64,000 nt of DNA. Origin: Colwellia sp. TT2012 (GTDB taxonomy: Bacteria > Pseudomonadota > Gammaproteobacteria > Enterobacterales > Alteromonadaceae). The DNA lies in the NCBI RefSeq assembly GCF_001440345.1, contig NZ_LJYX01000021.1, positions 1 to 64,000 on the forward strand. Direction: 5' to 3'. Shown here piece after piece: positions 1 to 64,000 of this stretch; position 1 is the stretch's first letter; each line of letters opens with the position of its first letter. Below the pieces are notes generated by a model. The model was not told the origin of the DNA. It searched no databases and saw only the letters and a program-made list of their open reading frames with translations. Both the position numbers and the translations under genes were made by a program.

Positions 1-417
<417 letters not shown>

Positions 418-554
418 CCACTTCAGCCCAGGATATCCGTTGGCTTATGCAGTTATAGGGTGATTTATTTCCTAAAAATCCATTTATAATGACCTACAGG
501 CTATCATTAGATATATAGCTAACCCTAGACGTAACGTACTGTATTGTTCGTGTG

Positions 555-594
555 ATTAAATTTTGTTGGTTAATAATAACAAAATTTAATTTTT
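555..594 (+). promoter_or_regulatory. AT-rich hairpin upstream of a diguanylate cyclase gene
   Basis: Perfect 13-bp inverted arms (ATTAAATTTTGTT at 555-567 and AACAAAATTTAAT at 578-590) enclose a 10-base loop and are followed by TTTT. It ends about 50 bases before the preferred start of the GGDEF gene at 641. It could be a terminator isolating that gene from the insertion sequence, or an operator. The stem is weak because it is almost all A/T. Confidence 0.4.
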
Positions 595-640
595 GATATT
601 ATACATTAGGATTGCTGGATATTGTACTAGAGTGGATATC

Positions 641-1372
641 ATGCTTAAACGAAATAAAAACATTTATTACTTTAGTAATAAAAAACTTTTCATTGACCTT
701 ATTGTATTAGTTCTCTTTATCCTATTCACCGCAACTGCCCTTATTTATTTGGATGCAGCAGAGAGAATTTATTCTTTTACACGACAACATGAGGAATTAG
801 AACTAGATGAACTAATTCTTCTTCTCGCGATAAGTTCTATCTATATGTTTTTATTTATACTCAAAAGGTTTATGGACTTAAAAGAGTTAATTTTAAAAGC
901 TTGCACCGATCCCTTACTTGGCTTAATTAATAGAGCAAGTGGATTAGAATATATAATAAACGAAATTAAAATATTAAAATCGTCTACCTCTAAGTCATCA
1001 TTGATTATGTATGACATTGATCATTTTAAAAAGGTAAATGATACTTATGGCCATGATGTTGGCGATTATATTCTTAAAGCCGTCACTAATATCGTTATAA
1101 GAGAAAGTAGAAGCAGTGATATTTCTGTTCGATGGGGAGGAGAAGAGTTTATTGTCATTTGTCCCAATACTAATTTAAAAAATGCAGTGCTTTTAGCGGA
1201 AAGATTTAGAGCGAGTATTGAAAATTATGTCTTTGAAAATCATATCAAGGTAACGGCAAGCTTTGGTGTTATCGAATTAAATAAGCATGAACAAAGTCAA
1301 GAACAACTCATTAAAGTTGATGAATATGTATACCAAAGTAAAGCAAATGGCAGAAATCAAGTAACCCATTAA
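641..1372 (+). CDS. membrane-bound diguanylate cyclase (GGDEF)
   Basis: About 243 residues. Two hydrophobic segments lie in the N-terminal third (roughly residues 15-40 and 60-78) with a short loop between them, then a GGDEF domain from about residue 85 to the end. The active-site motif is GGEEF. An RSSD sequence ends five residues before it, which is the position of the RxxD inhibitory c-di-GMP site, so an active, feedback-inhibited enzyme making c-di-GMP from two GTP is likely. The frame is open back to an ATG at 593. The ATG at 641 is preferred because AGAGTGG lies just upstream, whereas nothing like a ribosome site precedes 593. No recognisable sensor domain is present; the short loop may be the sensor. 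It is a single gene following the insertion-sequence remnant. Confidence 0.85.
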   Translation: MLKRNKNIYYFSNKKLFIDLIVLVLFILFTATALIYLDAAERIYSFTRQHEELELDELILLLAISSIYMFLFILKRFMDLKELILKACTDPLLGLINRASGLEYIINEIKILKSSTSKSSLIMYDIDHFKKVNDTYGHDVGDYILKAVTNIVIRESRSSDISVRWGGEEFIVICPNTNLKNAVLLAERFRASIENYVFENHIKVTASFGVIELNKHEQSQEQLIKVDEYVYQSKANGRNQVTH

Positions 1373-1373
1373 G

Positions 1374-1603
1374 CAGAACTACATTTTAGTTCTGATTCTG
1401 TTTACTAGTACCCGTTCCCCTATAAGCCCTTTAAACAATCACGTCCCCAACAGCTATGAAAAGCGGGCGAATGCTTTGACCGTGTCACGAGCCAGGTAAA
1501 GGTTGATCCGCTTAACTTCTGAGAAGTTTATTCAACAGTGTGCATTTTATCTTAGCAATAGCCAGCCCTTGTTTATATCTTTTAGGTCCTTACTATTAAA
1601 GCA
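1374..1603. other. intergenic stretch with weak hairpin and unexplained segment
   Basis: An 8-bp hairpin (arms 1374-1381 and 1387-1394) follows the GGDEF gene but lacks a clear T-run, so it is at best a weak terminator. Bases about 1410-1530 look richer in G/C than their surroundings. Read on the minus strand they give a short open stretch with no recognisable homology. I cannot assign it. Confidence 0.3.
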
Positions 1604-3562
1604 TTAAACATTTAAAGCACGATCATACTTTATTGACATAAATGTTTTCAATTTTGTTAAAGGCTCAGGTTTGTGTAAGCCATAACCTTGACCAAAATCG
1701 ACCTTCATATCATATAATAAATGTGCTATTTCTGGCGTTTCAACATATTCAGCAATCGTTTGTAAATTGAGTGACGCAGCCATATTGACAATGGCTTGTA
1801 CTAGCGCAGCATCTGAGGGATTACGCCCTAAAACCTTAATTAAGCTGCCGTCAATTTTCAAATAATCTACCTGAAGATCGCGTAAATAAGCAAACGATGA
1901 AAAACCGCTGCCAAAATCATCTAATGAAAATCTACAACCGATAGCTTTTAACGTACGGATATATTCTTGTGCCGTCTCTATGCTTGTCATGGCTGCAGAT
2001 TCAGTAATTTCGAAAATGAGTTGATGCCCTTTACCTGATTCAGTAATCAACTTCACCAGTTTAGGTAGGTAAGCTTTATCAGCCAAGGTATGAGCAGACA
2101 TATTGACAGAATAATGAACATTTTCATCTAGGTTGGTGGCAAGTAATGTTTCTATGACCCAGCGATCTATTTTTGGCATTAAACCAAATCGTTCTGCGGC
2201 AGGTAAAAATAAACCAGGGGGAATAATTTGTCCATTTTCGTCGATTCCACGGATTAATATCTCTATATGTCCAATGGCTTCTTTTGACTGCAACGGCACA
2301 ATACTTTGGCCATATAAGCAAAATTTCTGATTTATAATCATCTGTGGGATTTTAGCGGCCCAACGCTCTTCTCGTCTTATTTCCATTAAGACAGGATCTG
2401 ACTCTTCATACACTAACACTTTGGCATTGCCGGGTATTTTTGCTATTCGGCATGCAGCATCCGCTCGCGAAATTAATTCGGTAAAGAGAAAATTGAGCTT
2501 ACCTACCGCTAGCCCCACCGATGCTCCCAAAGGCATTCTTTGCCCCATCCATTCAAAAGGATGGTACTCAACCAGTGCCACGAGTTGCTCAGAAATATTC
2601 TGAGCGTGTTCAACACTGCTATTGCTAAACCAAATAACAAATTCATCACCGCCAACGCGAGCTAATGTGCAATTACACTGGTAGCAAAGCAAAGCCATTT
2701 TCTTCGTTAAATCAATTAATAATTCATCACCGACTGTGTGCCCACACAAGTCATTGACCAATTTAAACCGGTCAAAATCGAGATAGGCCAATACCCCAGA
2801 AGCAACTTGCTCTGTCATAGCAACCGCAAGGCCACGACGATTCAATATGCCCGTTAACGTATCATGCAGTGCTTGATGCTCTAACGTGCGGCTAATATGC
2901 ATATTTTTACGAATAATCCAGATACTCAAAACAATGCTCATAATGAGACTTGCAGTGCCAAAAATCCCTAAAGTCAAAAATAATGACCATTTCTTTAGTT
3001 CAAGTGATTCAATAGCATGAACTTCTTGCTCTTCTGCTGCCTCGACAATTACATCAATGCTAGCTTCCATAGTATAGATATGTTGCTTATATTCGGCCAT
3101 AGCCTGAAGCGCTTGATACTGGGTCATGCCAGTATTGGTTGACATTGTTTTAACAACACGAGAAATACCGGCACTGTATTCATGAAAGGCGGTGGCAAGT
3201 GCCGCAATGGATTCACCTTCATGTACTTCGCTTTGTTGAAGTTCAAGTTCCATTATAATAAATTGCTGCTTGGTTTCCGACTGGGCTTTTTGCCAGCGAC
3301 TCAGTACGCGTTTCTCCTCTTCTGGTGATTGGTTATAGAGAAGAATATCTTTTTCCAGTTTACGTAAATTAATCAACATACCCTTCAGGGTTAACGCTTC
3401 AACCTGAGTATCAGAAAAGACTACCAAAGACTTGCTTAAATCGTCGGTGAGTTGTTCCATTTTCCATGCACCAAAGAGTCCTTGTAGTAAAATGATAATG
3501 GCAATGCTTAATAAACCTGTAGCGGTACTTCGACCTAAACGTTTTGACTCAATATAGAGCAT
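1604..3562 (-). CDS. GGDEF-EAL c-di-GMP turnover protein with periplasmic sensor region
   Basis: 652 residues. There is a transmembrane segment at about 13-32, a helical periplasmic region of about 160 residues, a second transmembrane segment near 192-215, then GGDEF (about 225-385) and EAL (about 400-640). The cyclase motif is an intact GGDEF, but no RxxD inhibitory site precedes it. The EAL domain keeps EILIR (ExLxR), NMSA, EITES, DDFGSG, YLKIDG, an EYVE variant of EGVE, and GQGYGLHKP. The set needed for phosphodiesterase activity therefore looks complete. Such proteins often act mainly as phosphodiesterases, with GGDEF either regulatory or active. The helical periplasmic part resembles four-helix-bundle sensor regions; its ligand is unknown. 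It is an isolated gene. Confidence 0.88.
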   Translation of the reverse strand: MLYIESKRLGRSTATGLLSIAIIILLQGLFGAWKMEQLTDDLSKSLVVFSDTQVEALTLKGMLINLRKLEKDILLYNQSPEEEKRVLSRWQKAQSETKQQFIIMELELQQSEVHEGESIAALATAFHEYSAGISRVVKTMSTNTGMTQYQALQAMAEYKQHIYTMEASIDVIVEAAEEQEVHAIESLELKKWSLFLTLGIFGTASLIMSIVLSIWIIRKNMHISRTLEHQALHDTLTGILNRRGLAVAMTEQVASGVLAYLDFDRFKLVNDLCGHTVGDELLIDLTKKMALLCYQCNCTLARVGGDEFVIWFSNSSVEHAQNISEQLVALVEYHPFEWMGQRMPLGASVGLAVGKLNFLFTELISRADAACRIAKIPGNAKVLVYEESDPVLMEIRREERWAAKIPQMIINQKFCLYGQSIVPLQSKEAIGHIEILIRGIDENGQIIPPGLFLPAAERFGLMPKIDRWVIETLLATNLDENVHYSVNMSAHTLADKAYLPKLVKLITESGKGHQLIFEITESAAMTSIETAQEYIRTLKAIGCRFSLDDFGSGFSSFAYLRDLQVDYLKIDGSLIKVLGRNPSDAALVQAIVNMAASLNLQTIAEYVETPEIAHLLYDMKVDFGQGYGLHKPEPLTKLKTFMSIKYDRALNV

Positions 3563-3819
3563 AAAAATGAACCCTTTTATTATAAATATGAAAAAACCAA
3601 GGGAAATAGCGAGATAAACAAATTAATTTATTTTTTTCTCAACTATAACAATCATATACAATATATTTACCGTGTAAAGAGAATAAAAATTCTTTGGGCT
3701 TATATCTAAACTAGCGTTACTTCATACGTCCCTCTGTTACATCGCAACGAAGGAGTGACAAACAGGTATTTGCCAGCCATTGCCTACTGTTTTTTATCTG
3801 TTAAACTGCAAATTTCAGG

Positions 3820-4563
3820 TTAAAATTCGTATGATAGTTTAATTCTCAAGGCCGAATCGAAAAAATCATCAGACAAGTATTGATGATAAGCAAACCCAAA
3901 CTCAAGGTTTTCTTTTATCTCAGACACAAAACCAATACTCGCTTGATTAGCATATTCGACTAAATAGTGGTTTTCTGTAGCGACCTCTTCTTTATGACGC
4001 TCGAATTCGAATAATAGCGTAAAATCATCAGTCACTTGATAAGCATAGGCAGCATTAATAAAAGTAACATCTTCTTCATTGATATTTTCAAAGCCGAAGT
4101 TAAGGTGTAAAAAATGATATTCAACAAGCTCATAACTAGCTAACAATACCACTTCATATCCATATTCATCGTCTTCTGACACTAAAGAAGCACCGAAAGA
4201 AAAATGAGGAATAAAACCTTTTTGTTTAGTTAACGTGTATAAAAGTCCTAATTCATATTCTATTTCATACTCAATTTCAATTCCGCCTATCCTATTTTCA
4301 TCTATTTCGGGTTGGCGGTTACCTGCGAACTCAATTTGTAAATATTCGGTGATGCCATACTCAATAGAGGCCGACTGGGATAATTTATTTGAACGATTTA
4401 TTTCAAACTGTTCTGAGCTTAACATAGCAGTTACTTGCCACTCTCCCTCCTCTTGTAAATAAGCAGGTTCACTTATAAAGGTAAACTCCTGTTTTTCATT
4501 AGAAAAAACATGAGTAGAAAATAATAATGAACAGATTGATCCAAATAGTTTGTAGCGAAAAAT
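3820..4563 (-). CDS. probable outer-membrane beta-barrel protein with a non-canonical start
   Basis: The frame ends in LSYEF with a C-terminal Phe, and alternating aromatic/polar strands run throughout, as in small outer-membrane barrels. The first ATG (4425) lies well inside the reading frame. Upstream of it the frame stays open for about 50 codons to a TAG at 4579-4581 and encodes a good signal peptide: FRYK, then a hydrophobic core ending near STHVFSNE. No ATG, GTG or TTG occurs in that extension. The only plausible starts are ATT at 4561-4563 or ATA at 4567-4569, and an AGGAA lies just upstream. Either the gene uses a rare start, or the original start codon has been lost. The function is unknown; no family was recognised. 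Confidence 0.5.
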   Translation of the reverse strand: MFRYKLFGSICSLLFSTHVFSNEKQEFTFISEPAYLQEEGEWQVTAMLSSEQFEINRSNKLSQSASIEYGITEYLQIEFAGNRQPEIDENRIGGIEIEYEIEYELGLLYTLTKQKGFIPHFSFGASLVSEDDEYGYEVVLLASYELVEYHFLHLNFGFENINEEDVTFINAAYAYQVTDDFTLLFEFERHKEEVATENHYLVEYANQASIGFVSEIKENLEFGFAYHQYLSDDFFDSALRIKLSYEF

Positions 4564-4701
4564 ACCTATGGGAACTTCCTATATAGTCAAATAAACATAT
4601 TTATCATAATATATAGCTTAAGTGTCACGCTGACAACTTTAATTACCCTAAGAACCTGTATCACTCTCGTGATAGCCATAATTTTGAAAACGATAGTTCT
4701 C

Positions 4702-4750
4702 GGGGTCAGATCCAAATAAAATCAAGGGGTCAGAAAATCAAGGGGTCAGA
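4702..4750. repeat. three GGGGTCAGA repeats
   Basis: GGGGTCAGA occurs at 4702-4710, 4726-4734 and 4742-4750. The last two lie in a 16-bp direct repeat (AATCAAGGGGTCAGAA). Such motifs are often left around REP-associated tyrosine (Y1) transposase genes. No transposase gene is present here, so this would be a remnant. The association is from memory and unverified. Confidence 0.5.
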
Positions 4751-5026
4751 ACAGTTGATTACTTGCGAAAGGAATAAAACAGAATGCCTCAGCTAAAATA
4801 TTGGGGCTTTTTATTACTTATAATTTAACAACTACCCACTGATTTAATCCTAATGAAGAGAATTTGTAGTTCGATTCCCATAGTCTGACAATCTATTACC
4901 TTTTCAGAAGAAGTGAAAGCTTAGCGATTTTTTTACCATTTACTTAGGCAGAATATGATCTCACACCTGCTAAAAATATTAATTGCATAACATAATACTT
5001 TTATTAAAAGAAAGTATAGAGCTCAC

Positions 5027-5214
5027 ATAACAAAAGTAGCACTCATCACTGGCCCGAGCTCAGGTATAAGTAAAGTACCCCTGCTGTTACTGACTCAAGG
5101 TGGCTATATTGTTTATGCAGGAACTCGGAATCCATAAAAATTCTAAATCAAGATCAATAACTTGCCAGTGGTAGCACTTAATATTCCCGATAACTGCATC
5201 GCGAGATTAATATA
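5027..5214 (+). pseudogene. decayed short-chain dehydrogenase/reductase fragment
   Basis: From 5030 the frame reads TKVALITGPSSGIS and then YIVYAGTRNP before a TAA at 5135-5137. This matches the Rossmann nucleotide-binding start of short-chain dehydrogenases (TGxxxGIG, here ending in S). The codon before Thr is ATA, where an ATG would be expected. After the stop, another frame gives LPVVALNIPDN, at the spacing where the family has its L-x-L-D-V strand. So the start codon is lost, the frame is broken and the C-terminal part is absent. It is a relic, not a working gene. Confidence 0.6.
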
Positions 5215-5420
5215 ATGAAAACTCCCCCTATAAATAAGTCACTGGGTATTTCCCCCAAGTCATGGAGTGAAGAGCATGCAGGAAGAATTCCCGGTAACAT
5301 TCCTATTTGGGTAGGCATACTGTCAGAGCTCACTGAATTTGGTATTTTTTTGCTGCCTACTTTGTCGCGAAATTTTATTATGCAGATATATTTTCCCAAG
5401 GTCGGTGTTTTTCAAGGTAG
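5215..5420 (+). pseudogene. frameshifted cytochrome c oxidase subunit III-like (NorE-type) fragment
   Basis: An ATG-started frame reads RIPGNIPIWVGILSELTEFG, which resembles the start of the first transmembrane helix region of subunit III/NorE-like proteins. After a run of T (about 5343-5350) the good reading continues in another frame as AAYFVAKFYYADIFSQGR, ending at TAG 5418-5420. A one-base change in the T-run explains the break. The remaining helices are missing. The family assignment rests on memory of the conserved start; the frameshift is visible directly. Confidence 0.55.
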
Positions 5421-5435
5421 TTGTCGCCTAAATTG

Positions 5436-5582
5436 TTAAGCAGCTTCTTTGTATTGCTCTGGATTTAACTCCACAGCGCCTATTGGCTGCCAGTTTCTTT
5501 CACTTTTTGACCATCGTTCAGGATGCTCATTTGATATTATCACCGATAAGGCATCTTCTATAGAAAATAATGCGTAGTCCAT
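5436..5582 (-). CDS. small hypothetical protein (48 aa)
   Basis: An ATG at 5582 preceded by GAGGAAA opens a 48-codon frame (MDYALFSIEDAL...NPEQYKEAA). It is acidic and has no signal or membrane segment. It lies in a decayed region, so it may be a real small gene or the tail of a lost one. I do not recognise it. Confidence 0.35.
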   Translation of the reverse strand: MDYALFSIEDALSVIISNEHPERWSKSERNWQPIGAVELNPEQYKEAA

Positions 5583-5760
5583 TTTCCTCAATACTTATGA
5601 TTTTATCTTCCTAAAAACAAGTGAACACACTTTAAAAAAGTCACATTTTGTACAAAAACATTGTTATTTAACTTGTCTAGCTACTTGAATAACCTATAAA
5701 AAAAGCGATAATACCCGCTATAAAAATTAATTCTTTGGCCTATTTTAGTGCGGAGACAAA

Positions 5761-7926
5761 ATGCTACTAGCCAGACTATATAAAAAAATCAGCCCCTTTC
5801 AACGGGTTATCATTGCCTTAATACTCGGTATATCAACGGGTGTTTTTGTTGGAGAGCCCGCTGGACACTTGGAAGTCATCGGTGATGTTTATATTCGCTT
5901 ATTGCAAATGACTGTTTTACCTTATGTACTGGTTTCGATCATTGGCGGTCTTGGTCGCTTAGACAGCACTATGGCTAGCCGAATTGGTTTACGCGCGGTG
6001 AAAGTAATAATCATCCTGTGGCTGTCTGTTATGGCTACCTTATTATTACTGCCCTTAGCTTATCCGAACTGGCAAACCGCAGGGTTTTTCAGTACCAGTA
6101 TGATAGCTGAGCCCGAAGATTTTAATTTTGTTAAACTTTATATTCCTAGCAATATTTTCGCTTCGTTATCAGAAACTATTGTACCTGCCGTCGTATTATT
6201 TTCATTATTAATGGGCGTCGCACTTATTCAAGTTAAAAATAAGGAAACACTACTAACCTTAACCACCAATATTGGTGACAGCTTAATGAAAGTAGCTTCT
6301 TATATCGCTAAGTTAGCGCCCTTAGGAATTTTTGCTATTTCAGCCTCTGCCGCGGGTACGCTTGAGGTTGAAGAACTTGGCCGCTTGCAAGTGTTTTTAT
6401 GGGTATATATTACCGCTGCGGCCTTACTGGCTTTCGTCTTGTTACCACTGATAATTCATTGGGCAACGCCATTTTCCTACCGTGAAATATTATCAACGGC
6501 AGGTGAAGCCGTGATAACAGCATTAGCGACCGGTACGGTATTAGTCGTCTTGCCTATGATAATTGAGCGCAGTAAAGAGCTGTTGGCTAAACATGGTATG
6601 GATTGCGAAGAAACATACTCAACTGTTGATGTACTAGTACCTACCGCCTACAGTTTCCCCAGTACCGGGACATTATTGGGCCTAGGTTTTATCTTATTTT
6701 CAGCTTGGTATGTCGGTTCACCCTTAGGTTTTGATGACTATATTTCTTTTGTTATTATGGGCGCCTTAACCGCTTTTGGTAGCATGGCGGTCGCTATTCC
6801 CTTTTTACTCGACTTTTTTGACTTACCCGCCGATCAATTCCAACTGTATTTATTAGGCAGTGTAGTGACTGCTCGTTTTGCTACAGGCCTAGCGGCACTG
6901 CATGGCTTTGTCGTTACCCTATTGGTCGCTTCCGCAGTATTGAAAAAACTTAAATGGCATAGAATGATGCAAGCCATAGGTGTGCATTTAGCGGTAACCT
7001 TAGGCGTGATGATTGCTGCTGGCTTTATTTTGAAATCATTGATCCCCTATCAATATGAAGGTATACAAACGTTTGAAGCAATGAAATCGATGAATAGCAG
7101 TGCTAAAATAGAACAATATAAAGAACTTACGCCTTTGGGATATTTTGAGCAACAGCAGCCGCGCCTTGAAATAATTATGGCTCGTAAAAGTATTCGTGTT
7201 GGTTATTACCATGCCAGCTTACCTTATGCTTTTAGAAATAAAGATAACCATATGGTCGGCTTTGATGTCGAACTACTCAATCAATTTGCTAAAGATCTTG
7301 AGGTCAATCTGGCCTTAATTCTTATTAAAGATAAAGCTGATGAAGCCAAGCTATTGGCCGATGGTAGTGTTGATATCACTATTGGTGGTCATGCAATAAC
7401 ACCAAAACGTGCCTTAACAGTGACCTTTACCGATTCTTATACTTTCCATACGGCTGGCTTATTAGTGAGTGACGCTAGGCGTGATGAGTTTGCCGATCTT
7501 TACAATATTCAAGCAATGAAGAATCTAAACCTAGGTGTCGGCAGCAGTAAGTATTACCAAGATATTGTCAAAGAATATATCCCCAACGCCCAGTTAACTG
7601 AGGTTAATAACGTTAGACAATTTCTAAAAGGCAGATATAAAGAGGTTGATGCCTTAATTTACTCGACCGAGGCAGGATCTGCTTGGGCAATGTTATACCC
7701 TAATTTTTCCGCCGTTATACCAAAAGGCTTACGCCTTAGAGCCCCGGTTGCCTTTGTACTGCCGAAAGGTCAGTTAGATTATTTACAGTATATGAATACC
7801 TGGCTGAAACTGAAAAAAGAAAATGGTTTTCAGCAGCAAGTTTATGATTATTGGATTTTAGGTAAAAATCCTAAAGCTAAAAAGCCGCGCTGGTCAGTGA
7901 TGAAAGATGTATTGGGTTGGACTTGA
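5761..7926 (+). CDS. dicarboxylate/amino-acid:cation symporter fused to a periplasmic substrate-binding domain
   Basis: 721 residues, start supported by GGAGACAAAATG. Residues 1 to about 395 are a DAACS/SLC1-type (SDF) symporter with many hydrophobic helices. The usual NMDGT substrate loop is not evident; the corresponding area reads AYSFPSTGTLLG. An extra hydrophobic helix at about 403-425 follows. From about residue 476 (KSIRVGYYHASLPYAF) to the end is an SBP_bac_3-type domain (VGFDVELLNQFA, DITIGGHAITPKR) as found in ABC amino-acid binding proteins. SLC1 transporters end in the cytoplasm, so the additional helix would place this domain in the periplasm. It probably captures an amino acid or dicarboxylate and hands it to the carrier. 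The gene stands alone with its own terminator. Confidence 0.85.
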   Translation: MLLARLYKKISPFQRVIIALILGISTGVFVGEPAGHLEVIGDVYIRLLQMTVLPYVLVSIIGGLGRLDSTMASRIGLRAVKVIIILWLSVMATLLLLPLAYPNWQTAGFFSTSMIAEPEDFNFVKLYIPSNIFASLSETIVPAVVLFSLLMGVALIQVKNKETLLTLTTNIGDSLMKVASYIAKLAPLGIFAISASAAGTLEVEELGRLQVFLWVYITAAALLAFVLLPLIIHWATPFSYREILSTAGEAVITALATGTVLVVLPMIIERSKELLAKHGMDCEETYSTVDVLVPTAYSFPSTGTLLGLGFILFSAWYVGSPLGFDDYISFVIMGALTAFGSMAVAIPFLLDFFDLPADQFQLYLLGSVVTARFATGLAALHGFVVTLLVASAVLKKLKWHRMMQAIGVHLAVTLGVMIAAGFILKSLIPYQYEGIQTFEAMKSMNSSAKIEQYKELTPLGYFEQQQPRLEIIMARKSIRVGYYHASLPYAFRNKDNHMVGFDVELLNQFAKDLEVNLALILIKDKADEAKLLADGSVDITIGGHAITPKRALTVTFTDSYTFHTAGLLVSDARRDEFADLYNIQAMKNLNLGVGSSKYYQDIVKEYIPNAQLTEVNNVRQFLKGRYKEVDALIYSTEAGSAWAMLYPNFSAVIPKGLRLRAPVAFVLPKGQLDYLQYMNTWLKLKKENGFQQQVYDYWILGKNPKAKKPRWSVMKDVLGWT

Positions 7927-7954
7927 TAGGTTTTAGTTCGATATAGCACAAAAC

Positions 7955-7988
7955 AAAAAAGCAGCTGAATCTCTTCAGCTGCTTTTTT
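7955..7988 (+). terminator. rho-independent terminator
   Basis: Arms AAAAAAGCAGCTGAA (7955-7969) and TTCAGCTGCTTTTTT (from 7974) with a TCTC loop, immediately after the symporter fusion gene. Confidence 0.9.
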
Positions 7989-8008
7989 AATTAAGGGCTC
8001 AAATACGA

Positions 8009-8173
8009 CTTATACCCTTTTCATTAAGTTTGTGATCTTGTTGTGCTCAGGAAAAAAAATCAAAGCAAGGCGCTCGATTGACCAATAGCTTGCTATTGGG
8101 ATTGAGAGCAACGCCGCATTGGAATGTTTTAACCAGCACAAGTGAGCAATAATTTAATGAAATTGGTATTAAA
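8009..8173. repeat. MITE-like imperfect inverted repeat
   Basis: The two ends are imperfect inverted copies: CTTATACCCTTTTCATTAAG on the left, and on the right the reverse complement of TTAATACCAATTTCATTAAA. Shared TTGTGCT lies further in. The centre (about 8082-8099) is itself palindromic, with CCAATAG and CTATTGG around CTTG. The whole unit can fold into one long hairpin and has no coding capacity. It resembles the outer repeat at 20096-20516 in its TATACCAA-type ends and inner AAGGC...TTGATT-like text. Confidence 0.55.
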
Positions 8174-8180
8174 CCAAACA

Positions 8181-9029
8181 TTAGCTTTTATGATAGTTGT
8201 TGATATACCACTGAGTATGTTGAGCAACCGTATCATTATAAACACGCTGTAATGAAGGTAAAATCAGCTCATCCGCTTGGCCGGTTAATTCATCCATAAA
8301 AACTTTTTTCGCTTCAGTCGCCAGCACTAAGACATTATCATAGCGACTATGACAAAAGCCAGCCAAGTGCCCCTTACCATAAAAAATATCATTTTCAGCT
8401 GCTGTCACCTCAATACCGTCAACTTTCATACCTTGCAGAGCGCTAAGCCAACTATCAATAATGGGTCGCCATTGCTCGCCCTTAACCGAACTTGTGCCGA
8501 CGTTGATTACCGGTAAGTCTTTTCGCTCATGGCGTTTATAGTTATAAGAGTGATTATCATAAACAACACATTGACCAAAATCTGCCACTAAGGCCTCTAC
8601 TACTGCGGCAACAATACGGTAAAATTGGGCATGTTTAGCTTTGCTCTTAGCTATCATCTCTTCACTGAGTGGTTTGTTCCAAATTTCTTTGCCCCAAGCC
8701 GTTTCATAGACACATTCATCGGTAGTACGATTTAAGTCATATTCATAACGTGAATCGTGAGCGATTAAGGTGATAGCTTGCTTAGCAATAAAGCTCGCAG
8801 TATAGGGATCTTCTTCGTAATATCGTTCTGCTTTGTCCAACAAACAGTTATCTTCTAATTCTGCGCGTAAATTGCCACCATCATGAATAGCTGCAGACAA
8901 AACAGGTAGGTATTGCTCAATTTTCAGGGTAAATGCGCCGCCTGCAATCGTCGCTATAAAACATTGTCGTTGAGTGATTTTATTAATGATTTCTTGTTCG
9001 GTTAATTGTGCGGATAATTGCTCAGTCAC
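8181..9029 (-). CDS. N-formylglutamate amidohydrolase family protein
   Basis: 282 residues, soluble, no signal. It matches the FGase family (PF05013) pattern: AIHDGG near residue 48, HDSRYEYDLNRT around 90-101, then YDNHSYNY with the conserved His. The characterised family hydrolyses N-formyl-L-glutamate to glutamate and formate in histidine breakdown. No hut genes are near, so this may be a paralogue acting on another formyl- or acyl-amino acid. It is convergent with the upstream symporter fusion, which may handle amino acids; that link is only an inference. Confidence 0.75.
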   Translation of the reverse strand: MTEQLSAQLTEQEIINKITQRQCFIATIAGGAFTLKIEQYLPVLSAAIHDGGNLRAELEDNCLLDKAERYYEEDPYTASFIAKQAITLIAHDSRYEYDLNRTTDECVYETAWGKEIWNKPLSEEMIAKSKAKHAQFYRIVAAVVEALVADFGQCVVYDNHSYNYKRHERKDLPVINVGTSSVKGEQWRPIIDSWLSALQGMKVDGIEVTAAENDIFYGKGHLAGFCHSRYDNVLVLATEAKKVFMDELTGQADELILPSLQRVYNDTVAQHTQWYINNYHKS

Positions 9030-9584
9030 AATCGAACTCCCTAAGCTAGGTGGAAAATACGGTTATAGCACAGGTGAACAGTACTTCAAAGACAGATAAC
9101 AATAAGTAATTAATACTTATTATCAGCTAGTTAATTTTATTTCTTCATGCTTCTACTTTGCCAAAATCATCTGAAAAAATCGAGTAACGAATAATATCAC
9201 CGTTCAATTAGTGAAAAACTAACGGCCAGCCGTCGCTCACCTCTTAGTTTAAAGTCGCGGCTAACCTTTTTAACGGTAAAGCACTTGAGTAAAATAATAA
9301 AGTGCCGCAGCCGCTTTCAGTAACATAGAGAAGCTTATATTCATCATATTTATTCATAGTAACTGTTAGAGTTATTATCATGAAAACCAATAACTAAGGT
9401 ATAAAAGCAACACCACAAGAGCAAGTGTTTATTTTACCTAATAACTCCTAGTGGTAATGGCTAAAATTCCCTTGAGCTAAGCGTAACTTTTACTAATTTA
9501 TCAGCAAGAACACTAGTCAAGCAGCCATTGAGGCTGATAGAATCTAACGCATTATATTTTTTGAACATAAAAGAAGACATTGAG
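9030..9584. other. intergenic region, no gene recognised
   Basis: About 555 bases between two divergent genes. It holds only very short frames. It should contain the promoters of both flanking genes, but I could not pick a convincing pair of boxes, and no RNA gene was recognised. Confidence 0.4.
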
Positions 9585-10310
9585 ATGGGCAGAGCTTACC
9601 AAAACCGTAAATTATCTATGGCCAAAACCGCTGGGGCCAAAACTAAAGTTTACTCTAAGTACGGTAAAGCAATTTACGTTTGTGCTAAAAATGGTGGTAT
9701 TGATCCCGATGGTAACCTTGCTTTACGCGCCTTAATTGACCGCGCTAAGAAAGATCAAGTTCCAACTCATGTTATTGATAATGCCATTAAAAAGGCTTCT
9801 GGTGCTGGTGGTGAAGATTTCGTTGAAGCACGTTATGAAGGCTTTGGCCCAGGCAACTGCATGGTTATTATTGACTGCTTAACCGATAACGGTAACCGTA
9901 CCATTAAAGATATTCGTCAATGTTTTAGTAAAAGCAATGCAAAAATTGGTTCCTCTGGTACTGTTTCTCATATGTTTGATCATCAAGCTGTGTTTGCCTT
10001 TAAAGGTGAAGATGATGAAATTGTCTTAGAAAACCTAATGATGGCCGATATTGATATTACTGATGTTGAATTAGACGATGGCATTATTACCGTTTACGCA
10101 CCGCATACTGAATTTTTCAAAATCAAAACTGAATTTGCTAACTCTATGCCACAATTTGAGTTAGAAGTTGAAGAAATCACTTGGGTACCGCAAAACTATA
10201 TTGATGTTGAAGGTGAAGAAGACCTAGCAAATTTTGAAAAATTCATGGCTCTGTTAGATGACTGTGATGATGTTCAGCATGTTTATCATAATGCTGAACT
10301 TAAAGATTAA
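9585..10310 (+). CDS. YebC/PmpR family protein (TACO1-like)
   Basis: 241 residues starting [20 protein letters not shown], which is the family's typical N-terminus. The frame extends 19 codons further upstream, but the ATG at 9585 follows AAGAAGACATTGAG and matches family starts, so it is preferred. Conserved features include [33 protein letters not shown] and the acidic end [14 protein letters not shown]. The sequence is closer to the YeeN-like branch than to canonical YebC beside ruvC. Family members are described as transcription regulators and, more recently, as ribosome-associated translation factors; which applies here is not evident from sequence. It is single, with a terminator. Confidence 0.85.
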
Positions 10311-10353
10311 TATCTCAGCATAGCGCTTAGTTAACTAAGCGATAAAAATTTAT

Positions 10354-10386
10354 AAAAAAGCCAGTAGCTTAAGTACTGGCTTTTTT
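10354..10386 (+). terminator. rho-independent terminator
   Basis: GCCAGTA and TACTGGC arms around GCTTAAG, flanked by A6 and T6. It lies between convergent genes and can serve both strands. Confidence 0.85.
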
Positions 10387-10410
10387 ATGACTAAAACTCA
10401 AGGATAGTCA

Positions 10411-11607
10411 TTATTGATGGTATAGCGGTAATACTTTACCACTTAAACTACCGCGCCATTTCTTCTCATTTTCAATAAACAAAATTTCACCATAACTGCC
10501 ACGTTTGATACTGGAATCTATGGCTATGACTCGACCTTGGTAACGAGTTTCTATTTGTTTTTGTGAAGTGTGACCAACAATTAAATGTTTAACCTCAAAG
10601 TGCTTTAACAACAACTCAATTTCAACACTAGTCGCACCCTTATCTCTTTTTTTAAAACCTTCTGGGGAATCATCCGCAAAGTAACCACGATACCAAACAA
10701 TCCCATTAGTTTTATGCAAAAATTTAGCGAAACCCTCACGTGGTTGCTCTAATTCAGCTTCAACTAAACTGTCCTTAAAAGCGGTATTAATTTCAACCAA
10801 AGTGCGCTGCTCTGTGGCTAAACTGGGATGAAAACCACCATGGGCAAACAGCATATTATTCACTTTTACCAAGACAGGTTTACTGCGTAGCCAATTACCG
10901 ATAATGCTATTGGGGCTAAATAACTGCTCAAAGGGTTTATTTAGCCTGTTCGCGGTTTCAATATACTTAGGGTGTAAATAACGTAAATCACCATTTAAGA
11001 TCATCACTTCGTGGTTACCTAAGGTCAAATGAATATCACCACCGGCTTTTTTCGCCTGCTGCTCTAAATCGTAGAGAAACCATAAAATTTCAGTGACTTT
11101 ATCGCCACGGTCAAAAATATCACCGGTGATGACAAAGTGTCCCTTGCCAAAAGCCCAGTTTTTGTTTTCATCAATGATGTTGTTATTGGTTAATAACTCA
11201 ATCATCAAGTCATACTGACCGTGAAAATCACTTAAAGCGGCAACAGGATAATCGCCTGAGAATTCTAAGATTTCATTTTCATGACTAGTAAAGCCATGAA
11301 CTGATGCTGGCATATTACAAGCTGAGATCGTGGTCGGAAAATCAATCACTTTAATGGTTTGTGTTAATACTTCGCCTTGGCAAAGCCAGTAAGACTCTAG
11401 CTGTTGTTGCTCATTAACAAAAATATAAGGGCCATCGTTTACTGGTGCTAATACCGGCACTAACTGTGGTAAAAATTCGTCAGCTTTTGCTTTTTCATCG
11501 GATACATTCGTTGAAAGAGACAAAGTAAAAGCTGAGGCACTGCTTGCTAGCAATATAATTGAGATCAGCGCGACTGACCGCACGATGATGAAAAAGTAAG
11601 AAAACAT
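10411..11607 (-). CDS. Shewanella-like protein phosphatase (metallophosphoesterase), exported
   Basis: 398 residues with an N-terminal hydrophobic signal (about 5-26, ending SSASA). The calcineurin-type motifs are in order: ALSDFHGQYD, GDIFDRGDKV, LGNHEVMILNGD, FAHGG and VGHTSQ. These supply the two-metal site of PPP-like phosphatases. GNHEVMILNGD followed by RYLHPKY is the pattern of the bacterial Shewanella-like (Shelph/SLP) group, some of which dephosphorylate phosphotyrosine. The protein probably acts in the periplasm. It is a single gene and its substrate is unknown. Confidence 0.82.
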   Translation of the reverse strand: MFSYFFIIVRSVALISIILLASSASAFTLSLSTNVSDEKAKADEFLPQLVPVLAPVNDGPYIFVNEQQQLESYWLCQGEVLTQTIKVIDFPTTISACNMPASVHGFTSHENEILEFSGDYPVAALSDFHGQYDLMIELLTNNNIIDENKNWAFGKGHFVITGDIFDRGDKVTEILWFLYDLEQQAKKAGGDIHLTLGNHEVMILNGDLRYLHPKYIETANRLNKPFEQLFSPNSIIGNWLRSKPVLVKVNNMLFAHGGFHPSLATEQRTLVEINTAFKDSLVEAELEQPREGFAKFLHKTNGIVWYRGYFADDSPEGFKKRDKGATSVEIELLLKHFEVKHLIVGHTSQKQIETRYQGRVIAIDSSIKRGSYGEILFIENEKKWRGSLSGKVLPLYHQ

Positions 11608-11754
11608 GGCAACTCCGGAAAAGTAAAAGTAACAATATAAAGAACAAAACGACTATAGGAAACTAGTTATTAAGAAAAAAACACATCCATGTGAGGATTT
11701 AAAAAGGGCGCTTAGCTAGGCTAACCGCCATAATAATTGCCTTACAAGTTAAGC

Positions 11755-14700
11755 TTAGAAACTAACTTGTGCACCTAGGTAAACAAAACGACCGGTACCG
11801 GCATCGTATTCACTACCAAAGTTACCGCGACCACCGTAGTAGAACTCACCTTTATTATCAAAGATATTGTTCACACCACCAAACACTCGTACTGAAGAAT
11901 CATCACTAATTTCAATGTTATAAGACACTGATAAGTTATGTTTGAAGTAAGAACTAAGCTCTTGGAAAGCTAATGACTGTGGATTTTTAACACAGTCGAC
12001 ATCGCCGGCAACACAAAGCTCTGCATTGTTATCCATATCGGCTTGCCAACTTTCCTGTGTACTTAAACTACGAAGCGCTGAACTCTTATAAGTGGTGCTC
12101 CAGCGAACACGTAGATCATCTAAATACCAAGCAATAGAAGCGGCAGCTTTATCTTCAAATGTGCCATAACTTGCGTAACCGACGTAATCTTCTTTAATTA
12201 CACCGTCATTACCCGTGACTGTTTTAGAGTGCTCTAACATATGAGTCCAATCCATTTTGAACTTCACACGACCAAAGCTGTTCATGTCATAAGCATAAGC
12301 AACGGCGATATCAACACCACGTGTACCTAATTCATCAATGTTATAACTGCGCTGTAAAACTTCTTCTAACTGGCCTTCTTCATCACGCTTAATAACATCA
12401 CAAAATTCATTCTCATCACCCAATTTGATGCTTGAATCATAGCACTGAGATAGAATTTGCTCGTTACCAAACTCATCAATCGCATCAGTAATAGCAATAT
12501 CATAGTAATCTACCGCAATACTAAAACCGTCAAAGAAAGTAGGCTCATACGTTACGCCTAAAGTCATTGTGGTACCCGTTTCTTCAAATAACTCAGGATT
12601 ACCCGCATTTGGTGAATAACTACTGCCATCATCTTCAAATATACCTTCAGCAGCTATTGTCGCGGCAATACCGGGCTCTAAACGACAGTTAGCATGCCAT
12701 GGATCTGTTGATGTTGCAGTAACATCGGCACAGATATCATTAAAGCTATCAAAATCGCCTGCTGCTGGTTCATATAACTCATTTACACTGGGTGCACGTT
12801 GTGAAATTGCGTAGTTAGCACGTAAATTAACACCTGCACCTACTGTCCATAAGAAACCTAACTTATAACTAGAGACTACACCAACATTTTGAATATCATA
12901 ATCAGACAGTCGAATAGATGCTTCTACGGATAAGTATTCAGCACCCGGCATATCACGTAATAAAGGAATTGACGCTTCAGCAAATACTTCGGCAACGTTT
13001 ATTTCGCCTTTAAACGCAGGGATTAGGTTCCAGGTAATACCACCGTAAGTTAGTGCATCATCAGTAACCGCTTCTTGAGTATCTTTACGGTATTCAAAAC
13101 CAAATACTGTCGCTACTGGGCCGGCCGGCATTTCAAATAAATCCCCAGTGACATAGCCCATAATACTGGTGAGTTTGTTATAAACATTAAGTGTTGGGTT
13201 AACACGAATGTAATCTGCCATTTCTGGAGTAATAGAGCCTTCACCAAATAAATCTAAAGCAACACAACCGTCAGCACGGGCATCAGCATCATTACACTGA
13301 ATAGTTTTGCCGTCAGCAGCATACCCCGCATCTAAAGCATTTTTTGCTTTAAAAACATCAATTTCATTATTACGATATTGACGTTGGTGGAATTTACCGT
13401 AACTGGCCGAGATATCCCAATCCCAAGCACCATCAAACATAGTGCCTTGCAAACCAGCCCAAGCACGCACAGTTTCACGTTCGTTATCAGTAGATACAGG
13501 ACCTACTTCAGTAAAGCGACGATCCCAATAAATACGATCTTTATATTGGCCCGCTGTTTCACGAATATTATCAGGTACATAAGGATTATCAATTGGGATA
13601 TAACCCAATTTAACTACCCCTGGCTCACCTGTTAACCTATCAGTATAAGTAGCTGATTCACCTTCATAAGAATCTTCAGGTGATTTATCATTTACCGTGT
13701 AGTTGCCACTCCACTGGACTTGTGAATAAAACATCACATCATCAGTAATATCAAAATCTACTTTTATTGCTGCTGAAACACGTTCACTCGGTACTTTAAG
13801 CTGCACAAATTCACGACTGTTAATGCCATCTCTTTCTTCATTCCAATCAGTATTCTGACCTTTTTCATTATACCAATAAGTGGTGTCGTATTTACTTGAT
13901 TCTAAGAAAACACCACCTGGGGTACCATCACTGCGGTTACGCCAGTCACTCATCGGTGTTTCATAAAGTGATTGAAAGCCATTCTCAGTACGAATTTCAT
14001 TGCGCATGGTGTCAGAATTATAACGAAATGATGCTTCTTGCGCAGCACGCTGACGATCGCCATATTTAAGTCCATAGTCTTTATCATAATTAGCACTAAA
14101 AAATACATAACCGCGATCATCGGCAAATGAATCACCGAAACTTGCATCAATGGTAAATTCTTTAGCGCCGCCATCGGTACTTTCACCGCCACGGACTTTA
14201 AAATCAAAACCTTCTTTATCGGTTTGGGTAATAATGTTTACCACACCGGATACCGCATCTGCACCATAAGTCGCACCGGCACCACCGGTAATAACCTCAA
14301 CTCTTTTTACCATACCCGATGGGATAGTACTCATGCTGACATAATTACCACTTTTTGAGTTTGATACCACGCGTCGACCATCAATTAAGGTCAAAGTACG
14401 GTTAGCACCTAAGTTACGTAATTCAACGGTAGTAATACCCGTATTTGATACACTTGATTGGCTGGTGGCATTACTGGTGCCATAAGAAAGCGACGGCATA
14501 TTTTCAACTAAAATTTGCGCCATTTCGCCAAGGCCAGTATCACCGATAGCTTCTCTACCCATGATGACTAGTGGCGTGGCAACGGTAAAGCTATCACGGC
14601 GAAGACGCGAGCCAGTAACGGTTATTTTTTCATCAGCTTTGATTTTTTCTACTTCTTCTGCTTGCGCAGTTTGGGCAACAGGTTTCGCTACTGCGCTTTC

Positions 14701-14805
14701 AGTGTCAGCAGCAAAGGTTGCTGGGGCAAAGGTTAATGCTGAACCGGCAATGGCTGTATATATAGCAGTTTGAATTGCGATGGTGATTGGACTCTTATTC
14801 ATCAT
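11755..14805 (-). CDS. TonB-dependent outer-membrane receptor
   Basis: 1016 residues. A signal sequence ends near TFAAD (about residue 33). A TonB-box-like DEKITVTGS lies near 60, a plug domain follows (about 70-190, including LGANRTLTLIDGRRVV and GGAGATYGADAVSGVVNI), then a long barrel ending in VSF with the C-terminal Phe. It imports a large or scarce nutrient using TonB energy. It belongs to the broad Oar/CirA-like group common in marine Alteromonadales, and the substrate cannot be told. GAGAG precedes two adjacent ATGs, so it may begin one codon later. The gene is divergent from a tethered regulator at 15359, its likely controller. No tonB/exbBD lies nearby. Confidence 0.92.
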   Translation of the reverse strand: MMNKSPITIAIQTAIYTAIAGSALTFAPATFAADTESAVAKPVAQTAQAEEVEKIKADEKITVTGSRLRRDSFTVATPLVIMGREAIGDTGLGEMAQILVENMPSLSYGTSNATSQSSVSNTGITTVELRNLGANRTLTLIDGRRVVSNSKSGNYVSMSTIPSGMVKRVEVITGGAGATYGADAVSGVVNIITQTDKEGFDFKVRGGESTDGGAKEFTIDASFGDSFADDRGYVFFSANYDKDYGLKYGDRQRAAQEASFRYNSDTMRNEIRTENGFQSLYETPMSDWRNRSDGTPGGVFLESSKYDTTYWYNEKGQNTDWNEERDGINSREFVQLKVPSERVSAAIKVDFDITDDVMFYSQVQWSGNYTVNDKSPEDSYEGESATYTDRLTGEPGVVKLGYIPIDNPYVPDNIRETAGQYKDRIYWDRRFTEVGPVSTDNERETVRAWAGLQGTMFDGAWDWDISASYGKFHQRQYRNNEIDVFKAKNALDAGYAADGKTIQCNDADARADGCVALDLFGEGSITPEMADYIRVNPTLNVYNKLTSIMGYVTGDLFEMPAGPVATVFGFEYRKDTQEAVTDDALTYGGITWNLIPAFKGEINVAEVFAEASIPLLRDMPGAEYLSVEASIRLSDYDIQNVGVVSSYKLGFLWTVGAGVNLRANYAISQRAPSVNELYEPAAGDFDSFNDICADVTATSTDPWHANCRLEPGIAATIAAEGIFEDDGSSYSPNAGNPELFEETGTTMTLGVTYEPTFFDGFSIAVDYYDIAITDAIDEFGNEQILSQCYDSSIKLGDENEFCDVIKRDEEGQLEEVLQRSYNIDELGTRGVDIAVAYAYDMNSFGRVKFKMDWTHMLEHSKTVTGNDGVIKEDYVGYASYGTFEDKAAASIAWYLDDLRVRWSTTYKSSALRSLSTQESWQADMDNNAELCVAGDVDCVKNPQSLAFQELSSYFKHNLSVSYNIEISDDSSVRVFGGVNNIFDNKGEFYYGGRGNFGSEYDAGTGRFVYLGAQVSF

Positions 14806-15358
14806 TCATCTCTCTTAGTGTTTTTGTTTAAGTTTTGTTATTTATATTTTTTATATATTATTATTATGTTTTTATTTATCTATAAGGGCAGCTAACTTGG
14901 CAGCACTTATAGCTAGTTGAGCTTCTTATAAACAAGTCATGACAGATCATAAGGAAAACTCTCAAAAGCAAATACTCTAGTTCCAAGTCACTTTGTGTTA
15001 ATAAAACCTAGAGTAAATTAAGCTTTTCTCTGTTTTAAGAAAATTCGCTTACACATACAATCTATAGAAAATCATTTGTACATCGATTTAATGTCTATTA
15101 TTAAAAAACAAAAGAATAGTCATATAAAAACATATAGTTACAAAAATAACATTTAGAAACACTTTCACCTTACCTTGAAGTAACTTAAGATAATAAAACT
15201 AAAATTCACACAAACTTTAGATAAAGAAGTTACTTAGTTTTAATAATTTTGTTAGCATTAAATTAACCTAAGAAGAGGTTACTAAGTTAATTACATGGAC
15301 AGAGATCAGCGACTAACAAAGCCATAAACCCGACTATTACAAGCAATACACAATTCAA
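14806..15358. other. divergent promoter region of receptor and regulator
   Basis: About 550 AT-rich bases between the TonB receptor and the winged-helix regulator. This is long for a simple divergent promoter. No convincing coding frame was seen, nor an inverted repeat I could defend as an operator. It should hold both promoters and any binding site of the regulator. Confidence 0.4.
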
Positions 15359-17584
15359 ATGATGCACAATAAACCATTTAAAATTAATCACTATCAGATA
15401 ATTCCAGCTGAATTTTCCATTCAGGAAAATGGTTTAGAAAAGCAGTCATTACAGCCTAAATTTATCGAAGTATTATTTTATTTGGCAGAAAACCATGGTC
15501 GGGTGGTACCAAGAGATGAACTGATTAATCACATCTGGGGTCAAGATAGTTATGTCGGTGAAAAAAGTTTAACCAATGCTATTTGGCATTTACGTAAAAA
15601 ACTCACCAGCGCTGACGGCGAAGAAGAAATAATTAAGACCATTCGCAAAGCTGGTTATCAATTAATGCCAGAGCCGCAATGGCAAAACAGCCCATCAAAT
15701 ATAAGTAAAGTCTCGAACCCTAAGCAGCTAGAAAGTTCAATAAATTACACCGTTGATAGCGCTATTAAAAATTCAGCATATCAAGGGCAAGGTAAAGTAA
15801 ATAATCAGCCAACAGCGAATACCACTGAACTTAGCGCTAACAAGAGTAAAGCGATAAATATTAACAGTACTCATGTACTGGTAACTTTAATCCTCAGCTT
15901 GTTAGTGCTGCTTTATATTCAGCAATTACCCAGTGACAACGATATTAAAATTACCGCTATCACTAAACACCCCGGTAGTGAGCTTTTTCCTTCGCCCTCT
16001 CCCGATGGTCGTTTTTTAGTCTATAGCCAAGTATCGGCTAATCAACCAACCAACTTGTTTATGAAAGACACTCATCAAGTTGAGTTACCACCAAAGCAAT
16101 TAACCTTTGATAGTGCCATAGAAAGACATAGTGTTTGGAGTAACGACGGCCAATATTTGTATTTTTCTCGTAAAGATAAGGCCAACAACAGCTGCTATTA
16201 CATCCAATTAAAAGTCGCTAGCCAACAAGAAACACAACTAGCCACTTGTCCAATGCAAGGGGTTTATTATTACCTTGATATATCCCCTGATGACCAAACT
16301 CTTGCTGTCTATAACAAGGGCGGCTTAGCGAAGAGAACAGGCATATACTTTATTGATTTGTCATCAAAAAACTTTGCCATGACGCGATTTTCTTGTGACA
16401 GAGATTGTACTTATAAAGATAGAGATATGTCTTTTTCTCCTGATGGAAAATACCTGGCGGTTGCTCGGCGAATCAACCGCTTAAGTGAAAATATATATCT
16501 TATTAATCTAGCAACGAAGAAGACGGAACAACTTACTTATGATGAAGAAGATATTGTCGGTATGTCTTGGTTTGGCGATAGTAAAAAATTAGTATTTGCT
16601 GCCCAGCGAGCTGATAATCGCTTCGGTTTTGTTATCAATATTGAGAGTCGAGTAACACAAGCATTAAACTTACCGGGCTTTAGCTACCCAAGTATTGCCA
16701 AACAATCACAACAGCTGTATTACCAAGAGCGAAAAGAAAACTCGTCCCTGGTAAGTTTACAACTTAATGATGCTATAGCGAGTAGCCCTTTCCCAGTATT
16801 AAAATCAAATTTCACCTATGAATCACCTGATTACAACCCCATAAATGATTTAATAGTATTCTCTTCCAATGAGTCTGGCTTTGATGAACTTTGGTCCGCC
16901 AAACCCGATGGCAGCGGCCGTAAACAGTTAACCAATTTAAAACAAACATTACGCTACCCTAAATGGTCCCATGATGGTCAAAATGTTGCCTTTTTAGCAC
17001 CGTTATCTGAAGATATAGGTGATGGCATATATATCTATTCACTAAAAAATGAACGAGTTACATTACTAAAAAGTCCCTTTATCCAGCATAACCGTCCAAA
17101 TTGGTCTATGGATGATAAGCAAATTATTTCGGCCATCTATGGTGATAAACATACCGATCTTTATAGCATTAATATCGCAGACTCCAGCACCAAGCGCCTC
17201 ACTTTTGATGGTGCGCGCTACGGCGTAATGATAACAGCCGATACCTTGCTTTATACCAAACTTCAGCAAGGTTTATGGCAAAAAAATATCAATGAGCTTC
17301 AATCTGGCGACAGGGTTATTGAGGGGGATTTATTTAATACCTTATACACCTGGACTTATGAGCAAGGCCATGTCTACTATCAGAAAACCTTTGAGGATCA
17401 CTATCAATTAATCTCCTACGATCTCAAAAATAAAGTTCAAACGCCGCTAGTTAGATTACCGCTTAACTCCATAACTAAAAATGATAGTCTGACCTATATT
17501 GCAACAGAAGATCGCTTGCTCTACACCAGCAGCAGTTTTCCTCAAGCCAATATCAACATGGTTGCCAGCAAGCAATTGTTTTAA
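15359..17584 (+). CDS. membrane-tethered winged-helix regulator with TolB-like beta-propeller
   Basis: 741 residues. Residues about 8-105 are an OmpR/CadC-type winged helix (LQPKFIEVLFYLAENHGRVV, RDELINHIWG, NAIWHLRKKL, IIKTIRKAGYQL). A low-complexity linker follows, then one transmembrane helix near 170-190, then PD40/TolB-like propeller repeats outside (SPSPDGRFLVYS, DISPDDQTLAVY, SFSPDGKYLAVA, WSHDGQNVAFLA). This is ToxR/CadC architecture: a periplasmic propeller senses something and the cytoplasmic domain binds DNA in place. Its divergent position makes the TonB receptor the obvious target. Two ATGs are adjacent at the start and no clear ribosome site precedes them. Confidence 0.85.
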   Translation: MMHNKPFKINHYQIIPAEFSIQENGLEKQSLQPKFIEVLFYLAENHGRVVPRDELINHIWGQDSYVGEKSLTNAIWHLRKKLTSADGEEEIIKTIRKAGYQLMPEPQWQNSPSNISKVSNPKQLESSINYTVDSAIKNSAYQGQGKVNNQPTANTTELSANKSKAININSTHVLVTLILSLLVLLYIQQLPSDNDIKITAITKHPGSELFPSPSPDGRFLVYSQVSANQPTNLFMKDTHQVELPPKQLTFDSAIERHSVWSNDGQYLYFSRKDKANNSCYYIQLKVASQQETQLATCPMQGVYYYLDISPDDQTLAVYNKGGLAKRTGIYFIDLSSKNFAMTRFSCDRDCTYKDRDMSFSPDGKYLAVARRINRLSENIYLINLATKKTEQLTYDEEDIVGMSWFGDSKKLVFAAQRADNRFGFVINIESRVTQALNLPGFSYPSIAKQSQQLYYQERKENSSLVSLQLNDAIASSPFPVLKSNFTYESPDYNPINDLIVFSSNESGFDELWSAKPDGSGRKQLTNLKQTLRYPKWSHDGQNVAFLAPLSEDIGDGIYIYSLKNERVTLLKSPFIQHNRPNWSMDDKQIISAIYGDKHTDLYSINIADSSTKRLTFDGARYGVMITADTLLYTKLQQGLWQKNINELQSGDRVIEGDLFNTLYTWTYEQGHVYYQKTFEDHYQLISYDLKNKVQTPLVRLPLNSITKNDSLTYIATEDRLLYTSSSFPQANINMVASKQLF

Positions 17585-17598
17585 AAAATAATCATATA

Positions 17599-17638
17599 AA
17601 AAGGCCAACAAACGTTAAACATTTGTTGGCCTTATTTT
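17599..17638 (+). terminator. bidirectional terminator
   Basis: AAGGCCAACAAA and TTTGTTGGCCTT arms with a short loop, then TATTTTT. It lies between the regulator gene and convergent parC. Confidence 0.88.
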
Positions 17639-17678
17639 TCTTATAACCTCTGCACAAAGTTGTTAACTCAAAACAGCT

Positions 17679-19988
17679 TTATTCACTTATTGGTGGCGTT
17701 TCATCAACACTGTCGTCGCTGACATTATTTACCGCAGCAGATTCAATTTCTATTTGTGAAACACGTTGTAAACCACGAGGCAGTTTATTACCACGACGAC
17801 CACGTTCTCCCATATAGTGTTCGATATCCGTAGCTTTTAAAGTCAGTTTACGCTTACCTGCATGTAAGGTAATTGCAGCCCCTTGTGGAATAATAGCAAG
17901 TATACTGACAAATTCTTCTCTCGTTTTTGCCCGGGCAGAAGGAATATTAATAATTTTATTGCCCTTACCTTTACTGAGTTCCGGCAAGTTTTTTACTGGA
18001 AAAACCAGCATACGCCCTTCACTAGTAATAGTTAGACAGTAGTCAGTGTCAAAATTGTTAATTAATTGCGGCGCCATCACCTTAGCCGCTTCCGGTAAAC
18101 TGATTAACGCCTTACCATTTTTATTGCGACTGACCATATCAGCAAAGCTACTGACAAAACCATAACCCGCATCACTGGCTAATAGGTACTTAGCGTCGTC
18201 ATCTGACATTAGGCTATGGACAAAGGTCCGCCCTGTGGTCAAATTAAAGCGGCCAGTAAGCGGTTCACCTTGCGAGCGAGCAGTGGGTAAGGTATGAGCG
18301 TCAGTCGTGAATGCCCTGCCATCGGAGCCGATAAAGACCACAGGGCGATTACTCCGCCCTTTTGAAGAGCATAAATAACCATCACCCGCCTTATAACTTA
18401 AGCTGGTTGGGTCTACATCATGACCTTTAGCACAACGTGCCCAACCTTTATCGGATAAGACAATAGTGACAGCTTCACTTGGTACTAAATCTTTTTCAGT
18501 GAGTGCTTTTGATTCAGTTCGTTCAACTATTCTAGAGCGGCGATCGTCACCATATTCTTTAGCAGCCGCAAGAATTTCTTTTTTCATTAGCGTACTCATA
18601 CGCGATTTTGAACTCAGGATTTTCTCTAAGTATTCTTGATCAATATGTAACGCATCTTGCTCGGCGCGAATTTTGACTTCTTCAAGCTTAGCTAGTTGGC
18701 GTAGTTTAATTTCTAAAATAGAGTGCGCTTGTGTATCTGATATAGAGAAGCGTGACATTAATTCGGCTTTAGGATCATCATAACCACGAATGATCGCTAT
18801 CACTTCATCAATGTTTAAGTAGGCAACCAGTAAACCATCAAGAATATGTAAACGTGCCAAGACCTTATCTAAACGATATTGCAAACGACGACGTACGGTT
18901 TCACGACGAAATTCAAGCCATTCAGATAAAATGACCAGTAAATTTTTAACTGCCGGACGGTTATCTAAACCTATCATGTTGATATTAACACGAAAGCTTT
19001 TTTCTAAATCGGTACTGGCAAATAAATGCTGCATTAACTGTTCAATATCGACACGATTTGAACGTGGAATTATCACGAGACGTACCGGATTTTCGTGATC
19101 AGACTCATCACGAAGATCGGCCACCATAGGCAGCTTTTTCGCCGTCATTTGGCCAGCAATTTGCTCTAATATTTTACCGCCCGAGGCTTGATGTGGCAGT
19201 GCTGTGACCACAATATCACCTTGTTCTACATCATAAACGGCACGCATTTTAATACTACCACGCCCGGTTTGGTAAATTTTTTCAATATCGGCTTTAGGGG
19301 TAATTATCTCAGCATCGGTAGGATAATCTGGCCCTTTAACAAACTCGAGCAAGTCACTTACTTCGGCTTTAGGGTTCTCAATTAAATGCACACAGGCAGC
19401 GGCCACTTCCCGGACATTGTGCGGCGGTATATCCGTTGCCATACCAACAGCAATACCGGTAATGCCGTTCAGAAGAATATGTGGTAAACGCGCAGGTAGG
19501 GTAATGGGCTCTTTCAGGGTACCATCAAAGTTTGGCTGCCAATCCACTGTCCCTAGCCCTAATTCAGCCAGTAATATTTCACTAAATTTTGATAAACGCG
19601 ACTCGGTATAACGCATGGCAGCAAAAGATTTAGGGTCATCGGGTGCCCCCCAGTTACCTTGGCCATCCACTAAGGGATAGCGATATGAGAAAGGTTGTGC
19701 CATTAAAACCATGGCTTCATAACAGGCACTATCACCATGTGGGTGGAACTTACCGAGTACATCCCCCACGGTACGTGCTGATTTTTTATATTTAGCTGTC
19801 GAAGATAAACCAAGCTCTGACATTGCATAAATGATACGTCTTTGTACGGGCTTTAAGCCATCACCAATATGTGGCAAGGCCCTGTCCATAATAACGTACA
19901 TGGAATAGTTTAAATAAGCTTCTTCAGTAAATCGTCTTAAGGGAACTTGTTCTATTCCATCAAGGCTATATTCGAGCGCATCTGACAT
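17679..19988 (-). CDS. parC: DNA topoisomerase IV subunit A
   Basis: 769 residues, normal for ParC. With ParE it decatenates daughter chromosomes by double-strand passage. The catalytic tyrosine is in AAMRYTES (Tyr127 by my count). The quinolone-resistance region reads [13 protein letters not shown], with Ser87 and Glu91 of wild type, so no target-site resistance change is apparent. A long helical tower follows, then a degraded propeller C-terminal domain. The start is supported by AGGAAA. parE lies about 8.6 kb away on the same strand, so the two are not one operon. Confidence 0.96.
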
Positions 19989-20095
19989 GAAAGGATTTCC
20001 TGATCGTACAAATCTAGTTATTTTTATTTGTTAACGTTATAGCTTATCTGATTATGAGCTTATAAAAAATAGATAAAGTAACAAAAGCGTTAATT

Positions 20096-20516
20096 ATACC
20101 AAGTCTATTAAGTAATTTCACACTCAGCGAGAATTAAAAGGCGTAGAGGCAAGGCATTGATTGAAGAGAATGGTTATTCCCTTATCAAAATCAATAACAC
20201 AGTATATACCCGTTACCATTCAAAGTGCTCGATTTCAGTGGGAATTAAAATGACTTTAGGCAAGGGAAATAATGGAAGCATAGTCATTCTATGGTTTAAT
20301 TAGTTAACGCGGTATAAAGTCATTTTAAACCCATCGAAGCAGCGTTTGAACAACATCACTTCGTCGTTGCTGTAACTCATAATGGAACAACCATTATTTC
20401 ATCACAGCGCCTTGAATTGAAATTGCTCAAGCACTCTGAAACATGCATCTTGAATGGTCACGGGTATATCCGCCTTTTAAGCTCGCCCTTTGGGAACTCA
20501 TTAGCAAACTGATAAC
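20096..20516. repeat. interspersed inverted-repeat element, interrupted by a second repeat
   Basis: The left half (about 20096-20202) starts TATACCAAGTCTATTAAG and has GAATTAAAAGGCG inside. The right half (20470-20516) starts CGCCTTTTAAGCTCGC and continues as a diverged reverse complement of the left half. The two halves are separated by a different palindromic element at 20203-20469. The simplest reading is one non-coding repeat split by a later insertion. Confidence 0.5.
20203..20469. repeat. MITE-like element nested in the outer repeat
   Basis: Terminal inverted repeats: TATATACCCGTTACCATTCA on the left, and the reverse complement of the right end reads ATATACCCGTGACCATTCAA. Inside, both halves contain ATGACTTTA in opposite orientation. 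It has no coding capacity. TATA at each edge may be the target duplication. Confidence 0.55.
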
Positions 20517-20602
20517 ATCACACAAGGAATGAAACATATAATAACTATCTTTAAATAATTTTGTTTGTTCTAAGCTCGCTAATGTAGTTCTGAGTTAGGT
20601 AA

Positions 20603-21928
20603 TTATTTAACAGAATTGGTATTACCTCTTCTTTCTTGTGCTTGGGCAATATTCTGATAACAAACGACACTATTTCGACCGAGTTCTTTCGCTTGATACA
20701 TGGCCAAATCGGCACAGTGTAATACTTGCTCAAAGGTCAATTTATTAGACGCCAGGGTTGCCACACCAATACTGACCGTAACCCTACTCTGGAGTATTAA
20801 CGATGAGAAGTCATGCTGTGCTATTTTTTCATTAATACGCATAGCAATCACTTTCGCTTTATTGCTATCAGCAAAAGGTAATATCGCCACAAATTCTTCA
20901 CCGCCTAGGCGATAAAATACATCCCTAGAACGCATGGTTTCATTTACCAGGTGTGCAATTACCCTAAGTATTTCATCGCCAACTTGCTCACCAAAGTCAT
21001 CATTAATTCTTTTGAAATGATCTAAATCCAACAATAGTATCGATAACTCCTCTGGTTGCTCAATAAAGCTGGCCACCATATGTTCACCATGTTCAAACAA
21101 AGCACTGCGATTTGCTAAGCCAGTTAAGGCATCGGTTCTGGTTAATCGAATGAGTTTATTGCGTATTTTCAACTGTCTAAAAAAAAGTAGCAAAAAAACG
21201 ATAGCGGTACTGATAATTAGCGTGAAATTATACTTGTGCGTGGCTTTTTGCTCTTGTACTTCAGCAACTCGGCGAACTTTTAATTCATTTTGACTTGCCA
21301 ACAAGCTGTTGCTGGCCTTTTTATCATGCACTGCAAACGATTGCTCTAAAGACGCTATCATTGCTAGGCGCTTAGCTTTACGATAACTATAATATTTTTT
21401 TAAATACGATTTTTTCTCAAGATAGGCGAGATCAAATTGACCTTGTTGTGCGTAGTGAACGGCTAGAATTAAATGTAATTGCAAAAACTTGGACTGATGT
21501 AATTGCCGCGCTGAAATTTGTGCCGATAACTTAAGGGCTTGCTCTAAAAGTACAATAATTTCGCGGCTGTGTTTGTTATGGCTACTGTGTTCAATACGGT
21601 TAGCTATGGCATTTTCTTTAAATAATGCTTGCGTGACTAATAATAAGTACTGCTCTGCAGCATTAAGTGGCGTGGTAGCGAAGGTAAGCTGTTCTAGTGC
21701 TCTGGCAATTTTATGCTCATCAATACTTGCTTGCTTTAGTTGCGTAAGTAGGGCGATTAAATCTTCGTTTATAGACAACAGACTTACTGCCGGCAGAGGT
21801 AATAACACCTTTTTATTAGCTGGTTCCTCGGTTATGGCCGAGTCAATAATGGGCTCTTTTGCTAGACTAACCGATGCTAACATCAGCTGCATGAGCATAA
21901 TAATTAACAGGATTTTACTGGTATTCAT
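20603..21928 (-). CDS. diguanylate cyclase with periplasmic domain
   Basis: About 441 residues. The ATG at 21928 overlaps the upstream stop as TAATG, which favours it over an in-frame TTG at 21937 and suggests translational coupling. There is a signal/membrane segment at the N-terminus (KILLIIMLMQLMLASVSLA), a helical periplasmic region, a transmembrane helix near 225-245 (FTLIISTAIVFLLLFF), and a GGDEF domain to the end. The motif is GGEEF, and RSRD sits at the RxxD inhibitory position, so an active, feedback-regulated c-di-GMP synthase is likely. It pairs with the GGEVF protein encoded just upstream. Confidence 0.87.
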   Translation of the reverse strand: MNTSKILLIIMLMQLMLASVSLAKEPIIDSAITEEPANKKVLLPLPAVSLLSINEDLIALLTQLKQASIDEHKIARALEQLTFATTPLNAAEQYLLLVTQALFKENAIANRIEHSSHNKHSREIIVLLEQALKLSAQISARQLHQSKFLQLHLILAVHYAQQGQFDLAYLEKKSYLKKYYSYRKAKRLAMIASLEQSFAVHDKKASNSLLASQNELKVRRVAEVQEQKATHKYNFTLIISTAIVFLLLFFRQLKIRNKLIRLTRTDALTGLANRSALFEHGEHMVASFIEQPEELSILLLDLDHFKRINDDFGEQVGDEILRVIAHLVNETMRSRDVFYRLGGEEFVAILPFADSNKAKVIAMRINEKIAQHDFSSLILQSRVTVSIGVATLASNKLTFEQVLHCADLAMYQAKELGRNSVVCYQNIAQAQERRGNTNSVK

Positions 21929-23838
21929 TAGCCACAAACCTTATTTCTTCCTGACGCTTTGGCTTGATAAAGTTGTTCATCCGCTCTTTTTATCAAGCTA
22001 ATTAAATCTTTATCATCGGCTAAAGTAGCGACACCAATACTAACGCTGACTTTTTCCAACGTGTTAAAAGGCCAAGAATGTTGGCTGACAGCTAAGCGAA
22101 TTCGCTCACTTATCTCTAATGCCGATTTCAACCTTGTCTTCGGTAAACAAACCATAAACACCTCACCACCAAAGCGACCATACAAATCACTTTTTCGCAT
22201 CATATTCGTGCCAAGATAGGCTACTTTCGCCAAGACTTTATCGCCTGAGCTATGACCTAAGCAATCATTAATGTCTTTAAAATGATCGATGTCTATCAGT
22301 AAAATAGTTAAATTGTCCTGCTTTACTTGAGCAAACTTAAAGGCCTGTTGCGCTTGCTTCATTAAACTGCGTCTATTAGCGACTCCCGTAAGGGTGTCAA
22401 TATTAGCAGCGACTTTAAGTTTATGCTGACTTTGCAGCAGTTTAACCAGTACCCAAGCAAAGGCTAAAGCAACTAGGGCACTGAGAATGAGATAAAATCG
22501 CTGTTCTTCATTGGCTAACGTAGCAGCCCGTAAATTATCTTCATAAAGGTCTTTTTTATGGTGTAATATTTTATTTTTTTTATCCGCCTGTTCCCCTTCA
22601 AGCTTTAAACGTACTTGGGCAATAGAACGATTATCTTCATTTTCATACAATTTATCGGTTAAAACGATCACTTGCGATAGGGTTTGAAAAGCTTGTTGAA
22701 ATTGCGCTAACTTGTAATAAATACCGGCTTTCAACTCAATTAAGTAGACATAATTTTCTTTTTTAATCAAAGATAAACCCTGATTATTGGCTAATATTTT
22801 TTCTACTTGGCGAAGGCTAACAAGCGCGTCATCAAAACGGTCCAACTTGTATAACATGTAGGCTTGATCATAATAAAATTGTAATTGATAATCGAGCTTC
22901 TCCGTTGCTTGCAAATACTGCTTTGCCATCAGTAAATATCGATAAGCGGCCTCAGGGTTGCTGCCTACTTTCTGTTGATATGCCCAGGCCATGCCAGAAT
23001 AAACGCTATACATGCTATCACTCGGACTGTCTTTATTTGACTCAGCAATGATGGTGTTAAAAACCGTGATTGCTTGTTGGTAGTCGTTATTCCGAAGATG
23101 ATTAATAGCAATATTATACAAGCTAGTATGGGCGGATAATATCATACCGGCTTTTTTAAAATGTAAATACGACTGCTGATAATAAACCATTGACTGCTCA
23201 TCTTGCAGTAAATGAGAATACACAATACCAAGTTCACTGTTTACCGCCCCTTTAAGCTCTTCATCATCGGTTTGTCCGGCGATATTATAGGCGTCATTAA
23301 GCAAGACTAAAGAGCGTTTAAAATCATCCGTGAGATAAGCAATCGCCCCTAAATTAATAAGACCTAAAGCAACTTGTACCTTGTTATGTAAAGACTCAGC
23401 AACTTCTAAACCTTTTTTATATTCTTTCGTCGCTTGAGTAATATAACCTAAACTCTCAAAAGCAAAGCCTTTTAAATACAAGAGTTCACTGATCAATATG
23501 CTAGGACTCGACAGCCTTTTCGCTATGGTTAGCCCCTGATTGGCCGTTATTTTGGCGCTACTATATTTGTTTTGTTCTATTTGTATCTCAGCAAGCAGTT
23601 TAAAATATAATAAATTTTGCTCTATGGTGAGTGCAGTCAGCACGTTTTCATAAACCGTTAGTTGTTTAAGGGAGCGCGCTAAATCGGTTTTTTTCAGCTC
23701 TTCAACTTGCTCGATGACTTGATTAAACTGCTTAATATTCACTTTTTCTTGGCCAGTGCTGGCCATAGGCAATAACAGGCAGGCAATACTGATAACAATG
23801 GCTATTGCCTGAGCAGATTTTTTAGCAAAACACAACAA
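21928..23838 (-). CDS. TPR-GGDEF protein with degenerate GGEVF motif
   Basis: 636 residues. It begins at TTG with AGGAA eight bases upstream. There is a signal sequence (about 8-28), then some 400 residues of helical repeats of tetratricopeptide type in the periplasm (AKITANQGLTIAKRL, ALGLINLGAIAYLTDDF), then a transmembrane helix (FYLILSALVALAFAWVLV) and a C-terminal GGDEF domain. The motif is GGEVF: the fourth residue, Glu in active cyclases, is Val. RKSD at the inhibitory RxxD site is kept. It may therefore bind c-di-GMP without making it, or have weak activity. It is coupled by TAATG to the active-looking cyclase downstream. Confidence 0.87.
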   Translation of the reverse strand: MLCFAKKSAQAIAIVISIACLLLPMASTGQEKVNIKQFNQVIEQVEELKKTDLARSLKQLTVYENVLTALTIEQNLLYFKLLAEIQIEQNKYSSAKITANQGLTIAKRLSSPSILISELLYLKGFAFESLGYITQATKEYKKGLEVAESLHNKVQVALGLINLGAIAYLTDDFKRSLVLLNDAYNIAGQTDDEELKGAVNSELGIVYSHLLQDEQSMVYYQQSYLHFKKAGMILSAHTSLYNIAINHLRNNDYQQAITVFNTIIAESNKDSPSDSMYSVYSGMAWAYQQKVGSNPEAAYRYLLMAKQYLQATEKLDYQLQFYYDQAYMLYKLDRFDDALVSLRQVEKILANNQGLSLIKKENYVYLIELKAGIYYKLAQFQQAFQTLSQVIVLTDKLYENEDNRSIAQVRLKLEGEQADKKNKILHHKKDLYEDNLRAATLANEEQRFYLILSALVALAFAWVLVKLLQSQHKLKVAANIDTLTGVANRRSLMKQAQQAFKFAQVKQDNLTILLIDIDHFKDINDCLGHSSGDKVLAKVAYLGTNMMRKSDLYGRFGGEVFMVCLPKTRLKSALEISERIRLAVSQHSWPFNTLEKVSVSIGVATLADDKDLISLIKRADEQLYQAKASGRNKVCG

Positions 23839-23929
23839 ACTGTAGTTCCTTAAGGCAGCAAAACGGTTAGAGCGGTTAAGGCAGTATAAAACGATTTAGC
23901 CCTAGAGTTAAACCGTAATTTTTAACTAT

Positions 23930-25150
23930 TTATGCTACTTTTCGAACAAAACAACTGGCCAATAAAATAAATATAAAAGCAAAAAACATACAGGCTGACA
24001 GGCCAAATTGCTGATAAATAACACCAGAGAGAACTGTACCTAACAGTCTGCCCATGGCATTAGCCATATAATAGAAGCCAACATCAATGGAGACACCTTC
24101 ATCCCTGGCAAGGGCGACAATAAGATAGCTATGCAGTGATGAGTTCATAGCAAAAACAGCAGAAAATATAAATAAACCTACGATTAACACGGCATTACTT
24201 TGCGGAAAAAGGTAAATAGCAAGAGATAAAAGCAAGGTAACCAGTGCCAGTAATACTGACCAAAATCCTGCTTGTTGACAGCGATTCTGTGCTCCCTTGG
24301 CGGTTAAAATATCGAGCAGCTTTGGCGCATTAGCTTGAATGATGCCATAAAAAACAATCCAGCAGGCAAGAAAAGTGCCTACGCTTTGGTGTTGCCATTG
24401 TAATTGACTGGCCAAATAAACAGGTAGGGCAATAACAAACCAGACATCACGGCCGGCAAACAGGCATAATCGTGCTGCAGATAAATAATTTAAGGGTGCA
24501 TTTTTTGAAAATACCTGGCTAAATTTTGCTTTATAACGCGTTTTACCGATATTGCCACGCAGCATAGGATAAGTGCTTAAGGCAACAAAGGCTAAGGCAC
24601 TAGCCATCAATAGCAAGGCGTTTTGAAAACCAAAAAGAGTAAGCAATAATCCGCCGAGAAAAAAACCGACACCTTTTAAGGTGTTTTTTGACCCCGTCAG
24701 TAAAGCCACCCATTGAAAGAGTTTACTTTGTCCTTGCGCACTATCCAAGTTGGCTACGAGTAATTTAATACTCGACTTAGCACTCATTTTGTTAAGATCT
24801 TTAGCAATGCCCGACAACGCTTGAGCAAACATGACATAGGTAATACTTAAATACTCACTTGGCACTGTTAACAGTGCTAAAGCGAGTATCTGTATCAGCA
24901 GACCAATGAACATGGTTTTATTTAACCCTATGCGTGCACCAAGCCAGCCACCAAGAAGGTTAGTGATAACACCAAAAACTTCATAAAGAATAAATACGCT
25001 AGCCAGAGCTAATGGGCTATAACCTAACTGATAGAAATACAACAACACCAACATGCGCAACGCGCCATCGGTTAAGGTGAAAGCCCAATAATTAGCCGTG
25101 ATAACTAGGTATTGTTTTACTGGGTTAGACAAGGAGTTCAATGACTGCAA
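23930..25150 (-). CDS. arsJ: organoarsenical efflux MFS permease ArsJ
   Basis: 406 residues with about 12 hydrophobic segments (MFS). The sequence is of ArsJ type (KDLNKMSAKSSIKLL in the central loop). ArsJ is known to export 1-arseno-3-phosphoglycerate made by the partner GAPDH; the product then breaks down outside to arsenate. The start is TTG at 25150, two bases beyond the gapdh stop, so the two genes are tightly coupled. It is the third gene of arsR-gapdh-arsJ. No arsC, acr3 or arsB lies nearby, so this locus treats arsenate only. Confidence 0.9.
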   Translation of the reverse strand: MQSLNSLSNPVKQYLVITANYWAFTLTDGALRMLVLLYFYQLGYSPLALASVFILYEVFGVITNLLGGWLGARIGLNKTMFIGLLIQILALALLTVPSEYLSITYVMFAQALSGIAKDLNKMSAKSSIKLLVANLDSAQGQSKLFQWVALLTGSKNTLKGVGFFLGGLLLTLFGFQNALLLMASALAFVALSTYPMLRGNIGKTRYKAKFSQVFSKNAPLNYLSAARLCLFAGRDVWFVIALPVYLASQLQWQHQSVGTFLACWIVFYGIIQANAPKLLDILTAKGAQNRCQQAGFWSVLLALVTLLLSLAIYLFPQSNAVLIVGLFIFSAVFAMNSSLHSYLIVALARDEGVSIDVGFYYMANAMGRLLGTVLSGVIYQQFGLSACMFFAFIFILLASCFVRKVA

Positions 25151-25151
25151 A

Positions 25152-26204
25152 CTATGACTCGTTAATATCAGTTAAACTGAGGGCAATAATTTTCATTAGC
25201 TCGGCACTGCGATTAGCATAGCCCCATTCATTGTCATACCATAAATACATCTTCAGCTGAGTGCCATTAATCACCATGGTTGATAAAGCATCAACGACAC
25301 AGGATCTAGTATCGGTTTTATAGTCCACCGACACTAATGGCCTTTCCTCATAACCTAAAATACCGTTAAGCTCTCCTGCAGCAGCATCCGCCATTAACTG
25401 ATTTACTTCCTCAACAGTCACATCGCGCTGCATTTCAAAAACACAATCAGTTAACGAAGCATTCGCCAATGGCACTCGCACCGCATGACCATTAAACTTG
25501 CCTTTTAGCTCAGGAAAAATATCAGTGATGGCTTTTGCCGAGCCAGTTGTGGTGGGAATAAGCGACAGGCCACAGGCACGTGCACGGCGTAAATCTTTGT
25601 GCGGGGCATCTAAAATAGTTTGGGTATTGGTAATATCGTGAATGGTAGTCATACTGCCATGTTTAATTCCAATGTTATCTTGCAATACTTTAATTACTGG
25701 CGCTAAACAATTAGTGGTACATGAAGCTGCAGTGACAATACTATGTATTTTTTCTTGGTACAGGTGTTGATTAACCCCCATAACAATATTAACGATATCC
25801 TTATCTAAAATATTACCTGAGCCATCCGCCGCCAACTTCATTGGCGCAGTAACCAATACTTTTTTTACTCCTTGAGCAAAGTAGGCCTGTAACTTAGCTT
25901 TATCTCGCATCACACCTGAAGCTTCAATAACAATATCACACCCTGACCAGTCGGTTTCAGCGAGACCATCATTTTGGCTAACGTGCAGAGTTTTACCTTC
26001 AATATGCATTAGGCTATCGGTAGCTGTCGCTTCATATTGCCAACGGCCATGAATAGAGTCAAAATTAAGTAAATGAGCCAGTGTTGGTGCATCACCAGCG
26101 GGATCATTAATGCGGATAAATTCGACTTCTGGCCAATGCCATGCGGCGCGTAAAATTAATCTGCCCATACGACCAAAGCCGTTGATACCTATTTTTATTG
26201 TCAT
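25152..26204 (-). CDS. ArsJ-associated glyceraldehyde-3-phosphate dehydrogenase
   Basis: 350 residues with the GAPDH fold: NAD-binding [15 protein letters not shown] at the start, catalytic Cys in [11 protein letters not shown], and [12 protein letters not shown] near the end. In arsenic islands this enzyme uses arsenate in place of phosphate on glyceraldehyde-3-phosphate, giving 1-arseno-3-phosphoglycerate for ArsJ to export. That role is inferred from its place between arsR and arsJ. The glycolytic copy is expected elsewhere. Its ribosome site is AATAGGAAAACAAATG. Confidence 0.92.
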
Positions 26205-26236
26205 TTGTTTTCCTATTATTCACTAAACTAGCTGAT

Positions 26237-26614
26237 TTAATTACAACACTGTTGCACACGGTCCGGTCGTTCGCCCATCACGGCTAAATTTTGCAGACAT
26301 TCATCGATCACGGGTAAGTTTTCATCAAAACAATTTTGGACCACCGCTTGCTTCCATTGCGAAAGAGACTTGGCCAGAGAATAATAGACCCAACGACCTG
26401 ACTTTCGTTCGCTGAGTAACTGCTGTTGCTTTAATAAGGCTATATGGCGAGATATTTTTGGCTGTGATAATTGCAATGCATGAGTTAGCTCACAAACACA
26501 CAATTCGCTTTCATACCTCAACATTAATATGATCTTCAAGCGCGTATCATCAGCCATGGCTTTAAAAAACAATAAGCAGTCACTTTCTGTAACTCGTTTG
26601 GTGGTAGTGGTCAT
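26237..26614 (-). CDS. arsR: ArsR-family arsenic-responsive repressor
   Basis: 125 residues from the ATG at 26614; an in-frame ATG at 26656 would add 14. The downstream start is preferred because the predicted transcription start falls close to 26658. A winged helix carries ELCVCELTHALQLSQPKISRHI: the CVC pair in this helix is the classic arsenite-binding site of ArsR, and SQPKISRHI is the recognition helix. A CC pair at the C-terminus may add a ligand. It would repress the arsR-gapdh-arsJ operon until arsenite binds. A perfect inverted repeat lies just upstream. Confidence 0.9.
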   Translation of the reverse strand: MTTTTKRVTESDCLLFFKAMADDTRLKIILMLRYESELCVCELTHALQLSQPKISRHIALLKQQQLLSERKSGRWVYYSLAKSLSQWKQAVVQNCFDENLPVIDECLQNLAVMGERPDRVQQCCN

Positions 26615-26664
26615 TATTTCTGTCTCGTTAACTCGAACTTGCTCTGGGCAGTTCATTGCCCTAG

Positions 26665-26691
26665 ATAATACATATGTTTTTTCATATGTAT
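26665..26691 (-). promoter_or_regulatory. ArsR operator and -10 box
   Basis: A perfect 9-bp inverted repeat, ATACATATG at 26668-26676 and CATATGTAT at 26683-26691, with a T6 spacer. On the minus strand TATTAT (26670-26665) overlaps the proximal arm and fits a -10 box. A repressor bound here would block the promoter. Confidence 0.8.
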
Positions 26692-26768
26692 AGGGGCTTA
26701 ATTTAAATACTTAATTATGTGCGCTCATTTTAGCGTGCTTGCTCTATAACAATGTACTACTGAAGTCA

Positions 26769-26797
26769 TAAAAAAGCCCTCATAAAAGAGGGCTTTC
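26769..26797 (-). terminator. rho-independent terminator
   Basis: AGCCCTC and GAGGGCT arms. On the minus strand the hairpin is followed by TTTTTT, ending the yibI/yibH-like pair. It lies between that pair and the arsR promoter. Confidence 0.82.
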
Positions 26798-26869
26798 TAT
26801 TGCGACATTGCTGCTAGAGACTCTGGGATGCCAACCTTATAAACCACTCAGGCTAAGGTAGGTTAACTG

Positions 26870-28108
26870 TTAACCGGAAAAGACTAGGCCCTTAACCGGC
26901 AGCAACAAGGCTTGTATTCGTAAGATCATGGCATGAACAATCCCGACCGCATCAACCATATGTAAATAGACTGACTCGATCGTGCTCAGTGTGCCACTGT
27001 TAATTAATTCATGATGATAGCTATAAACATTAGCAATACATTTTGTGCCCGGTATAACCCCATCGAGCCCACCTTCATATAAAGGCACAAGTTTTACCGT
27101 CAGTGTGCCAGGTCTGGCTCTTTCTTGTATATCCAATAAGGTCTCAACTGCTCTGATTTGCCCGGTAGCAATAACACTTTGCACGCTTGCTACCTTCATC
27201 GGGATAATGATGAAAGGCTTAGACAGGCAAGTGATTTCCGCAAAAGTACCCACCTTAATGACATTCGCCGATAATTGATTAAAGCCCGCTTGCACAGCTT
27301 CTTTTCCGGAAGCCTCACCAGAAGTTGGTACCAGGATCCCCGCAGCACGAATCATAGGATTAACAAAGTCGCCCGGTTGCAAAGCAAATTGTTGCAATTC
27401 GCCATCAATATGAGCATAAACTGTGCGTTTAGCCTTATCAACAATGAACGAATCTAACTCTTTCAGAGCACTGGCTCTTTTAGCCGGTAAGACGATATCA
27501 ATGACCGCTTGTGCTGATGCTTGATTAGCTTTCGCAGCAGATAACCCCGCTTTATTGATGGCTACGGTATCAGCCATTTTCTGCACTTCACTGGCACTGA
27601 TAATATTTAGACCTTTGAGCGATAACTTCTTCTTGCGGTCATATTCATTTTTTGCCCGCATATAAGAACTATTAGCTTGTTCAACATTACTCATAGCTAT
27701 AACCACTTGAGCATTGGCGGTAGAAAACTCTGCTTCCACTTGTTTTACTTTTGCATCCGCTTTGTCAATAGCGGCTACTTGCGATTCATCATACATGCTA
27801 AACAGCGCAGTTCCCGCTTTCACTTTTTGATGATTCTCAACAAAAACATACTGCACTCGGCCACCTCTCTCTGGCATTATCGAGACGGTGCGAAACATGG
27901 GCGTGGCATTTGTGGTTGAGGGGTGGTAATAAAAGATTAACGTAACCAGTGAGATAGTTAAGATAGCACAGGCAGATATGCCCCAGCGCAGCTCATACCA
28001 CATGGTAAAAAAGGTTATTTCTTTGCCCCAGCTCTTGCCTTGGCGATATTTTCTAAATAAATAATCCGGTAAAATAGTGATAAGTGAACATAAAAAAACT
28101 TCAAACAT
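26870..28108 (-). CDS. HlyD-family membrane fusion protein (YibH-like)
   Basis: 412 residues. One transmembrane helix is near 42-62, then a periplasmic HlyD/EmrA-type architecture: a biotinyl-lipoyl half (GGRVQYVFVENHQKVKAGTALF), a long alpha-hairpin at about 108-215, and a second half with YAHIDGELQQFALQPGDFV. Such proteins bridge an inner-membrane transporter to an outer-membrane channel such as TolC. No transporter gene adjoins; the only partner is the small membrane protein whose stop lies one base upstream of this start. This matches the E. coli yibI-yibH pair in layout. The substrate is unknown. Confidence 0.8.
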   Translation of the reverse strand: MFEVFLCSLITILPDYLFRKYRQGKSWGKEITFFTMWYELRWGISACAILTISLVTLIFYYHPSTTNATPMFRTVSIMPERGGRVQYVFVENHQKVKAGTALFSMYDESQVAAIDKADAKVKQVEAEFSTANAQVVIAMSNVEQANSSYMRAKNEYDRKKKLSLKGLNIISASEVQKMADTVAINKAGLSAAKANQASAQAVIDIVLPAKRASALKELDSFIVDKAKRTVYAHIDGELQQFALQPGDFVNPMIRAAGILVPTSGEASGKEAVQAGFNQLSANVIKVGTFAEITCLSKPFIIIPMKVASVQSVIATGQIRAVETLLDIQERARPGTLTVKLVPLYEGGLDGVIPGTKCIANVYSYHHELINSGTLSTIESVYLHMVDAVGIVHAMILRIQALLLPVKGLVFSG

Positions 28109-28109
28109 G

Positions 28110-28547
28110 TTAGTTATTCTCCTTATTAATCACTTGCTGTGCGGGTATTTTCTCTACTGAGTTTTTCTGCTCTGGTGCTTGTTGCTCAGGGGCTTGTTGC
28201 TCAGGGGCTTGTGGTACTGTGCCCTCTTTAGCTTTGGCAATTATCTCTAACGACTTGGCCATAGATTTCAGTGGCGCTAAAAAATCAGGTAGCTCCACCA
28301 CGGCTAATACTAAGGCTGCCACCCAAAAGATATTGTTATGGGTGAATAAAGCTAAAATAGTTAATACAGTGATAAGCTGTATTTGACTATGATTTTTTCC
28401 GTGGGCAATATGTTCAGGCACGGCGTGTAACTTGAAATATAAAACACCCGCAAGCAAGACGCCTACCACGAGGATAATAGCCATGACGATCATTAAAGGA
28501 TCACTATTGGCTCCCGCCAAATATCCTGGAATAGACTCAGTATTCAT
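28110..28547 (-). CDS. small inner-membrane protein, DUF3302/YibI-like
   Basis: 145 residues with two hydrophobic helices at about 18-40 and 58-86. Between them the sequence HAVPEHIAHGKNH...LFTHNNIFW resembles the YibI (DUF3302) core. The C-terminal tail has three PEQQA-type repeats (about residues 113-127) and is otherwise polar, probably cytoplasmic. Ribosome site GAGGAAAACAAAATG. The gene is coupled to the HlyD-like gene and probably forms a complex with its product. The family call comes from pattern memory plus the gene pairing. Confidence 0.65.
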   Translation of the reverse strand: MNTESIPGYLAGANSDPLMIVMAIILVVGVLLAGVLYFKLHAVPEHIAHGKNHSQIQLITVLTILALFTHNNIFWVAALVLAVVELPDFLAPLKSMAKSLEIIAKAKEGTVPQAPEQQAPEQQAPEQKNSVEKIPAQQVINKENN

Positions 28548-28600
28548 TTTGTTTTCCTCAGTGTTCTTTTGCTAAGTTTGTTAAGTAATCAAGCTAAGTT

Positions 28601-30487
28601 TTAAACAATGGCCATATCACCTTTACTTTGTAACCATGCTTTACGGTCACCGGCGCGCTTTTTCGATAACAACATGTCCATTAATTCCATGGTTTCACCG
28701 TAATCATCAACGGTGAGTTGCACTAAGCGACGAGTATTAGGATCCATGGTAGTTTCTCGTAATTGCAAGGGGTTCATTTCACCCAAGCCTTTAAAGCGTT
28801 GCACGTTAACTTTACCGCGTTTTTTCTCGGCTTCAAGTCTATCTAGAATGCCTTCTTTTTCCGCTTCATCTAAGGCGTAAAATACTTCTTTACCAATATC
28901 AATACGGTATAAAGGTGGCATGGCAACATAGATATGACCTTGTTGTACTAGTGGAAAAAAATGTTGAGTAAATAAGGCACACAATAAGGTGGCAATATGC
29001 AGTCCATCGGAATCGGCATCCGCTAGGATACAAATTTTACCATAACGTAGCTCTGATAAGTCATCACTGTCAGGATCAATCCCTAACGCTATTGAGATAT
29101 TATGTACTTCTTCCGAGGCTAATATTTGCCCTGAGTCAACCTCCCAAGTGTTTAATATTTTACCGCGCAGTGGCATAATGGCTTGAAATTCACGATCGCG
29201 TGCTTGTTTAGCACTACCGCCAGCAGAGTCACCTTCCACTAAAAACAGCTCAGTTCTGGCTAGGTCTTGACTACTGCAATCGGTTAATTTACCGGGTAAA
29301 GCCGGACCCGAGGTGATTTTTTTTCTGACTACTTTTTTACTGGCGCGCATGCGTTTTTGCGCGTTATTGATACAAAACTCTGCCAGTGCTTCCGCTTTAT
29401 CGGTGTGCTCATTGAGCCACAAACTAAAAGCATCTTTTACCACACCAGAAACAAAGGCGGCACATTTACGGGACGATAATCGTTCTTTAGTCTGCCCGGC
29501 AAATTGTGGATCTTGTATCTTAATAGATAAGATATAACTACATTTATCCCAAATATCATCTGGGGTTAATTTTACCCCACGCGGTAAAATATTACGAAAT
29601 TCACAAAATTCGCGCATCGAGTCAAGCAGCCCTTGGCGTAGGCCATTAACATGAGTACCACCAACAATAGTTGGAATTAAGTTAACATAACTTTCCCCGA
29701 CCCCTTCGCCACCTTCGGTTAACCAAGTAACCGCCCAATCGGCCGTTTCATGTTGAGAGGTAAAACTGCCAATAAAAGGCTGTTCCGGTAAGGATATATA
29801 GTCTTTTATTGAATCTTGTAAATAATCGGTCAGACCGTATTCATAACACCATAGATATTTTTTATCTTCAATTTGGTCATGAAATTTAATGGTTAAGCCA
29901 GGGCATAATACCGCTTTAGCTTTAAGTAAATGGGTGAGGTGACGAACCGAAAACTTAGCGGTATCAAAATAGCTAGCATCGGGCCAAAATTTAACACTGG
30001 TGCCGGTATTACGTTTTCCTACCGTGCCAGTTTCTCGCAGCTCTTCAACTTTTTCGCCCTTTTCAAAGGCCATTTCATAGACTTTACCGTCTCGTCTAAT
30101 ACTGACATCAACCCGAGTTGACAAGGCATTAACTACGGAAATACCTACTCCATGTAACCCCCCTGAAAACTGATAGCTTTTATTAGAAAATTTACCACCC
30201 GCGTGCAGTTTACAAAAGATAAGTTCAACCCCGGAGACACCTTCTTCCGGATGAATATCGATCGGCATACCGCGACCATCATCAATTATTTCAAGTGACT
30301 GATCCTGGTATAAAATAACACTAATATTTTTTGCATGCCCCGCAAGTGCTTCATCTACTGAGTTATCAATAACCTCTTGACCTAAATGATTGGGTCGTGT
30401 GGTATCGGTATACATGCCCGGGCGGCGGCGAACTGGTTCTAGGCCACTGAGTACTTCAATGGAATCGGAATTGTATTGGTCAGTCAT
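28601..30487 (-). CDS. parE: DNA topoisomerase IV subunit B
   Basis: 628 residues, normal for ParE. It is the ATPase partner of ParC. The GHKL ATPase region includes EVIDNSVDEALAGHA, DDGRGMP and GGLHGVGISVVNALS. The TOPRIM region has LVEGDSAGGSAKQARDR, LRGKILN and DADSDGLHI. The end is MDMLLSKKRAGDRKAWLQ. It is the last gene of the conserved order nudF-yqiB-cpdA-yqiA-parE. Confidence 0.97.
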   Translation of the reverse strand: MTDQYNSDSIEVLSGLEPVRRRPGMYTDTTRPNHLGQEVIDNSVDEALAGHAKNISVILYQDQSLEIIDDGRGMPIDIHPEEGVSGVELIFCKLHAGGKFSNKSYQFSGGLHGVGISVVNALSTRVDVSIRRDGKVYEMAFEKGEKVEELRETGTVGKRNTGTSVKFWPDASYFDTAKFSVRHLTHLLKAKAVLCPGLTIKFHDQIEDKKYLWCYEYGLTDYLQDSIKDYISLPEQPFIGSFTSQHETADWAVTWLTEGGEGVGESYVNLIPTIVGGTHVNGLRQGLLDSMREFCEFRNILPRGVKLTPDDIWDKCSYILSIKIQDPQFAGQTKERLSSRKCAAFVSGVVKDAFSLWLNEHTDKAEALAEFCINNAQKRMRASKKVVRKKITSGPALPGKLTDCSSQDLARTELFLVEGDSAGGSAKQARDREFQAIMPLRGKILNTWEVDSGQILASEEVHNISIALGIDPDSDDLSELRYGKICILADADSDGLHIATLLCALFTQHFFPLVQQGHIYVAMPPLYRIDIGKEVFYALDEAEKEGILDRLEAEKKRGKVNVQRFKGLGEMNPLQLRETTMDPNTRRLVQLTVDDYGETMELMDMLLSKKRAGDRKAWLQSKGDMAIV

Positions 30488-30578
30488 GTGAAACTCAATT
30501 TAATCGCGGTTAAAAGGTCTGGTTTGCGAGTATTTGCCTTAGCGACGGCAGCTAGTGCAATGCTCATTTTATTAGTGG

Positions 30579-31172
30579 TTAATCAAGTTGAAAGAAGTCA
30601 GTTATGGTGGCTAAGCATTTATCAAAATTGATAAAACTATGATCACCCCCCCTTTGAACTATTAATCGACAATGTTGATATTTTTCCACAGCTTGTTGGT
30701 AATTTAACACTTCATCCCCCGTTTGTACCATAACTAGGTAATTATTTTTTTGCTGACCAGCAATTGTTGGCGCACTTTGCTTTAATGCTTTTAGTTGCAA
30801 CATATGCTCTGCGGTCACCTGGTACACTTCTTGGGTGTAGGGGTTAACTTGTTCACCGATATAGTCATGCAGTAATTCATCGGGTGTTATCGCCGGATTC
30901 ACTAACACTGCTAAATAATGATACTTTTCTGCCAGATAACTGGCAAAGTAGCCACCTAGCGAAGAGCCGATTAAATACCATTGGCTGTGATAATTGTGCT
31001 GTTCAATAAGTTGCTCTAATTGAGTAATAGCCTTAGCGGGTGTGGACGCTAATTGTGGACAGAAAAAACCGATCGCTGGATAGTTTTTGGCTAAGTAATG
31101 GCGGGTTTGTTCGGCTTTTAGCGACAAAGGCGAAGAATTAAAGCCATGAATATAGAGAATATTTTTTTGCAT
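30579..31172 (-). CDS. yqiA: YqiA-type esterase (alpha/beta hydrolase)
   Basis: 197 residues. YIHGFNSSP near the start forms the oxyanion region. The nucleophile elbow is IGSSLGGYFA with Ser near 69-70, and the catalytic acid and His are probably in TGDEVLNY and GGDHSF. E. coli YqiA hydrolyses short acyl esters and its true substrate is not settled. It lies just upstream of parE, as in most relatives. Confidence 0.9.
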   Translation of the reverse strand: MQKNILYIHGFNSSPLSLKAEQTRHYLAKNYPAIGFFCPQLASTPAKAITQLEQLIEQHNYHSQWYLIGSSLGGYFASYLAEKYHYLAVLVNPAITPDELLHDYIGEQVNPYTQEVYQVTAEHMLQLKALKQSAPTIAGQQKNNYLVMVQTGDEVLNYQQAVEKYQHCRLIVQRGGDHSFINFDKCLATITDFFQLD

Positions 31173-31279
31173 TATTACGTTTTTATGATTAAGAATTTTT
31201 AATTATTAAATAGCTGTCCTGCCTAGAAAAGTTACCATAACGCTGACATTTACTAAAGCCTACTTTATAAATCACTGTT

Positions 31280-32110
31280 TTATAAGTTAATAACATCACT
31301 ATCAAGCTGGCCATTGGGGTATAAATAAAAAACCCGATAACCCGGGCCTTTAGCTAAAGCGGCAACACCATCGACGCTAGGATCAAATTGTATTGATGTT
31401 GCTGGGCAAGTATACAAGGTTACCGGCGCCTTAACCTGTGTCAACTGAGCGGTTGCAGTATCGGCAGTTTTAACTGCTTGTTTACTTTGCTTAGTGAGTT
31501 GCATAGCACTATGAACATGCCCACAGGCAATCGCTTTAATATTGTCAAAATTATCAATAGCTTGCCAAAAAATCGTTTTGTTTTTCAAACCATGTTTATC
31601 AATAAAATAACCCACGTCTATGGGATGATGATGCATCATAACGAGCTGATGTTTATCTGCTTTGATAGCCTTTTGTAATTTCACTAAAGCTTGCTCAGCG
31701 ACATAACCTGCAGGTGTTGCACTTTTACTATCAAGAAGTTGCACTTGCCAATGCGGGTGTTCAATGGTGATGTCTGCTGAAAACGGCGCACTCGATAAAT
31801 ACTTAGCTAATAGCTCTGGCTCATCGTGATTACCCGCCAGATAATATATAGGTACAGCGATACCACACTCATGAACGAGATCAACAAAATTTTGGTAGGA
31901 CTGTTCGCTGTGATCTTGCGTCAAATCACCGGTAAAAATGATATAGTCTATTTGTCGGTTATGACAGATACTCAATAATACTTTTCTTAGGTTGGCCAGA
32001 ACATTATGGCCATGGTGCAGACCATTGACTGATGAAAACAAATGACTATCACTTATTTGCGCCAAAACGATGGGTTTATTTTCGGGTGAGTGAGCTTCAG
32101 TCAAGTTCAT
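31280..32110 (-). CDS. cpdA: 3',5'-cyclic-AMP phosphodiesterase
   Basis: 276 residues, class III cyclic nucleotide phosphodiesterase. The two-metal motifs are all present: AQISDSHLF, FTGDLTQDHS, LAGNHDEP, MMHHHP and CGHVHSAM. It hydrolyses cAMP to AMP and so tunes CRP signalling. The operon position between yqiB and yqiA agrees with E. coli. The stretch of about 40 residues near 205-245 is richer in Ala/Thr/Lys than usual and may be a surface insert. Confidence 0.93.
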   Translation of the reverse strand: MNLTEAHSPENKPIVLAQISDSHLFSSVNGLHHGHNVLANLRKVLLSICHNRQIDYIIFTGDLTQDHSEQSYQNFVDLVHECGIAVPIYYLAGNHDEPELLAKYLSSAPFSADITIEHPHWQVQLLDSKSATPAGYVAEQALVKLQKAIKADKHQLVMMHHHPIDVGYFIDKHGLKNKTIFWQAIDNFDNIKAIACGHVHSAMQLTKQSKQAVKTADTATAQLTQVKAPVTLYTCPATSIQFDPSVDGVAALAKGPGYRVFYLYPNGQLDSDVINL

Positions 32111-32128
32111 AAGTTAACAGACCCTAAT

Positions 32129-32623
32129 TTAAGAATGCAACTCAACATTCACTTGTCCTAAACGCAAACATAAATGTAACCACTCATTTAAAAACTGATT
32201 AGTTTGCTGCTTTTCATCTTGCTGGTGCATTTGACTATTGGGGTAATCGTAACGCGGTTTTACTTGCCTAATATCTTGCGTGGCAAGTACTTCCGCCATG
32301 CGAGCATCATGGTACAAACGAATAGTCATACGAGGGTGCAGTGCACTGGCAACAACACTGGCAATATTTTTAAGCCTATGGTGTAAGCTTTCCTGCTCAA
32401 AGCAAATGACTGAGGTATAAGGAGTGACCTCTGTTATTGTTACCTTATAGGAGAGCAAGTCACTGATAAAAAAATGACGCACGTCACCAAGCGCTGTCTT
32501 ATCCGCTAATACTTTTAGTAATAACATGTAATTGTTGGCGCATAAGCTCATCAAGCTAACTAAGTTAGGTTGGTAATTTTTTCTAATCCCGTTAACCAAG
32601 GCTCGGTTAGGAAAAAAACTCAT
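32129..32623 (-). CDS. yqiB: DUF1249 protein YqiB
   Basis: 164 residues. It matches YqiB/DUF1249: an N-terminal helical LMSLCANNYMLLLKVL, then a beta-rich centre and HDARMAEVLATQ...RYDYPN. The function is unknown. It lies 18 bases upstream of cpdA and 23 downstream of nudF, so it is almost certainly co-transcribed with them. Confidence 0.88.
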   Translation of the reverse strand: MSFFPNRALVNGIRKNYQPNLVSLMSLCANNYMLLLKVLADKTALGDVRHFFISDLLSYKVTITEVTPYTSVICFEQESLHHRLKNIASVVASALHPRMTIRLYHDARMAEVLATQDIRQVKPRYDYPNSQMHQQDEKQQTNQFLNEWLHLCLRLGQVNVELHS

Positions 32624-32646
32624 AGCTGCCTCTTAGCTACTAGCCA

Positions 32647-33333
32647 TTAAAAATCGCTACCTTTAGTAGCTATAGCTTTTGTAGCAGTATTTTTAACAGA
32701 GAGTGATTGATAGTTCATTGCTAGCCATTGTAACCCGATAATAGTAGCGGCGTTAGTGATTTTACCCCGTGCTAATAAGTCTAGCGCCTTAGTGCGACTG
32801 ACAAGGTGTAACAAGATATCTTCATTTTCTGCGTCTAAGCCATAAACTTGGCCATCATCGACTTTATTACTGTCAAAATGTGCCAAATAGAGATGAATAC
32901 GTTCACTCATACCGCCAGGGCTAGAAAGGTATTGCATGATCGGTTGTAAGTTATCGGCACTAAGGCTGATATTAGCTTCCTCTTTAGCTTCTCGTATGGC
33001 GACTTCGATTGGACTTTCGTTTTCATCAAACATACCAGCAATAAACTCTAATAACCAAGGGCTATCTTCTCCCCTGATGGCGCCAGCACGAAATTGCTCT
33101 ATTAACAGCAGCTTATCTTGCTTGACATCATAAGGCATAACAACGACAGCATCACCACGCTCAAAAACTTCCCGGGTAAATTTCTGACTTTGCTGCCCTG
33201 AAAAAAGTTTATGCTGCAGGGTATATTCATTCATTTTAAAAAAGCCCTGATACTTGGTTTCAACAGAGTGCACCAACACCTGCTCATTATCGAATTGCAG
33301 CATAGCTAAGGGTTTATCTTTATTAATTGTCAT
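32647..33333 (-). CDS. nudF: ADP-ribose pyrophosphatase
   Basis: 228 residues, first gene of the nudF-yqiB-cpdA-yqiA-parE run. The Nudix box begins at GMFDENESP and continues to REAKEEANI. The catalytic R-E...E-E residues are all kept, but the usual Gly after EEA is Asn. It hydrolyses ADP-ribose to AMP and ribose-5-phosphate. The N-terminal domain includes FTREVFERGDAVVVMPYD, typical of NudF dimers. It is divergent from tolC, as in E. coli. Confidence 0.93.
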   Translation of the reverse strand: MTINKDKPLAMLQFDNEQVLVHSVETKYQGFFKMNEYTLQHKLFSGQQSQKFTREVFERGDAVVVMPYDVKQDKLLLIEQFRAGAIRGEDSPWLLEFIAGMFDENESPIEVAIREAKEEANISLSADNLQPIMQYLSSPGGMSERIHLYLAHFDSNKVDDGQVYGLDAENEDILLHLVSRTKALDLLARGKITNAATIIGLQWLAMNYQSLSVKNTATKAIATKGSDF

Positions 33334-33475
33334 CCAATATCTCGTTCAAAAATAATTTGTTACACTAGTAAACAGTTATTTTATTTGGTTAATTTAAAAA
33401 TCCATGTAGGATACTCTACCAACGAATAACCATAAATGAATAATAAGAGTAATACACCCAAGGAATTCCTTACTC

Positions 33476-34855
33476 ATGAAAAAAACACTAAGCACCCTAA
33501 TTATTGCGATAACCGCTGCTTTTAGCAGTACACATGCCCAAGCTGATGATTTACTGAGCGTTTATCACCAAGCTTTATTAAACGATCCTGTGGTACTTAA
33601 AGCACAAGCGCAGTTTATGATAGTAAAAGAAGATATTGAGCAAGCCCGCTCAGTATTATTACCACAAATTAATGCCTCTGGTGGAATTTCCATTAGTGAA
33701 CGTGAATCACAGCAGTCTCAACTAGTGGGCTCTGATGTGATTGTCTATGATACTACCTCCAATACTGATGCAACCAGTTTTGGAGCCAATTTAAACATGC
33801 AACTTTATCAACACGATAGCTGGTTGCGTTTAGGTAGCGCAAAAAAAGCAGCCCATCAAAGTGATTTAACTTACCAAGTTGCCAAACAAGATTTAATTAC
33901 TCGTGTAGCTAAAGCTTACTTCGACTTGTTAAGCACTAAAGATGATTTAGTCTTTGCCCGGGCTGAAAAAGATGCCATTGCCCGCCAACTTGAGCAAACA
34001 AAACAACGTTTTTCAGTAGGCCTAACGGCAATAACTGATGTTTATGAAGCACAAGCGCAATTTGATAGTGCTATTACCGAAGAAATTCGCGCAGAAAATG
34101 CCATTTTCCAAGCAGAAGAAGAGTTACGGGTAATTACCAATACATACCCGAGAAATATTAGCGTATTAAACACTGAACGTTTTAGCACTAGCACACCTAT
34201 ACCGAATAGTGCCGATGAATGGCAAGTTACCGCTGAAGCAAAAAATCTTGACTTAATTGCCGCGAGAGTCGGTATTGATCTTGCTAGGGACAGTATTAAT
34301 ATTGCTCGTGCGGGTCATTATCCAACCTTAAGTCTAAACGGTAACTGGGGCAGCGGTAAAAGCAAAACCAGCGTTGAGGCGCTAGGTTTCAATCAAGACT
34401 TTGATGAAACGCCCTATTTCGATAACTACTCGGTGGGTATTACCTTAAACGTGCCTATTTACTCGGGTGGCGCCATACAAAGCTCAGTGCGCCAAGCACA
34501 AAGTCGCTTTGTTCTTGCTAGCCAAGATTTATCTTTAATCCACCGCGGCGTTGTTCGCACCACACGTAATGCCTACAATACCGTTATTGCCGCTATTTCT
34601 GCGATAAAAGCCTTTGAACAATCGGTATTAAGTGCCCAAAAAGCACTGGAAGCGACTGAAGCAGGCTTTGAGGTTGGTACTCGTACCATAGTTGATGTCT
34701 TAGACAGTACCCGTAATTTATATAACGCTAAACGTAACTTATCGTCGACACGTTATGCCTATATTCAAAACGTTTTATTATTGAAACGGGCGGCTGGTAC
34801 TATTACCGATGAAGATTTAACGGCTATTAACTCGGGTTTAATGCAAGTTAATTAG
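33476..34855 (+). CDS. tolC: TolC-family outer-membrane channel
   Basis: 459 residues with a signal sequence (AAFSSTHAQA, cut near residue 23). It has two repeats of the OEP fold: DDLLSVYHQALLNDPVV at the start of the mature chain, long helices with TRVAKAYFDLLSTKDDL, and NVPIYSGGAIQSSVRQAQ in the second half. It forms the trimeric exit duct for efflux pumps and type I secretion. The start codon at 33476 suits the signal peptide. The position divergent from nudF marks it as the main tolC. Confidence 0.93.
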   Translation: MKKTLSTLIIAITAAFSSTHAQADDLLSVYHQALLNDPVVLKAQAQFMIVKEDIEQARSVLLPQINASGGISISERESQQSQLVGSDVIVYDTTSNTDATSFGANLNMQLYQHDSWLRLGSAKKAAHQSDLTYQVAKQDLITRVAKAYFDLLSTKDDLVFARAEKDAIARQLEQTKQRFSVGLTAITDVYEAQAQFDSAITEEIRAENAIFQAEEELRVITNTYPRNISVLNTERFSTSTPIPNSADEWQVTAEAKNLDLIAARVGIDLARDSINIARAGHYPTLSLNGNWGSGKSKTSVEALGFNQDFDETPYFDNYSVGITLNVPIYSGGAIQSSVRQAQSRFVLASQDLSLIHRGVVRTTRNAYNTVIAAISAIKAFEQSVLSAQKALEATEAGFEVGTRTIVDVLDSTRNLYNAKRNLSSTRYAYIQNVLLLKRAAGTITDEDLTAINSGLMQVN

Positions 34856-34884
34856 TCTCATGGTGCTTTAGTTTATGCAGCCAT

Positions 34885-34926
34885 TAAAAAAGCCCTAAGC
34901 AATACCTTTGCTTAGGGCTTTTTTGT
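34885..34926 (+). terminator. rho-independent terminator
   Basis: AGCCCTAAGCAA and TTTGCTTAGGGCT arms around TACC, with A-run before and T6 after. It lies between tolC and a convergent glycosyltransferase. Confidence 0.9.
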
Positions 34927-34956
34927 CTTTATTACTTTGCTAATGCCGAGTTGAGG

Positions 34957-36054
34957 TTACATCAGTGCTTTTAGGAATCTAGTCAGCTCTTTCGCTTCTC
35001 GTTCAACAGAATAATGTTCTTCAACACGTTGACGACCAGAAAGGCCCATTTTCGCCAGCTTAGTTTCATCACCCAGAAGCAAGGCCATTTTATCGGTCAC
35101 TGCCGCCAAATCATTTACCGGTACCACATAACCATCAATTCCTTGACGAATAACTTCTGGCCATGCTCCTGCTTCACTGGCAAGTACAGCTGCGCTACTA
35201 CTCATGGCTTCAAGAATAGTTAAACCAAAACCTTCACTTTCGCTCAGGGCAACCACAAGTGATAAGCTGCTAAATATTTTAGGGATATCAGTAAAGTCCT
35301 GCTCACCAACAAAAACTATCCGTTCAGACAAGCCAGCTTTAGCAATGCTATCACGTAGCTCTTGGGCATATTTTTCATGCTTGGCGGCAATACCACCAAC
35401 AATAACCGCAGTGTAATCAGGATGGTCTTTTAATATTGCAATGCAGCTTTGCACAAAGAGGTGGACACCTTTTTGTTTTCTCACGCGTCCAAGAATCGCA
35501 ATACCACGCTTACCTTTTCTTTGGTTGGGCGCTAATAAGTTAAGTGTTTGCCAAGCTTGTTGTTTATCTTTGCTCGCCACATAAGCATTAGTATTTACGC
35601 CATGATAAATGACGGCACTGGGCGGTTTTTCTAAATAGCTGGCTGAGGCTTTACACATGGCGATTACAGCATCCATACGTCTTGTTAACCAACAGGTAAA
35701 GCTAGCACGTTTTCGCTGAGCGGCAGAGCTGAAAACCAACTTTATTTTGGCTCTAAAAAGGTATTTCAACACGAGGCCTTGAATCATCTCATCAACCCGT
35801 CGGGCATGAAAAACACGAAACTTACCATTGGCTAAAGGACGTTGACACATTTTTACTACTTGCCAAAAACTAATGGCTAAACTGGCATCAGTTAAGTTGT
35901 TTCTTCCCATGACGCGTAATGGCATCATATCCTTTTGGTAGGCGACCACTTGCAACATAGTTGAAGTAATGCCGGAAAAATTCCGTTTTGAATTGCCAAT
36001 AATAAGCTCAATTTCGCTATTGCTTACCTCTTGGTTAACCACTGTTGTCATCAA
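34957..36054 (-). CDS. GT4-type glycosyltransferase (probable LPS core)
   Basis: 365 residues, GT-B fold. The C-terminal donor-binding half shows GRVRKQKGVHLFVQS and ALSESEGFGLTILEAMSS (E-x7-E), the retaining GT4 signature. It has no signal or membrane helix; the basic N-terminal half would associate with the inner membrane. It lies head to head with a lipid A-type acyltransferase gene (start-to-start gap about 165 bases), which suggests a role in lipopolysaccharide core assembly. The sugar is not predictable. Confidence 0.82.
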   Translation of the reverse strand: MMTTVVNQEVSNSEIELIIGNSKRNFSGITSTMLQVVAYQKDMMPLRVMGRNNLTDASLAISFWQVVKMCQRPLANGKFRVFHARRVDEMIQGLVLKYLFRAKIKLVFSSAAQRKRASFTCWLTRRMDAVIAMCKASASYLEKPPSAVIYHGVNTNAYVASKDKQQAWQTLNLLAPNQRKGKRGIAILGRVRKQKGVHLFVQSCIAILKDHPDYTAVIVGGIAAKHEKYAQELRDSIAKAGLSERIVFVGEQDFTDIPKIFSSLSLVVALSESEGFGLTILEAMSSSAAVLASEAGAWPEVIRQGIDGYVVPVNDLAAVTDKMALLLGDETKLAKMGLSGRQRVEEHYSVEREAKELTRFLKALM

Positions 36055-36219
36055 AAATCTCTAAATACCCATTATTAGTTTAATGGCGCCATTCTACGGT
36101 AAAACCCCACTTAAGTACCACTTAAGTACCGCTTAAGTACTAAATAACTTCATTGCCCTAGACAAACTAACTTGCGTATAATCAAACATAGTTAAAATAA
36201 AGATCAAAAGAGAAATACA

Positions 36220-37155
36220 TTGAGCAAAAATAACGTGTTACAACCTAATTTTAAGTTATCTTTTTTATTACCAAAATACTGGTTAACTTGGCTAGCTGTT
36301 TTTATCCTTTACAGCATTTCTTGGCTACCGTTCAAATTACAACTAGCCATGGGGCGGGTTTTAGGTCGATTACTATTTAACATTGCCTCAAAAAGAAAAC
36401 ATGTTGCCCTGACTAATTTACGACTGTGTTTTCCTGAGAAAGACGAACAAGAACTACAGCGTATTTTAAAAAAGAACTTTGAAAATACTGGTATCGCCTT
36501 ATTTGAAACGGGTATGGGCTGGTGGTGGCCAAATTGGCGCATAGCAAGAAAAGTAAAAGTCATTGGTGCCCACCATATAACCTCGGCACAAGCACAAGGT
36601 AATGGTGTACTTGTCTTAGGCATGCATAACTTAAGCTTAGAAATGTGTGCTCGAGGTGCAGGAATAGACAATCCTTTAGTGGTGTTTTATCGCCCCCATA
36701 ACAACCCGTTAATGGAATTTTTTCAGCACAGAGGTAGAGCAAGATCCAATAAATACATGTTAGGCAAGCGCGATGTTAAAGGCTTACTACGCGCACTGAA
36801 TAATAAAGAGGCTTGTGCCTACCTACCCGATCAAGACTACGGCCGTAATAAAAGCCTCTTTGTGCCATTTTTTGCGGTAAAAGAAACGGCAACCACAACC
36901 GGTACCCTTATTTTTGCCCGTAAAAGAAACACTAAAACCATGATGATGATTCCGCGAAGAAATGCCGATGATAGTGGCTACACCGTTGAGGTTTCACCGC
37001 TAGAAAACTTTCCAACAAAAAATGACCAACAAGACTTAATCACCATAAACCAAGCGCTAGAAAAAGCGATTATGGTTCAGCCCGAACAGTATCTATGGCT
37101 ACATAGACGATTTAAGACCAGACCTAACCCAGAAGACGCCTCATTATATAACTAA
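36220..37155 (+). CDS. lipid A biosynthesis lauroyl/myristoyl acyltransferase (LpxL/LpxM family)
   Basis: 311 residues beginning at TTG after AAGAGAAATACA. There is an N-terminal membrane anchor (about 20-45), then the LPLAT core: HX4E catalytic motif in MHNLSLE (His136, Glu141) and YRPHNNPLMEFFQHRGR for the phosphate. It transfers an acyl chain from acyl-ACP to a Kdo-lipid A precursor at the inner face of the inner membrane. Whether it is the LpxL or the LpxM step cannot be decided here. Confidence 0.88.
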   Translation: MSKNNVLQPNFKLSFLLPKYWLTWLAVFILYSISWLPFKLQLAMGRVLGRLLFNIASKRKHVALTNLRLCFPEKDEQELQRILKKNFENTGIALFETGMGWWWPNWRIARKVKVIGAHHITSAQAQGNGVLVLGMHNLSLEMCARGAGIDNPLVVFYRPHNNPLMEFFQHRGRARSNKYMLGKRDVKGLLRALNNKEACAYLPDQDYGRNKSLFVPFFAVKETATTTGTLIFARKRNTKTMMMIPRRNADDSGYTVEVSPLENFPTKNDQQDLITINQALEKAIMVQPEQYLWLHRRFKTRPNPEDASLYN

Positions 37156-37309
37156 CTGTTTATTAACATTATTAATAAAATAACGCCCCTTCTTCAATGA
37201 ATGCCTTAAGGGGAAATAGAGAGGACAGTTGTATAAACATTAAACTTTGCGTAAAGTAAGCTAACTTCACTATAATTAAAGTAATGAATACAAAGGTGTT
37301 GATTAACCG

Positions 37310-38008
37310 ATGAACTTTTGGCTGCGAAACATTATCTTAGGACTTTTCCTGACCGTACTGGCTTGGGGCTTTTTTGCCAACCAAGACTTTTTGCTGTCCC
37401 TTGATGCCTCCTTAGGCAAGGGTGATGAAAGCACAATAACTGCCAGCGAATCGACTGTCGCCTCTGTGTCCCAAGAGCCCAAAAGTAGCTCGAAAAATTA
37501 CCAGCAAGGCCGGACATCAACCAATGCTGCAGCGCTTGGATTATCTAAGTTTTATGCCAATTTATACGGCGATATGGATGGCAAAGGCCCTAAAATCCGC
37601 AATAATATTGTTTACCTACCCGAGCCAAAAGGTGACTTAACTAAATTATTGCAAGCGAGAGAAATGGTGGTACTGCCTTATAAAAAAAATTGGCAGGGTA
37701 GTATTGAATCTCGTCCCTTTAGACGCGGTGAAACCTTAAATCGAAAACTTGCCGAATATTCTGACAAAGATGGTATCGATTTAATTTGGTGGTTAAACCG
37801 AGATTATGTGGTAAAAGACCCCTTTAGAATTGAAAAGAACATCTTAACAACTACCTTTCAGATAGCTAAAGCCATTGAGGGCCACTTTGAATCAGGCCTT
37901 TCTATTTTCTTTTGTTATCGCCAACGCGCTATTGTCGTTATTGAAAGTGCGCCCCAGCCGTTTTTGGATGAGGAGTGTATTTTACTTGCCAGTGAAAATC
38001 CTTATTAA
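37310..38008 (+). CDS. membrane-anchored protein with TcpQ-like C-terminal domain
   Basis: 232 residues. One N-terminal transmembrane helix (about 7-24) is followed by a Ser/Thr-rich linker to about residue 70. The last 100 residues (RRGETLNRKLAEYSDKDGID, IDLIWWLNRDYVV) resemble the TcpQ/PilL-type domain found with secretins and type IV pili. It probably lies in the periplasm. There are no pilus genes nearby, so its partner is unknown. It ends 13 bases before convergent glnE. Confidence 0.65.
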   Translation: MNFWLRNIILGLFLTVLAWGFFANQDFLLSLDASLGKGDESTITASESTVASVSQEPKSSSKNYQQGRTSTNAAALGLSKFYANLYGDMDGKGPKIRNNIVYLPEPKGDLTKLLQAREMVVLPYKKNWQGSIESRPFRRGETLNRKLAEYSDKDGIDLIWWLNRDYVVKDPFRIEKNILTTTFQIAKAIEGHFESGLSIFFCYRQRAIVVIESAPQPFLDEECILLASENPY

Positions 38009-38021
38009 TCCTTGTTATTCA

Positions 38022-40880
38022 TTAATCAATTAAGCGTTTTTGCCAAATATCTACAATATCACCTTGCCCCACTAGGCTTTCCCGAGGAACTAATGGCTCG
38101 GCATTTTGCATCATCGCTTGATGCCCCAACGCTCTTAATTTTTGATACATATTACTCAGTTGCTGTTGTTCGGTTTTTGCCAACAAGCCTAATGTTAATA
38201 ATATTTTAAATATGCCTAAATTATCACTAACAAGCATCAATTCACGATATTGCTTAGCGTAAGCAAGCACCAAAAACTGAGCAATAAACTCAATATCAAC
38301 TAGGCCGCCCCTACCTTGCTTAATATCAAACTGCACTTCGGTCGATTTATCCAAATGGCTGCGCATTTTTTCTCGCATGGTAGTAATCTCGTTTTTGAGA
38401 TCAGTAAATGCTCTTGGTTTTGATAAAACATCTTGTCGAATAGCGGTAAATTGTTGCTGAAGTGCATCATTACCAAAAATCATTCGCGCTCGTACTAGGG
38501 CTTGATGTTCCCAAGTCCAAGCATCTTCATCTTGATATTGGGCAAAGGTAGTTAGATGTACCACCAGCACTCCTGAATTACCCGACGGCCTTAAACGCAT
38601 ATCCAATTCATATAATATGCCGCTATTCATACGGGTATTAAATAGATGCATAATACGTTGTGCTAACTTCATATAAAACTGGCTTGCTGGCACAGATTTA
38701 CTACCGTCTGCCCTGCCACTGGTGACTTCATCGGGGCTACTATGATGAACAAAAACTAAATCTAGGTCTGAACTATAACCGAGCTCTACCCCACCGGTTT
38801 TGCCATAAGCAATGACGCCAAAGCCTTTGCCCTTAGCACCATCTAAGCAGGTGGTCGGTACACCAAAGCGTTCACTGATCTGTTGCCAAGCAAGGTTTAT
38901 CACCTCGGCTATAATGGCTTCGGCTAAAGCAGTTAAATGTTCACTAATTTGAGCCACAGGTAATACATCCGCAATTTCAGCCGCAGCAATACGTAATTGT
39001 TGTGATTGCTTAAATTGACGTAAAGATTCCATTTGCGCTTCAAGGTCTTCCTCTGGGATGCGTAGCATGCGTTCGCGCAACTCTACCGCATAAGCACCAA
39101 GTTGTGGCGGATTATGCAGTAACTCGGGATCAATAAGCTCATCAAGTAATATCGGGTATTTGGCAATATAATCAGTTACCCAACTACTTGCTTGGCATAA
39201 GTGCATCAGTTGTTTGAGAGCACCATCATTTTCAAAAAGTAATTCCAAATAAGCAGTACGTGTCACTATTTTACTAAAGACTTGCAATACTCGCGCTAAT
39301 ACCTGCTCTGCCTCGTTTTTCTTTTGCAGTCGACATAAAAGTAATGGGATTAACTTATCTAAAACCTGTCGGCCACGATTACCTAAACTGCGCTTACCGA
39401 TATCCTCGCGAAAATGGTGTAATACTTGCCAAATTTTATCACTTTGCCACTCAAGACCTTCTTGATCCAACCAAGCAATAGACTCTTCATCACTCCAGCG
39501 GCTATGCCAAAGCGTCACCCAATGCTCATCGGGCGCTTGATGGTTAGGACTGTCAAAGCCAATAAGTTGCTCAAATTCTTGATGAACTCCCTCCATATGC
39601 TTAGCTAAGATGATTAAAAAATCAGGCCAATTATCAAGGCGAAGTACCGCTAATAACCGCTGTTGATCTAGTTCATTATCAGGTAAAGTTTGTGTTTGTT
39701 TATCGGCTATGGCTTGAATAATATTTTCTACTCGCCGTAAAAAACGATAAGCCTGTTCGAGTACTTGTTTACTGCTAGCATTTATTTCCCCTGACTGCAC
39801 CAGTTTCGGTAGCACAATAAGCAAACTGCGTTGCTGTAATTCCTTTACTCTTCCGCCACGAATTAGTTGAAAAACTTGCACGATAAATTCAATTTCGCGA
39901 ATGCCGCCCGCCCCTAATTTAATATTATTGATTAGCTGCTTGCGGCGAACTTCTTGGGCAATCATCATTTTCATCCGGCGCAAACTGTCTATAACACTAA
40001 AATCAATATAGCGACGATAAACAAAGGGCCTGAGCATGCTTGATAATTGTTGATGATATTTAGACTGACCAATAAGTCGGGCCTTTAACATGGCGTAACG
40101 CTCCCAATCACGCCCTTGCTCTTGGTAGTAATCTTCCATAGCGTTAAACGTCAATACCAGCGGGCCACTATCACCAAAAGGGCGTAAGCGCATGTCCACG
40201 CGGTAGACAAAACCATCACAAGTGATCTGATGTAATGAAGCAATGAGCTTTTGCGCTAAGCGAGTGAAAAATTGCTGGTTATCGATACTGCGACGACAAC
40301 CTTGAGTGACACCACATTCAGGATAAGTAAAAATAAGGTCGATATCAGAGGAGAAATTTAGCTCTTTGCCGCCAAGTTTACCCATACCATAAACCAGTAA
40401 AATCTGCTGTTCGCCCTGCTCATTAGTAGGCTTGCCCCACTTTTGCTGACAAAAATTACTAAGCCAAGCTAAGCTCGCTAAGATAAGTTCGTCGGCTAGC
40501 GATGACAGTCTCGCTAACGAGGTATCTAAACTAATATTAAAAACCAAATCATCGAGGGCTATCTTGACCATTTGCTGTAAACGAAAGCGTCTCAGTATTC
40601 GGTGTAATTGAGCCTCATCAATACAATCGGCTAATTGTTCAAGCAAAAGGTTTTTATAGTCAGGTAGTCTTTCTTTACTGGCTGATTTAAACAACTCAAT
40701 AACAAGCTCAGGGGCTTGTAAAGCACTGGTAAAAATATAGTCACTTAAGGTTATCGCTTGTTTAAAAGCACTAAGTTGCTCTGTGCTTAACTCGTCACAT
40801 ACTTTACTGTGTTGTTCAATAAAATTTTGCCAACTTGTTGTTTGTTGTTGCATTAACAGAGCAGAAAAGGATAAGATCAC
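38022..40880 (-). CDS. glnE: bifunctional glutamine synthetase adenylyltransferase/deadenylase
   Basis: 952 residues with GTG start after AGGAATTCTT. Two nucleotidyltransferase domains are visible: YGMGKLGGKELNFSSDIDLI (N-terminal, removes AMP) and YGKTGGVELGYSSDLDLVF (C-terminal, adds AMP). Each is followed by its helical GlnE domain. It switches glutamine synthetase by AMP on Tyr in response to PII and glutamine. In E. coli ygiF directly precedes it; here about 7.5 kb of other genes lie between. Confidence 0.96.
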   Translation of the reverse strand: MILSFSALLMQQQTTSWQNFIEQHSKVCDELSTEQLSAFKQAITLSDYIFTSALQAPELVIELFKSASKERLPDYKNLLLEQLADCIDEAQLHRILRRFRLQQMVKIALDDLVFNISLDTSLARLSSLADELILASLAWLSNFCQQKWGKPTNEQGEQQILLVYGMGKLGGKELNFSSDIDLIFTYPECGVTQGCRRSIDNQQFFTRLAQKLIASLHQITCDGFVYRVDMRLRPFGDSGPLVLTFNAMEDYYQEQGRDWERYAMLKARLIGQSKYHQQLSSMLRPFVYRRYIDFSVIDSLRRMKMMIAQEVRRKQLINNIKLGAGGIREIEFIVQVFQLIRGGRVKELQQRSLLIVLPKLVQSGEINASSKQVLEQAYRFLRRVENIIQAIADKQTQTLPDNELDQQRLLAVLRLDNWPDFLIILAKHMEGVHQEFEQLIGFDSPNHQAPDEHWVTLWHSRWSDEESIAWLDQEGLEWQSDKIWQVLHHFREDIGKRSLGNRGRQVLDKLIPLLLCRLQKKNEAEQVLARVLQVFSKIVTRTAYLELLFENDGALKQLMHLCQASSWVTDYIAKYPILLDELIDPELLHNPPQLGAYAVELRERMLRIPEEDLEAQMESLRQFKQSQQLRIAAAEIADVLPVAQISEHLTALAEAIIAEVINLAWQQISERFGVPTTCLDGAKGKGFGVIAYGKTGGVELGYSSDLDLVFVHHSSPDEVTSGRADGSKSVPASQFYMKLAQRIMHLFNTRMNSGILYELDMRLRPSGNSGVLVVHLTTFAQYQDEDAWTWEHQALVRARMIFGNDALQQQFTAIRQDVLSKPRAFTDLKNEITTMREKMRSHLDKSTEVQFDIKQGRGGLVDIEFIAQFLVLAYAKQYRELMLVSDNLGIFKILLTLGLLAKTEQQQLSNMYQKLRALGHQAMMQNAEPLVPRESLVGQGDIVDIWQKRLID

Positions 40881-40912
40881 AAGAATTCCTATATATTAAG
40901 CAGCGTTGCCTA

Positions 40913-40941
40913 TAGACATAATATGTCGTTAATGGTATTAA
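40913..40941 (+). promoter_or_regulatory. palindrome GACATAATATGTC over a predicted promoter
   Basis: The 13-bp palindrome occupies 40915-40927. TAGACA (40913-40918) overlaps its left half and TATTAA (40936-40941) follows at 17 bases, a plausible -35/-10 pair. A second candidate is TTGACA at 40942-40947 with GCTAAT at 40965. The same 13-mer occurs twice before yjfI, so it is probably an operator of the cluster. Confidence 0.55.
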
Positions 40942-41009
40942 TTGACACTTGCCTATGATTTGTCGCTAATATTAATTAACTATTTCGATAACATAGCATT
41001 TTTGAGGAG

Positions 41010-41999
41010 ATGATGGCAGAAATGCACTTACTAAAAACACCTTTTTTATTGCTCTTGATCATAATTACCAGCCTTAGCCTTTTGGGTTGTGGCGATCCTG
41101 TGAAAGCGCAAATTGAACAACAACTACCTATCACCGAACAAAGAGTATCTCAATTAGGTGATGCCTTAAGTAATGGTCATATTCGCAATGCCAACTTAAT
41201 TAATCAATATGCTGATAAAGTCATGGTTAATAAAGCCAGTTTAGCGCCCTTGATTAACGAGTTTCGTAAAGATGCTTCAATCGACGGCCCTATGTATAAG
41301 GCGCTTTTAGATAGAGTGAATACAGCTAAGACGCAACCACAAATGTTTGACTCTTCTCAAGCGCTTTATAATGAATTGCTTAATATTTACCAAGCAGCAG
41401 ATCCTGTGCTCTACTCTGACGCCCTCAGTGATCCGCTCAATGTTTTAGCCGATATGTCAGATGGCCAATTACCCCGCATTAATTCGCTATCAAAAGCACA
41501 AAGCCAACGCGCCAATAATGCCCAAGATTTTGGCACTGGCGAGCAATTAATTGGTAACCCTAGTTACGGCAATTGGCAAACCGGCAGTAATGGTATGTCC
41601 TTTTGGGCTTGGTATGGCATGTATTCAATGGTCGGCAATTTATTTGGCGGCCGCACTTATTATAACGATTGGGGTAGAAATCGTAATTATAGTTATTACA
41701 ATGACTATGGTAGAACACGCTACAGCTCACCTGGGCAATTAAAAAAACAAACGGCACTCGATACTCGCACGAAGAAATCTTTTAGTCGTCGCGGACAAAA
41801 ATTCACCAGCCCTTACAGTAAGAACCGTGTTGGCTCTTCTAGTTTATCAAGCCAGAGTAAAACCGCCCAAAACAGTGCCAACCGCTTTCGTACTAATGCG
41901 GTTAAGAAAAGTAGTTATGCCAGTAAGTCGAGCAGGAAAAACTCAAGTTTTAGAAATTCAAGCACCAACACCTCACGCGGCTTTAGACGCGGGAAATAG
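41010..41999 (+). CDS. lipoprotein heading the PspA/aminopropyltransferase cluster
   Basis: 329 residues. A hydrophobic signal ends in a lipobox, SLLGC, so the mature protein carries a lipid on Cys. The first part is helical, the middle has aromatic Tyr/Trp/Asn text (SFWAWYGMYSMVG, YNDWGRNRNYSYYNDYGR), and the last 80 residues are very basic and Ser/Arg/Lys-rich, ending FRRGK. The tail could touch peptidoglycan or LPS. Three in-frame ATGs (41010, 41013, 41022) follow GAGGAG; the first two are very close to it. I do not recognise a family. It stands 42 bases before the DUF350 gene and is probably in the same transcript. Confidence 0.75.
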   Translation: MMAEMHLLKTPFLLLLIIITSLSLLGCGDPVKAQIEQQLPITEQRVSQLGDALSNGHIRNANLINQYADKVMVNKASLAPLINEFRKDASIDGPMYKALLDRVNTAKTQPQMFDSSQALYNELLNIYQAADPVLYSDALSDPLNVLADMSDGQLPRINSLSKAQSQRANNAQDFGTGEQLIGNPSYGNWQTGSNGMSFWAWYGMYSMVGNLFGGRTYYNDWGRNRNYSYYNDYGRTRYSSPGQLKKQTALDTRTKKSFSRRGQKFTSPYSKNRVGSSSLSSQSKTAQNSANRFRTNAVKKSSYASKSSRKNSSFRNSSTNTSRGFRRGK

Positions 42000-42041
42000 T
42001 GAATAAGTCATGAATCAAAAAAGAATAGGAACAGCAAAATT

Positions 42042-42959
42042 ATGAACACATTCATCGATCTCGTTGGTGTTAGCTTAAATAATATCAGCCCAGACTTACT
42101 TATTTATTTAGCCATCGACGTTTCCATTGCCATCTTGTTATTAGGCGCTATGCGCTTCCTTTTAGGCATTAGCGCGAAAGTAAATAGCACCAAAGAATTA
42201 GCCAAAGAAGACAATTTCGCCTTTGGTGTCAGTGTTGCGGGTAGTGTATTAGCGCTTGGTATTGTCCTTACTGGAGCTATTACCGGCGAAGCGGCAAGTA
42301 GCTATGCTATGGAAGCCATCGGCATGTTGGCATACGGCGGCTATGGCTTAATACTGATAAAAGTGGGCCGTATTATCCATGATAAAGTGGCGTTACAACA
42401 TATAGATAAAAATGCCTTAATTCTTGAAAAGAACCTCAGCATTGGCATTATTGACGCCGCTGGCGCCATCGCTACCGCCATCATTATTCGCGCGGTCTTA
42501 CTCTGGGTTGATGGCTTAGACCTAAGCACTTTTATTGCCATTACCAGCGGTTTTATTGTTGCTCAAACCATGTTAGTTATGGTCACCCGACTTAGGGAGA
42601 AGCAATACGCGAAAAACAACCAAGAAGATTGTTTACAAGAAGCCTTAAGTAATGGTCAGGTTGCCCTAGCAATTCGTTATAGTGGCCAAGTGATCAGCAC
42701 AGCATTGGCGGTAACCGCGGCCAGTCATTTCCTTATCTATAGCCCAGAGACCTTAGTGGTTAATTTACTTGGTTGGTTAGTATTTGGCGTAGTAATGACC
42801 CTGCTGGTGGCACTACTTACCGCTATAGCTAAACGTATTGTCCTTTGGGGTATTGATTTAGTTGAAGAAGTTGATCAACAACATAATATCGGTGTTGCCA
42901 GCATTGAGATGGCAACCAGTATTTCTATTGCCTTAATATTGACAGCATTAATGGCATAA
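42042..42959 (+). CDS. duplicated DUF350 (YjfL-like) membrane protein
   Basis: 305 residues, about eight hydrophobic helices in four two-helix repeats. The pattern NFAFGVSVAGSVLALGI is echoed by NLSIGIIDAAGAIATAI, VALAIRYSGQVISTALAV and HNIGVASIEMATSISIAL. E. coli YjfL has about half this length, so this is a double DUF350. The family's activity is unproven; a channel or exporter role has been proposed from its context. It lies between the lipoprotein and the aminopropyltransferase. AGGAAC precedes the ATG. Confidence 0.85.
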   Translation: MNTFIDLVGVSLNNISPDLLIYLAIDVSIAILLLGAMRFLLGISAKVNSTKELAKEDNFAFGVSVAGSVLALGIVLTGAITGEAASSYAMEAIGMLAYGGYGLILIKVGRIIHDKVALQHIDKNALILEKNLSIGIIDAAGAIATAIIIRAVLLWVDGLDLSTFIAITSGFIVAQTMLVMVTRLREKQYAKNNQEDCLQEALSNGQVALAIRYSGQVISTALAVTAASHFLIYSPETLVVNLLGWLVFGVVMTLLVALLTAIAKRIVLWGIDLVEEVDQQHNIGVASIEMATSISIALILTALMA

Positions 42960-43071
42960 CGAACCAAAAAATACCGCCAGCTTTACTACGCAGAGTTGGC
43001 GGTAACAATTAACACTACGCACATCACACCTTAATTAATTCCTTCCTTAAGAATAACTAATACTAACCACT

Positions 43072-44793
43072 ATGTCACAAAGCTCTTTACCTCAAAACTC
43101 TTTACCTCAAGGAAAGTCCCACCTGCTCGATGATATTTTATTAATATTAACCATGGCGGTGTTAGCGGGTTGTGGCCTTATTTATGAGTATTTACTTTCT
43201 CATTACGCTGGTCGAGTGCTAGGCGTTATGGAAAGCACTATCTATACCATGATCGGCTTAATGATCGTTTCTATGGGGCTTGGTGCCTTTGCGGCACGTA
43301 AAGTCCGCTGTGCTTTTAATGGCTTTGTCTGGCTTGAACTCATTATTGCCTTACTAGGCAGTTGCGCTATTTTAGTCATTGGCGGCTTAATTGCTATTAC
43401 GCAAATATTTCCAGAGCTTATTGCCGACATGTTATCCCTGCCACCCGATATGAAACCCCAAGGTGGCATTTTTAAACAATTGAGTTGGCTTGCCTTTAAT
43501 AGTCCTTATTTCTTCGGCATGCTACTGGGCTTTTTTATTGGTATGGAGATCCCCCTGATTGCTCGTATTCGTGAGCAGATTCATCAGCAACATCTGGCCA
43601 ATAACCTAGGCACAATTTATGGCGCAGATTACATCGGCGCCGGTATTGGCGCCGCTATCTGGGTGATATTTTTACTGAGTATTGATATCAGTAAGGCCGC
43701 AGCAATAACCGCTAGCTTAAACCTTATTGCCGGTGGTTTTTTTATTCTGCGCTATTGGCGGCGATTGCATTGGCGTAAAACCTTTGTGGCTTTACATTGC
43801 CTATTGGCTTTGGTGATTATTTTAATGTTTAACTATGGTAATCAATGGCTCAACCAAATGAATAGTTTGCTCTACCTGGATAAGGTAGTGCATACCGATA
43901 AAACTCGCTTCCAACAGTTAACCTTTACTGAGCGCCATATGGGGCTTGAGCAAGATAATATTATCAATTTTTACCTAAATGGCCGCTTACAGTTTTCTTC
44001 AATTGATGAACATATCTATCATGATTATCTTGTTGCGCCAGTGATGGCGGCGTCAGCACGACAAGAAAATATTCTTATCATAGGTGGCGGTGACGGTTTA
44101 GCCTTAAGAGATGTGTTAAAATACCAACCAAAATCAGTGACCTTAATCGATTTAGACAGTGAGCTAATTGATATTTTCCAACAGCCAGAGCAGCATGTAA
44201 ATCCACGTTTAGCTCGGCAAATATTGCAGTTAAACCAAAAAAGTTTACAAGATAAACGTGTCACTATTTATCGCGCTGATGCTTTTATTGCTATCAATAA
44301 ATTAATAAAAGACCGGCAGGTCTTTGATGCCATCATTGTTGATTTACCCGACCCAAGCCACCCAGATCTAAATAAACTCTATTCGGTTAATTTCTACGCT
44401 CGGCTTAATTTATTGCTGGCTGGCGATGGTTTAATCGCTATCCAATCAACCAGCCCCTATCATGCTAAAGACTCTTTCATTGCTATTGGTAAGACAGTGG
44501 CAGCAGCTAAGTTTGCCCATGTTGAGCAATATCATGACAATGTGCCCAGCTTTGGTGAATGGGGGTGGACCATAGCCGCAAAAAATGGTGCTAGCCCATT
44601 AACCAGATTAAACAAACTAAACCAGCTACCCATTAGCCATCAATGGTTAAATTTAGCTATATTAAAAGCGGCTTTTATTTTCCCTAATAATTTCTACCAA
44701 AACAAAGCAGATATTGGTATTAATATATTGGGTAGCCATACCATTTATCAGTTACATCAAAAGGCTTGGCAAGATCAACAAGGCTTAAATTAA
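43072..44793 (+). CDS. membrane-anchored aminopropyltransferase (spermidine synthase-like)
   Basis: 573 residues. The first 250 or so form about seven transmembrane helices (AGCGLIYEYLLSHYAGRVLG, MIGLMIVSMGLGAFAARK). From about residue 275 comes a spermidine synthase-type domain: LNGRLQFSSIDEHIYHDYL, IIGGGDGLALRDV (S-adenosyl-ligand loop), LIDLDSELI, DLPDPSHPDLNKLYS and IQSTSPY. The family transfers aminopropyl from decarboxylated S-adenosylmethionine to an amine. The acceptor here may be a polyamine or a membrane-bound amine. Fusion to a transmembrane half is seen in PspA-linked clusters. No strong ribosome site is visible before the ATG. Confidence 0.85.
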   Translation: MSQSSLPQNSLPQGKSHLLDDILLILTMAVLAGCGLIYEYLLSHYAGRVLGVMESTIYTMIGLMIVSMGLGAFAARKVRCAFNGFVWLELIIALLGSCAILVIGGLIAITQIFPELIADMLSLPPDMKPQGGIFKQLSWLAFNSPYFFGMLLGFFIGMEIPLIARIREQIHQQHLANNLGTIYGADYIGAGIGAAIWVIFLLSIDISKAAAITASLNLIAGGFFILRYWRRLHWRKTFVALHCLLALVIILMFNYGNQWLNQMNSLLYLDKVVHTDKTRFQQLTFTERHMGLEQDNIINFYLNGRLQFSSIDEHIYHDYLVAPVMAASARQENILIIGGGDGLALRDVLKYQPKSVTLIDLDSELIDIFQQPEQHVNPRLARQILQLNQKSLQDKRVTIYRADAFIAINKLIKDRQVFDAIIVDLPDPSHPDLNKLYSVNFYARLNLLLAGDGLIAIQSTSPYHAKDSFIAIGKTVAAAKFAHVEQYHDNVPSFGEWGWTIAAKNGASPLTRLNKLNQLPISHQWLNLAILKAAFIFPNNFYQNKADIGINILGSHTIYQLHQKAWQDQQGLN

Positions 44794-44851
44794 CCTTTAA
44801 AGCCAGATAATGACTAACGAATAATACCAAACAGTAACAATTACTTTATAA

Positions 44852-44908
44852 AACACCTTGACATAATATGTCAAGGTGTTAAATTTAACTCAGACGACAT
44901 AATATGTC
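44852..44908 (+). promoter_or_regulatory. two GACATAATATGTC palindromes and promoter of the yjfI arm
   Basis: First copy at 44860-44872 lies in a perfect palindrome at 44852-44880 with 14-bp arms (AACACCTTGACATA) about one central A. TTGACA (44858-44863) within it plus TAAATT (44880-44885) at 16 bases form a promoter-like pair. The second copy (44896-44908) lies in a 23-bp near-perfect palindrome followed by GGCTTTTT, which could also terminate transcription. I read the pair as operators flanking the promoter; a terminator role for either hairpin remains possible. Confidence 0.6.
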
Positions 44909-44947
44909 ATCTGGCTTTTTCACTAAAGAAGGAAGGATAGGAAATAC

Positions 44948-45361
44948 ATGAATATTCATACTATAGCCGATCACTTAAACAGCTTGGCAGATAATTCAGA
45001 TACCGGCATGAGCTTTGATTGCCAACCCATATCTGGCGAAGTAGATGTTCTGCAAATTAGTATCTTAGGCCGAGAGGAATTACCCATTTTTGTTTCGGTA
45101 ACCGAAGATCAAATTATTTGCATTAGTTACTTATGGGGCCTTGATGAAGTTAAACCTGAATGTGTTAATGCTATGCATGAGAGCATGTTAGAAATGAATA
45201 TCCCTATGCCCTTGTCATCATTTTCAAAAATTGGTGATAAATATGTAGTTTTTGGTGCTTTATCTATCAAGTCAAATTTTATTGATGTTGAACATGAGTT
45301 AGCGGTATTAAGCAATAATGCCGTAGAAGTTATTGATGATATGAGTGAATACTTGCTTTAG
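44948..45361 (+). CDS. yjfI: YjfI family protein (DUF2170)
   Basis: 137 residues, acidic, soluble. IHTIADHLNSLADNSDTGMS at the start and ISYLWGLDEVKPECVNAMHE in the middle match DUF2170/YjfI, which in many bacteria precedes a PspA-type gene as here. Its function is unknown. The start is clear: GGAAGGATAGGAAATACATG. First gene of the second arm, 53 bases before the PspA gene. Confidence 0.82.
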   Translation: MNIHTIADHLNSLADNSDTGMSFDCQPISGEVDVLQISILGREELPIFVSVTEDQIICISYLWGLDEVKPECVNAMHESMLEMNIPMPLSSFSKIGDKYVVFGALSIKSNFIDVEHELAVLSNNAVEVIDDMSEYLL

Positions 45362-45414
45362 TTAAAAGCAAAACAAATCACCTTTAATCATTCCCCCCTA
45401 GTTAGGAGTTAATA

Positions 45415-46104
45415 ATGAGTATATTTAAAAAAATTATGACCGCAATTCGCGGCGGTGCATCAGAAGCCGGTGAAGCAATTATCGATGCCAATGCAACCCG
45501 TATATTTGAACAAGAAATACGTGATGCCGAAAATCACCTTACCAAAGCAAAACGTGACCTAACCGGTGTTATGGCTGAACAAATGTCCGCAAAACGTGAA
45601 GTAGACCGCTTAAGCCGTGAAGTGACTGAACATGAAGGTTATGTAGCACAAGCTCTTGACAAAGGTGATGAGACTTTAGCCCTAGCGGTGGCAGAAAAAA
45701 TCGCTAACTTAGAAACTACTTTAGCTGATCAACAACAAGCCCACGATAGCTTTAGTGGTAGTGCTGATCGCTTGAAAGACTTAGTTAAGAAAAGTGAACG
45801 CCAAGTTGCTGAACATAAACGCCAACTTTCTATGGTAAAAACCACGGAAAGTGTACAAAAAGCGACCGCAGCCATTACCGATAACTTTTCATCAAGCAAT
45901 TCCAAGTTATTAAGTGCTAAAGATTCTCTAGAGCGCATTAAAGCGAAGCAACAAAAATTCGATGATAGAATGAAGGCTGCTGAACTACTAGAATCTGAAG
46001 ACTCGGATAGTTCGTTACAAGCACAATTAAAAGCTGCTGGCATTGGTGCACAAGATAAAAGTGCTAATTCTGTCTTAGAACGTTTGAAAGCTAAGCAAAA
46101 ATAA
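45415..46104 (+). CDS. yjfJ: PspA/IM30 family protein YjfJ
   Basis: 229 residues, almost wholly coiled coil. FKKIMTAIRGGASEAGEAII at the N-terminus is an amphipathic helix, then RIFEQEIRDAENHLTKAKRDLTGVMAEQ begins the PspA/IM30 core. These proteins assemble on stressed inner membrane and belong to the ESCRT-III superfamily. Because yjfI precedes it and YjfK-type follows, it is the YjfJ rather than the pspABC branch. AGGAG precedes the ATG. Confidence 0.9.
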   Translation: MSIFKKIMTAIRGGASEAGEAIIDANATRIFEQEIRDAENHLTKAKRDLTGVMAEQMSAKREVDRLSREVTEHEGYVAQALDKGDETLALAVAEKIANLETTLADQQQAHDSFSGSADRLKDLVKKSERQVAEHKRQLSMVKTTESVQKATAAITDNFSSSNSKLLSAKDSLERIKAKQQKFDDRMKAAELLESEDSDSSLQAQLKAAGIGAQDKSANSVLERLKAKQK

Positions 46105-46108
46105 TGTT

Positions 46109-46145
46109 AGCGTTAGTCCGCTAATAAGTATTAACGGACTAACGC
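46109..46145 (+). other. intergenic hairpin between yjfJ and the next gene
   Basis: Twelve-bp arms AGCGTTAGTCCG and CGGACTAACGCT enclose an AT loop. No T-run follows, so it may stabilise or divide the transcript rather than end it. Confidence 0.5.
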
Positions 46146-46238
46146 TTTGACATAATAAACAATACTCCAATGGGCATTATTATTTATCGCTACTTAATCC
46201 AGCTATAGATGAGTGCCCATTCTACGTTAGGTCATCAA

Positions 46239-46880
46239 ATGAATTTTTTAAAAAAAATATTTAATAAATCAAACAATGAACCGAGAAAGCTAACACAAGT
46301 TAATCAGTTACTTGTTGGTGATATTATTGCTTTAACGGACAGCTTTGCTTTACCCGAATCATTACGTGGGCAAGAGTTGCAAGTAAAAGCCGTTAATAGC
46401 TATGAGTTTGAAGACAAGGTACAAACTGAATGGGCTTTGATTGGTACTAATGATCTAGAGATATTTTTATCGCTAGAGCTTGATGATATTACCACGCTTA
46501 AATTATCACTAAAGATTCATCATGATGATATCGAAACTCTCTTTGATTTAGAGCATTTTGCGCAAATTTTTGATGAACCTGGGCAAGCTATTTTAGATAA
46601 AAAAGCCGATAACGAACTCACCGCAATGTGGAGTAGTGAACAATATCAACAAAGTGTTTTTGCCAAAGTTGGTTATTTTCATCGCAAAGATCATCGCAGT
46701 GAAGACTTGTCAGCCTATGAAGGCAAAGACAGCGGTGAGCAATTCGAGTTGTATAGCCTCTATAATGAAGATCAAAGCAAAGGTGTTGATGTTGAAGTCT
46801 GGCAAGATGGTGATACCGAAGTGTGCTTAACTTTATTTAGACCGCTCAGTGATATAGTGGATATGTACCCGGCAAGTTAA
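46239..46880 (+). CDS. YjfK-position protein (DUF2491/DUF4178-like)
   Basis: 213 residues from the ATG at 46239, which follows AGGT at suitable distance; an in-frame ATG at 46209 has no ribosome site. It is acidic and beta-rich (LVGDIIALTDSFALPESLRG, TEWALIGTNDLEIFLSLEL) and has no signal. The order yjfI-yjfJ-this gene matches E. coli yjfIJK, so I read it as the YjfK equivalent. The sequence could belong to DUF2491 or DUF4178, which occur in the same contexts. The function is unknown. Confidence 0.65.
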   Translation: MNFLKKIFNKSNNEPRKLTQVNQLLVGDIIALTDSFALPESLRGQELQVKAVNSYEFEDKVQTEWALIGTNDLEIFLSLELDDITTLKLSLKIHHDDIETLFDLEHFAQIFDEPGQAILDKKADNELTAMWSSEQYQQSVFAKVGYFHRKDHRSEDLSAYEGKDSGEQFELYSLYNEDQSKGVDVEVWQDGDTEVCLTLFRPLSDIVDMYPAS

Positions 46881-46916
46881 GCGGAAAGTTAATATAAAGA
46901 TTAAGCGGAAAATACT

Positions 46917-47249
46917 ATGGCGAGAAAAATACCCGATAAATGGCAATCCTCAGTTAAAGCGATAAAAGCGGTGCAAGTCGCTTTTGATATGGATGAAAAA
47001 ATCCAACTATCTATCCGTAAGGAAGCCCTTGATGCAGGTTTAAGCCCGTCAGAACAAATTCGTGATATATTGGGTTTACCGATAAATAAAAGACCTAAGC
47101 GCCCACGTCTGACGGTAAGTCTATCCCCAAGTGACTATCAAATTCTCGCCGAAAAATATCAACTCCCCGCTGAAGACCAGCTGGCTATTAAGAAGAAACT
47201 GATGGATGATTTAGTCAGTCATATTAATTCCAACTATTCAGGCGAATAA
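46917..47249 (+). CDS. small ribbon-helix-helix-like protein
   Basis: 110 residues, basic. Two stretches, MDEKIQLSIRKEALDAGLSP followed by SEQIRDILGL, and RLTVSLSPSDYQILAEKYQL, each look like a strand-helix-helix of the ribbon-helix-helix type. It could therefore bind DNA and might be the regulator of this cluster. It is also possible that it is only a small partner of the PspA protein. It starts 36 bases after the previous gene with GCGGAAAATACT before the ATG. Confidence 0.55.
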   Translation: MARKIPDKWQSSVKAIKAVQVAFDMDEKIQLSIRKEALDAGLSPSEQIRDILGLPINKRPKRPRLTVSLSPSDYQILAEKYQLPAEDQLAIKKKLMDDLVSHINSNYSGE

Positions 47250-47270
47250 TAAATAGTAACCTAAACATAT

Positions 47271-47483
47271 AAATCAACGGCTCTGTTGGAGAACACTGTT
47301 GTCTATAATGTAACACACTGATTTAAAGGAAGGTGTTGCTGATGTGATAAGATCGAGCTTCACAAGCATGGAGGGGATTATGTTCAGGACGAACGGTATA
47401 TCGCGGTGACAGGATGTCAATGAGCGTGTATGCGTCTCGCTCGTTTACTCAACAACACCAAACTACAACAGAGCCAAATCAAC
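47271..47483. mobile_element. MITE with IS6-like ends and 8-bp target duplication
   Basis: The element runs 47279-47475 (197 bp). The left end is GGCTCTGTTGGAG; the right end in reverse complement is GGCTCTGTTGTAG. Directly flanking it are identical AAATCAAC octamers (47271-47278 and 47476-47483). GGCTCTGTTG-type ends with 8-bp duplications fit the IS6 family. There is no transposase gene inside. It inserted at the end of the PspA cluster. Confidence 0.8.
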
Positions 47484-47518
47484 ATATTACCTTGGAATTG
47501 ATATTTTAGTTTTTTCGG

Positions 47519-48433
47519 TTATTTAGCTAGTTCAACCACTAAACCATGGGGGGTTTCGATGATGGGCAGTAATTGCTGCCAGTACTCACGTGTACTACCA
47601 ACAAATCGATGCATTGCCTTAGTTAAAATGGCATTATTTTTTGTTACTTCGAGGTCGGTTAACGGTTGATGTATTTCTATTAATTGCTTTTCACCATTTT
47701 CATAAGACATTTTTACTGGTTGGTTAATCACTCTCACTTTAGTATTCAATGGCACGTTATCAAAAAGCCATTTAATATCATTATCATACATTCTAATACA
47801 GCCTGAACTTGCCCGCATGCCTATGCCAAAGCGCTTGTTGGAACCATGAATTAGGTATTCACTGGTACCTAAGCGTAAGGCATATTTACCAAAAGGGTTA
47901 TTAGGCCCGGCGGGAACTTCTTTAGCTAAATATTTACCATGCTCGGCAAAGTGACGTTCCTGCATTGCTTGCGTAGGTCGCCAGATAGGATCTTTTCTCT
48001 TTTCGCCAATAACAGTACTCGTTAATGGTGTTGATAAGCCATCTCTACCTATCCCCACTGGAAAGACATGTACTTTATTTTCTTGCGGTGAAAAGTAATA
48101 TAAACGTAATTCCGGTAAATTGATCACTATGCCTTGACGAGTAATAAAGGGTAATAACATTTCACTAGGAATCACGAGCTGTGCACCAATTTTAAGAATA
48201 AAGGGGTCGTGCTGTGGATTAGCCGCCAGTAAGGCTAAAAAGGCGACATTATATTGCTCGGCCAGTTGCTGGAAATAATCACCTTTAACCACAGTGTGCA
48301 TGGTAGTTTTACCAATAAGGCGCTTGTTGACACTGCCCAAATCATAAACGGTTGCCATTAACGGCTGGGTAAATAGCAGTAAAATAGTGAAAATTAAAGA
48401 AATATAAGGGGATTTTTTATTTTTTACCATCAT
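47519..48433 (-). CDS. LysM-L,D-transpeptidase
   Basis: About 304 residues from the ATG at 48433, two bases after the ygiF stop; an in-frame TTG at 48445 is less likely. Signal peptide ending PLMA, a LysM domain (HTVVKGDYFQQLAEQYNV), then a YkuD domain with IHGSNKRFGIG and catalytic SSGCIRM. It cross-links peptidoglycan or attaches lipoprotein to it in the periplasm, as E. coli ErfK/YbiS-type enzymes do. It is co-transcribed with ygiF. Confidence 0.9.
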   Translation of the reverse strand: MMVKNKKSPYISLIFTILLLFTQPLMATVYDLGSVNKRLIGKTTMHTVVKGDYFQQLAEQYNVAFLALLAANPQHDPFILKIGAQLVIPSEMLLPFITRQGIVINLPELRLYYFSPQENKVHVFPVGIGRDGLSTPLTSTVIGEKRKDPIWRPTQAMQERHFAEHGKYLAKEVPAGPNNPFGKYALRLGTSEYLIHGSNKRFGIGMRASSGCIRMYDNDIKWLFDNVPLNTKVRVINQPVKMSYENGEKQLIEIHQPLTDLEVTKNNAILTKAMHRFVGSTREYWQQLLPIIETPHGLVVELAK

Positions 48434-48435
48434 GT

Positions 48436-50094
48436 CTATGGCCAATATGGTTGCATGGTTAAGGCTTTAGCGCGAGATTGATCGAGTGCAGTAATTAAAT
48501 TTTCACTCTTATTTGTTAACCAAGCCAGTAATTTTATCTCTGGGTTAGGCAGCTGTACTAATTGTTGCTGTAATAACTGCAAAGATTGTAATTCGCTAAT
48601 ACCCTGCTTAATATCAAGCCAAGGCGTACTGAACCTTTTAACCCTGTTGCTCTGTGGCTCAGCAAATAAGCAACTAAACCAACTTGTGGTTAATAGTGAA
48701 CGAATCAATAAGCTATGCGCGGTTAAATATAACTCGGTAGATGACAGGTTTTGTGGTTTTTGCAATTTAGCTAGCTGATCAGTTAACAACTGAGTGCTAT
48801 TACTTAAGTGTTTAGCGGCAAACTCAAATAAAGGTAGTGACTGTTGAGTTTTAACCATCCTGGCTGTCTTACTTTTAAGTAATAAAGACAATAAGTCTAA
48901 TTGCAAATTATTAAAGCGTTCGCTATGTAAGAGCGCCAATACTTGCGCCTCATCGGGGTAACGCTGTTGAGCCAATTGTAATTTAGTTATCAATTCTTGG
49001 TTTACCGACGCGGCCTTTTGAGATGAACTTTGCTTGTTAGTTAAGGCTTGAATATAACGGGCATTATCGACCCAGTGAATAGTGCGAATAAAATAACTCA
49101 GTTCACTGCGTAGTGCTTGCGGAGCAAGCGATAAATGCTCACTCGGCAATTGTTCATCTGCTGATTTCTGCTCGGTAAAGAGTTCATTAAAAAGCCAAAA
49201 CCCTTGTCTAAGTAGAGCCAGTAATTCACTTATTTTACCCAATTTAGTCAGTGATGGCGCCTCAACATAGCTATCCACACCGAGTTGCAGCTGAGTGAGA
49301 GAAAACTCTATACCTTGATTAAAGGCACTATCTAGGCTGCTATCTTGTGGAAAATCGATCATCGTCAGTGCTATCGGCTCAACAATAGTGTCATTCATAA
49401 CAGCGTTATTTTCAAGATTAGGGCCAGCGGCAAGACTCTCATGATATAAGGCATAACCACGAGCTGCTTTGGTTAACTGCCCGGGTCGTAGCGCTAATTG
49501 ACTGAATAACAGCTTAGTTAAGACAAATAGTGCCTGAGTATCGCCACTCACCAACTCTAACTCGATTTCATAAATACGTGGTTTATTAGCATGATCCTGA
49601 CAAGCAATCTCACCACAATCAAGGGCAATTTCCACTAGGGCATGGTCTAAAGTAACCAACCAAGTATAACGGCTGAAGTGAGTAGAAAAAATCTCTATAA
49701 CCTCTTGCTGTAATTGCTCAATATCTGAGTCTGTCGACCAAAGTGTAGTGGAAAATAAGGCAAGAATAGGTTTGGCATCCTCAATATCGACATTGTATTC
49801 AGGTCTTTGATGTAAACCGGCAATGACAGAGCCTGATGTTTTGATGGTTTGTTCAAAATGTTCTTCTTCACCCTGACATTTAGTGCCTCGGGTGCGTAAG
49901 GCTATTTTTTGTTGGCGTAGTGTCAAACTCGGGGTGTCGAAATAGTGATTGCTCAGCTGCATATCTTGCTGGACAAAGGATAGGTTATGCTCAGCGAGTA
50001 ATTGGCATATAGTGGCTTTTATCTGCTTTACGGGTGCCAGGTCGTTATTTTCAAGCAAGGAGTATTTTAATTCTATTTCGGTAACCATTATCAT
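48436..50094 (-). CDS. ygiF: inorganic triphosphatase (CYTH-CHAD)
   Basis: 552 residues. The N-terminal CYTH domain has EIELKYSL and HYFDTPSLTLRQQKIALRTRG, with charged strands lining the tunnel (EQTIKTSG, YEIELELVSG). The C-terminal half is helical, as a CHAD domain, but weakly conserved. E. coli YgiF cleaves tripolyphosphate. It is divergent from ygiM as in E. coli, but not beside glnE here. Confidence 0.88.
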   Translation of the reverse strand: MIMVTEIELKYSLLENNDLAPVKQIKATICQLLAEHNLSFVQQDMQLSNHYFDTPSLTLRQQKIALRTRGTKCQGEEEHFEQTIKTSGSVIAGLHQRPEYNVDIEDAKPILALFSTTLWSTDSDIEQLQQEVIEIFSTHFSRYTWLVTLDHALVEIALDCGEIACQDHANKPRIYEIELELVSGDTQALFVLTKLLFSQLALRPGQLTKAARGYALYHESLAAGPNLENNAVMNDTIVEPIALTMIDFPQDSSLDSAFNQGIEFSLTQLQLGVDSYVEAPSLTKLGKISELLALLRQGFWLFNELFTEQKSADEQLPSEHLSLAPQALRSELSYFIRTIHWVDNARYIQALTNKQSSSQKAASVNQELITKLQLAQQRYPDEAQVLALLHSERFNNLQLDLLSLLLKSKTARMVKTQQSLPLFEFAAKHLSNSTQLLTDQLAKLQKPQNLSSTELYLTAHSLLIRSLLTTSWFSCLFAEPQSNRVKRFSTPWLDIKQGISELQSLQLLQQQLVQLPNPEIKLLAWLTNKSENLITALDQSRAKALTMQPYWP

Positions 50095-50391
50095 CCAATT
50101 AAATATTTAGCTAGAACTTAACCAGCATACCGTTAGTGCATCAATATGCCAATAGCGAGTTTCCCTTAATGATTAGAAACTCATAGCAGACAGCAACTAT
50201 CCTACGAAGGAGTACATCGTTATTTTCTCGGCTGGCGATTAAACTACTTATTAACTTGCCAATAAAAAATCAAAGCTGCTTAAGGTTTGAGCTTATATTT
50301 GCACATAATGAAATCATTCTTAGCTTGCCATCAAAGCGGCAAACACATAATATCTTGTCTTACTTGATTTAATTACTACATTGGTTTCTCT

Positions 50392-50997
50392 ATGAATAAC
50401 GTTATTAACGTCATAGCAGTTATTGCTATCACTTTATCTAGCTTGCTTTTTTCATCTGCTCAGGCGGCAGAAAACAATTACAAGCTGGGCTATATCTCTG
50501 ATGAATTATTCATATATATGCATGCAGGCCCAGGCACCAATTATAGAATTTTAGGCACTATTATCGCCGGTGCCAAAATCGAAATTACCGGCGCTGAAGA
50601 TAATGGTTATAGTGAAATTATAGATAATAAGAATCGCGCTACCTGGGTGGAAAGTAAATATATAACCACACAAGCAGGACTTCGCTTTGTGGTCACTGAG
50701 CTCAAGGAAAAAATTGCTACTAGCAGTAACGTCACCAGCCAACTTGATAGTGCAGTAAATGAACTAAAAAACAAAGTAAACCTATTAACTAATGATAAGA
50801 AAAAACTTTCCGCTGAGCTTAAGCAGTTAACGCAGACATTGACAAAAACACGCACAAAGATTAAAGATCAAGATACTAATATTAAAAAGCAATGGTTCTT
50901 CAACGGCGCATTGGTCTTAGGCATAGGTTTGATTTTAGGTTTAATTTTACCAAAATTATTCACTCGCCGTAGTGGCTCGATGCAAAGCTGGTCATAA
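50392..50997 (+). CDS. ygiM: SH3-domain membrane protein YgiM
   Basis: 201 residues. Signal peptide (cut after SSAQA), a bacterial SH3 domain at about 30-95 (LFIYMHAGPGTNYRILGTI, ATWVESKYIT), a coiled coil at about 105-160, then one C-terminal transmembrane helix (GALVLGIGLILGLILPKLF) and a basic tail. The domain probably contacts the cell wall. Function is not established. Confidence 0.88.
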   Translation: MNNVINVIAVIAITLSSLLFSSAQAAENNYKLGYISDELFIYMHAGPGTNYRILGTIIAGAKIEITGAEDNGYSEIIDNKNRATWVESKYITTQAGLRFVVTELKEKIATSSNVTSQLDSAVNELKNKVNLLTNDKKKLSAELKQLTQTLTKTRTKIKDQDTNIKKQWFFNGALVLGIGLILGLILPKLFTRRSGSMQSWS

Positions 50998-51077
50998 CAG
51001 CTTTTCATTAATACTTAGAGAGGAATACCTCAGTAATTAATTCGCTAAGGTATTCGCTTTTAACCCAGCAATGCTAT

Positions 51078-52169
51078 TTACTTTGCTAGGCTTAAATATT
51101 GTCGAGCAATTTTACTTGCGCTAACCTTAGTCAAAATGTCAGCCGCGCTTAAATCCAGCTCACTATTTAATACCTTGTTAATTGCTACGGCTAGTGCTTT
51201 AGGATCTCGCCTAGGCACTAAAAAATCACTTAACGGTCCCGTTAATATTTCATCCGGTCCGTGTGAGCAGGCTGTACTTACCACTTTGGTCTCTACGGCA
51301 AGTGCTTCTAACAGCACCGTTGGCAACCCCTCATAATCCGAGCTAAGCACCAAGGCTTGTGCATGTTTTATCCAGTTGTAAGCATTCGCTTGAAAACCAG
51401 GTAAAATAAGACGTTCAGCAACACCATACTTTTCCGCAAGCTTCCGTGCCTTTTCTGGCTTATTGCACAATAACACTAGCTTGACTTCTTTACTAACTTT
51501 AGCAAAGGCGGAAAATAGAATGTCATGACGCTTTTGTTTAGCTAACCGGCCAACATGAATAATGTAGGGATCCTTGGGTATAGCGCTATCGGCGATTAAT
51601 GATTTTTGCTGAATATCTTTAATATCAAACGGATTATAAATAGTCGTTATAGTTTTAGGCGAGATGACTCTCCCTTGAGATATTTCCTGCTCTATGCCCT
51701 TGGACACCGTAATTAAATGCTGGCCAGAAAGATTTTTTTTCGATTTAAGTAAGTACCAATAAGCGAAAGGACCTAATTTTTTTTGTCGCTGCAGTTCTTC
51801 TTCAACACTATTATGAACAATATAATAGACCGAGCAAATACGGCTGTTGACGAGTAAGTTATTACTACGTTCTAAATTAGATAACACTAGATCAAAAGGC
51901 TTACCTTGTTGCTGTTCCAGGCTACTAAACCAGGCTTCGAGTTTGACTACACTGGCTTTTATCTGCCAAAACCTATCTACTTTTGAGGCTTTATGGTCAA
52001 ATAAATAACAAACATTAATGCCATTAGGGATGGTATAATCGCAGCGATTGCTTAATGATAAGATAGTAACGCTATGCCCTTGAGCAACTATTTCCGTGGC
52101 TAAACTAATCATCACCCGTTCTGCGCCACCGCCCGTTAGTCCATCTATTACTATGGCAATATTTTTCAT
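51078..52169 (-). CDS. GT4-type glycosyltransferase
   Basis: 363 residues, GT-B fold. GLTGGGAERVMISLATEI near the start is the acceptor-side glycine loop. HVGRLAKQKRHDILFSAF and LSSDYEGLPTVLLEALAVET (E-x7-E) form the donor side. It resembles capsule/O-antigen enzymes of the WbnE-like kind. It is a member of a surface polysaccharide region, on the opposite strand from the wzi-wecB side. Confidence 0.85.
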   Translation of the reverse strand: MKNIAIVIDGLTGGGAERVMISLATEIVAQGHSVTILSLSNRCDYTIPNGINVCYLFDHKASKVDRFWQIKASVVKLEAWFSSLEQQQGKPFDLVLSNLERSNNLLVNSRICSVYYIVHNSVEEELQRQKKLGPFAYWYLLKSKKNLSGQHLITVSKGIEQEISQGRVISPKTITTIYNPFDIKDIQQKSLIADSAIPKDPYIIHVGRLAKQKRHDILFSAFAKVSKEVKLVLLCNKPEKARKLAEKYGVAERLILPGFQANAYNWIKHAQALVLSSDYEGLPTVLLEALAVETKVVSTACSHGPDEILTGPLSDFLVPRRDPKALAVAINKVLNSELDLSAADILTKVSASKIARQYLSLAK

Positions 52170-52223
52170 TTAATTATCATCCTGAACCTTGTTTTTTTAA
52201 CTATTTTTTTACTGAGTCTTTTA

Positions 52224-53318
52224 CTAATTACTGCTTTGCTGAGCATCACTTACATTATCAAACGTAAATAACGCCGCGATATCATCGACAATTAGCTCTA
52301 ACGCTTTTACTGGCGCAAGTTGTGCCATATTACCGATAAGAGTTTGACGCTGTTTGTTTTCAATGAGTCGCTGTGCTTGTTGCACTAAGCTAGCTGGGGT
52401 TGCTTCAGCCACAAGTACTAATTTTTTATGCTGACATAACTTTAACCGCGCTGGCTGGTCCGGTGATATCGGTGCCGCAACACAGGCTTTATGCAAGGCA
52501 ATACACTGTAATAAGGTATCGCCGGCACTGATAACACAAGCTTGCGCGTTTACTATCAAGGAGATAAAGTCCTTATTATTAATACTTTTCAGACAAATGA
52601 TATTGTCATCTTCTGGTAGCTCTTTAGGATAGTTATCACCAAAAACAACCAGGCATTTCATTTTACTTTGCCGAGAAAAGGCCAGCGCTGCTTGATAATA
52701 AATATCTGCGGCAAGCTCCCCTGCCACTAAGTGTCCGCCTGAGCCAGCATTAAAAACAAAATATTGATCTTTAGCTAAATTGTACCGTTCTCGTAGCTGG
52801 ACTTGATATGCTTTGCTACTTAATTCAAAGACTGGCCCGATATTTTGGGGTGCTTTTTTCTGGAAAAAGGCCAACTTAGCGCGTTGCCAATAACTTATCG
52901 ATTTTATACAAAAGTCAGGCTGCGCTACCCAATGAATATCGGTATTTAGTAAGCGATTTAATTTCAAACCTCGACTGCGCTTTTTATGATGCTGGGAAAT
53001 AAAGGCGACTTTTGCGCCAACCGCTTGTGCTTGCTTAAACTGCTTAGCACGTCCCGAAGCATCAAATAGCACTAAATCTGGCTTAAGCTGAGCAATAATA
53101 GCGTTAACTTTTGTTACATCTTTGGTTGGAGAGCCCTGGCAGGCGTGAACGACATAAGGACAGTCGTTAAAATAAGCAACTTGCTCATTTAATATAAAAT
53201 GGATATTAATATTAGGCCAGCGCAGCTGCAGTGCCTTAGCAATAATCATTGAGCGCATGTATTCACCAATGCCAGAAGGTGAAGATACCGGAATAAATAA
53301 TACGCGGTTAGGTTTCAT
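52224..53318 (-). CDS. glycosyltransferase-like GT-B protein
   Basis: 364 residues from the ATG at 53318 (MKPNRVLFIPVSSPSGIGEY); an in-frame ATG at 53363 would add 15. N-terminal PSGIGEYMRSMIIAKAL and C-terminal FNAGSGGHLVAGELAADIYY...VISAGDTLLQCIALHK resemble MurG/UDP-sugar glycosyltransferases of GT-B fold (GT28-like). The family is not certain. It lies 54 bases upstream of the GT4 gene in one operon. Confidence 0.65.
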   Translation of the reverse strand: MKPNRVLFIPVSSPSGIGEYMRSMIIAKALQLRWPNINIHFILNEQVAYFNDCPYVVHACQGSPTKDVTKVNAIIAQLKPDLVLFDASGRAKQFKQAQAVGAKVAFISQHHKKRSRGLKLNRLLNTDIHWVAQPDFCIKSISYWQRAKLAFFQKKAPQNIGPVFELSSKAYQVQLRERYNLAKDQYFVFNAGSGGHLVAGELAADIYYQAALAFSRQSKMKCLVVFGDNYPKELPEDDNIICLKSINNKDFISLIVNAQACVISAGDTLLQCIALHKACVAAPISPDQPARLKLCQHKKLVLVAEATPASLVQQAQRLIENKQRQTLIGNMAQLAPVKALELIVDDIAALFTFDNVSDAQQSSN

Positions 53319-53564
53319 TAAAGCATCAGACCTAGAGTGAAGAGGGGGAATAAAAACAAGCATAATACCTGAAAAGTGTGCCCTACTCTAATAGCTATTG
53401 CGACTTTTTTGTTATTTTCTTTAAAGAGTAGATGAGTTAACTGGTCAACACTGCTACAATCGGAAAATTTTTTTGCTCTCGCTGTCTTTTGATATTTTGG
53501 CGGTAGTTTTATATTTTTTATTATTGATTTATTATTAGTGTACTGCACTCTTTAGGACGTTTTC

Positions 53565-55115
53565 ATGTTGTTAAAGCCTAGCTTGGCCTTTATTTCCTTA
53601 TTTTTTTTAAATACTAGCTTTGCTGCACCTTGGGTAGAGCCAGATGATCTGGCTTTAAGAAATGATATCCAACTACTTGCTGATATCGGCTTAATTACCG
53701 CACCGGTTACAACCTACCCACTGATGTGGAATGCCATTAAAGATGATATTTTATCGGCTAACACTTATTTACTTAGTGATGAAGAAATTCAAGCCCTGGC
53801 ACATGTCAGGTATAACTATAACTATGCTTCAGGCAAACAAAATATCACCAAGAAAACTATTTACTTAGCCAGCAGTCAAAATCGTTTTACCAGTTATGGT
53901 AACGATCATTTTGACCAAGGTAATATTGAGCTTTCCGATGAATTTTTTATTGGCAACCTAGCGGGTAAATTACAAGTTAATTATCGCCTTGGTTTAGATG
54001 ATACTCCTGATTTAAATCAGGGTAGTGATTTAAATCTCGACGGTAGTTACCTTGCCTATAAGTTAGGTAACTGGGTATTAAGCGCAGGTGCCATTGAGCG
54101 CTGGTGGGGCCCAGGTATTGATACCAACTTAATAATGACCACCAACTCAAGACCATTACCGGCGATCAGTATTACTCGTGATAACTCAAAGGCCTTTGAA
54201 ACCCCTTGGTTAAGCTGGATTGGCCCATGGACATTAACCACACAAATGGCGCAATTAGAAGCAAGCCGTGAAGTACCCGATACCATGATGTGGAGTACTC
54301 GTGCCACAATTCGTCCACTGCGCGGTTTAGAAATTGGTGGTTCATGGTCACTTCAATGGGCTGGTGAGGGTCAACCTAGCTCATTCAGCGATTTTTTTAA
54401 AGCCATCACGGGTGGTCAAGAATGTGCTAACGGCAAGCCGATTTGTGATCCAAGCATGCTTACACAATTAGGTAATCATCTAGCTGGCTATGATGCTCGC
54501 TGGTCTGATACATTATTAGGTTTACCTTATGCTCTCTATTTTCAAACCATAGGTGAAGATTCACCTGAAGGTGGCTTAATCACCGATAAAGCAGATATGT
54601 ATGGCATTGAAACCCGTTTCACCCTCTTTAATCAGCGCATAATGACCAACTTAGAGTTCACCGATACCCAGGTAGCATGTAACCGTTCAGGTCCAAGCCC
54701 TGAGCTTAATTGCTTTTACGAACATATTACTTATAAATCAGGCTATCGATATTATCGTCGCACTATTGGCTCAACTTATGATAATGATGCAAAAACTCTT
54801 GTTGCGACTTTTCTAATCCAAACGAAAGCAGGTAATAGCTGGCAATTAAAGTTTAGAAAAGCGCAACTAAATACTGACAATAGTGACTGGTATCCTGATG
54901 ATATACATATGGGTAACACCGTATCTCAAGTTGCTGAAGATGTTTTACAGTTTGATGGTCAATATAAGTTTATCGCTTTCGATTCTCGCTTTACCTTGGG
55001 AGTAATAGTAACAAACTCTAAATTTGCTAATAATGAAGGCAGTATTAGCAGTGAAAGTAATGATGAAGACGGCACCGAATTTGATGCCTATGTCAAATGG
55101 GAATATCGTTTTTAA
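53565..55115 (+). CDS. wzi: capsule assembly protein Wzi family
   Basis: 516 residues. Signal peptide (FFLNTSFA), then a barrel with characteristic WVEPDDLALRNDIQLLADIG and GAIERWWGPGIDTNLIMTTN, then TPWLSWIGPWTLTTQMAQLE. The end is KWEYRF with the C-terminal Phe. Wzi is an outer-membrane lectin that helps attach capsular polysaccharide. AGGACGTTTTC precedes the ATG. It begins the second polysaccharide run. Confidence 0.88.
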   Translation: MLLKPSLAFISLFFLNTSFAAPWVEPDDLALRNDIQLLADIGLITAPVTTYPLMWNAIKDDILSANTYLLSDEEIQALAHVRYNYNYASGKQNITKKTIYLASSQNRFTSYGNDHFDQGNIELSDEFFIGNLAGKLQVNYRLGLDDTPDLNQGSDLNLDGSYLAYKLGNWVLSAGAIERWWGPGIDTNLIMTTNSRPLPAISITRDNSKAFETPWLSWIGPWTLTTQMAQLEASREVPDTMMWSTRATIRPLRGLEIGGSWSLQWAGEGQPSSFSDFFKAITGGQECANGKPICDPSMLTQLGNHLAGYDARWSDTLLGLPYALYFQTIGEDSPEGGLITDKADMYGIETRFTLFNQRIMTNLEFTDTQVACNRSGPSPELNCFYEHITYKSGYRYYRRTIGSTYDNDAKTLVATFLIQTKAGNSWQLKFRKAQLNTDNSDWYPDDIHMGNTVSQVAEDVLQFDGQYKFIAFDSRFTLGVIVTNSKFANNEGSISSESNDEDGTEFDAYVKWEYRF

Positions 55116-55269
55116 TATTTAATTAACTATTTATTATTACCTAATTTTTATTAACTTACTCATGACCTGAGTGGGTAAGTTAATAATAGTTAACAGCTAA
55201 TTTAAAAAATCAACTTATGATATACTGCTAATCACAAAAAAAATGATCAAACAAGATGCGAAATAGCCA

Positions 55270-56163
55270 ATGATAACAACAACTACTTATGCACCTCGCT
55301 GGTATAACACTTATGCCATTCACTTCTTTCGTTTAGTTATTACTAGAATTTTACCTGTTTCTTGGTTTAGAACGGCACTTCCTGCTCCCAAAGGTCGTAA
55401 AGCTGTCGATGGTTTTTTCAAGTTAGAGATTGTTAGTCATTGCTGGGGCTATTCAAATATGCTCACTTACCAGCTCAGCTCTTTTGTTAATTACCCACCA
55501 ACTAAGTGCGCTTTAACGGTTACCGTATTTTACGCCGTCGAGGATACTAAAAGCCAAGCAGTCTTAGATTTTTTCAATAAGCAAACGGTTGAAAATGTCA
55601 CTTGGAATTTCCAAGTGCTATCAAAAGGGAAATTGTTTCGACGCGGCATTGGCCGAAATATGGCAGCTCGAACCACTAATGCCGACTGGCTATGGTTTAC
55701 CGACTGCGACATTATTTTTCATAAAAACTGTTTAGATTCATTAGCTGAGCAACTACAAGGTAAACAAGAAAGCTTGTACTACCCTCAGCAAGAACGAACC
55801 ACAGAAATGTTGGCGCAAGACGATCCTATGTTGCGCCAAGATAGCGAGCCGCAACTAGTTGATATCGATGCTGATGGCTTTAGTTTACATTCTCGCGATA
55901 AAGCTAAAGGCGCTTTTCAAATTGTCCATGGTGATGTTGCTCGCGCTATTGGTTATTGTGAAAAGTTAAAAATTTTTCAAACAGAAGATGACCGTTGGCG
56001 TAAAACCTATGAAGATACCGCTTTTAAGTGGTTAATTTCCAGTGAAGGCATCCCACTAGATATCGATGGTGTATTTCAAATCCGTCACGTGCAAAAAGGT
56101 CGTTATGCTAAAGACTCTAATATTTCGAGAGTTCGCAGTAAGATTAGACGTTTGCAAGAGTAG
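55270..56163 (+). CDS. GT2-type glycosyltransferase
   Basis: 297 residues, GT-A fold. TDCDIIF (near residue 150) is the DxD metal/nucleotide motif, preceded by [19 protein letters not shown]. It has no membrane helix long enough to be sure of an anchor. It lies 13 bases before wecB. The sugar is unknown. Confidence 0.8.
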
Positions 56164-56176
56164 GGGGTTGACTCTG

Positions 56177-57292
56177 ATGAAAGTATTAACTGTATTTGGA
56201 ACTCGCCCTGAAGCAATTAAAATGGCACCCCTTGTTCATGCACTTGCTGATGACCCACGCTTTGAGTCTAAAGTTTGTGTTACTGCTCAGCACAGAGAGA
56301 TGTTAGATCAAGTGCTCGAACTATTCAAAATAACGCCAGATTTTGACTTAGACCTAATGAAGGCAGGACAAACCTTAAATGAGGTTACTGCGGGTATTTT
56401 ATTAAAGTTAAAACCAGTTTTAACGGAATTTAAACCGGATATTGTGTTAGTACATGGTGATACCGCAACTACCTTTGCTGCCACTTTAGCCGCTTACTAT
56501 GAGCAAGTAGCTGTAGGTCATGTTGAAGCGGGTTTACGTACGCAAAATATCTATTCACCCTGGCCCGAAGAGGGAAACCGCAAGTTAACAGGTGCATTAA
56601 CCAAATTTCACTTTGCCCCGACACAAACATCTAAAGAAAACCTATTACTAGAAAATTATGCTGAAGAAGATATCATTGTTACCGGCAATACGGTTATTGA
56701 TGCGCTATTAATGGTGAAAGCTAAAATCAGCCAAGATAGTGAATTAAGAGCAAGCTTAGCGGCTAAATTCACCATGCTTGATAAATCTAAAAAGCTTATT
56801 TTAGTAACAGGACATCGACGTGAAAGTTTTGGTACTGGTTTTGAAAATATTTGCCAAGCATTAGCCTTAACTGCAAAGCAATACCCTGAAGTACAAATAC
56901 TTTATCCTATGCATTTAAATCCAAATGTTAGGGAGCCAGTAAAGCGCTTATTACGAGGTATCGATAATATATTCTTAATTGAACCACAAGAATATTTACC
57001 TTTCATTTACTTAATGACCCAAGCTTATTTTATCTTAACTGACTCTGGTGGTATTCAAGAAGAAGCGCCTTCATTAGGCAAACCAGTGCTGGTTATGAGA
57101 AATACCACTGAGCGTCCTGAGGCTGTAGCAGCAGGCACTGTCAAATTAGTCGGCACTAATGTTAAGACAATTACTGACAACATAGCTGAGTTAATGGATA
57201 ACGAAAAAACATACCAAAGTATGAGCATTGCCCATAACCCCTATGGGGATGGTAAAGCTTGTCAGAAAATTTTAGATGCCTTATACAAATAA
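56177..57292 (+). CDS. wecB: UDP-N-acetylglucosamine 2-epimerase (non-hydrolysing)
   Basis: 371 residues. The start [20 protein letters not shown] at 56177 follows AGGGGGTTGACTCTG; the frame extends upstream over the preceding gene but family starts agree with 56177. [37 protein letters not shown] and [20 protein letters not shown] are typical. It interconverts UDP-GlcNAc and UDP-ManNAc, giving ManNAc for surface polysaccharide. Confidence 0.95.
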
Positions 57293-57364
57293 TAAAGGTA
57301 TAAATCATAAACAAATAAAGGCCTAGTTAAGCAGCTAAGCCAAGACTTTTATTGGGTACACTCT

Positions 57365-58306
57365 ATGTCTTTTAAACAAAAAAAAACCTTAACGCAAAAA
57401 ATAAAGTGGTGGGTTAATACACGTATTGTCGGTTTTTGGCGAGTAAAAGTTTCCGGTTATGTAAAACAAAAAATGGCGCCAGCTCCTGATACAGTTAAAT
57501 TTAACCGCGATGCTAGCCCTATGCCTGCTCCAAGCAATGACGGCATTACGGTAATACTTACCGCCTACAAACGTTCGGAATATCTCGAACAGCAAATTGA
57601 GGCACTAAGAGCCCAAACCGTCCCTCCTACAGAGATTTGGGTATGGTCTAATCGCAGTGATGATGAGTTACGTGATATGTCAAAACTGGCCGATCGTGTC
57701 GTCGCCTCAAACAGTAACTTTCTTTTTTGGGGTCGCTTTGCCTTAGCAAATTTAGTTCGTACTAAATATGTTGCTTTTTTTGATGATGATATCTTGCCGC
57801 AACCACGTTGGTTTGAAAACTGTTTGGCTACCATAGCGTCCGGTCATGATGGGATTTTAGGTGGTTCTGGTGTTTTATTACCCATAGAAGGTGGTTACTC
57901 AAGTAAACATAAAGCCGGCTGGAACGGCAATCATTACAATAGCCCAGTGCAAGTTGACTTAGTAGGTCATGCCTGGTTTATGAATAAAGCCCATGTACAA
58001 TATATGTGGCGCGAAGAGCCGGTATCCTGGGATAACGGCGAAGATATCCACTTAAGTTATATGGCGCTTAAATACGGCGGCATTAAAACGATAGTTCCGC
58101 CACATCCTGAAAACGATCAATCTCTTTGGAGCTGTCGCCCAGATTTTGGCAAGATTGTCGGTCGGCTAAATGTAGCCACTTACAAAACCAAAGATCATAA
58201 AAACACCCGCAGTGAAATTGTTAATAGTCATACGAAAGATGGTTGGCAGGTTGTTAAAAAGCATAGTGACTATTCTTTACCTAAAGAGAAAAATTTCACT
58301 GAATAA
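57365..58306 (+). CDS. GT2/GT-A-fold glycosyltransferase
   Basis: 313 residues. DGITVILTAYKRSEYLEQQI, VWSNRSDDELRD and VAFFDDDILPQPRWFE (metal motif DDD) form a GT-A core. A basic N-terminus lies ahead of it. It stops at TAA 58304-58306, and the next codons in the same frame continue as a GT-D domain, so it may once have been the first half of a fusion. It could act alone. Confidence 0.78.
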   Translation: MSFKQKKTLTQKIKWWVNTRIVGFWRVKVSGYVKQKMAPAPDTVKFNRDASPMPAPSNDGITVILTAYKRSEYLEQQIEALRAQTVPPTEIWVWSNRSDDELRDMSKLADRVVASNSNFLFWGRFALANLVRTKYVAFFDDDILPQPRWFENCLATIASGHDGILGGSGVLLPIEGGYSSKHKAGWNGNHYNSPVQVDLVGHAWFMNKAHVQYMWREEPVSWDNGEDIHLSYMALKYGGIKTIVPPHPENDQSLWSCRPDFGKIVGRLNVATYKTKDHKNTRSEIVNSHTKDGWQVVKKHSDYSLPKEKNFTE

Positions 58307-59014
58307 TTACAGATATTTAATCATAAACTGCAAAATAATGAAAATTTTTCCCTAGTACGTTTTGGTGATGGCGAAATGGAAGTCATCAATGGTAAAGCCA
58401 TTGATCTCTCTGAAAAGTGTAATGGTGAGCACAAGTACAATCCTAACAACGAAGAAGATGAGTGTTACCGGAAAATATTAGAGCAATCCTTATTGCATAA
58501 AAGCGATTCATACTTTGTTGGTTTACCTTGTCGCTGCTGCGTCGGCGATGCTCACTGTAATAATTTGCGCTCGCAATCAAATCAAAGTGACAGCCAACTT
58601 ACCTGGGCCAACCTCTTCGTTAATGCAAATGACCCGGAATTCCTAGCAAGTACGGTTGCTATTTTAAAGGGCAAAACAATCAACATGGTTTGCCATGAAA
58701 AAGCTGACTTAGCGGGGCTACCTTTTGCAGTTAACGATAGTTTTAGAGTTGGAGCAAACGCATGGAGCCAAAACTACGATGCCATGCTCGCTGAAATGAC
58801 TGTCTACATTGGAAACAATAACGCTGAAAACCAGGTGTTTATATTTTGCGCTGGTGTACTTAGTAATATGCTTATATTCCAGTTAAACAAGGCTTATCCA
58901 CATAATACTTACCTTGATGTTGGCTCAGTGTTTGATGACCTGATGGGGTTAGGTCAAACAAGAAAGTACTTAAAAGGTAGTAAAAATCGCTTAAAACAAG
59001 TGTGTGTTTGGTAA
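58307..59014 (+). CDS. GT-D-type (DUF1792-like) glycosyltransferase domain, start unclear
   Basis: The frame is open from 58307, the codon directly after the TAA of the previous gene, in the same frame. It reads NENFSLVRFGDGEMEVINGK: RFGDGE carries the D-x-E motif of the GT-D fold described for DUF1792. The first ATG (58376) lies just after GDGE, so initiation there would remove the active site. The only other in-frame candidate seen is CTG at 58328. Rare-start use, stop readthrough or decay by mutation are all possible. The rest of the domain is intact to TAA 59014. Confidence 0.6.
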   Translation, partial: LQIFNHKLQNNENFSLVRFGDGEMEVINGKAIDLSEKCNGEHKYNPNNEEDECYRKILEQSLLHKSDSYFVGLPCRCCVGDAHCNNLRSQSNQSDSQLTWANLFVNANDPEFLASTVAILKGKTINMVCHEKADLAGLPFAVNDSFRVGANAWSQNYDAMLAEMTVYIGNNNAENQVFIFCAGVLSNMLIFQLNKAYPHNTYLDVGSVFDDLMGLGQTRKYLKGSKNRLKQVCVW

Positions 59015-59112
59015 GTAATATAACTAACAGCTCTAGGTTAGACAGCATTACCATAGCTTTAAATAAGGATATAACATGCTGGCTATTGACACTCCTAAGC
59101 CAAATGCGCTAT

Positions 59113-59141
59113 TAATAGTACCTTGAATAGTTTTAACTTAA
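59113..59141 (+). promoter_or_regulatory. candidate leu operon promoter
   Basis: TTGAAT (59113-59118) and AATATT (59136-59141) are 17 bases apart, upstream of leuL. The match is moderate. TGTGA...ACACA just downstream (59163-59178) is a partial inverted repeat. Confidence 0.35.
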
Positions 59142-59199
59142 AAAGAATATTTATTAGCTTTTTGTGAATTTTTACACAAACACCAATAACGAAACCAAA

Positions 59200-59262
59200 A
59201 TGACTAAATTGATTAAGCACATTAAGACTAACCTCCTGCTCGCACTCACCATGCGCGGCTAG
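59200..59262 (+). CDS. leuL: leu operon leader peptide
   Basis: A 20-codon frame (MTKLIKHIKTNLLLALTMRG) with four Leu in five codons (CTC CTG CTC GCA CTC), followed about 50 bases later by a terminator hairpin and then leuA. Shortage of charged Leu-tRNA would stall ribosomes here and favour read-through. It is too short for most gene finders. The ribosome site is weak. Confidence 0.82.
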   Translation: MTKLIKHIKTNLLLALTMRG

Positions 59263-59314
59263 GTTTTGTTGCTTCTTCAACAGTTTAAATATTAGAAACT
59301 AAGTAGAATTCATT

Positions 59315-59345
59315 AAAACCCGCGCTAACAATCGCGGGTTTTTTT
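59315..59345 (+). terminator. leu attenuator
   Basis: CCCGCG and CGCGGG arms with an 8-base loop, A4 before and T7 after, 53 bases beyond the leuL stop and 60 before leuA. Together with leuL it forms a transcription attenuator. Confidence 0.85.
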
Positions 59346-59405
59346 ATGTCCGCAGTTAATAGTGAAAATATTACCATAGACATCAGATTTTAAAGGACAA
59401 AAAAC

Positions 59406-60983
59406 ATGAGCAGCCCACAAGTTAACAATGATCAAGTCATTATTTTTGACACCACTTTACGTGATGGTGAACAAGCATTAAATGCTAGCCTATCCGTACA
59501 TGAGAAATTACAAATTGCCTTAGCTATCGAACGTTTAGGTGTCGATATTATGGAAGTGGGCTTTCCCGTTTCATCCCCTGGTGATTTTGAATCGGTTCAG
59601 CAAATCGCCCGTGTGATAAAAAATGCTCGCGTTTGTGGTTTAGCGCGCGCCGTTGAAGCCGATATTGATGCCTGTGGTGAAGCATTAAAAGTTGCCGACC
59701 AATTTCGTATCCATACCTTTATTTCCACCTCTGATGTCCATGTAAAACAAAAATTACGCAAAGAGTTCGCCGATGTAGAAGCCATGGCGGTACATGCGAT
59801 TAAACATGCAAGAAAATACACCGACGATGTCGAGTTTTCTTGTGAAGATGCTGGTCGTACACCTATTGATAATTTATGCCGCATGGTAGAGAGTGCCATC
59901 AAGGCAGGTGCGACCACAATAAATATTCCCGATACCGTTGGTTATACCCTACCCTTTGAATTCCAAGGCATTATCACTGACTTATTTAATCGGGTACCCA
60001 ATATTGATCAAGCGATAATTTCTGTACATTGCCATAACGATCTAGGTTTAGCCGTTGCTAACTCAATGGCAGCGGTGCAAGCCGGTGCTAGACAAATCGA
60101 ATGTACCATTAATGGTATTGGCGAGCGTGCCGGTAACTGCTCTTTAGAAGAAGTGGCGATGATCATGAAAACTCGCCAAGCTTTACTAGGTGTACACACC
60201 AATATCAATCATCAAGAAATTGCCCGCGTATCGAAGTTAGTCAGTACAGTATGTAATATGCCGGTGCAATTAAATAAAGCTATTGTTGGCGGTAATGCTT
60301 TTAGCCATTCCTCAGGTATTCATCAAGATGGCATGTTAAAAGCCAGTAATACTTACGAAATCATGACACCAGAAAGTGTCGGCATTGCTAAAACCAAATT
60401 GAACCTTACCTCTCGCAGCGGTCGTCATGTCATTAAACACCGTATGGCAAGCTTAGGTTACCAAGAGTCTGATTATGATATTGAGGAACTTTACCGTGAC
60501 TTTATCGCGCTAGCGGATAAAAAAGGCCAAGTATTTGACGATGACTTAGAAGCGTTAGTCTTTAAGTTGCAGCAAAAAGATTTACAAGACTTTTACCAAT
60601 TAGACACCATTAATGTGCAATGTGGTGACGGAGAATTTGCTACTGCCAGCATTAAACTTATCTCTGGCAGCAAGGAAGAAGGCGATGGCGGTAACAGCAA
60701 AGTACACTCAGCAACAGGTAATGGACCCGTTGATGCGCTTTATCAAGCCATTAAACAGAGTGTCGATATCGAATTTGAAGTCAGCGATTACAAAATATCA
60801 AACAAAGGCTCAGGTGAAGACGGCTTAGGCCAAGCCGATTTAGTCATTACCTGGCAAGGGAGAAATTTCCATGGTTACGGTTTAGAAACCGATGTTATTC
60901 AAGCCTCGGGACAAGCATTGATTCATGCACTAAACAGTATCCACCGAGCGATGACCATTGCCGAGTTAAAATCGGCAAAATAA
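59406..60983 (+). CDS. leuA: 2-isopropylmalate synthase
   Basis: 525 residues. [15 protein letters not shown] (about 14-28), the [14 protein letters not shown] metal site and [16 protein letters not shown] are all present, then a C-terminal regulatory domain that binds leucine. It condenses acetyl-CoA and 2-oxoisovalerate, the first committed leucine step. It is the first structural gene after the attenuator. Confidence 0.97.
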
Positions 60984-61006
60984 ACATTAAACAAGCGCGA
61001 TTAAAA

Positions 61007-61040
61007 TCCCGCCTACCGGTGAACACCTATGTAGGCGGGA
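61007..61040 (+). other. leuA-leuB intergenic hairpin
   Basis: Ten-bp arms TCCCGCCTAC and GTAGGCGGGA, with a further inner GGTG/CACC pair. No T-run follows. It may slow or process the message between leuA and leuB. Confidence 0.6.
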
Positions 61041-61073
61041 ATTTATTCGCGCTAAAACAAAATTACAATTTAA

Positions 61074-62189
<1,116 letters not shown>

Positions 62190-62190
62190 A

Positions 62191-63609
62191 ATGACCATAA
62201 CTAATCCACAAACCATGTATGAAAAATTATGGCAAAACCATTTAGTTGAAGACGCTAAAGGGCAAACACCCTTATTATATGTTGACCGTCATTTAATTCA
62301 TGAGGTGACCTCACCACAAGCTTTTGCCAGTTTACGCTTGCATAATCGCCCTGTACGTCACCCTGAACGTACCATTGCTACTATGGATCATAATATTTCG
62401 ACGCGATCCATTAAAATAGATGCTGCCGGTGAAGGCGCGGCCAACCAATTACGCGCGTTAGCAATAAACTGTAAAGACTTTGGTATCGAGCTGTTTGATA
62501 TGGGTCACAAAAACCAAGGTATCGCCCACGTTATTGGGCCTGAGTTAGGTTTGACCTTACCCGGTACTATTATTGTTTGTGGTGATTCACATACCGCCAC
62601 CCATGGTGCATTTGGTGCCCTTGCTTTTGGTATTGGCACTTCAGAAGTAGAACATGTTTTTGCTACGCAGACCTTACGTCAAAACAAAGCCAAAACCATG
62701 AAAATAGAAGTTAAAGGTCATGTCGGAGCCGGCATTAGTGCCAAAGATATTATCTTAGCCATTATCGGCAAAACCGGTAGTGCTGGCGCAACAGGTTATG
62801 TGGTTGAATACTGTGGAGAAGCTATCGAAGCGCTAAGTATGGAAGAGCGCATGACGGTGTGTAATATGAGCATAGAATTTGGCGCAAAAGCCGGTTTAAT
62901 TGCCCCGGATCAAACCACGTTTGATTATGTAGAAGGTAAAGAATACGCGCCAAAAGGTGAGGTATTTAGCCAAGCAGTAGCAGATTGGAAAAACTTAAAA
63001 TCAGATGCTGATGCAACATTCGATACGGTAATAACACTTACAGCAAAAGACATTAAAGCCCAAGTTACTTGGGGCACAAATCCAGGACAAGTTGTTAGTG
63101 TCGACGGTATTGTGCCTTCGCCGGACGATTTCAGCGATCCAACTGAAAAAGAGTCTTGCATCAAAGCGCTTAAGTATATGGACTTAACCCCTGGTACCAA
63201 GATGACAGATATACACGTGAACAAGGTCTTTATCGGCTCTTGTACTAACTCACGTATTGAAGATTTACGCGCCGCCGCCGGTGTTGTTCAGCAATATCAA
63301 GGTCAACAAGTGATAGAGGGCGTTGACGCCATTATAGTTCCTGGCTCTTACCGAGTGAAAGAACAAGCAGAAAGTGAAGGTTTAGATAAAATATTCACAG
63401 CTGCCGGCTTTGAATGGCGCTTACCCGGTTGCTCTATGTGTTTAGGTATGAACGATGACGTGCTAGAAGAAGGCGATCGTTGTGCCTCAACCAGTAATCG
63501 TAACTTTGAAGGTCGTCAAGGACGGGGTAGTCGTACTCATTTAGTCAGTCCTGAAATGGCCGCTGCGGCCGCAATTACTGGTCACTTTGTTGATCTAAAT
63601 AGCCAGTAG
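62191..63609 (+). CDS. leuC: 3-isopropylmalate dehydratase large subunit
   Basis: 472 residues. The start [19 protein letters not shown] at 62191 follows leuB by one base; the longer frame into leuB is not used. Aconitase-like: [19 protein letters not shown], and three Cys ligands for 4Fe-4S in IGSCTNSR and PGCSMCLG. With LeuD it isomerises 2- to 3-isopropylmalate. Confidence 0.97.
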
Positions 63610-63772
63610 TTTTGAGCAATAGTTAATAGTCATCTTCAAATTATCTGATCGAAGAGTCTCTTGTTTTTAAGATAAAAAACAATGGATTATCGATTAAAAG
63701 ATCACGGAAATGACACTCAGTATTTGGCAGCTTGCTAACAATAGTAAGCTCTGCCTCAAAGAGGAATAGAAA

Positions 63773-64000
63773 ATGGAAAAATTTAACACTCATACTGGTT
63801 TGGTTGTGCCATTAGATATCGCCAATGTCGATACCGATCAAATCATCCCAAAGCAATTTTTACAAAAAACTGAACGCGTAGGTTTTGGCGTGCATTTATT
63901 TCACGATAGCCGTTACCTTGATCATGCCGGCACGCAAGTTAACCCTGACTTTATTCTTAACAAAGTCGAATATAAAGGTGCTAGTATTTTATTAGCCCGT
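63773..64000 (+). CDS. leuD: 3-isopropylmalate dehydratase small subunit, 5' part
   Basis: 76 codons are visible; the gene runs past the window end. Start [20 protein letters not shown], with [11 protein letters not shown] as in all LeuD. GAGGAATAGAAA precedes the ATG. The 163 bases from leuC hold no gene or clear terminator. Confidence 0.95.

Follow-up and report, generated by a model that had tools for sequence, protein, structure and literature searches.

The palindrome GACATAWTATGTC is proposed to be the operator of an envelope-integrity regulon repressed by a 110-aa ribbon-helix-helix (RHH)-like autorepressor, a reading to which we assign a probability of about 0.8 from sequence comparisons. 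The genes of the cluster in which it was found have few assigned functions, and a strongly conserved operator offers a direct handle on them. It would tie PspA/YjfI, an aminopropyltransferase and DUF350 to SPFH, NfeD/YqiJ, an M48 protease, NhaA and carbonic anhydrases. It also names a candidate regulator, and the inducing signal becomes testable by a simple reporter. The pattern points to a membrane-stress regulon not previously described.

The window (the whole 64,000-nt stretch of Colwellia sp. TT2012 DNA analysed) contained exactly three copies of GACATAATATGTC, in agreement with a preliminary description of this DNA. Site 1 (40915..40927) lies 5' of the lipoprotein gene. Site 2 (44860..44872) includes the GACA of the yjfI -35 box and is enclosed by a 29-bp inverted repeat (44852-44880), and site 3 (44896..44908) is 36 bp from it, centre to centre. 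Many copies at random places had been named beforehand as a possible refutation. Exact-match search of the whole genome (4.42 Mb) gave four, the fourth lying outside the window (C103:453892), and the reversed control gave none. The chance expectation for GACATAWTATGTC was 0.13-0.30 copies per 4.42 Mb at 38-50% GC under a random-sequence model. When up to two mismatches were allowed, the genome-wide counts (51 forward and 54 reverse) were near those of the control (51 and 34), so that the signal was seen genome-wide only in exact or one-mismatch sites.

All seven ORFs of the cluster were confirmed at the positions given earlier, on the + strand. The 329-aa product of the first (41010..41999) is a lipoprotein by eye, with no Pfam match above cut-off. 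It is followed by a 305-aa double DUF350 membrane protein (42042..42959; PF03994 in two stretches, E 4.3e-32) and a 573-aa polyamine aminopropyltransferase (43072..44793; PF01564, Spermine_synth, E 4.4e-31) that scored 602.5 bits against NCBIfam PRK03612 (cut-off 472) and has an N-terminal extension, where a membrane part was assigned by eye. Then come yjfI (44948..45361; DUF2170, 137 aa, PF09938, E 2.4e-37), a 229-aa PspA/YjfJ-type PspA_IM30 protein (45415..46104; PF04012, E 8.4e-40), a 223-aa protein of no assigned family (46209..46880) and the 110-aa RHH-like candidate repressor (46917..47249), the last two with no Pfam match above cut-off. Thus the earlier identifications stood for the four families matched by Pfam, but not for the 223-aa protein. 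This had been called YjfK-like, which was unsupported because no DUF2491 match was found; DUF4178 likewise gave no Pfam match at E 1 or better. A DUF4178 gene sits at this place in the operon of Ravi et al. 2024 (PMC11237479, in the part consulted), and the 223-aa protein may be a divergent relative of its product in the same operon position.

PF09938 and PF04012, for the DUF2170-PspA dyad, were both over cut-off in the cluster. The PF01564 and PF03994 domains of Ravi group 2 were also present, with the membrane part seen by eye, and the DUF4178 of that group was not found in the cluster. The cluster is flanked by glnE and by an ORF that resembles an L,D-transpeptidase gene on inspection by eye; neither is a PspF gene. 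The ATP-grasp partner (yjfC) had been described as missing, and a search of the whole genome indeed gave no match to the family GSP_synth, which was matched in 2 of 14 control genomes.

The GTDB genomes were scanned for two copies of GACATAWTATGTC 27-47 bp apart (gaps of 14-34 bases; tandem sites 15-18 bp apart fall outside this range). At least 117 stretches carried such a double site, against about 0.01-0.03 expected by chance. Together with the expected numbers, this ruled out chance repeats. Among the matches listed, yjfI lay 3' of the double site in 102 of 117 stretches, at a median of 15 bp downstream. The 110-aa gene followed in 89 of these 102 listed stretches, and the other 13 ended before its place. 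In near relatives, two exact sites were present upstream of yjfI at 27 of 30 loci, and of the 25 loci with the lipoprotein gene, 22 have an exact GACATAWTATGTC in the 500 bp preceding it. The same gene was preceded by GACATAWTATGTC in 30 of the 39 listed GTDB stretches that held 500 bp upstream. Many marine bacteria have preserved the 13-mer almost unchanged, along with the small candidate DNA-binding protein. These results supported the earlier suggestion that the 13-mer is a conserved site common to both arms of the cluster, led by the lipoprotein gene and by yjfI.

The cluster had also been described as self-contained, and this did not hold. In the same genome, the fourth exact site lies 5' of a beta-carbonic anhydrase gene, and a one-mismatch site lies 5' of an NhaA-like ORF. 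In near relatives, 52 off-operon loci (57 sites), drawn from 19 of the 31 site-bearing genomes, were inspected in addition to three loci in the genome G022. The genes that follow the site in relatives, many named by similarity seen by eye and some tested against Pfam, included SPFH, YqiJ, NfeD, NhaA, M48 protease, YidC-like and carbonic anhydrase genes, and second pspA-pspC genes. Taken as operators, these sites extend the putative regulon beyond the cluster.

The position of the sites was examined against the promoters. Upstream of yjfI, the promoter scan reported TTGACA-16-TAAATT with TG before the -10 (44858..44885, + strand), and the same layout was seen across the GTDB loci. The scan of the stretch gave 18 promoter-like sites against 20.3 in shuffled sequences, so that by itself it was no evidence for this promoter. 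Among the GTDB matches listed, 103 could be oriented; in 100 of these, TT stands before the first site and completes a TTGACA -35 box, and a -10-like hexamer (at least 4 of 6) was found in 79 of 103, compared with 36 of 103 when the gap was shuffled. In the lipoprotein arm, a possible promoter, TAGACA-17-TATTAA (40913..40941, + strand), was recognized by eye and the scan reported none; the operator site with TGNTATTAA recurs there in many same-genus loci. The overlap of the palindrome with a -35 box, claimed for both arms, was thus reported by the scan for yjfI and seen by eye for the lipoprotein gene.

If transcription starts 7 nt past the -10, the centres of the two sites fall near -26 and +11 in the yjfI promoter. 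A protein bound over the -35 box and near the start would exclude RNA polymerase. The 110-aa protein might instead be an activator or a dual regulator acting at a real operator, which we regard as unlikely. Such a role would agree with the single off-operon sites, whose distance to the closest ORF start is 4-213 bp, with 1 of 57 farther away. However, activators generally act on sigma70 promoters from positions upstream of those of the yjfI sites, and the embedding of the -35 box in the first site, in nearly all listed cases, also speaks against it.

The palindromes could also be RNA hairpins (attenuators or terminators) or debris of repeat elements. Sites 2 and 3 are inside longer inverted repeats, one of which is terminator-like on the minus strand. 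However, terminator-like sites were at the shuffle level (6 vs 6.0), and the flanking arms differ between loci while the 13-mer itself is constant. Moreover, unrelated genes carry sites in front, and the first site, since it holds the -35 box, lies upstream of the transcript. We consider this explanation very improbable.

The 110-aa protein was found in 31 of 41 near relatives. The window protein matched RHH families weakly (NikA-like, E 0.11). Among 44 members, the best weak RHH matches were NikA-like (0.0021; 5 members), RHH_1 (0.037; 1) and FitA-like (0.12; 2), and a non-RHH phage family matched 10 of the 44 (best 0.0033). No solved structure of a relative was found by sequence search. Internal duplication was not borne out by profile comparison of the two halves, which gave a 20-column match at 38% probability. 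This match was short and out of register, so that the description of the protein as tandem comes from inspection by eye alone.

In a class sample of 369 genomes, the exact site was present in 9 of 13 genomes with the protein and in 4 of 356 without it. Among the 27 DUF2170 genomes of this sample, a site within 500 bp upstream of DUF2170, with up to two mismatches (a limit chosen after the variants were seen), was found in all 13 genomes that have the protein and in 1 of the 14 that do not. A double site located elsewhere than at yjfI occurred in 13 genomes, each of which encodes the protein. The operator variant CCCATAWTATGTC accompanies four 110-aa proteins that group on the tree (branch support weak, 59/79), requiring one change, and none of 500 shuffles was as low. 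The p-values overstate independence because the genomes share ancestry.

Some genomes departed from the pattern. G034 has the 110-aa gene and degenerate sites. G022 has three sites, and neither the 110-aa gene nor the adjacent glnE was detected. As glnE adjoins the cluster in 20 of 23 same-genus loci, this suggests a gap. In G345, which has variant sites and in which no 110-aa gene was found, the contig stops 1553 bp past the end of DUF2170. In G219, exact sites lie beside a second yjfI on a different contig from the 110-aa gene.

A different binder of the palindrome, either YjfI/DUF2170 or an unlinked factor, with the 110-aa protein as modulator, was also considered. YjfI adjoins nearly every double site listed, and a Pseudomonas aeruginosa DUF2170 mutant accumulates the operon partners (PMC10948618, in the part consulted). 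Against this, among the DUF2170 genomes the 14 that lack the 110-aa protein have no upstream sites, G345 excepted, and neither have E. coli yjfI and the additional DUF2170 copies of G280 and G406. The solved structure of BacA was likened by its authors, in the same part, to type III chaperones and regulatory proteins. The site-protein association among the 27 genomes makes YjfI improbable as the DNA-binding regulator, and we give this alternative a small probability. Co-occurrence thus supports the 110-aa protein as the best candidate regulator, as the preliminary description had proposed. Its novelty did not stand, as an RHH gene appears in Ravi et al. 2024.

In the favored scheme, the 110-aa protein, whose gene closes the yjfI-pspA operon, would bind GACATAWTATGTC and repress its targets, among them this operon itself. 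Of the two sites at the main promoter, one overlaps the -35 box and the second lies near the transcription start. A membrane signal, which YjfI and PspA from this operon may relay, would release the repressor. Levels of PspA/YjfI, of the aminopropyltransferase, of DUF350 and of the lipoprotein would then rise, as would, in a species-dependent way, those of SPFH/NfeD/YqiJ scaffolds, M48 protease, NhaA, YidC-like insertase, carbonic anhydrases and the second pspA-pspC operon. There is perhaps an even chance that this represents a further control mode for PSP-type membrane repair in Gammaproteobacteria, in which a small, possibly tandem RHH autorepressor receives its signal from the CesT-like YjfI and the PspA encoded in the same operon. 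One programme would then join PspA and the scaffolds to proteolysis and insertion at the membrane, to Na+/H+ antiport and to the balance of CO2 and bicarbonate.

The operon and its occasional terminal RHH gene are already known. Ravi et al. 2024 (PMC11237479) described a CesT/Tir (YjfI)-PspA operon that includes a membrane spermidine synthase and can end in an RHH gene. The part consulted lists the same set (lipoprotein, DUF350, 7TM-aminopropyltransferase, DUF2170, PspA and a beta-rich protein) and mentions no operator or palindrome; the present analysis adds the shared operator, its targets outside the operon and the association of site and protein. The shared operator, which the preliminary description took to be new, and the regulon were not described in the literature searched, most subscription papers, supplements and the RegPrecise database being outside its scope. 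The 13-mer in four spellings gave a sole match, on Ephedra, in the text searched, and a term search of PMC3223726 gave none.

A scan of viral contigs (gaps of 4-34 bases) found one that carries the double site, with an array spacing of 34-35 bp. A phage link was set aside, as no DUF2170 or PspA was seen by eye among its 8 ORFs of at least 90 aa.

Related operons were compared in the parts of the reports consulted. The P. aeruginosa bac operon (PMC10948618) also begins with DUF2170 and PspA-like genes; unlike for the present cluster, its authors propose a sigma54 promoter and report no spermidine synthase within or near it. E. coli yjfIJKL (PMC12492005) shares yjfI and the PspA-like yjfJ, and its expression is considered to increase when 1 nt of the promoter, 80 bp upstream, is deleted. 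It differs in that the 200 bp preceding yjfI contain no GACATAWTATGTC and that a DUF2491 gene is annotated after yjfJ.

The canonical PspF/pspABC system shares the PspA_IM30 protein, and a locus of this type (L360) is present in the same genome, with a second pspA, pspC and an adjoining sigma54-activator gene. This locus lacks the CATAWTATG core and has no site with up to four mismatches in the 330 bp upstream, whereas in the window operon the palindromes accompany a sigma70-like promoter.

The palindrome GACATAATATGTC was located by pattern search at window positions 40915, 44860 and 44896, the three copies that the preliminary description had claimed. The genome-wide scan it had called for (4.42 Mb in 223 contigs) gave a single further exact copy, at C103:453892, and the reversed control pattern gave no exact copy in these 4.42 Mb. 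The further copy lies 34 bp 5' of the ATG of a 202-aa ORF for a beta-carbonic anhydrase (Pfam Pro_CA, E 1.4e-55). Sites with one mismatch (nine, five of them within ORFs) were about as numerous as the background, and those with two mismatches about as numerous as in the control. One of the nine (L009) precedes an ORF that was NhaA by eye, and another (L013; C188:202956) a Bax1-I (YccA-like) family gene.

The palindrome and the gene for the 110-aa ribbon-helix-helix (RHH)-like protein, which ends the window cluster (46917..47249, + strand), were each present in 31 of 41 near-relative genomes, and together in 30. In one exception (G034), the gene was accompanied by degenerate sites. In the other (G022), three sites were present and the gene was not found; neither was glnE, which adjoins in 20 of 23 same-genus loci. 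Thirty near-relative loci around the gene were compared, with the window's own genome excluded. At least two exact copies of GACATAWTATGTC stood within 400 bp upstream of yjfI in 27 of them; the remaining three had degenerate sites (L084), had a single site (L085) or were ended by the contig end (L086). An exact site was also present within 500 bp upstream of the lipoprotein gene in 22 of the 25 loci having that gene. Four loci from other families (L080-L083) kept the sites in mostly different surrounding sequence. The nearest named relative among the locus titles was Colwellia marinimaniae (L229; 97% for the 110-aa protein). The operator is almost certainly real.

A search of the GTDB genome_contigs collection for two sites with 14-34 bases in between returned at least 117 stretches, where 0.01-0.03 would be expected by chance in the whole collection (random-sequence model, 38-45% GC). 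In 102 of the 117 stretches listed, yjfI lay 10-306 bp (median 15) past the sites. Of these 102 listed matches, 89 contain the 110-aa gene and 13 stop 1-1526 bp past yjfI, short of the position of the gene, which in the window is 1556 bp after yjfI. One listed stretch (L157) stops right after the sites. In the 14 remaining listed loci, from 13 genomes, other genes adjoin the sites (a PspA gene in L130), and each of these genomes has a gene for the 110-aa protein. A site was present within 500 bp before the lipoprotein gene in 30 of the 39 listed stretches covering that region. The listed matches included Shewanella, Pseudoalteromonas, Colwellia, Thalassotalea, Moritella, Kangiella, Aliikangiella, Pleionea, Motilimonas and Ketobacter.

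A TT before the first site, which gives TTGACA, was present in 100 of 103 oriented cases. The centre-to-centre spacing was 34 (46 cases), 35 (14) or 36 (24) in 84 of the 103. A -10-like hexamer (at least 4/6 matches, 15-19 nt off) was present in 79/103, versus 36/103 when the gap was shuffled once. The promoter scan gave TTGACA-16-TAAATT, with TG preceding, for the window yjfI. With a start assumed 7 nt past the -10, the two sites would be centred at about -26 and +11, and this arrangement would suit a repressor. In more distant genomes the two sites were 15 bp apart (G117, G280, G346 and G406, one site being mismatched in G117 and G406) or 18 bp apart (G237 and G219).

The distribution of the site was compared with that of the 110-aa protein in a class sample of 369 genomes, the window's own included. 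The protein profile matched 13 genomes, the exact site occurred in 13, and both occurred in nine. We interpreted the four site-bearing genomes among the 356 protein-negative ones (one copy each) as background, because the reversed control pattern occurs in 9/369. DUF2170, the YjfI family, was present in 27 genomes, including all 13 protein-positive ones, and the exact site was found in 9/13 with the protein versus 1/14 without it; the genomes share ancestry, so that the p-values (0.0012 here, Fisher 1.5e-12 for the whole sample) overstate independence. The single protein-negative case (G241) carries the site on another contig. Within 500 bp 5' of each DUF2170, at up to two mismatches (a limit chosen after variants had been seen), at least one site was found in 13/13 protein-positive versus 1/14 protein-negative genomes. 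The latter (G345) has its DUF2170 gene 1553 bp from a contig end and belongs to the same family (f92) as the protein-bearing G115 and G243. No site was found under the same limits before the second DUF2170 copy of either G280 or G406, and E. coli yjfI had no site.

The variant CCCATAWTATGTC precedes DUF2170 in G115, G243, G345, G273 and G323. The 110-aa proteins of the four in which one was found clustered on a tree of 25 hand-chosen rows (one change, 62% of bootstrap trees; 0/500 shuffles as low; branch support 59/79). Although weakly supported, this pattern is the one expected of an operator matched to its binder. The DUF2170 gene preceded by CCCATAWTATGTC and the 110-aa gene are on separate contigs in G273 and G323. 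We put the probability that the 110-aa protein is the regulator of this operator at roughly 0.86. If it is, it likely acts as a repressor.

A conserved core is common to 44 aligned members of the 110-aa protein, and 867 proteins match its profile at E 1e-5 or better; no Pfam domain was present among the 120 of these listed. RHH families matched the members weakly, and the single solved-structure match had an E of 0.83. Two strand-helix-helix units were seen by eye, and no repeat was confirmed when the two halves were compared by profile. A potassium-channel-like ORF was seen by eye directly 3' of the gene in G273 (L281:4454-5590) and G038 (L085:9737-10561). In the window, the non-coding stretch after the gene (47260-47500) appeared repeat-like by eye.

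Within the cluster, Pfam matches were obtained for DUF350 (two stretches), Spermine_synth, DUF2170 and PspA_IM30, and none of the other three proteins (lipoprotein, 223 aa, 110 aa) reached the cut-off of any Pfam family. The aminopropyltransferase matched NCBIfam PRK03612 (polyamine aminopropyltransferase) above its cut-off. The reported lack of the ATP-grasp partner yjfC held for the whole genome, in which no GSP_synth gene was found. Besides that of the window cluster, this genome has two PspA_IM30 genes, three in all: the one in L360 adjoins pspC and a gene for a sigma54 activator, and the one in L361 belongs to an operon of the order small protein-PspA-PspC.

The operon is known: Ravi et al. 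(PMC11237479) describe it as sometimes ending in an RHH gene and name the gene at the 110-aa position RHH. In other published work, a P. aeruginosa DUF2170 mutant accumulated operon partners, a sigma54 promoter was proposed for that operon (both PMC10948618), and raised E. coli yjfIJKL was linked to a 1-nt promoter deletion (PMC12492005). No description of the operator or regulon was found in the literature searched.

Sites away from the cluster were surveyed in 19 near relatives (52 loci, 57 sites). Of the 57, 54 were outside ORFs of at least 60 aa, and 34 were preceded by TT, oriented toward the nearest ORF. By Pfam, the site neighbours were SPFH/Band_7 (L306, L337), NfeD (L326), YqiJ (L292, in G022), NhaA (L313), peptidase M48 (L338), YidC-like 60KD_IMP (L323), YbjQ (L305), an ion channel (L341), Yip1 (L349), HlyD (L335), bPH_5 (L327) and a sulfate permease (L328, with an M16-like ORF by eye on the opposite side); those in L304, L308, L324, L331 and L345 had no Pfam family. 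Among the loci listed, the SPFH gene of L306 was seen again by eye in seven genomes, the NhaA target in six (G022 included) and the membrane protein of L308 in four. The small protein-PspA-PspC operon had a site upstream in nine same-genus genomes, G022 included; no palindrome was present upstream of this operon in the window's own genome (L361:3561-5340).

Eight ORFs were Pfam-tested in the 14 listed GTDB loci without yjfI. They gave alpha-carbonic anhydrase (L169, L200), YidC-like proteins (L205, L223), a metallo-beta-lactamase fold (L124) and a PspA-like match below cut-off (L218), and no Pfam family in L142, L158 and L179. In G040 (L086:1-3484) the gene order is YjfI, PspA, 110-aa protein, rhomboid, a protein with no Pfam family and SPFH, so that scattered targets of other genomes are neighbours there. 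The operator very probably marks a regulon broader than the cluster, and, judging by its targets, the signal may relate to membrane integrity and to ion or pH balance.

Four exact copies of GACATAWTATGTC were also found on a viral or mobile IMG/VR contig (IMGVR_UViG_3300019755_000002; L356:3724-3937). Three of the four are 34-35 bp apart, as iteron-like repeats, and a different RHH-like ORF of 228 aa was seen by eye at 818-1504 on the minus strand.
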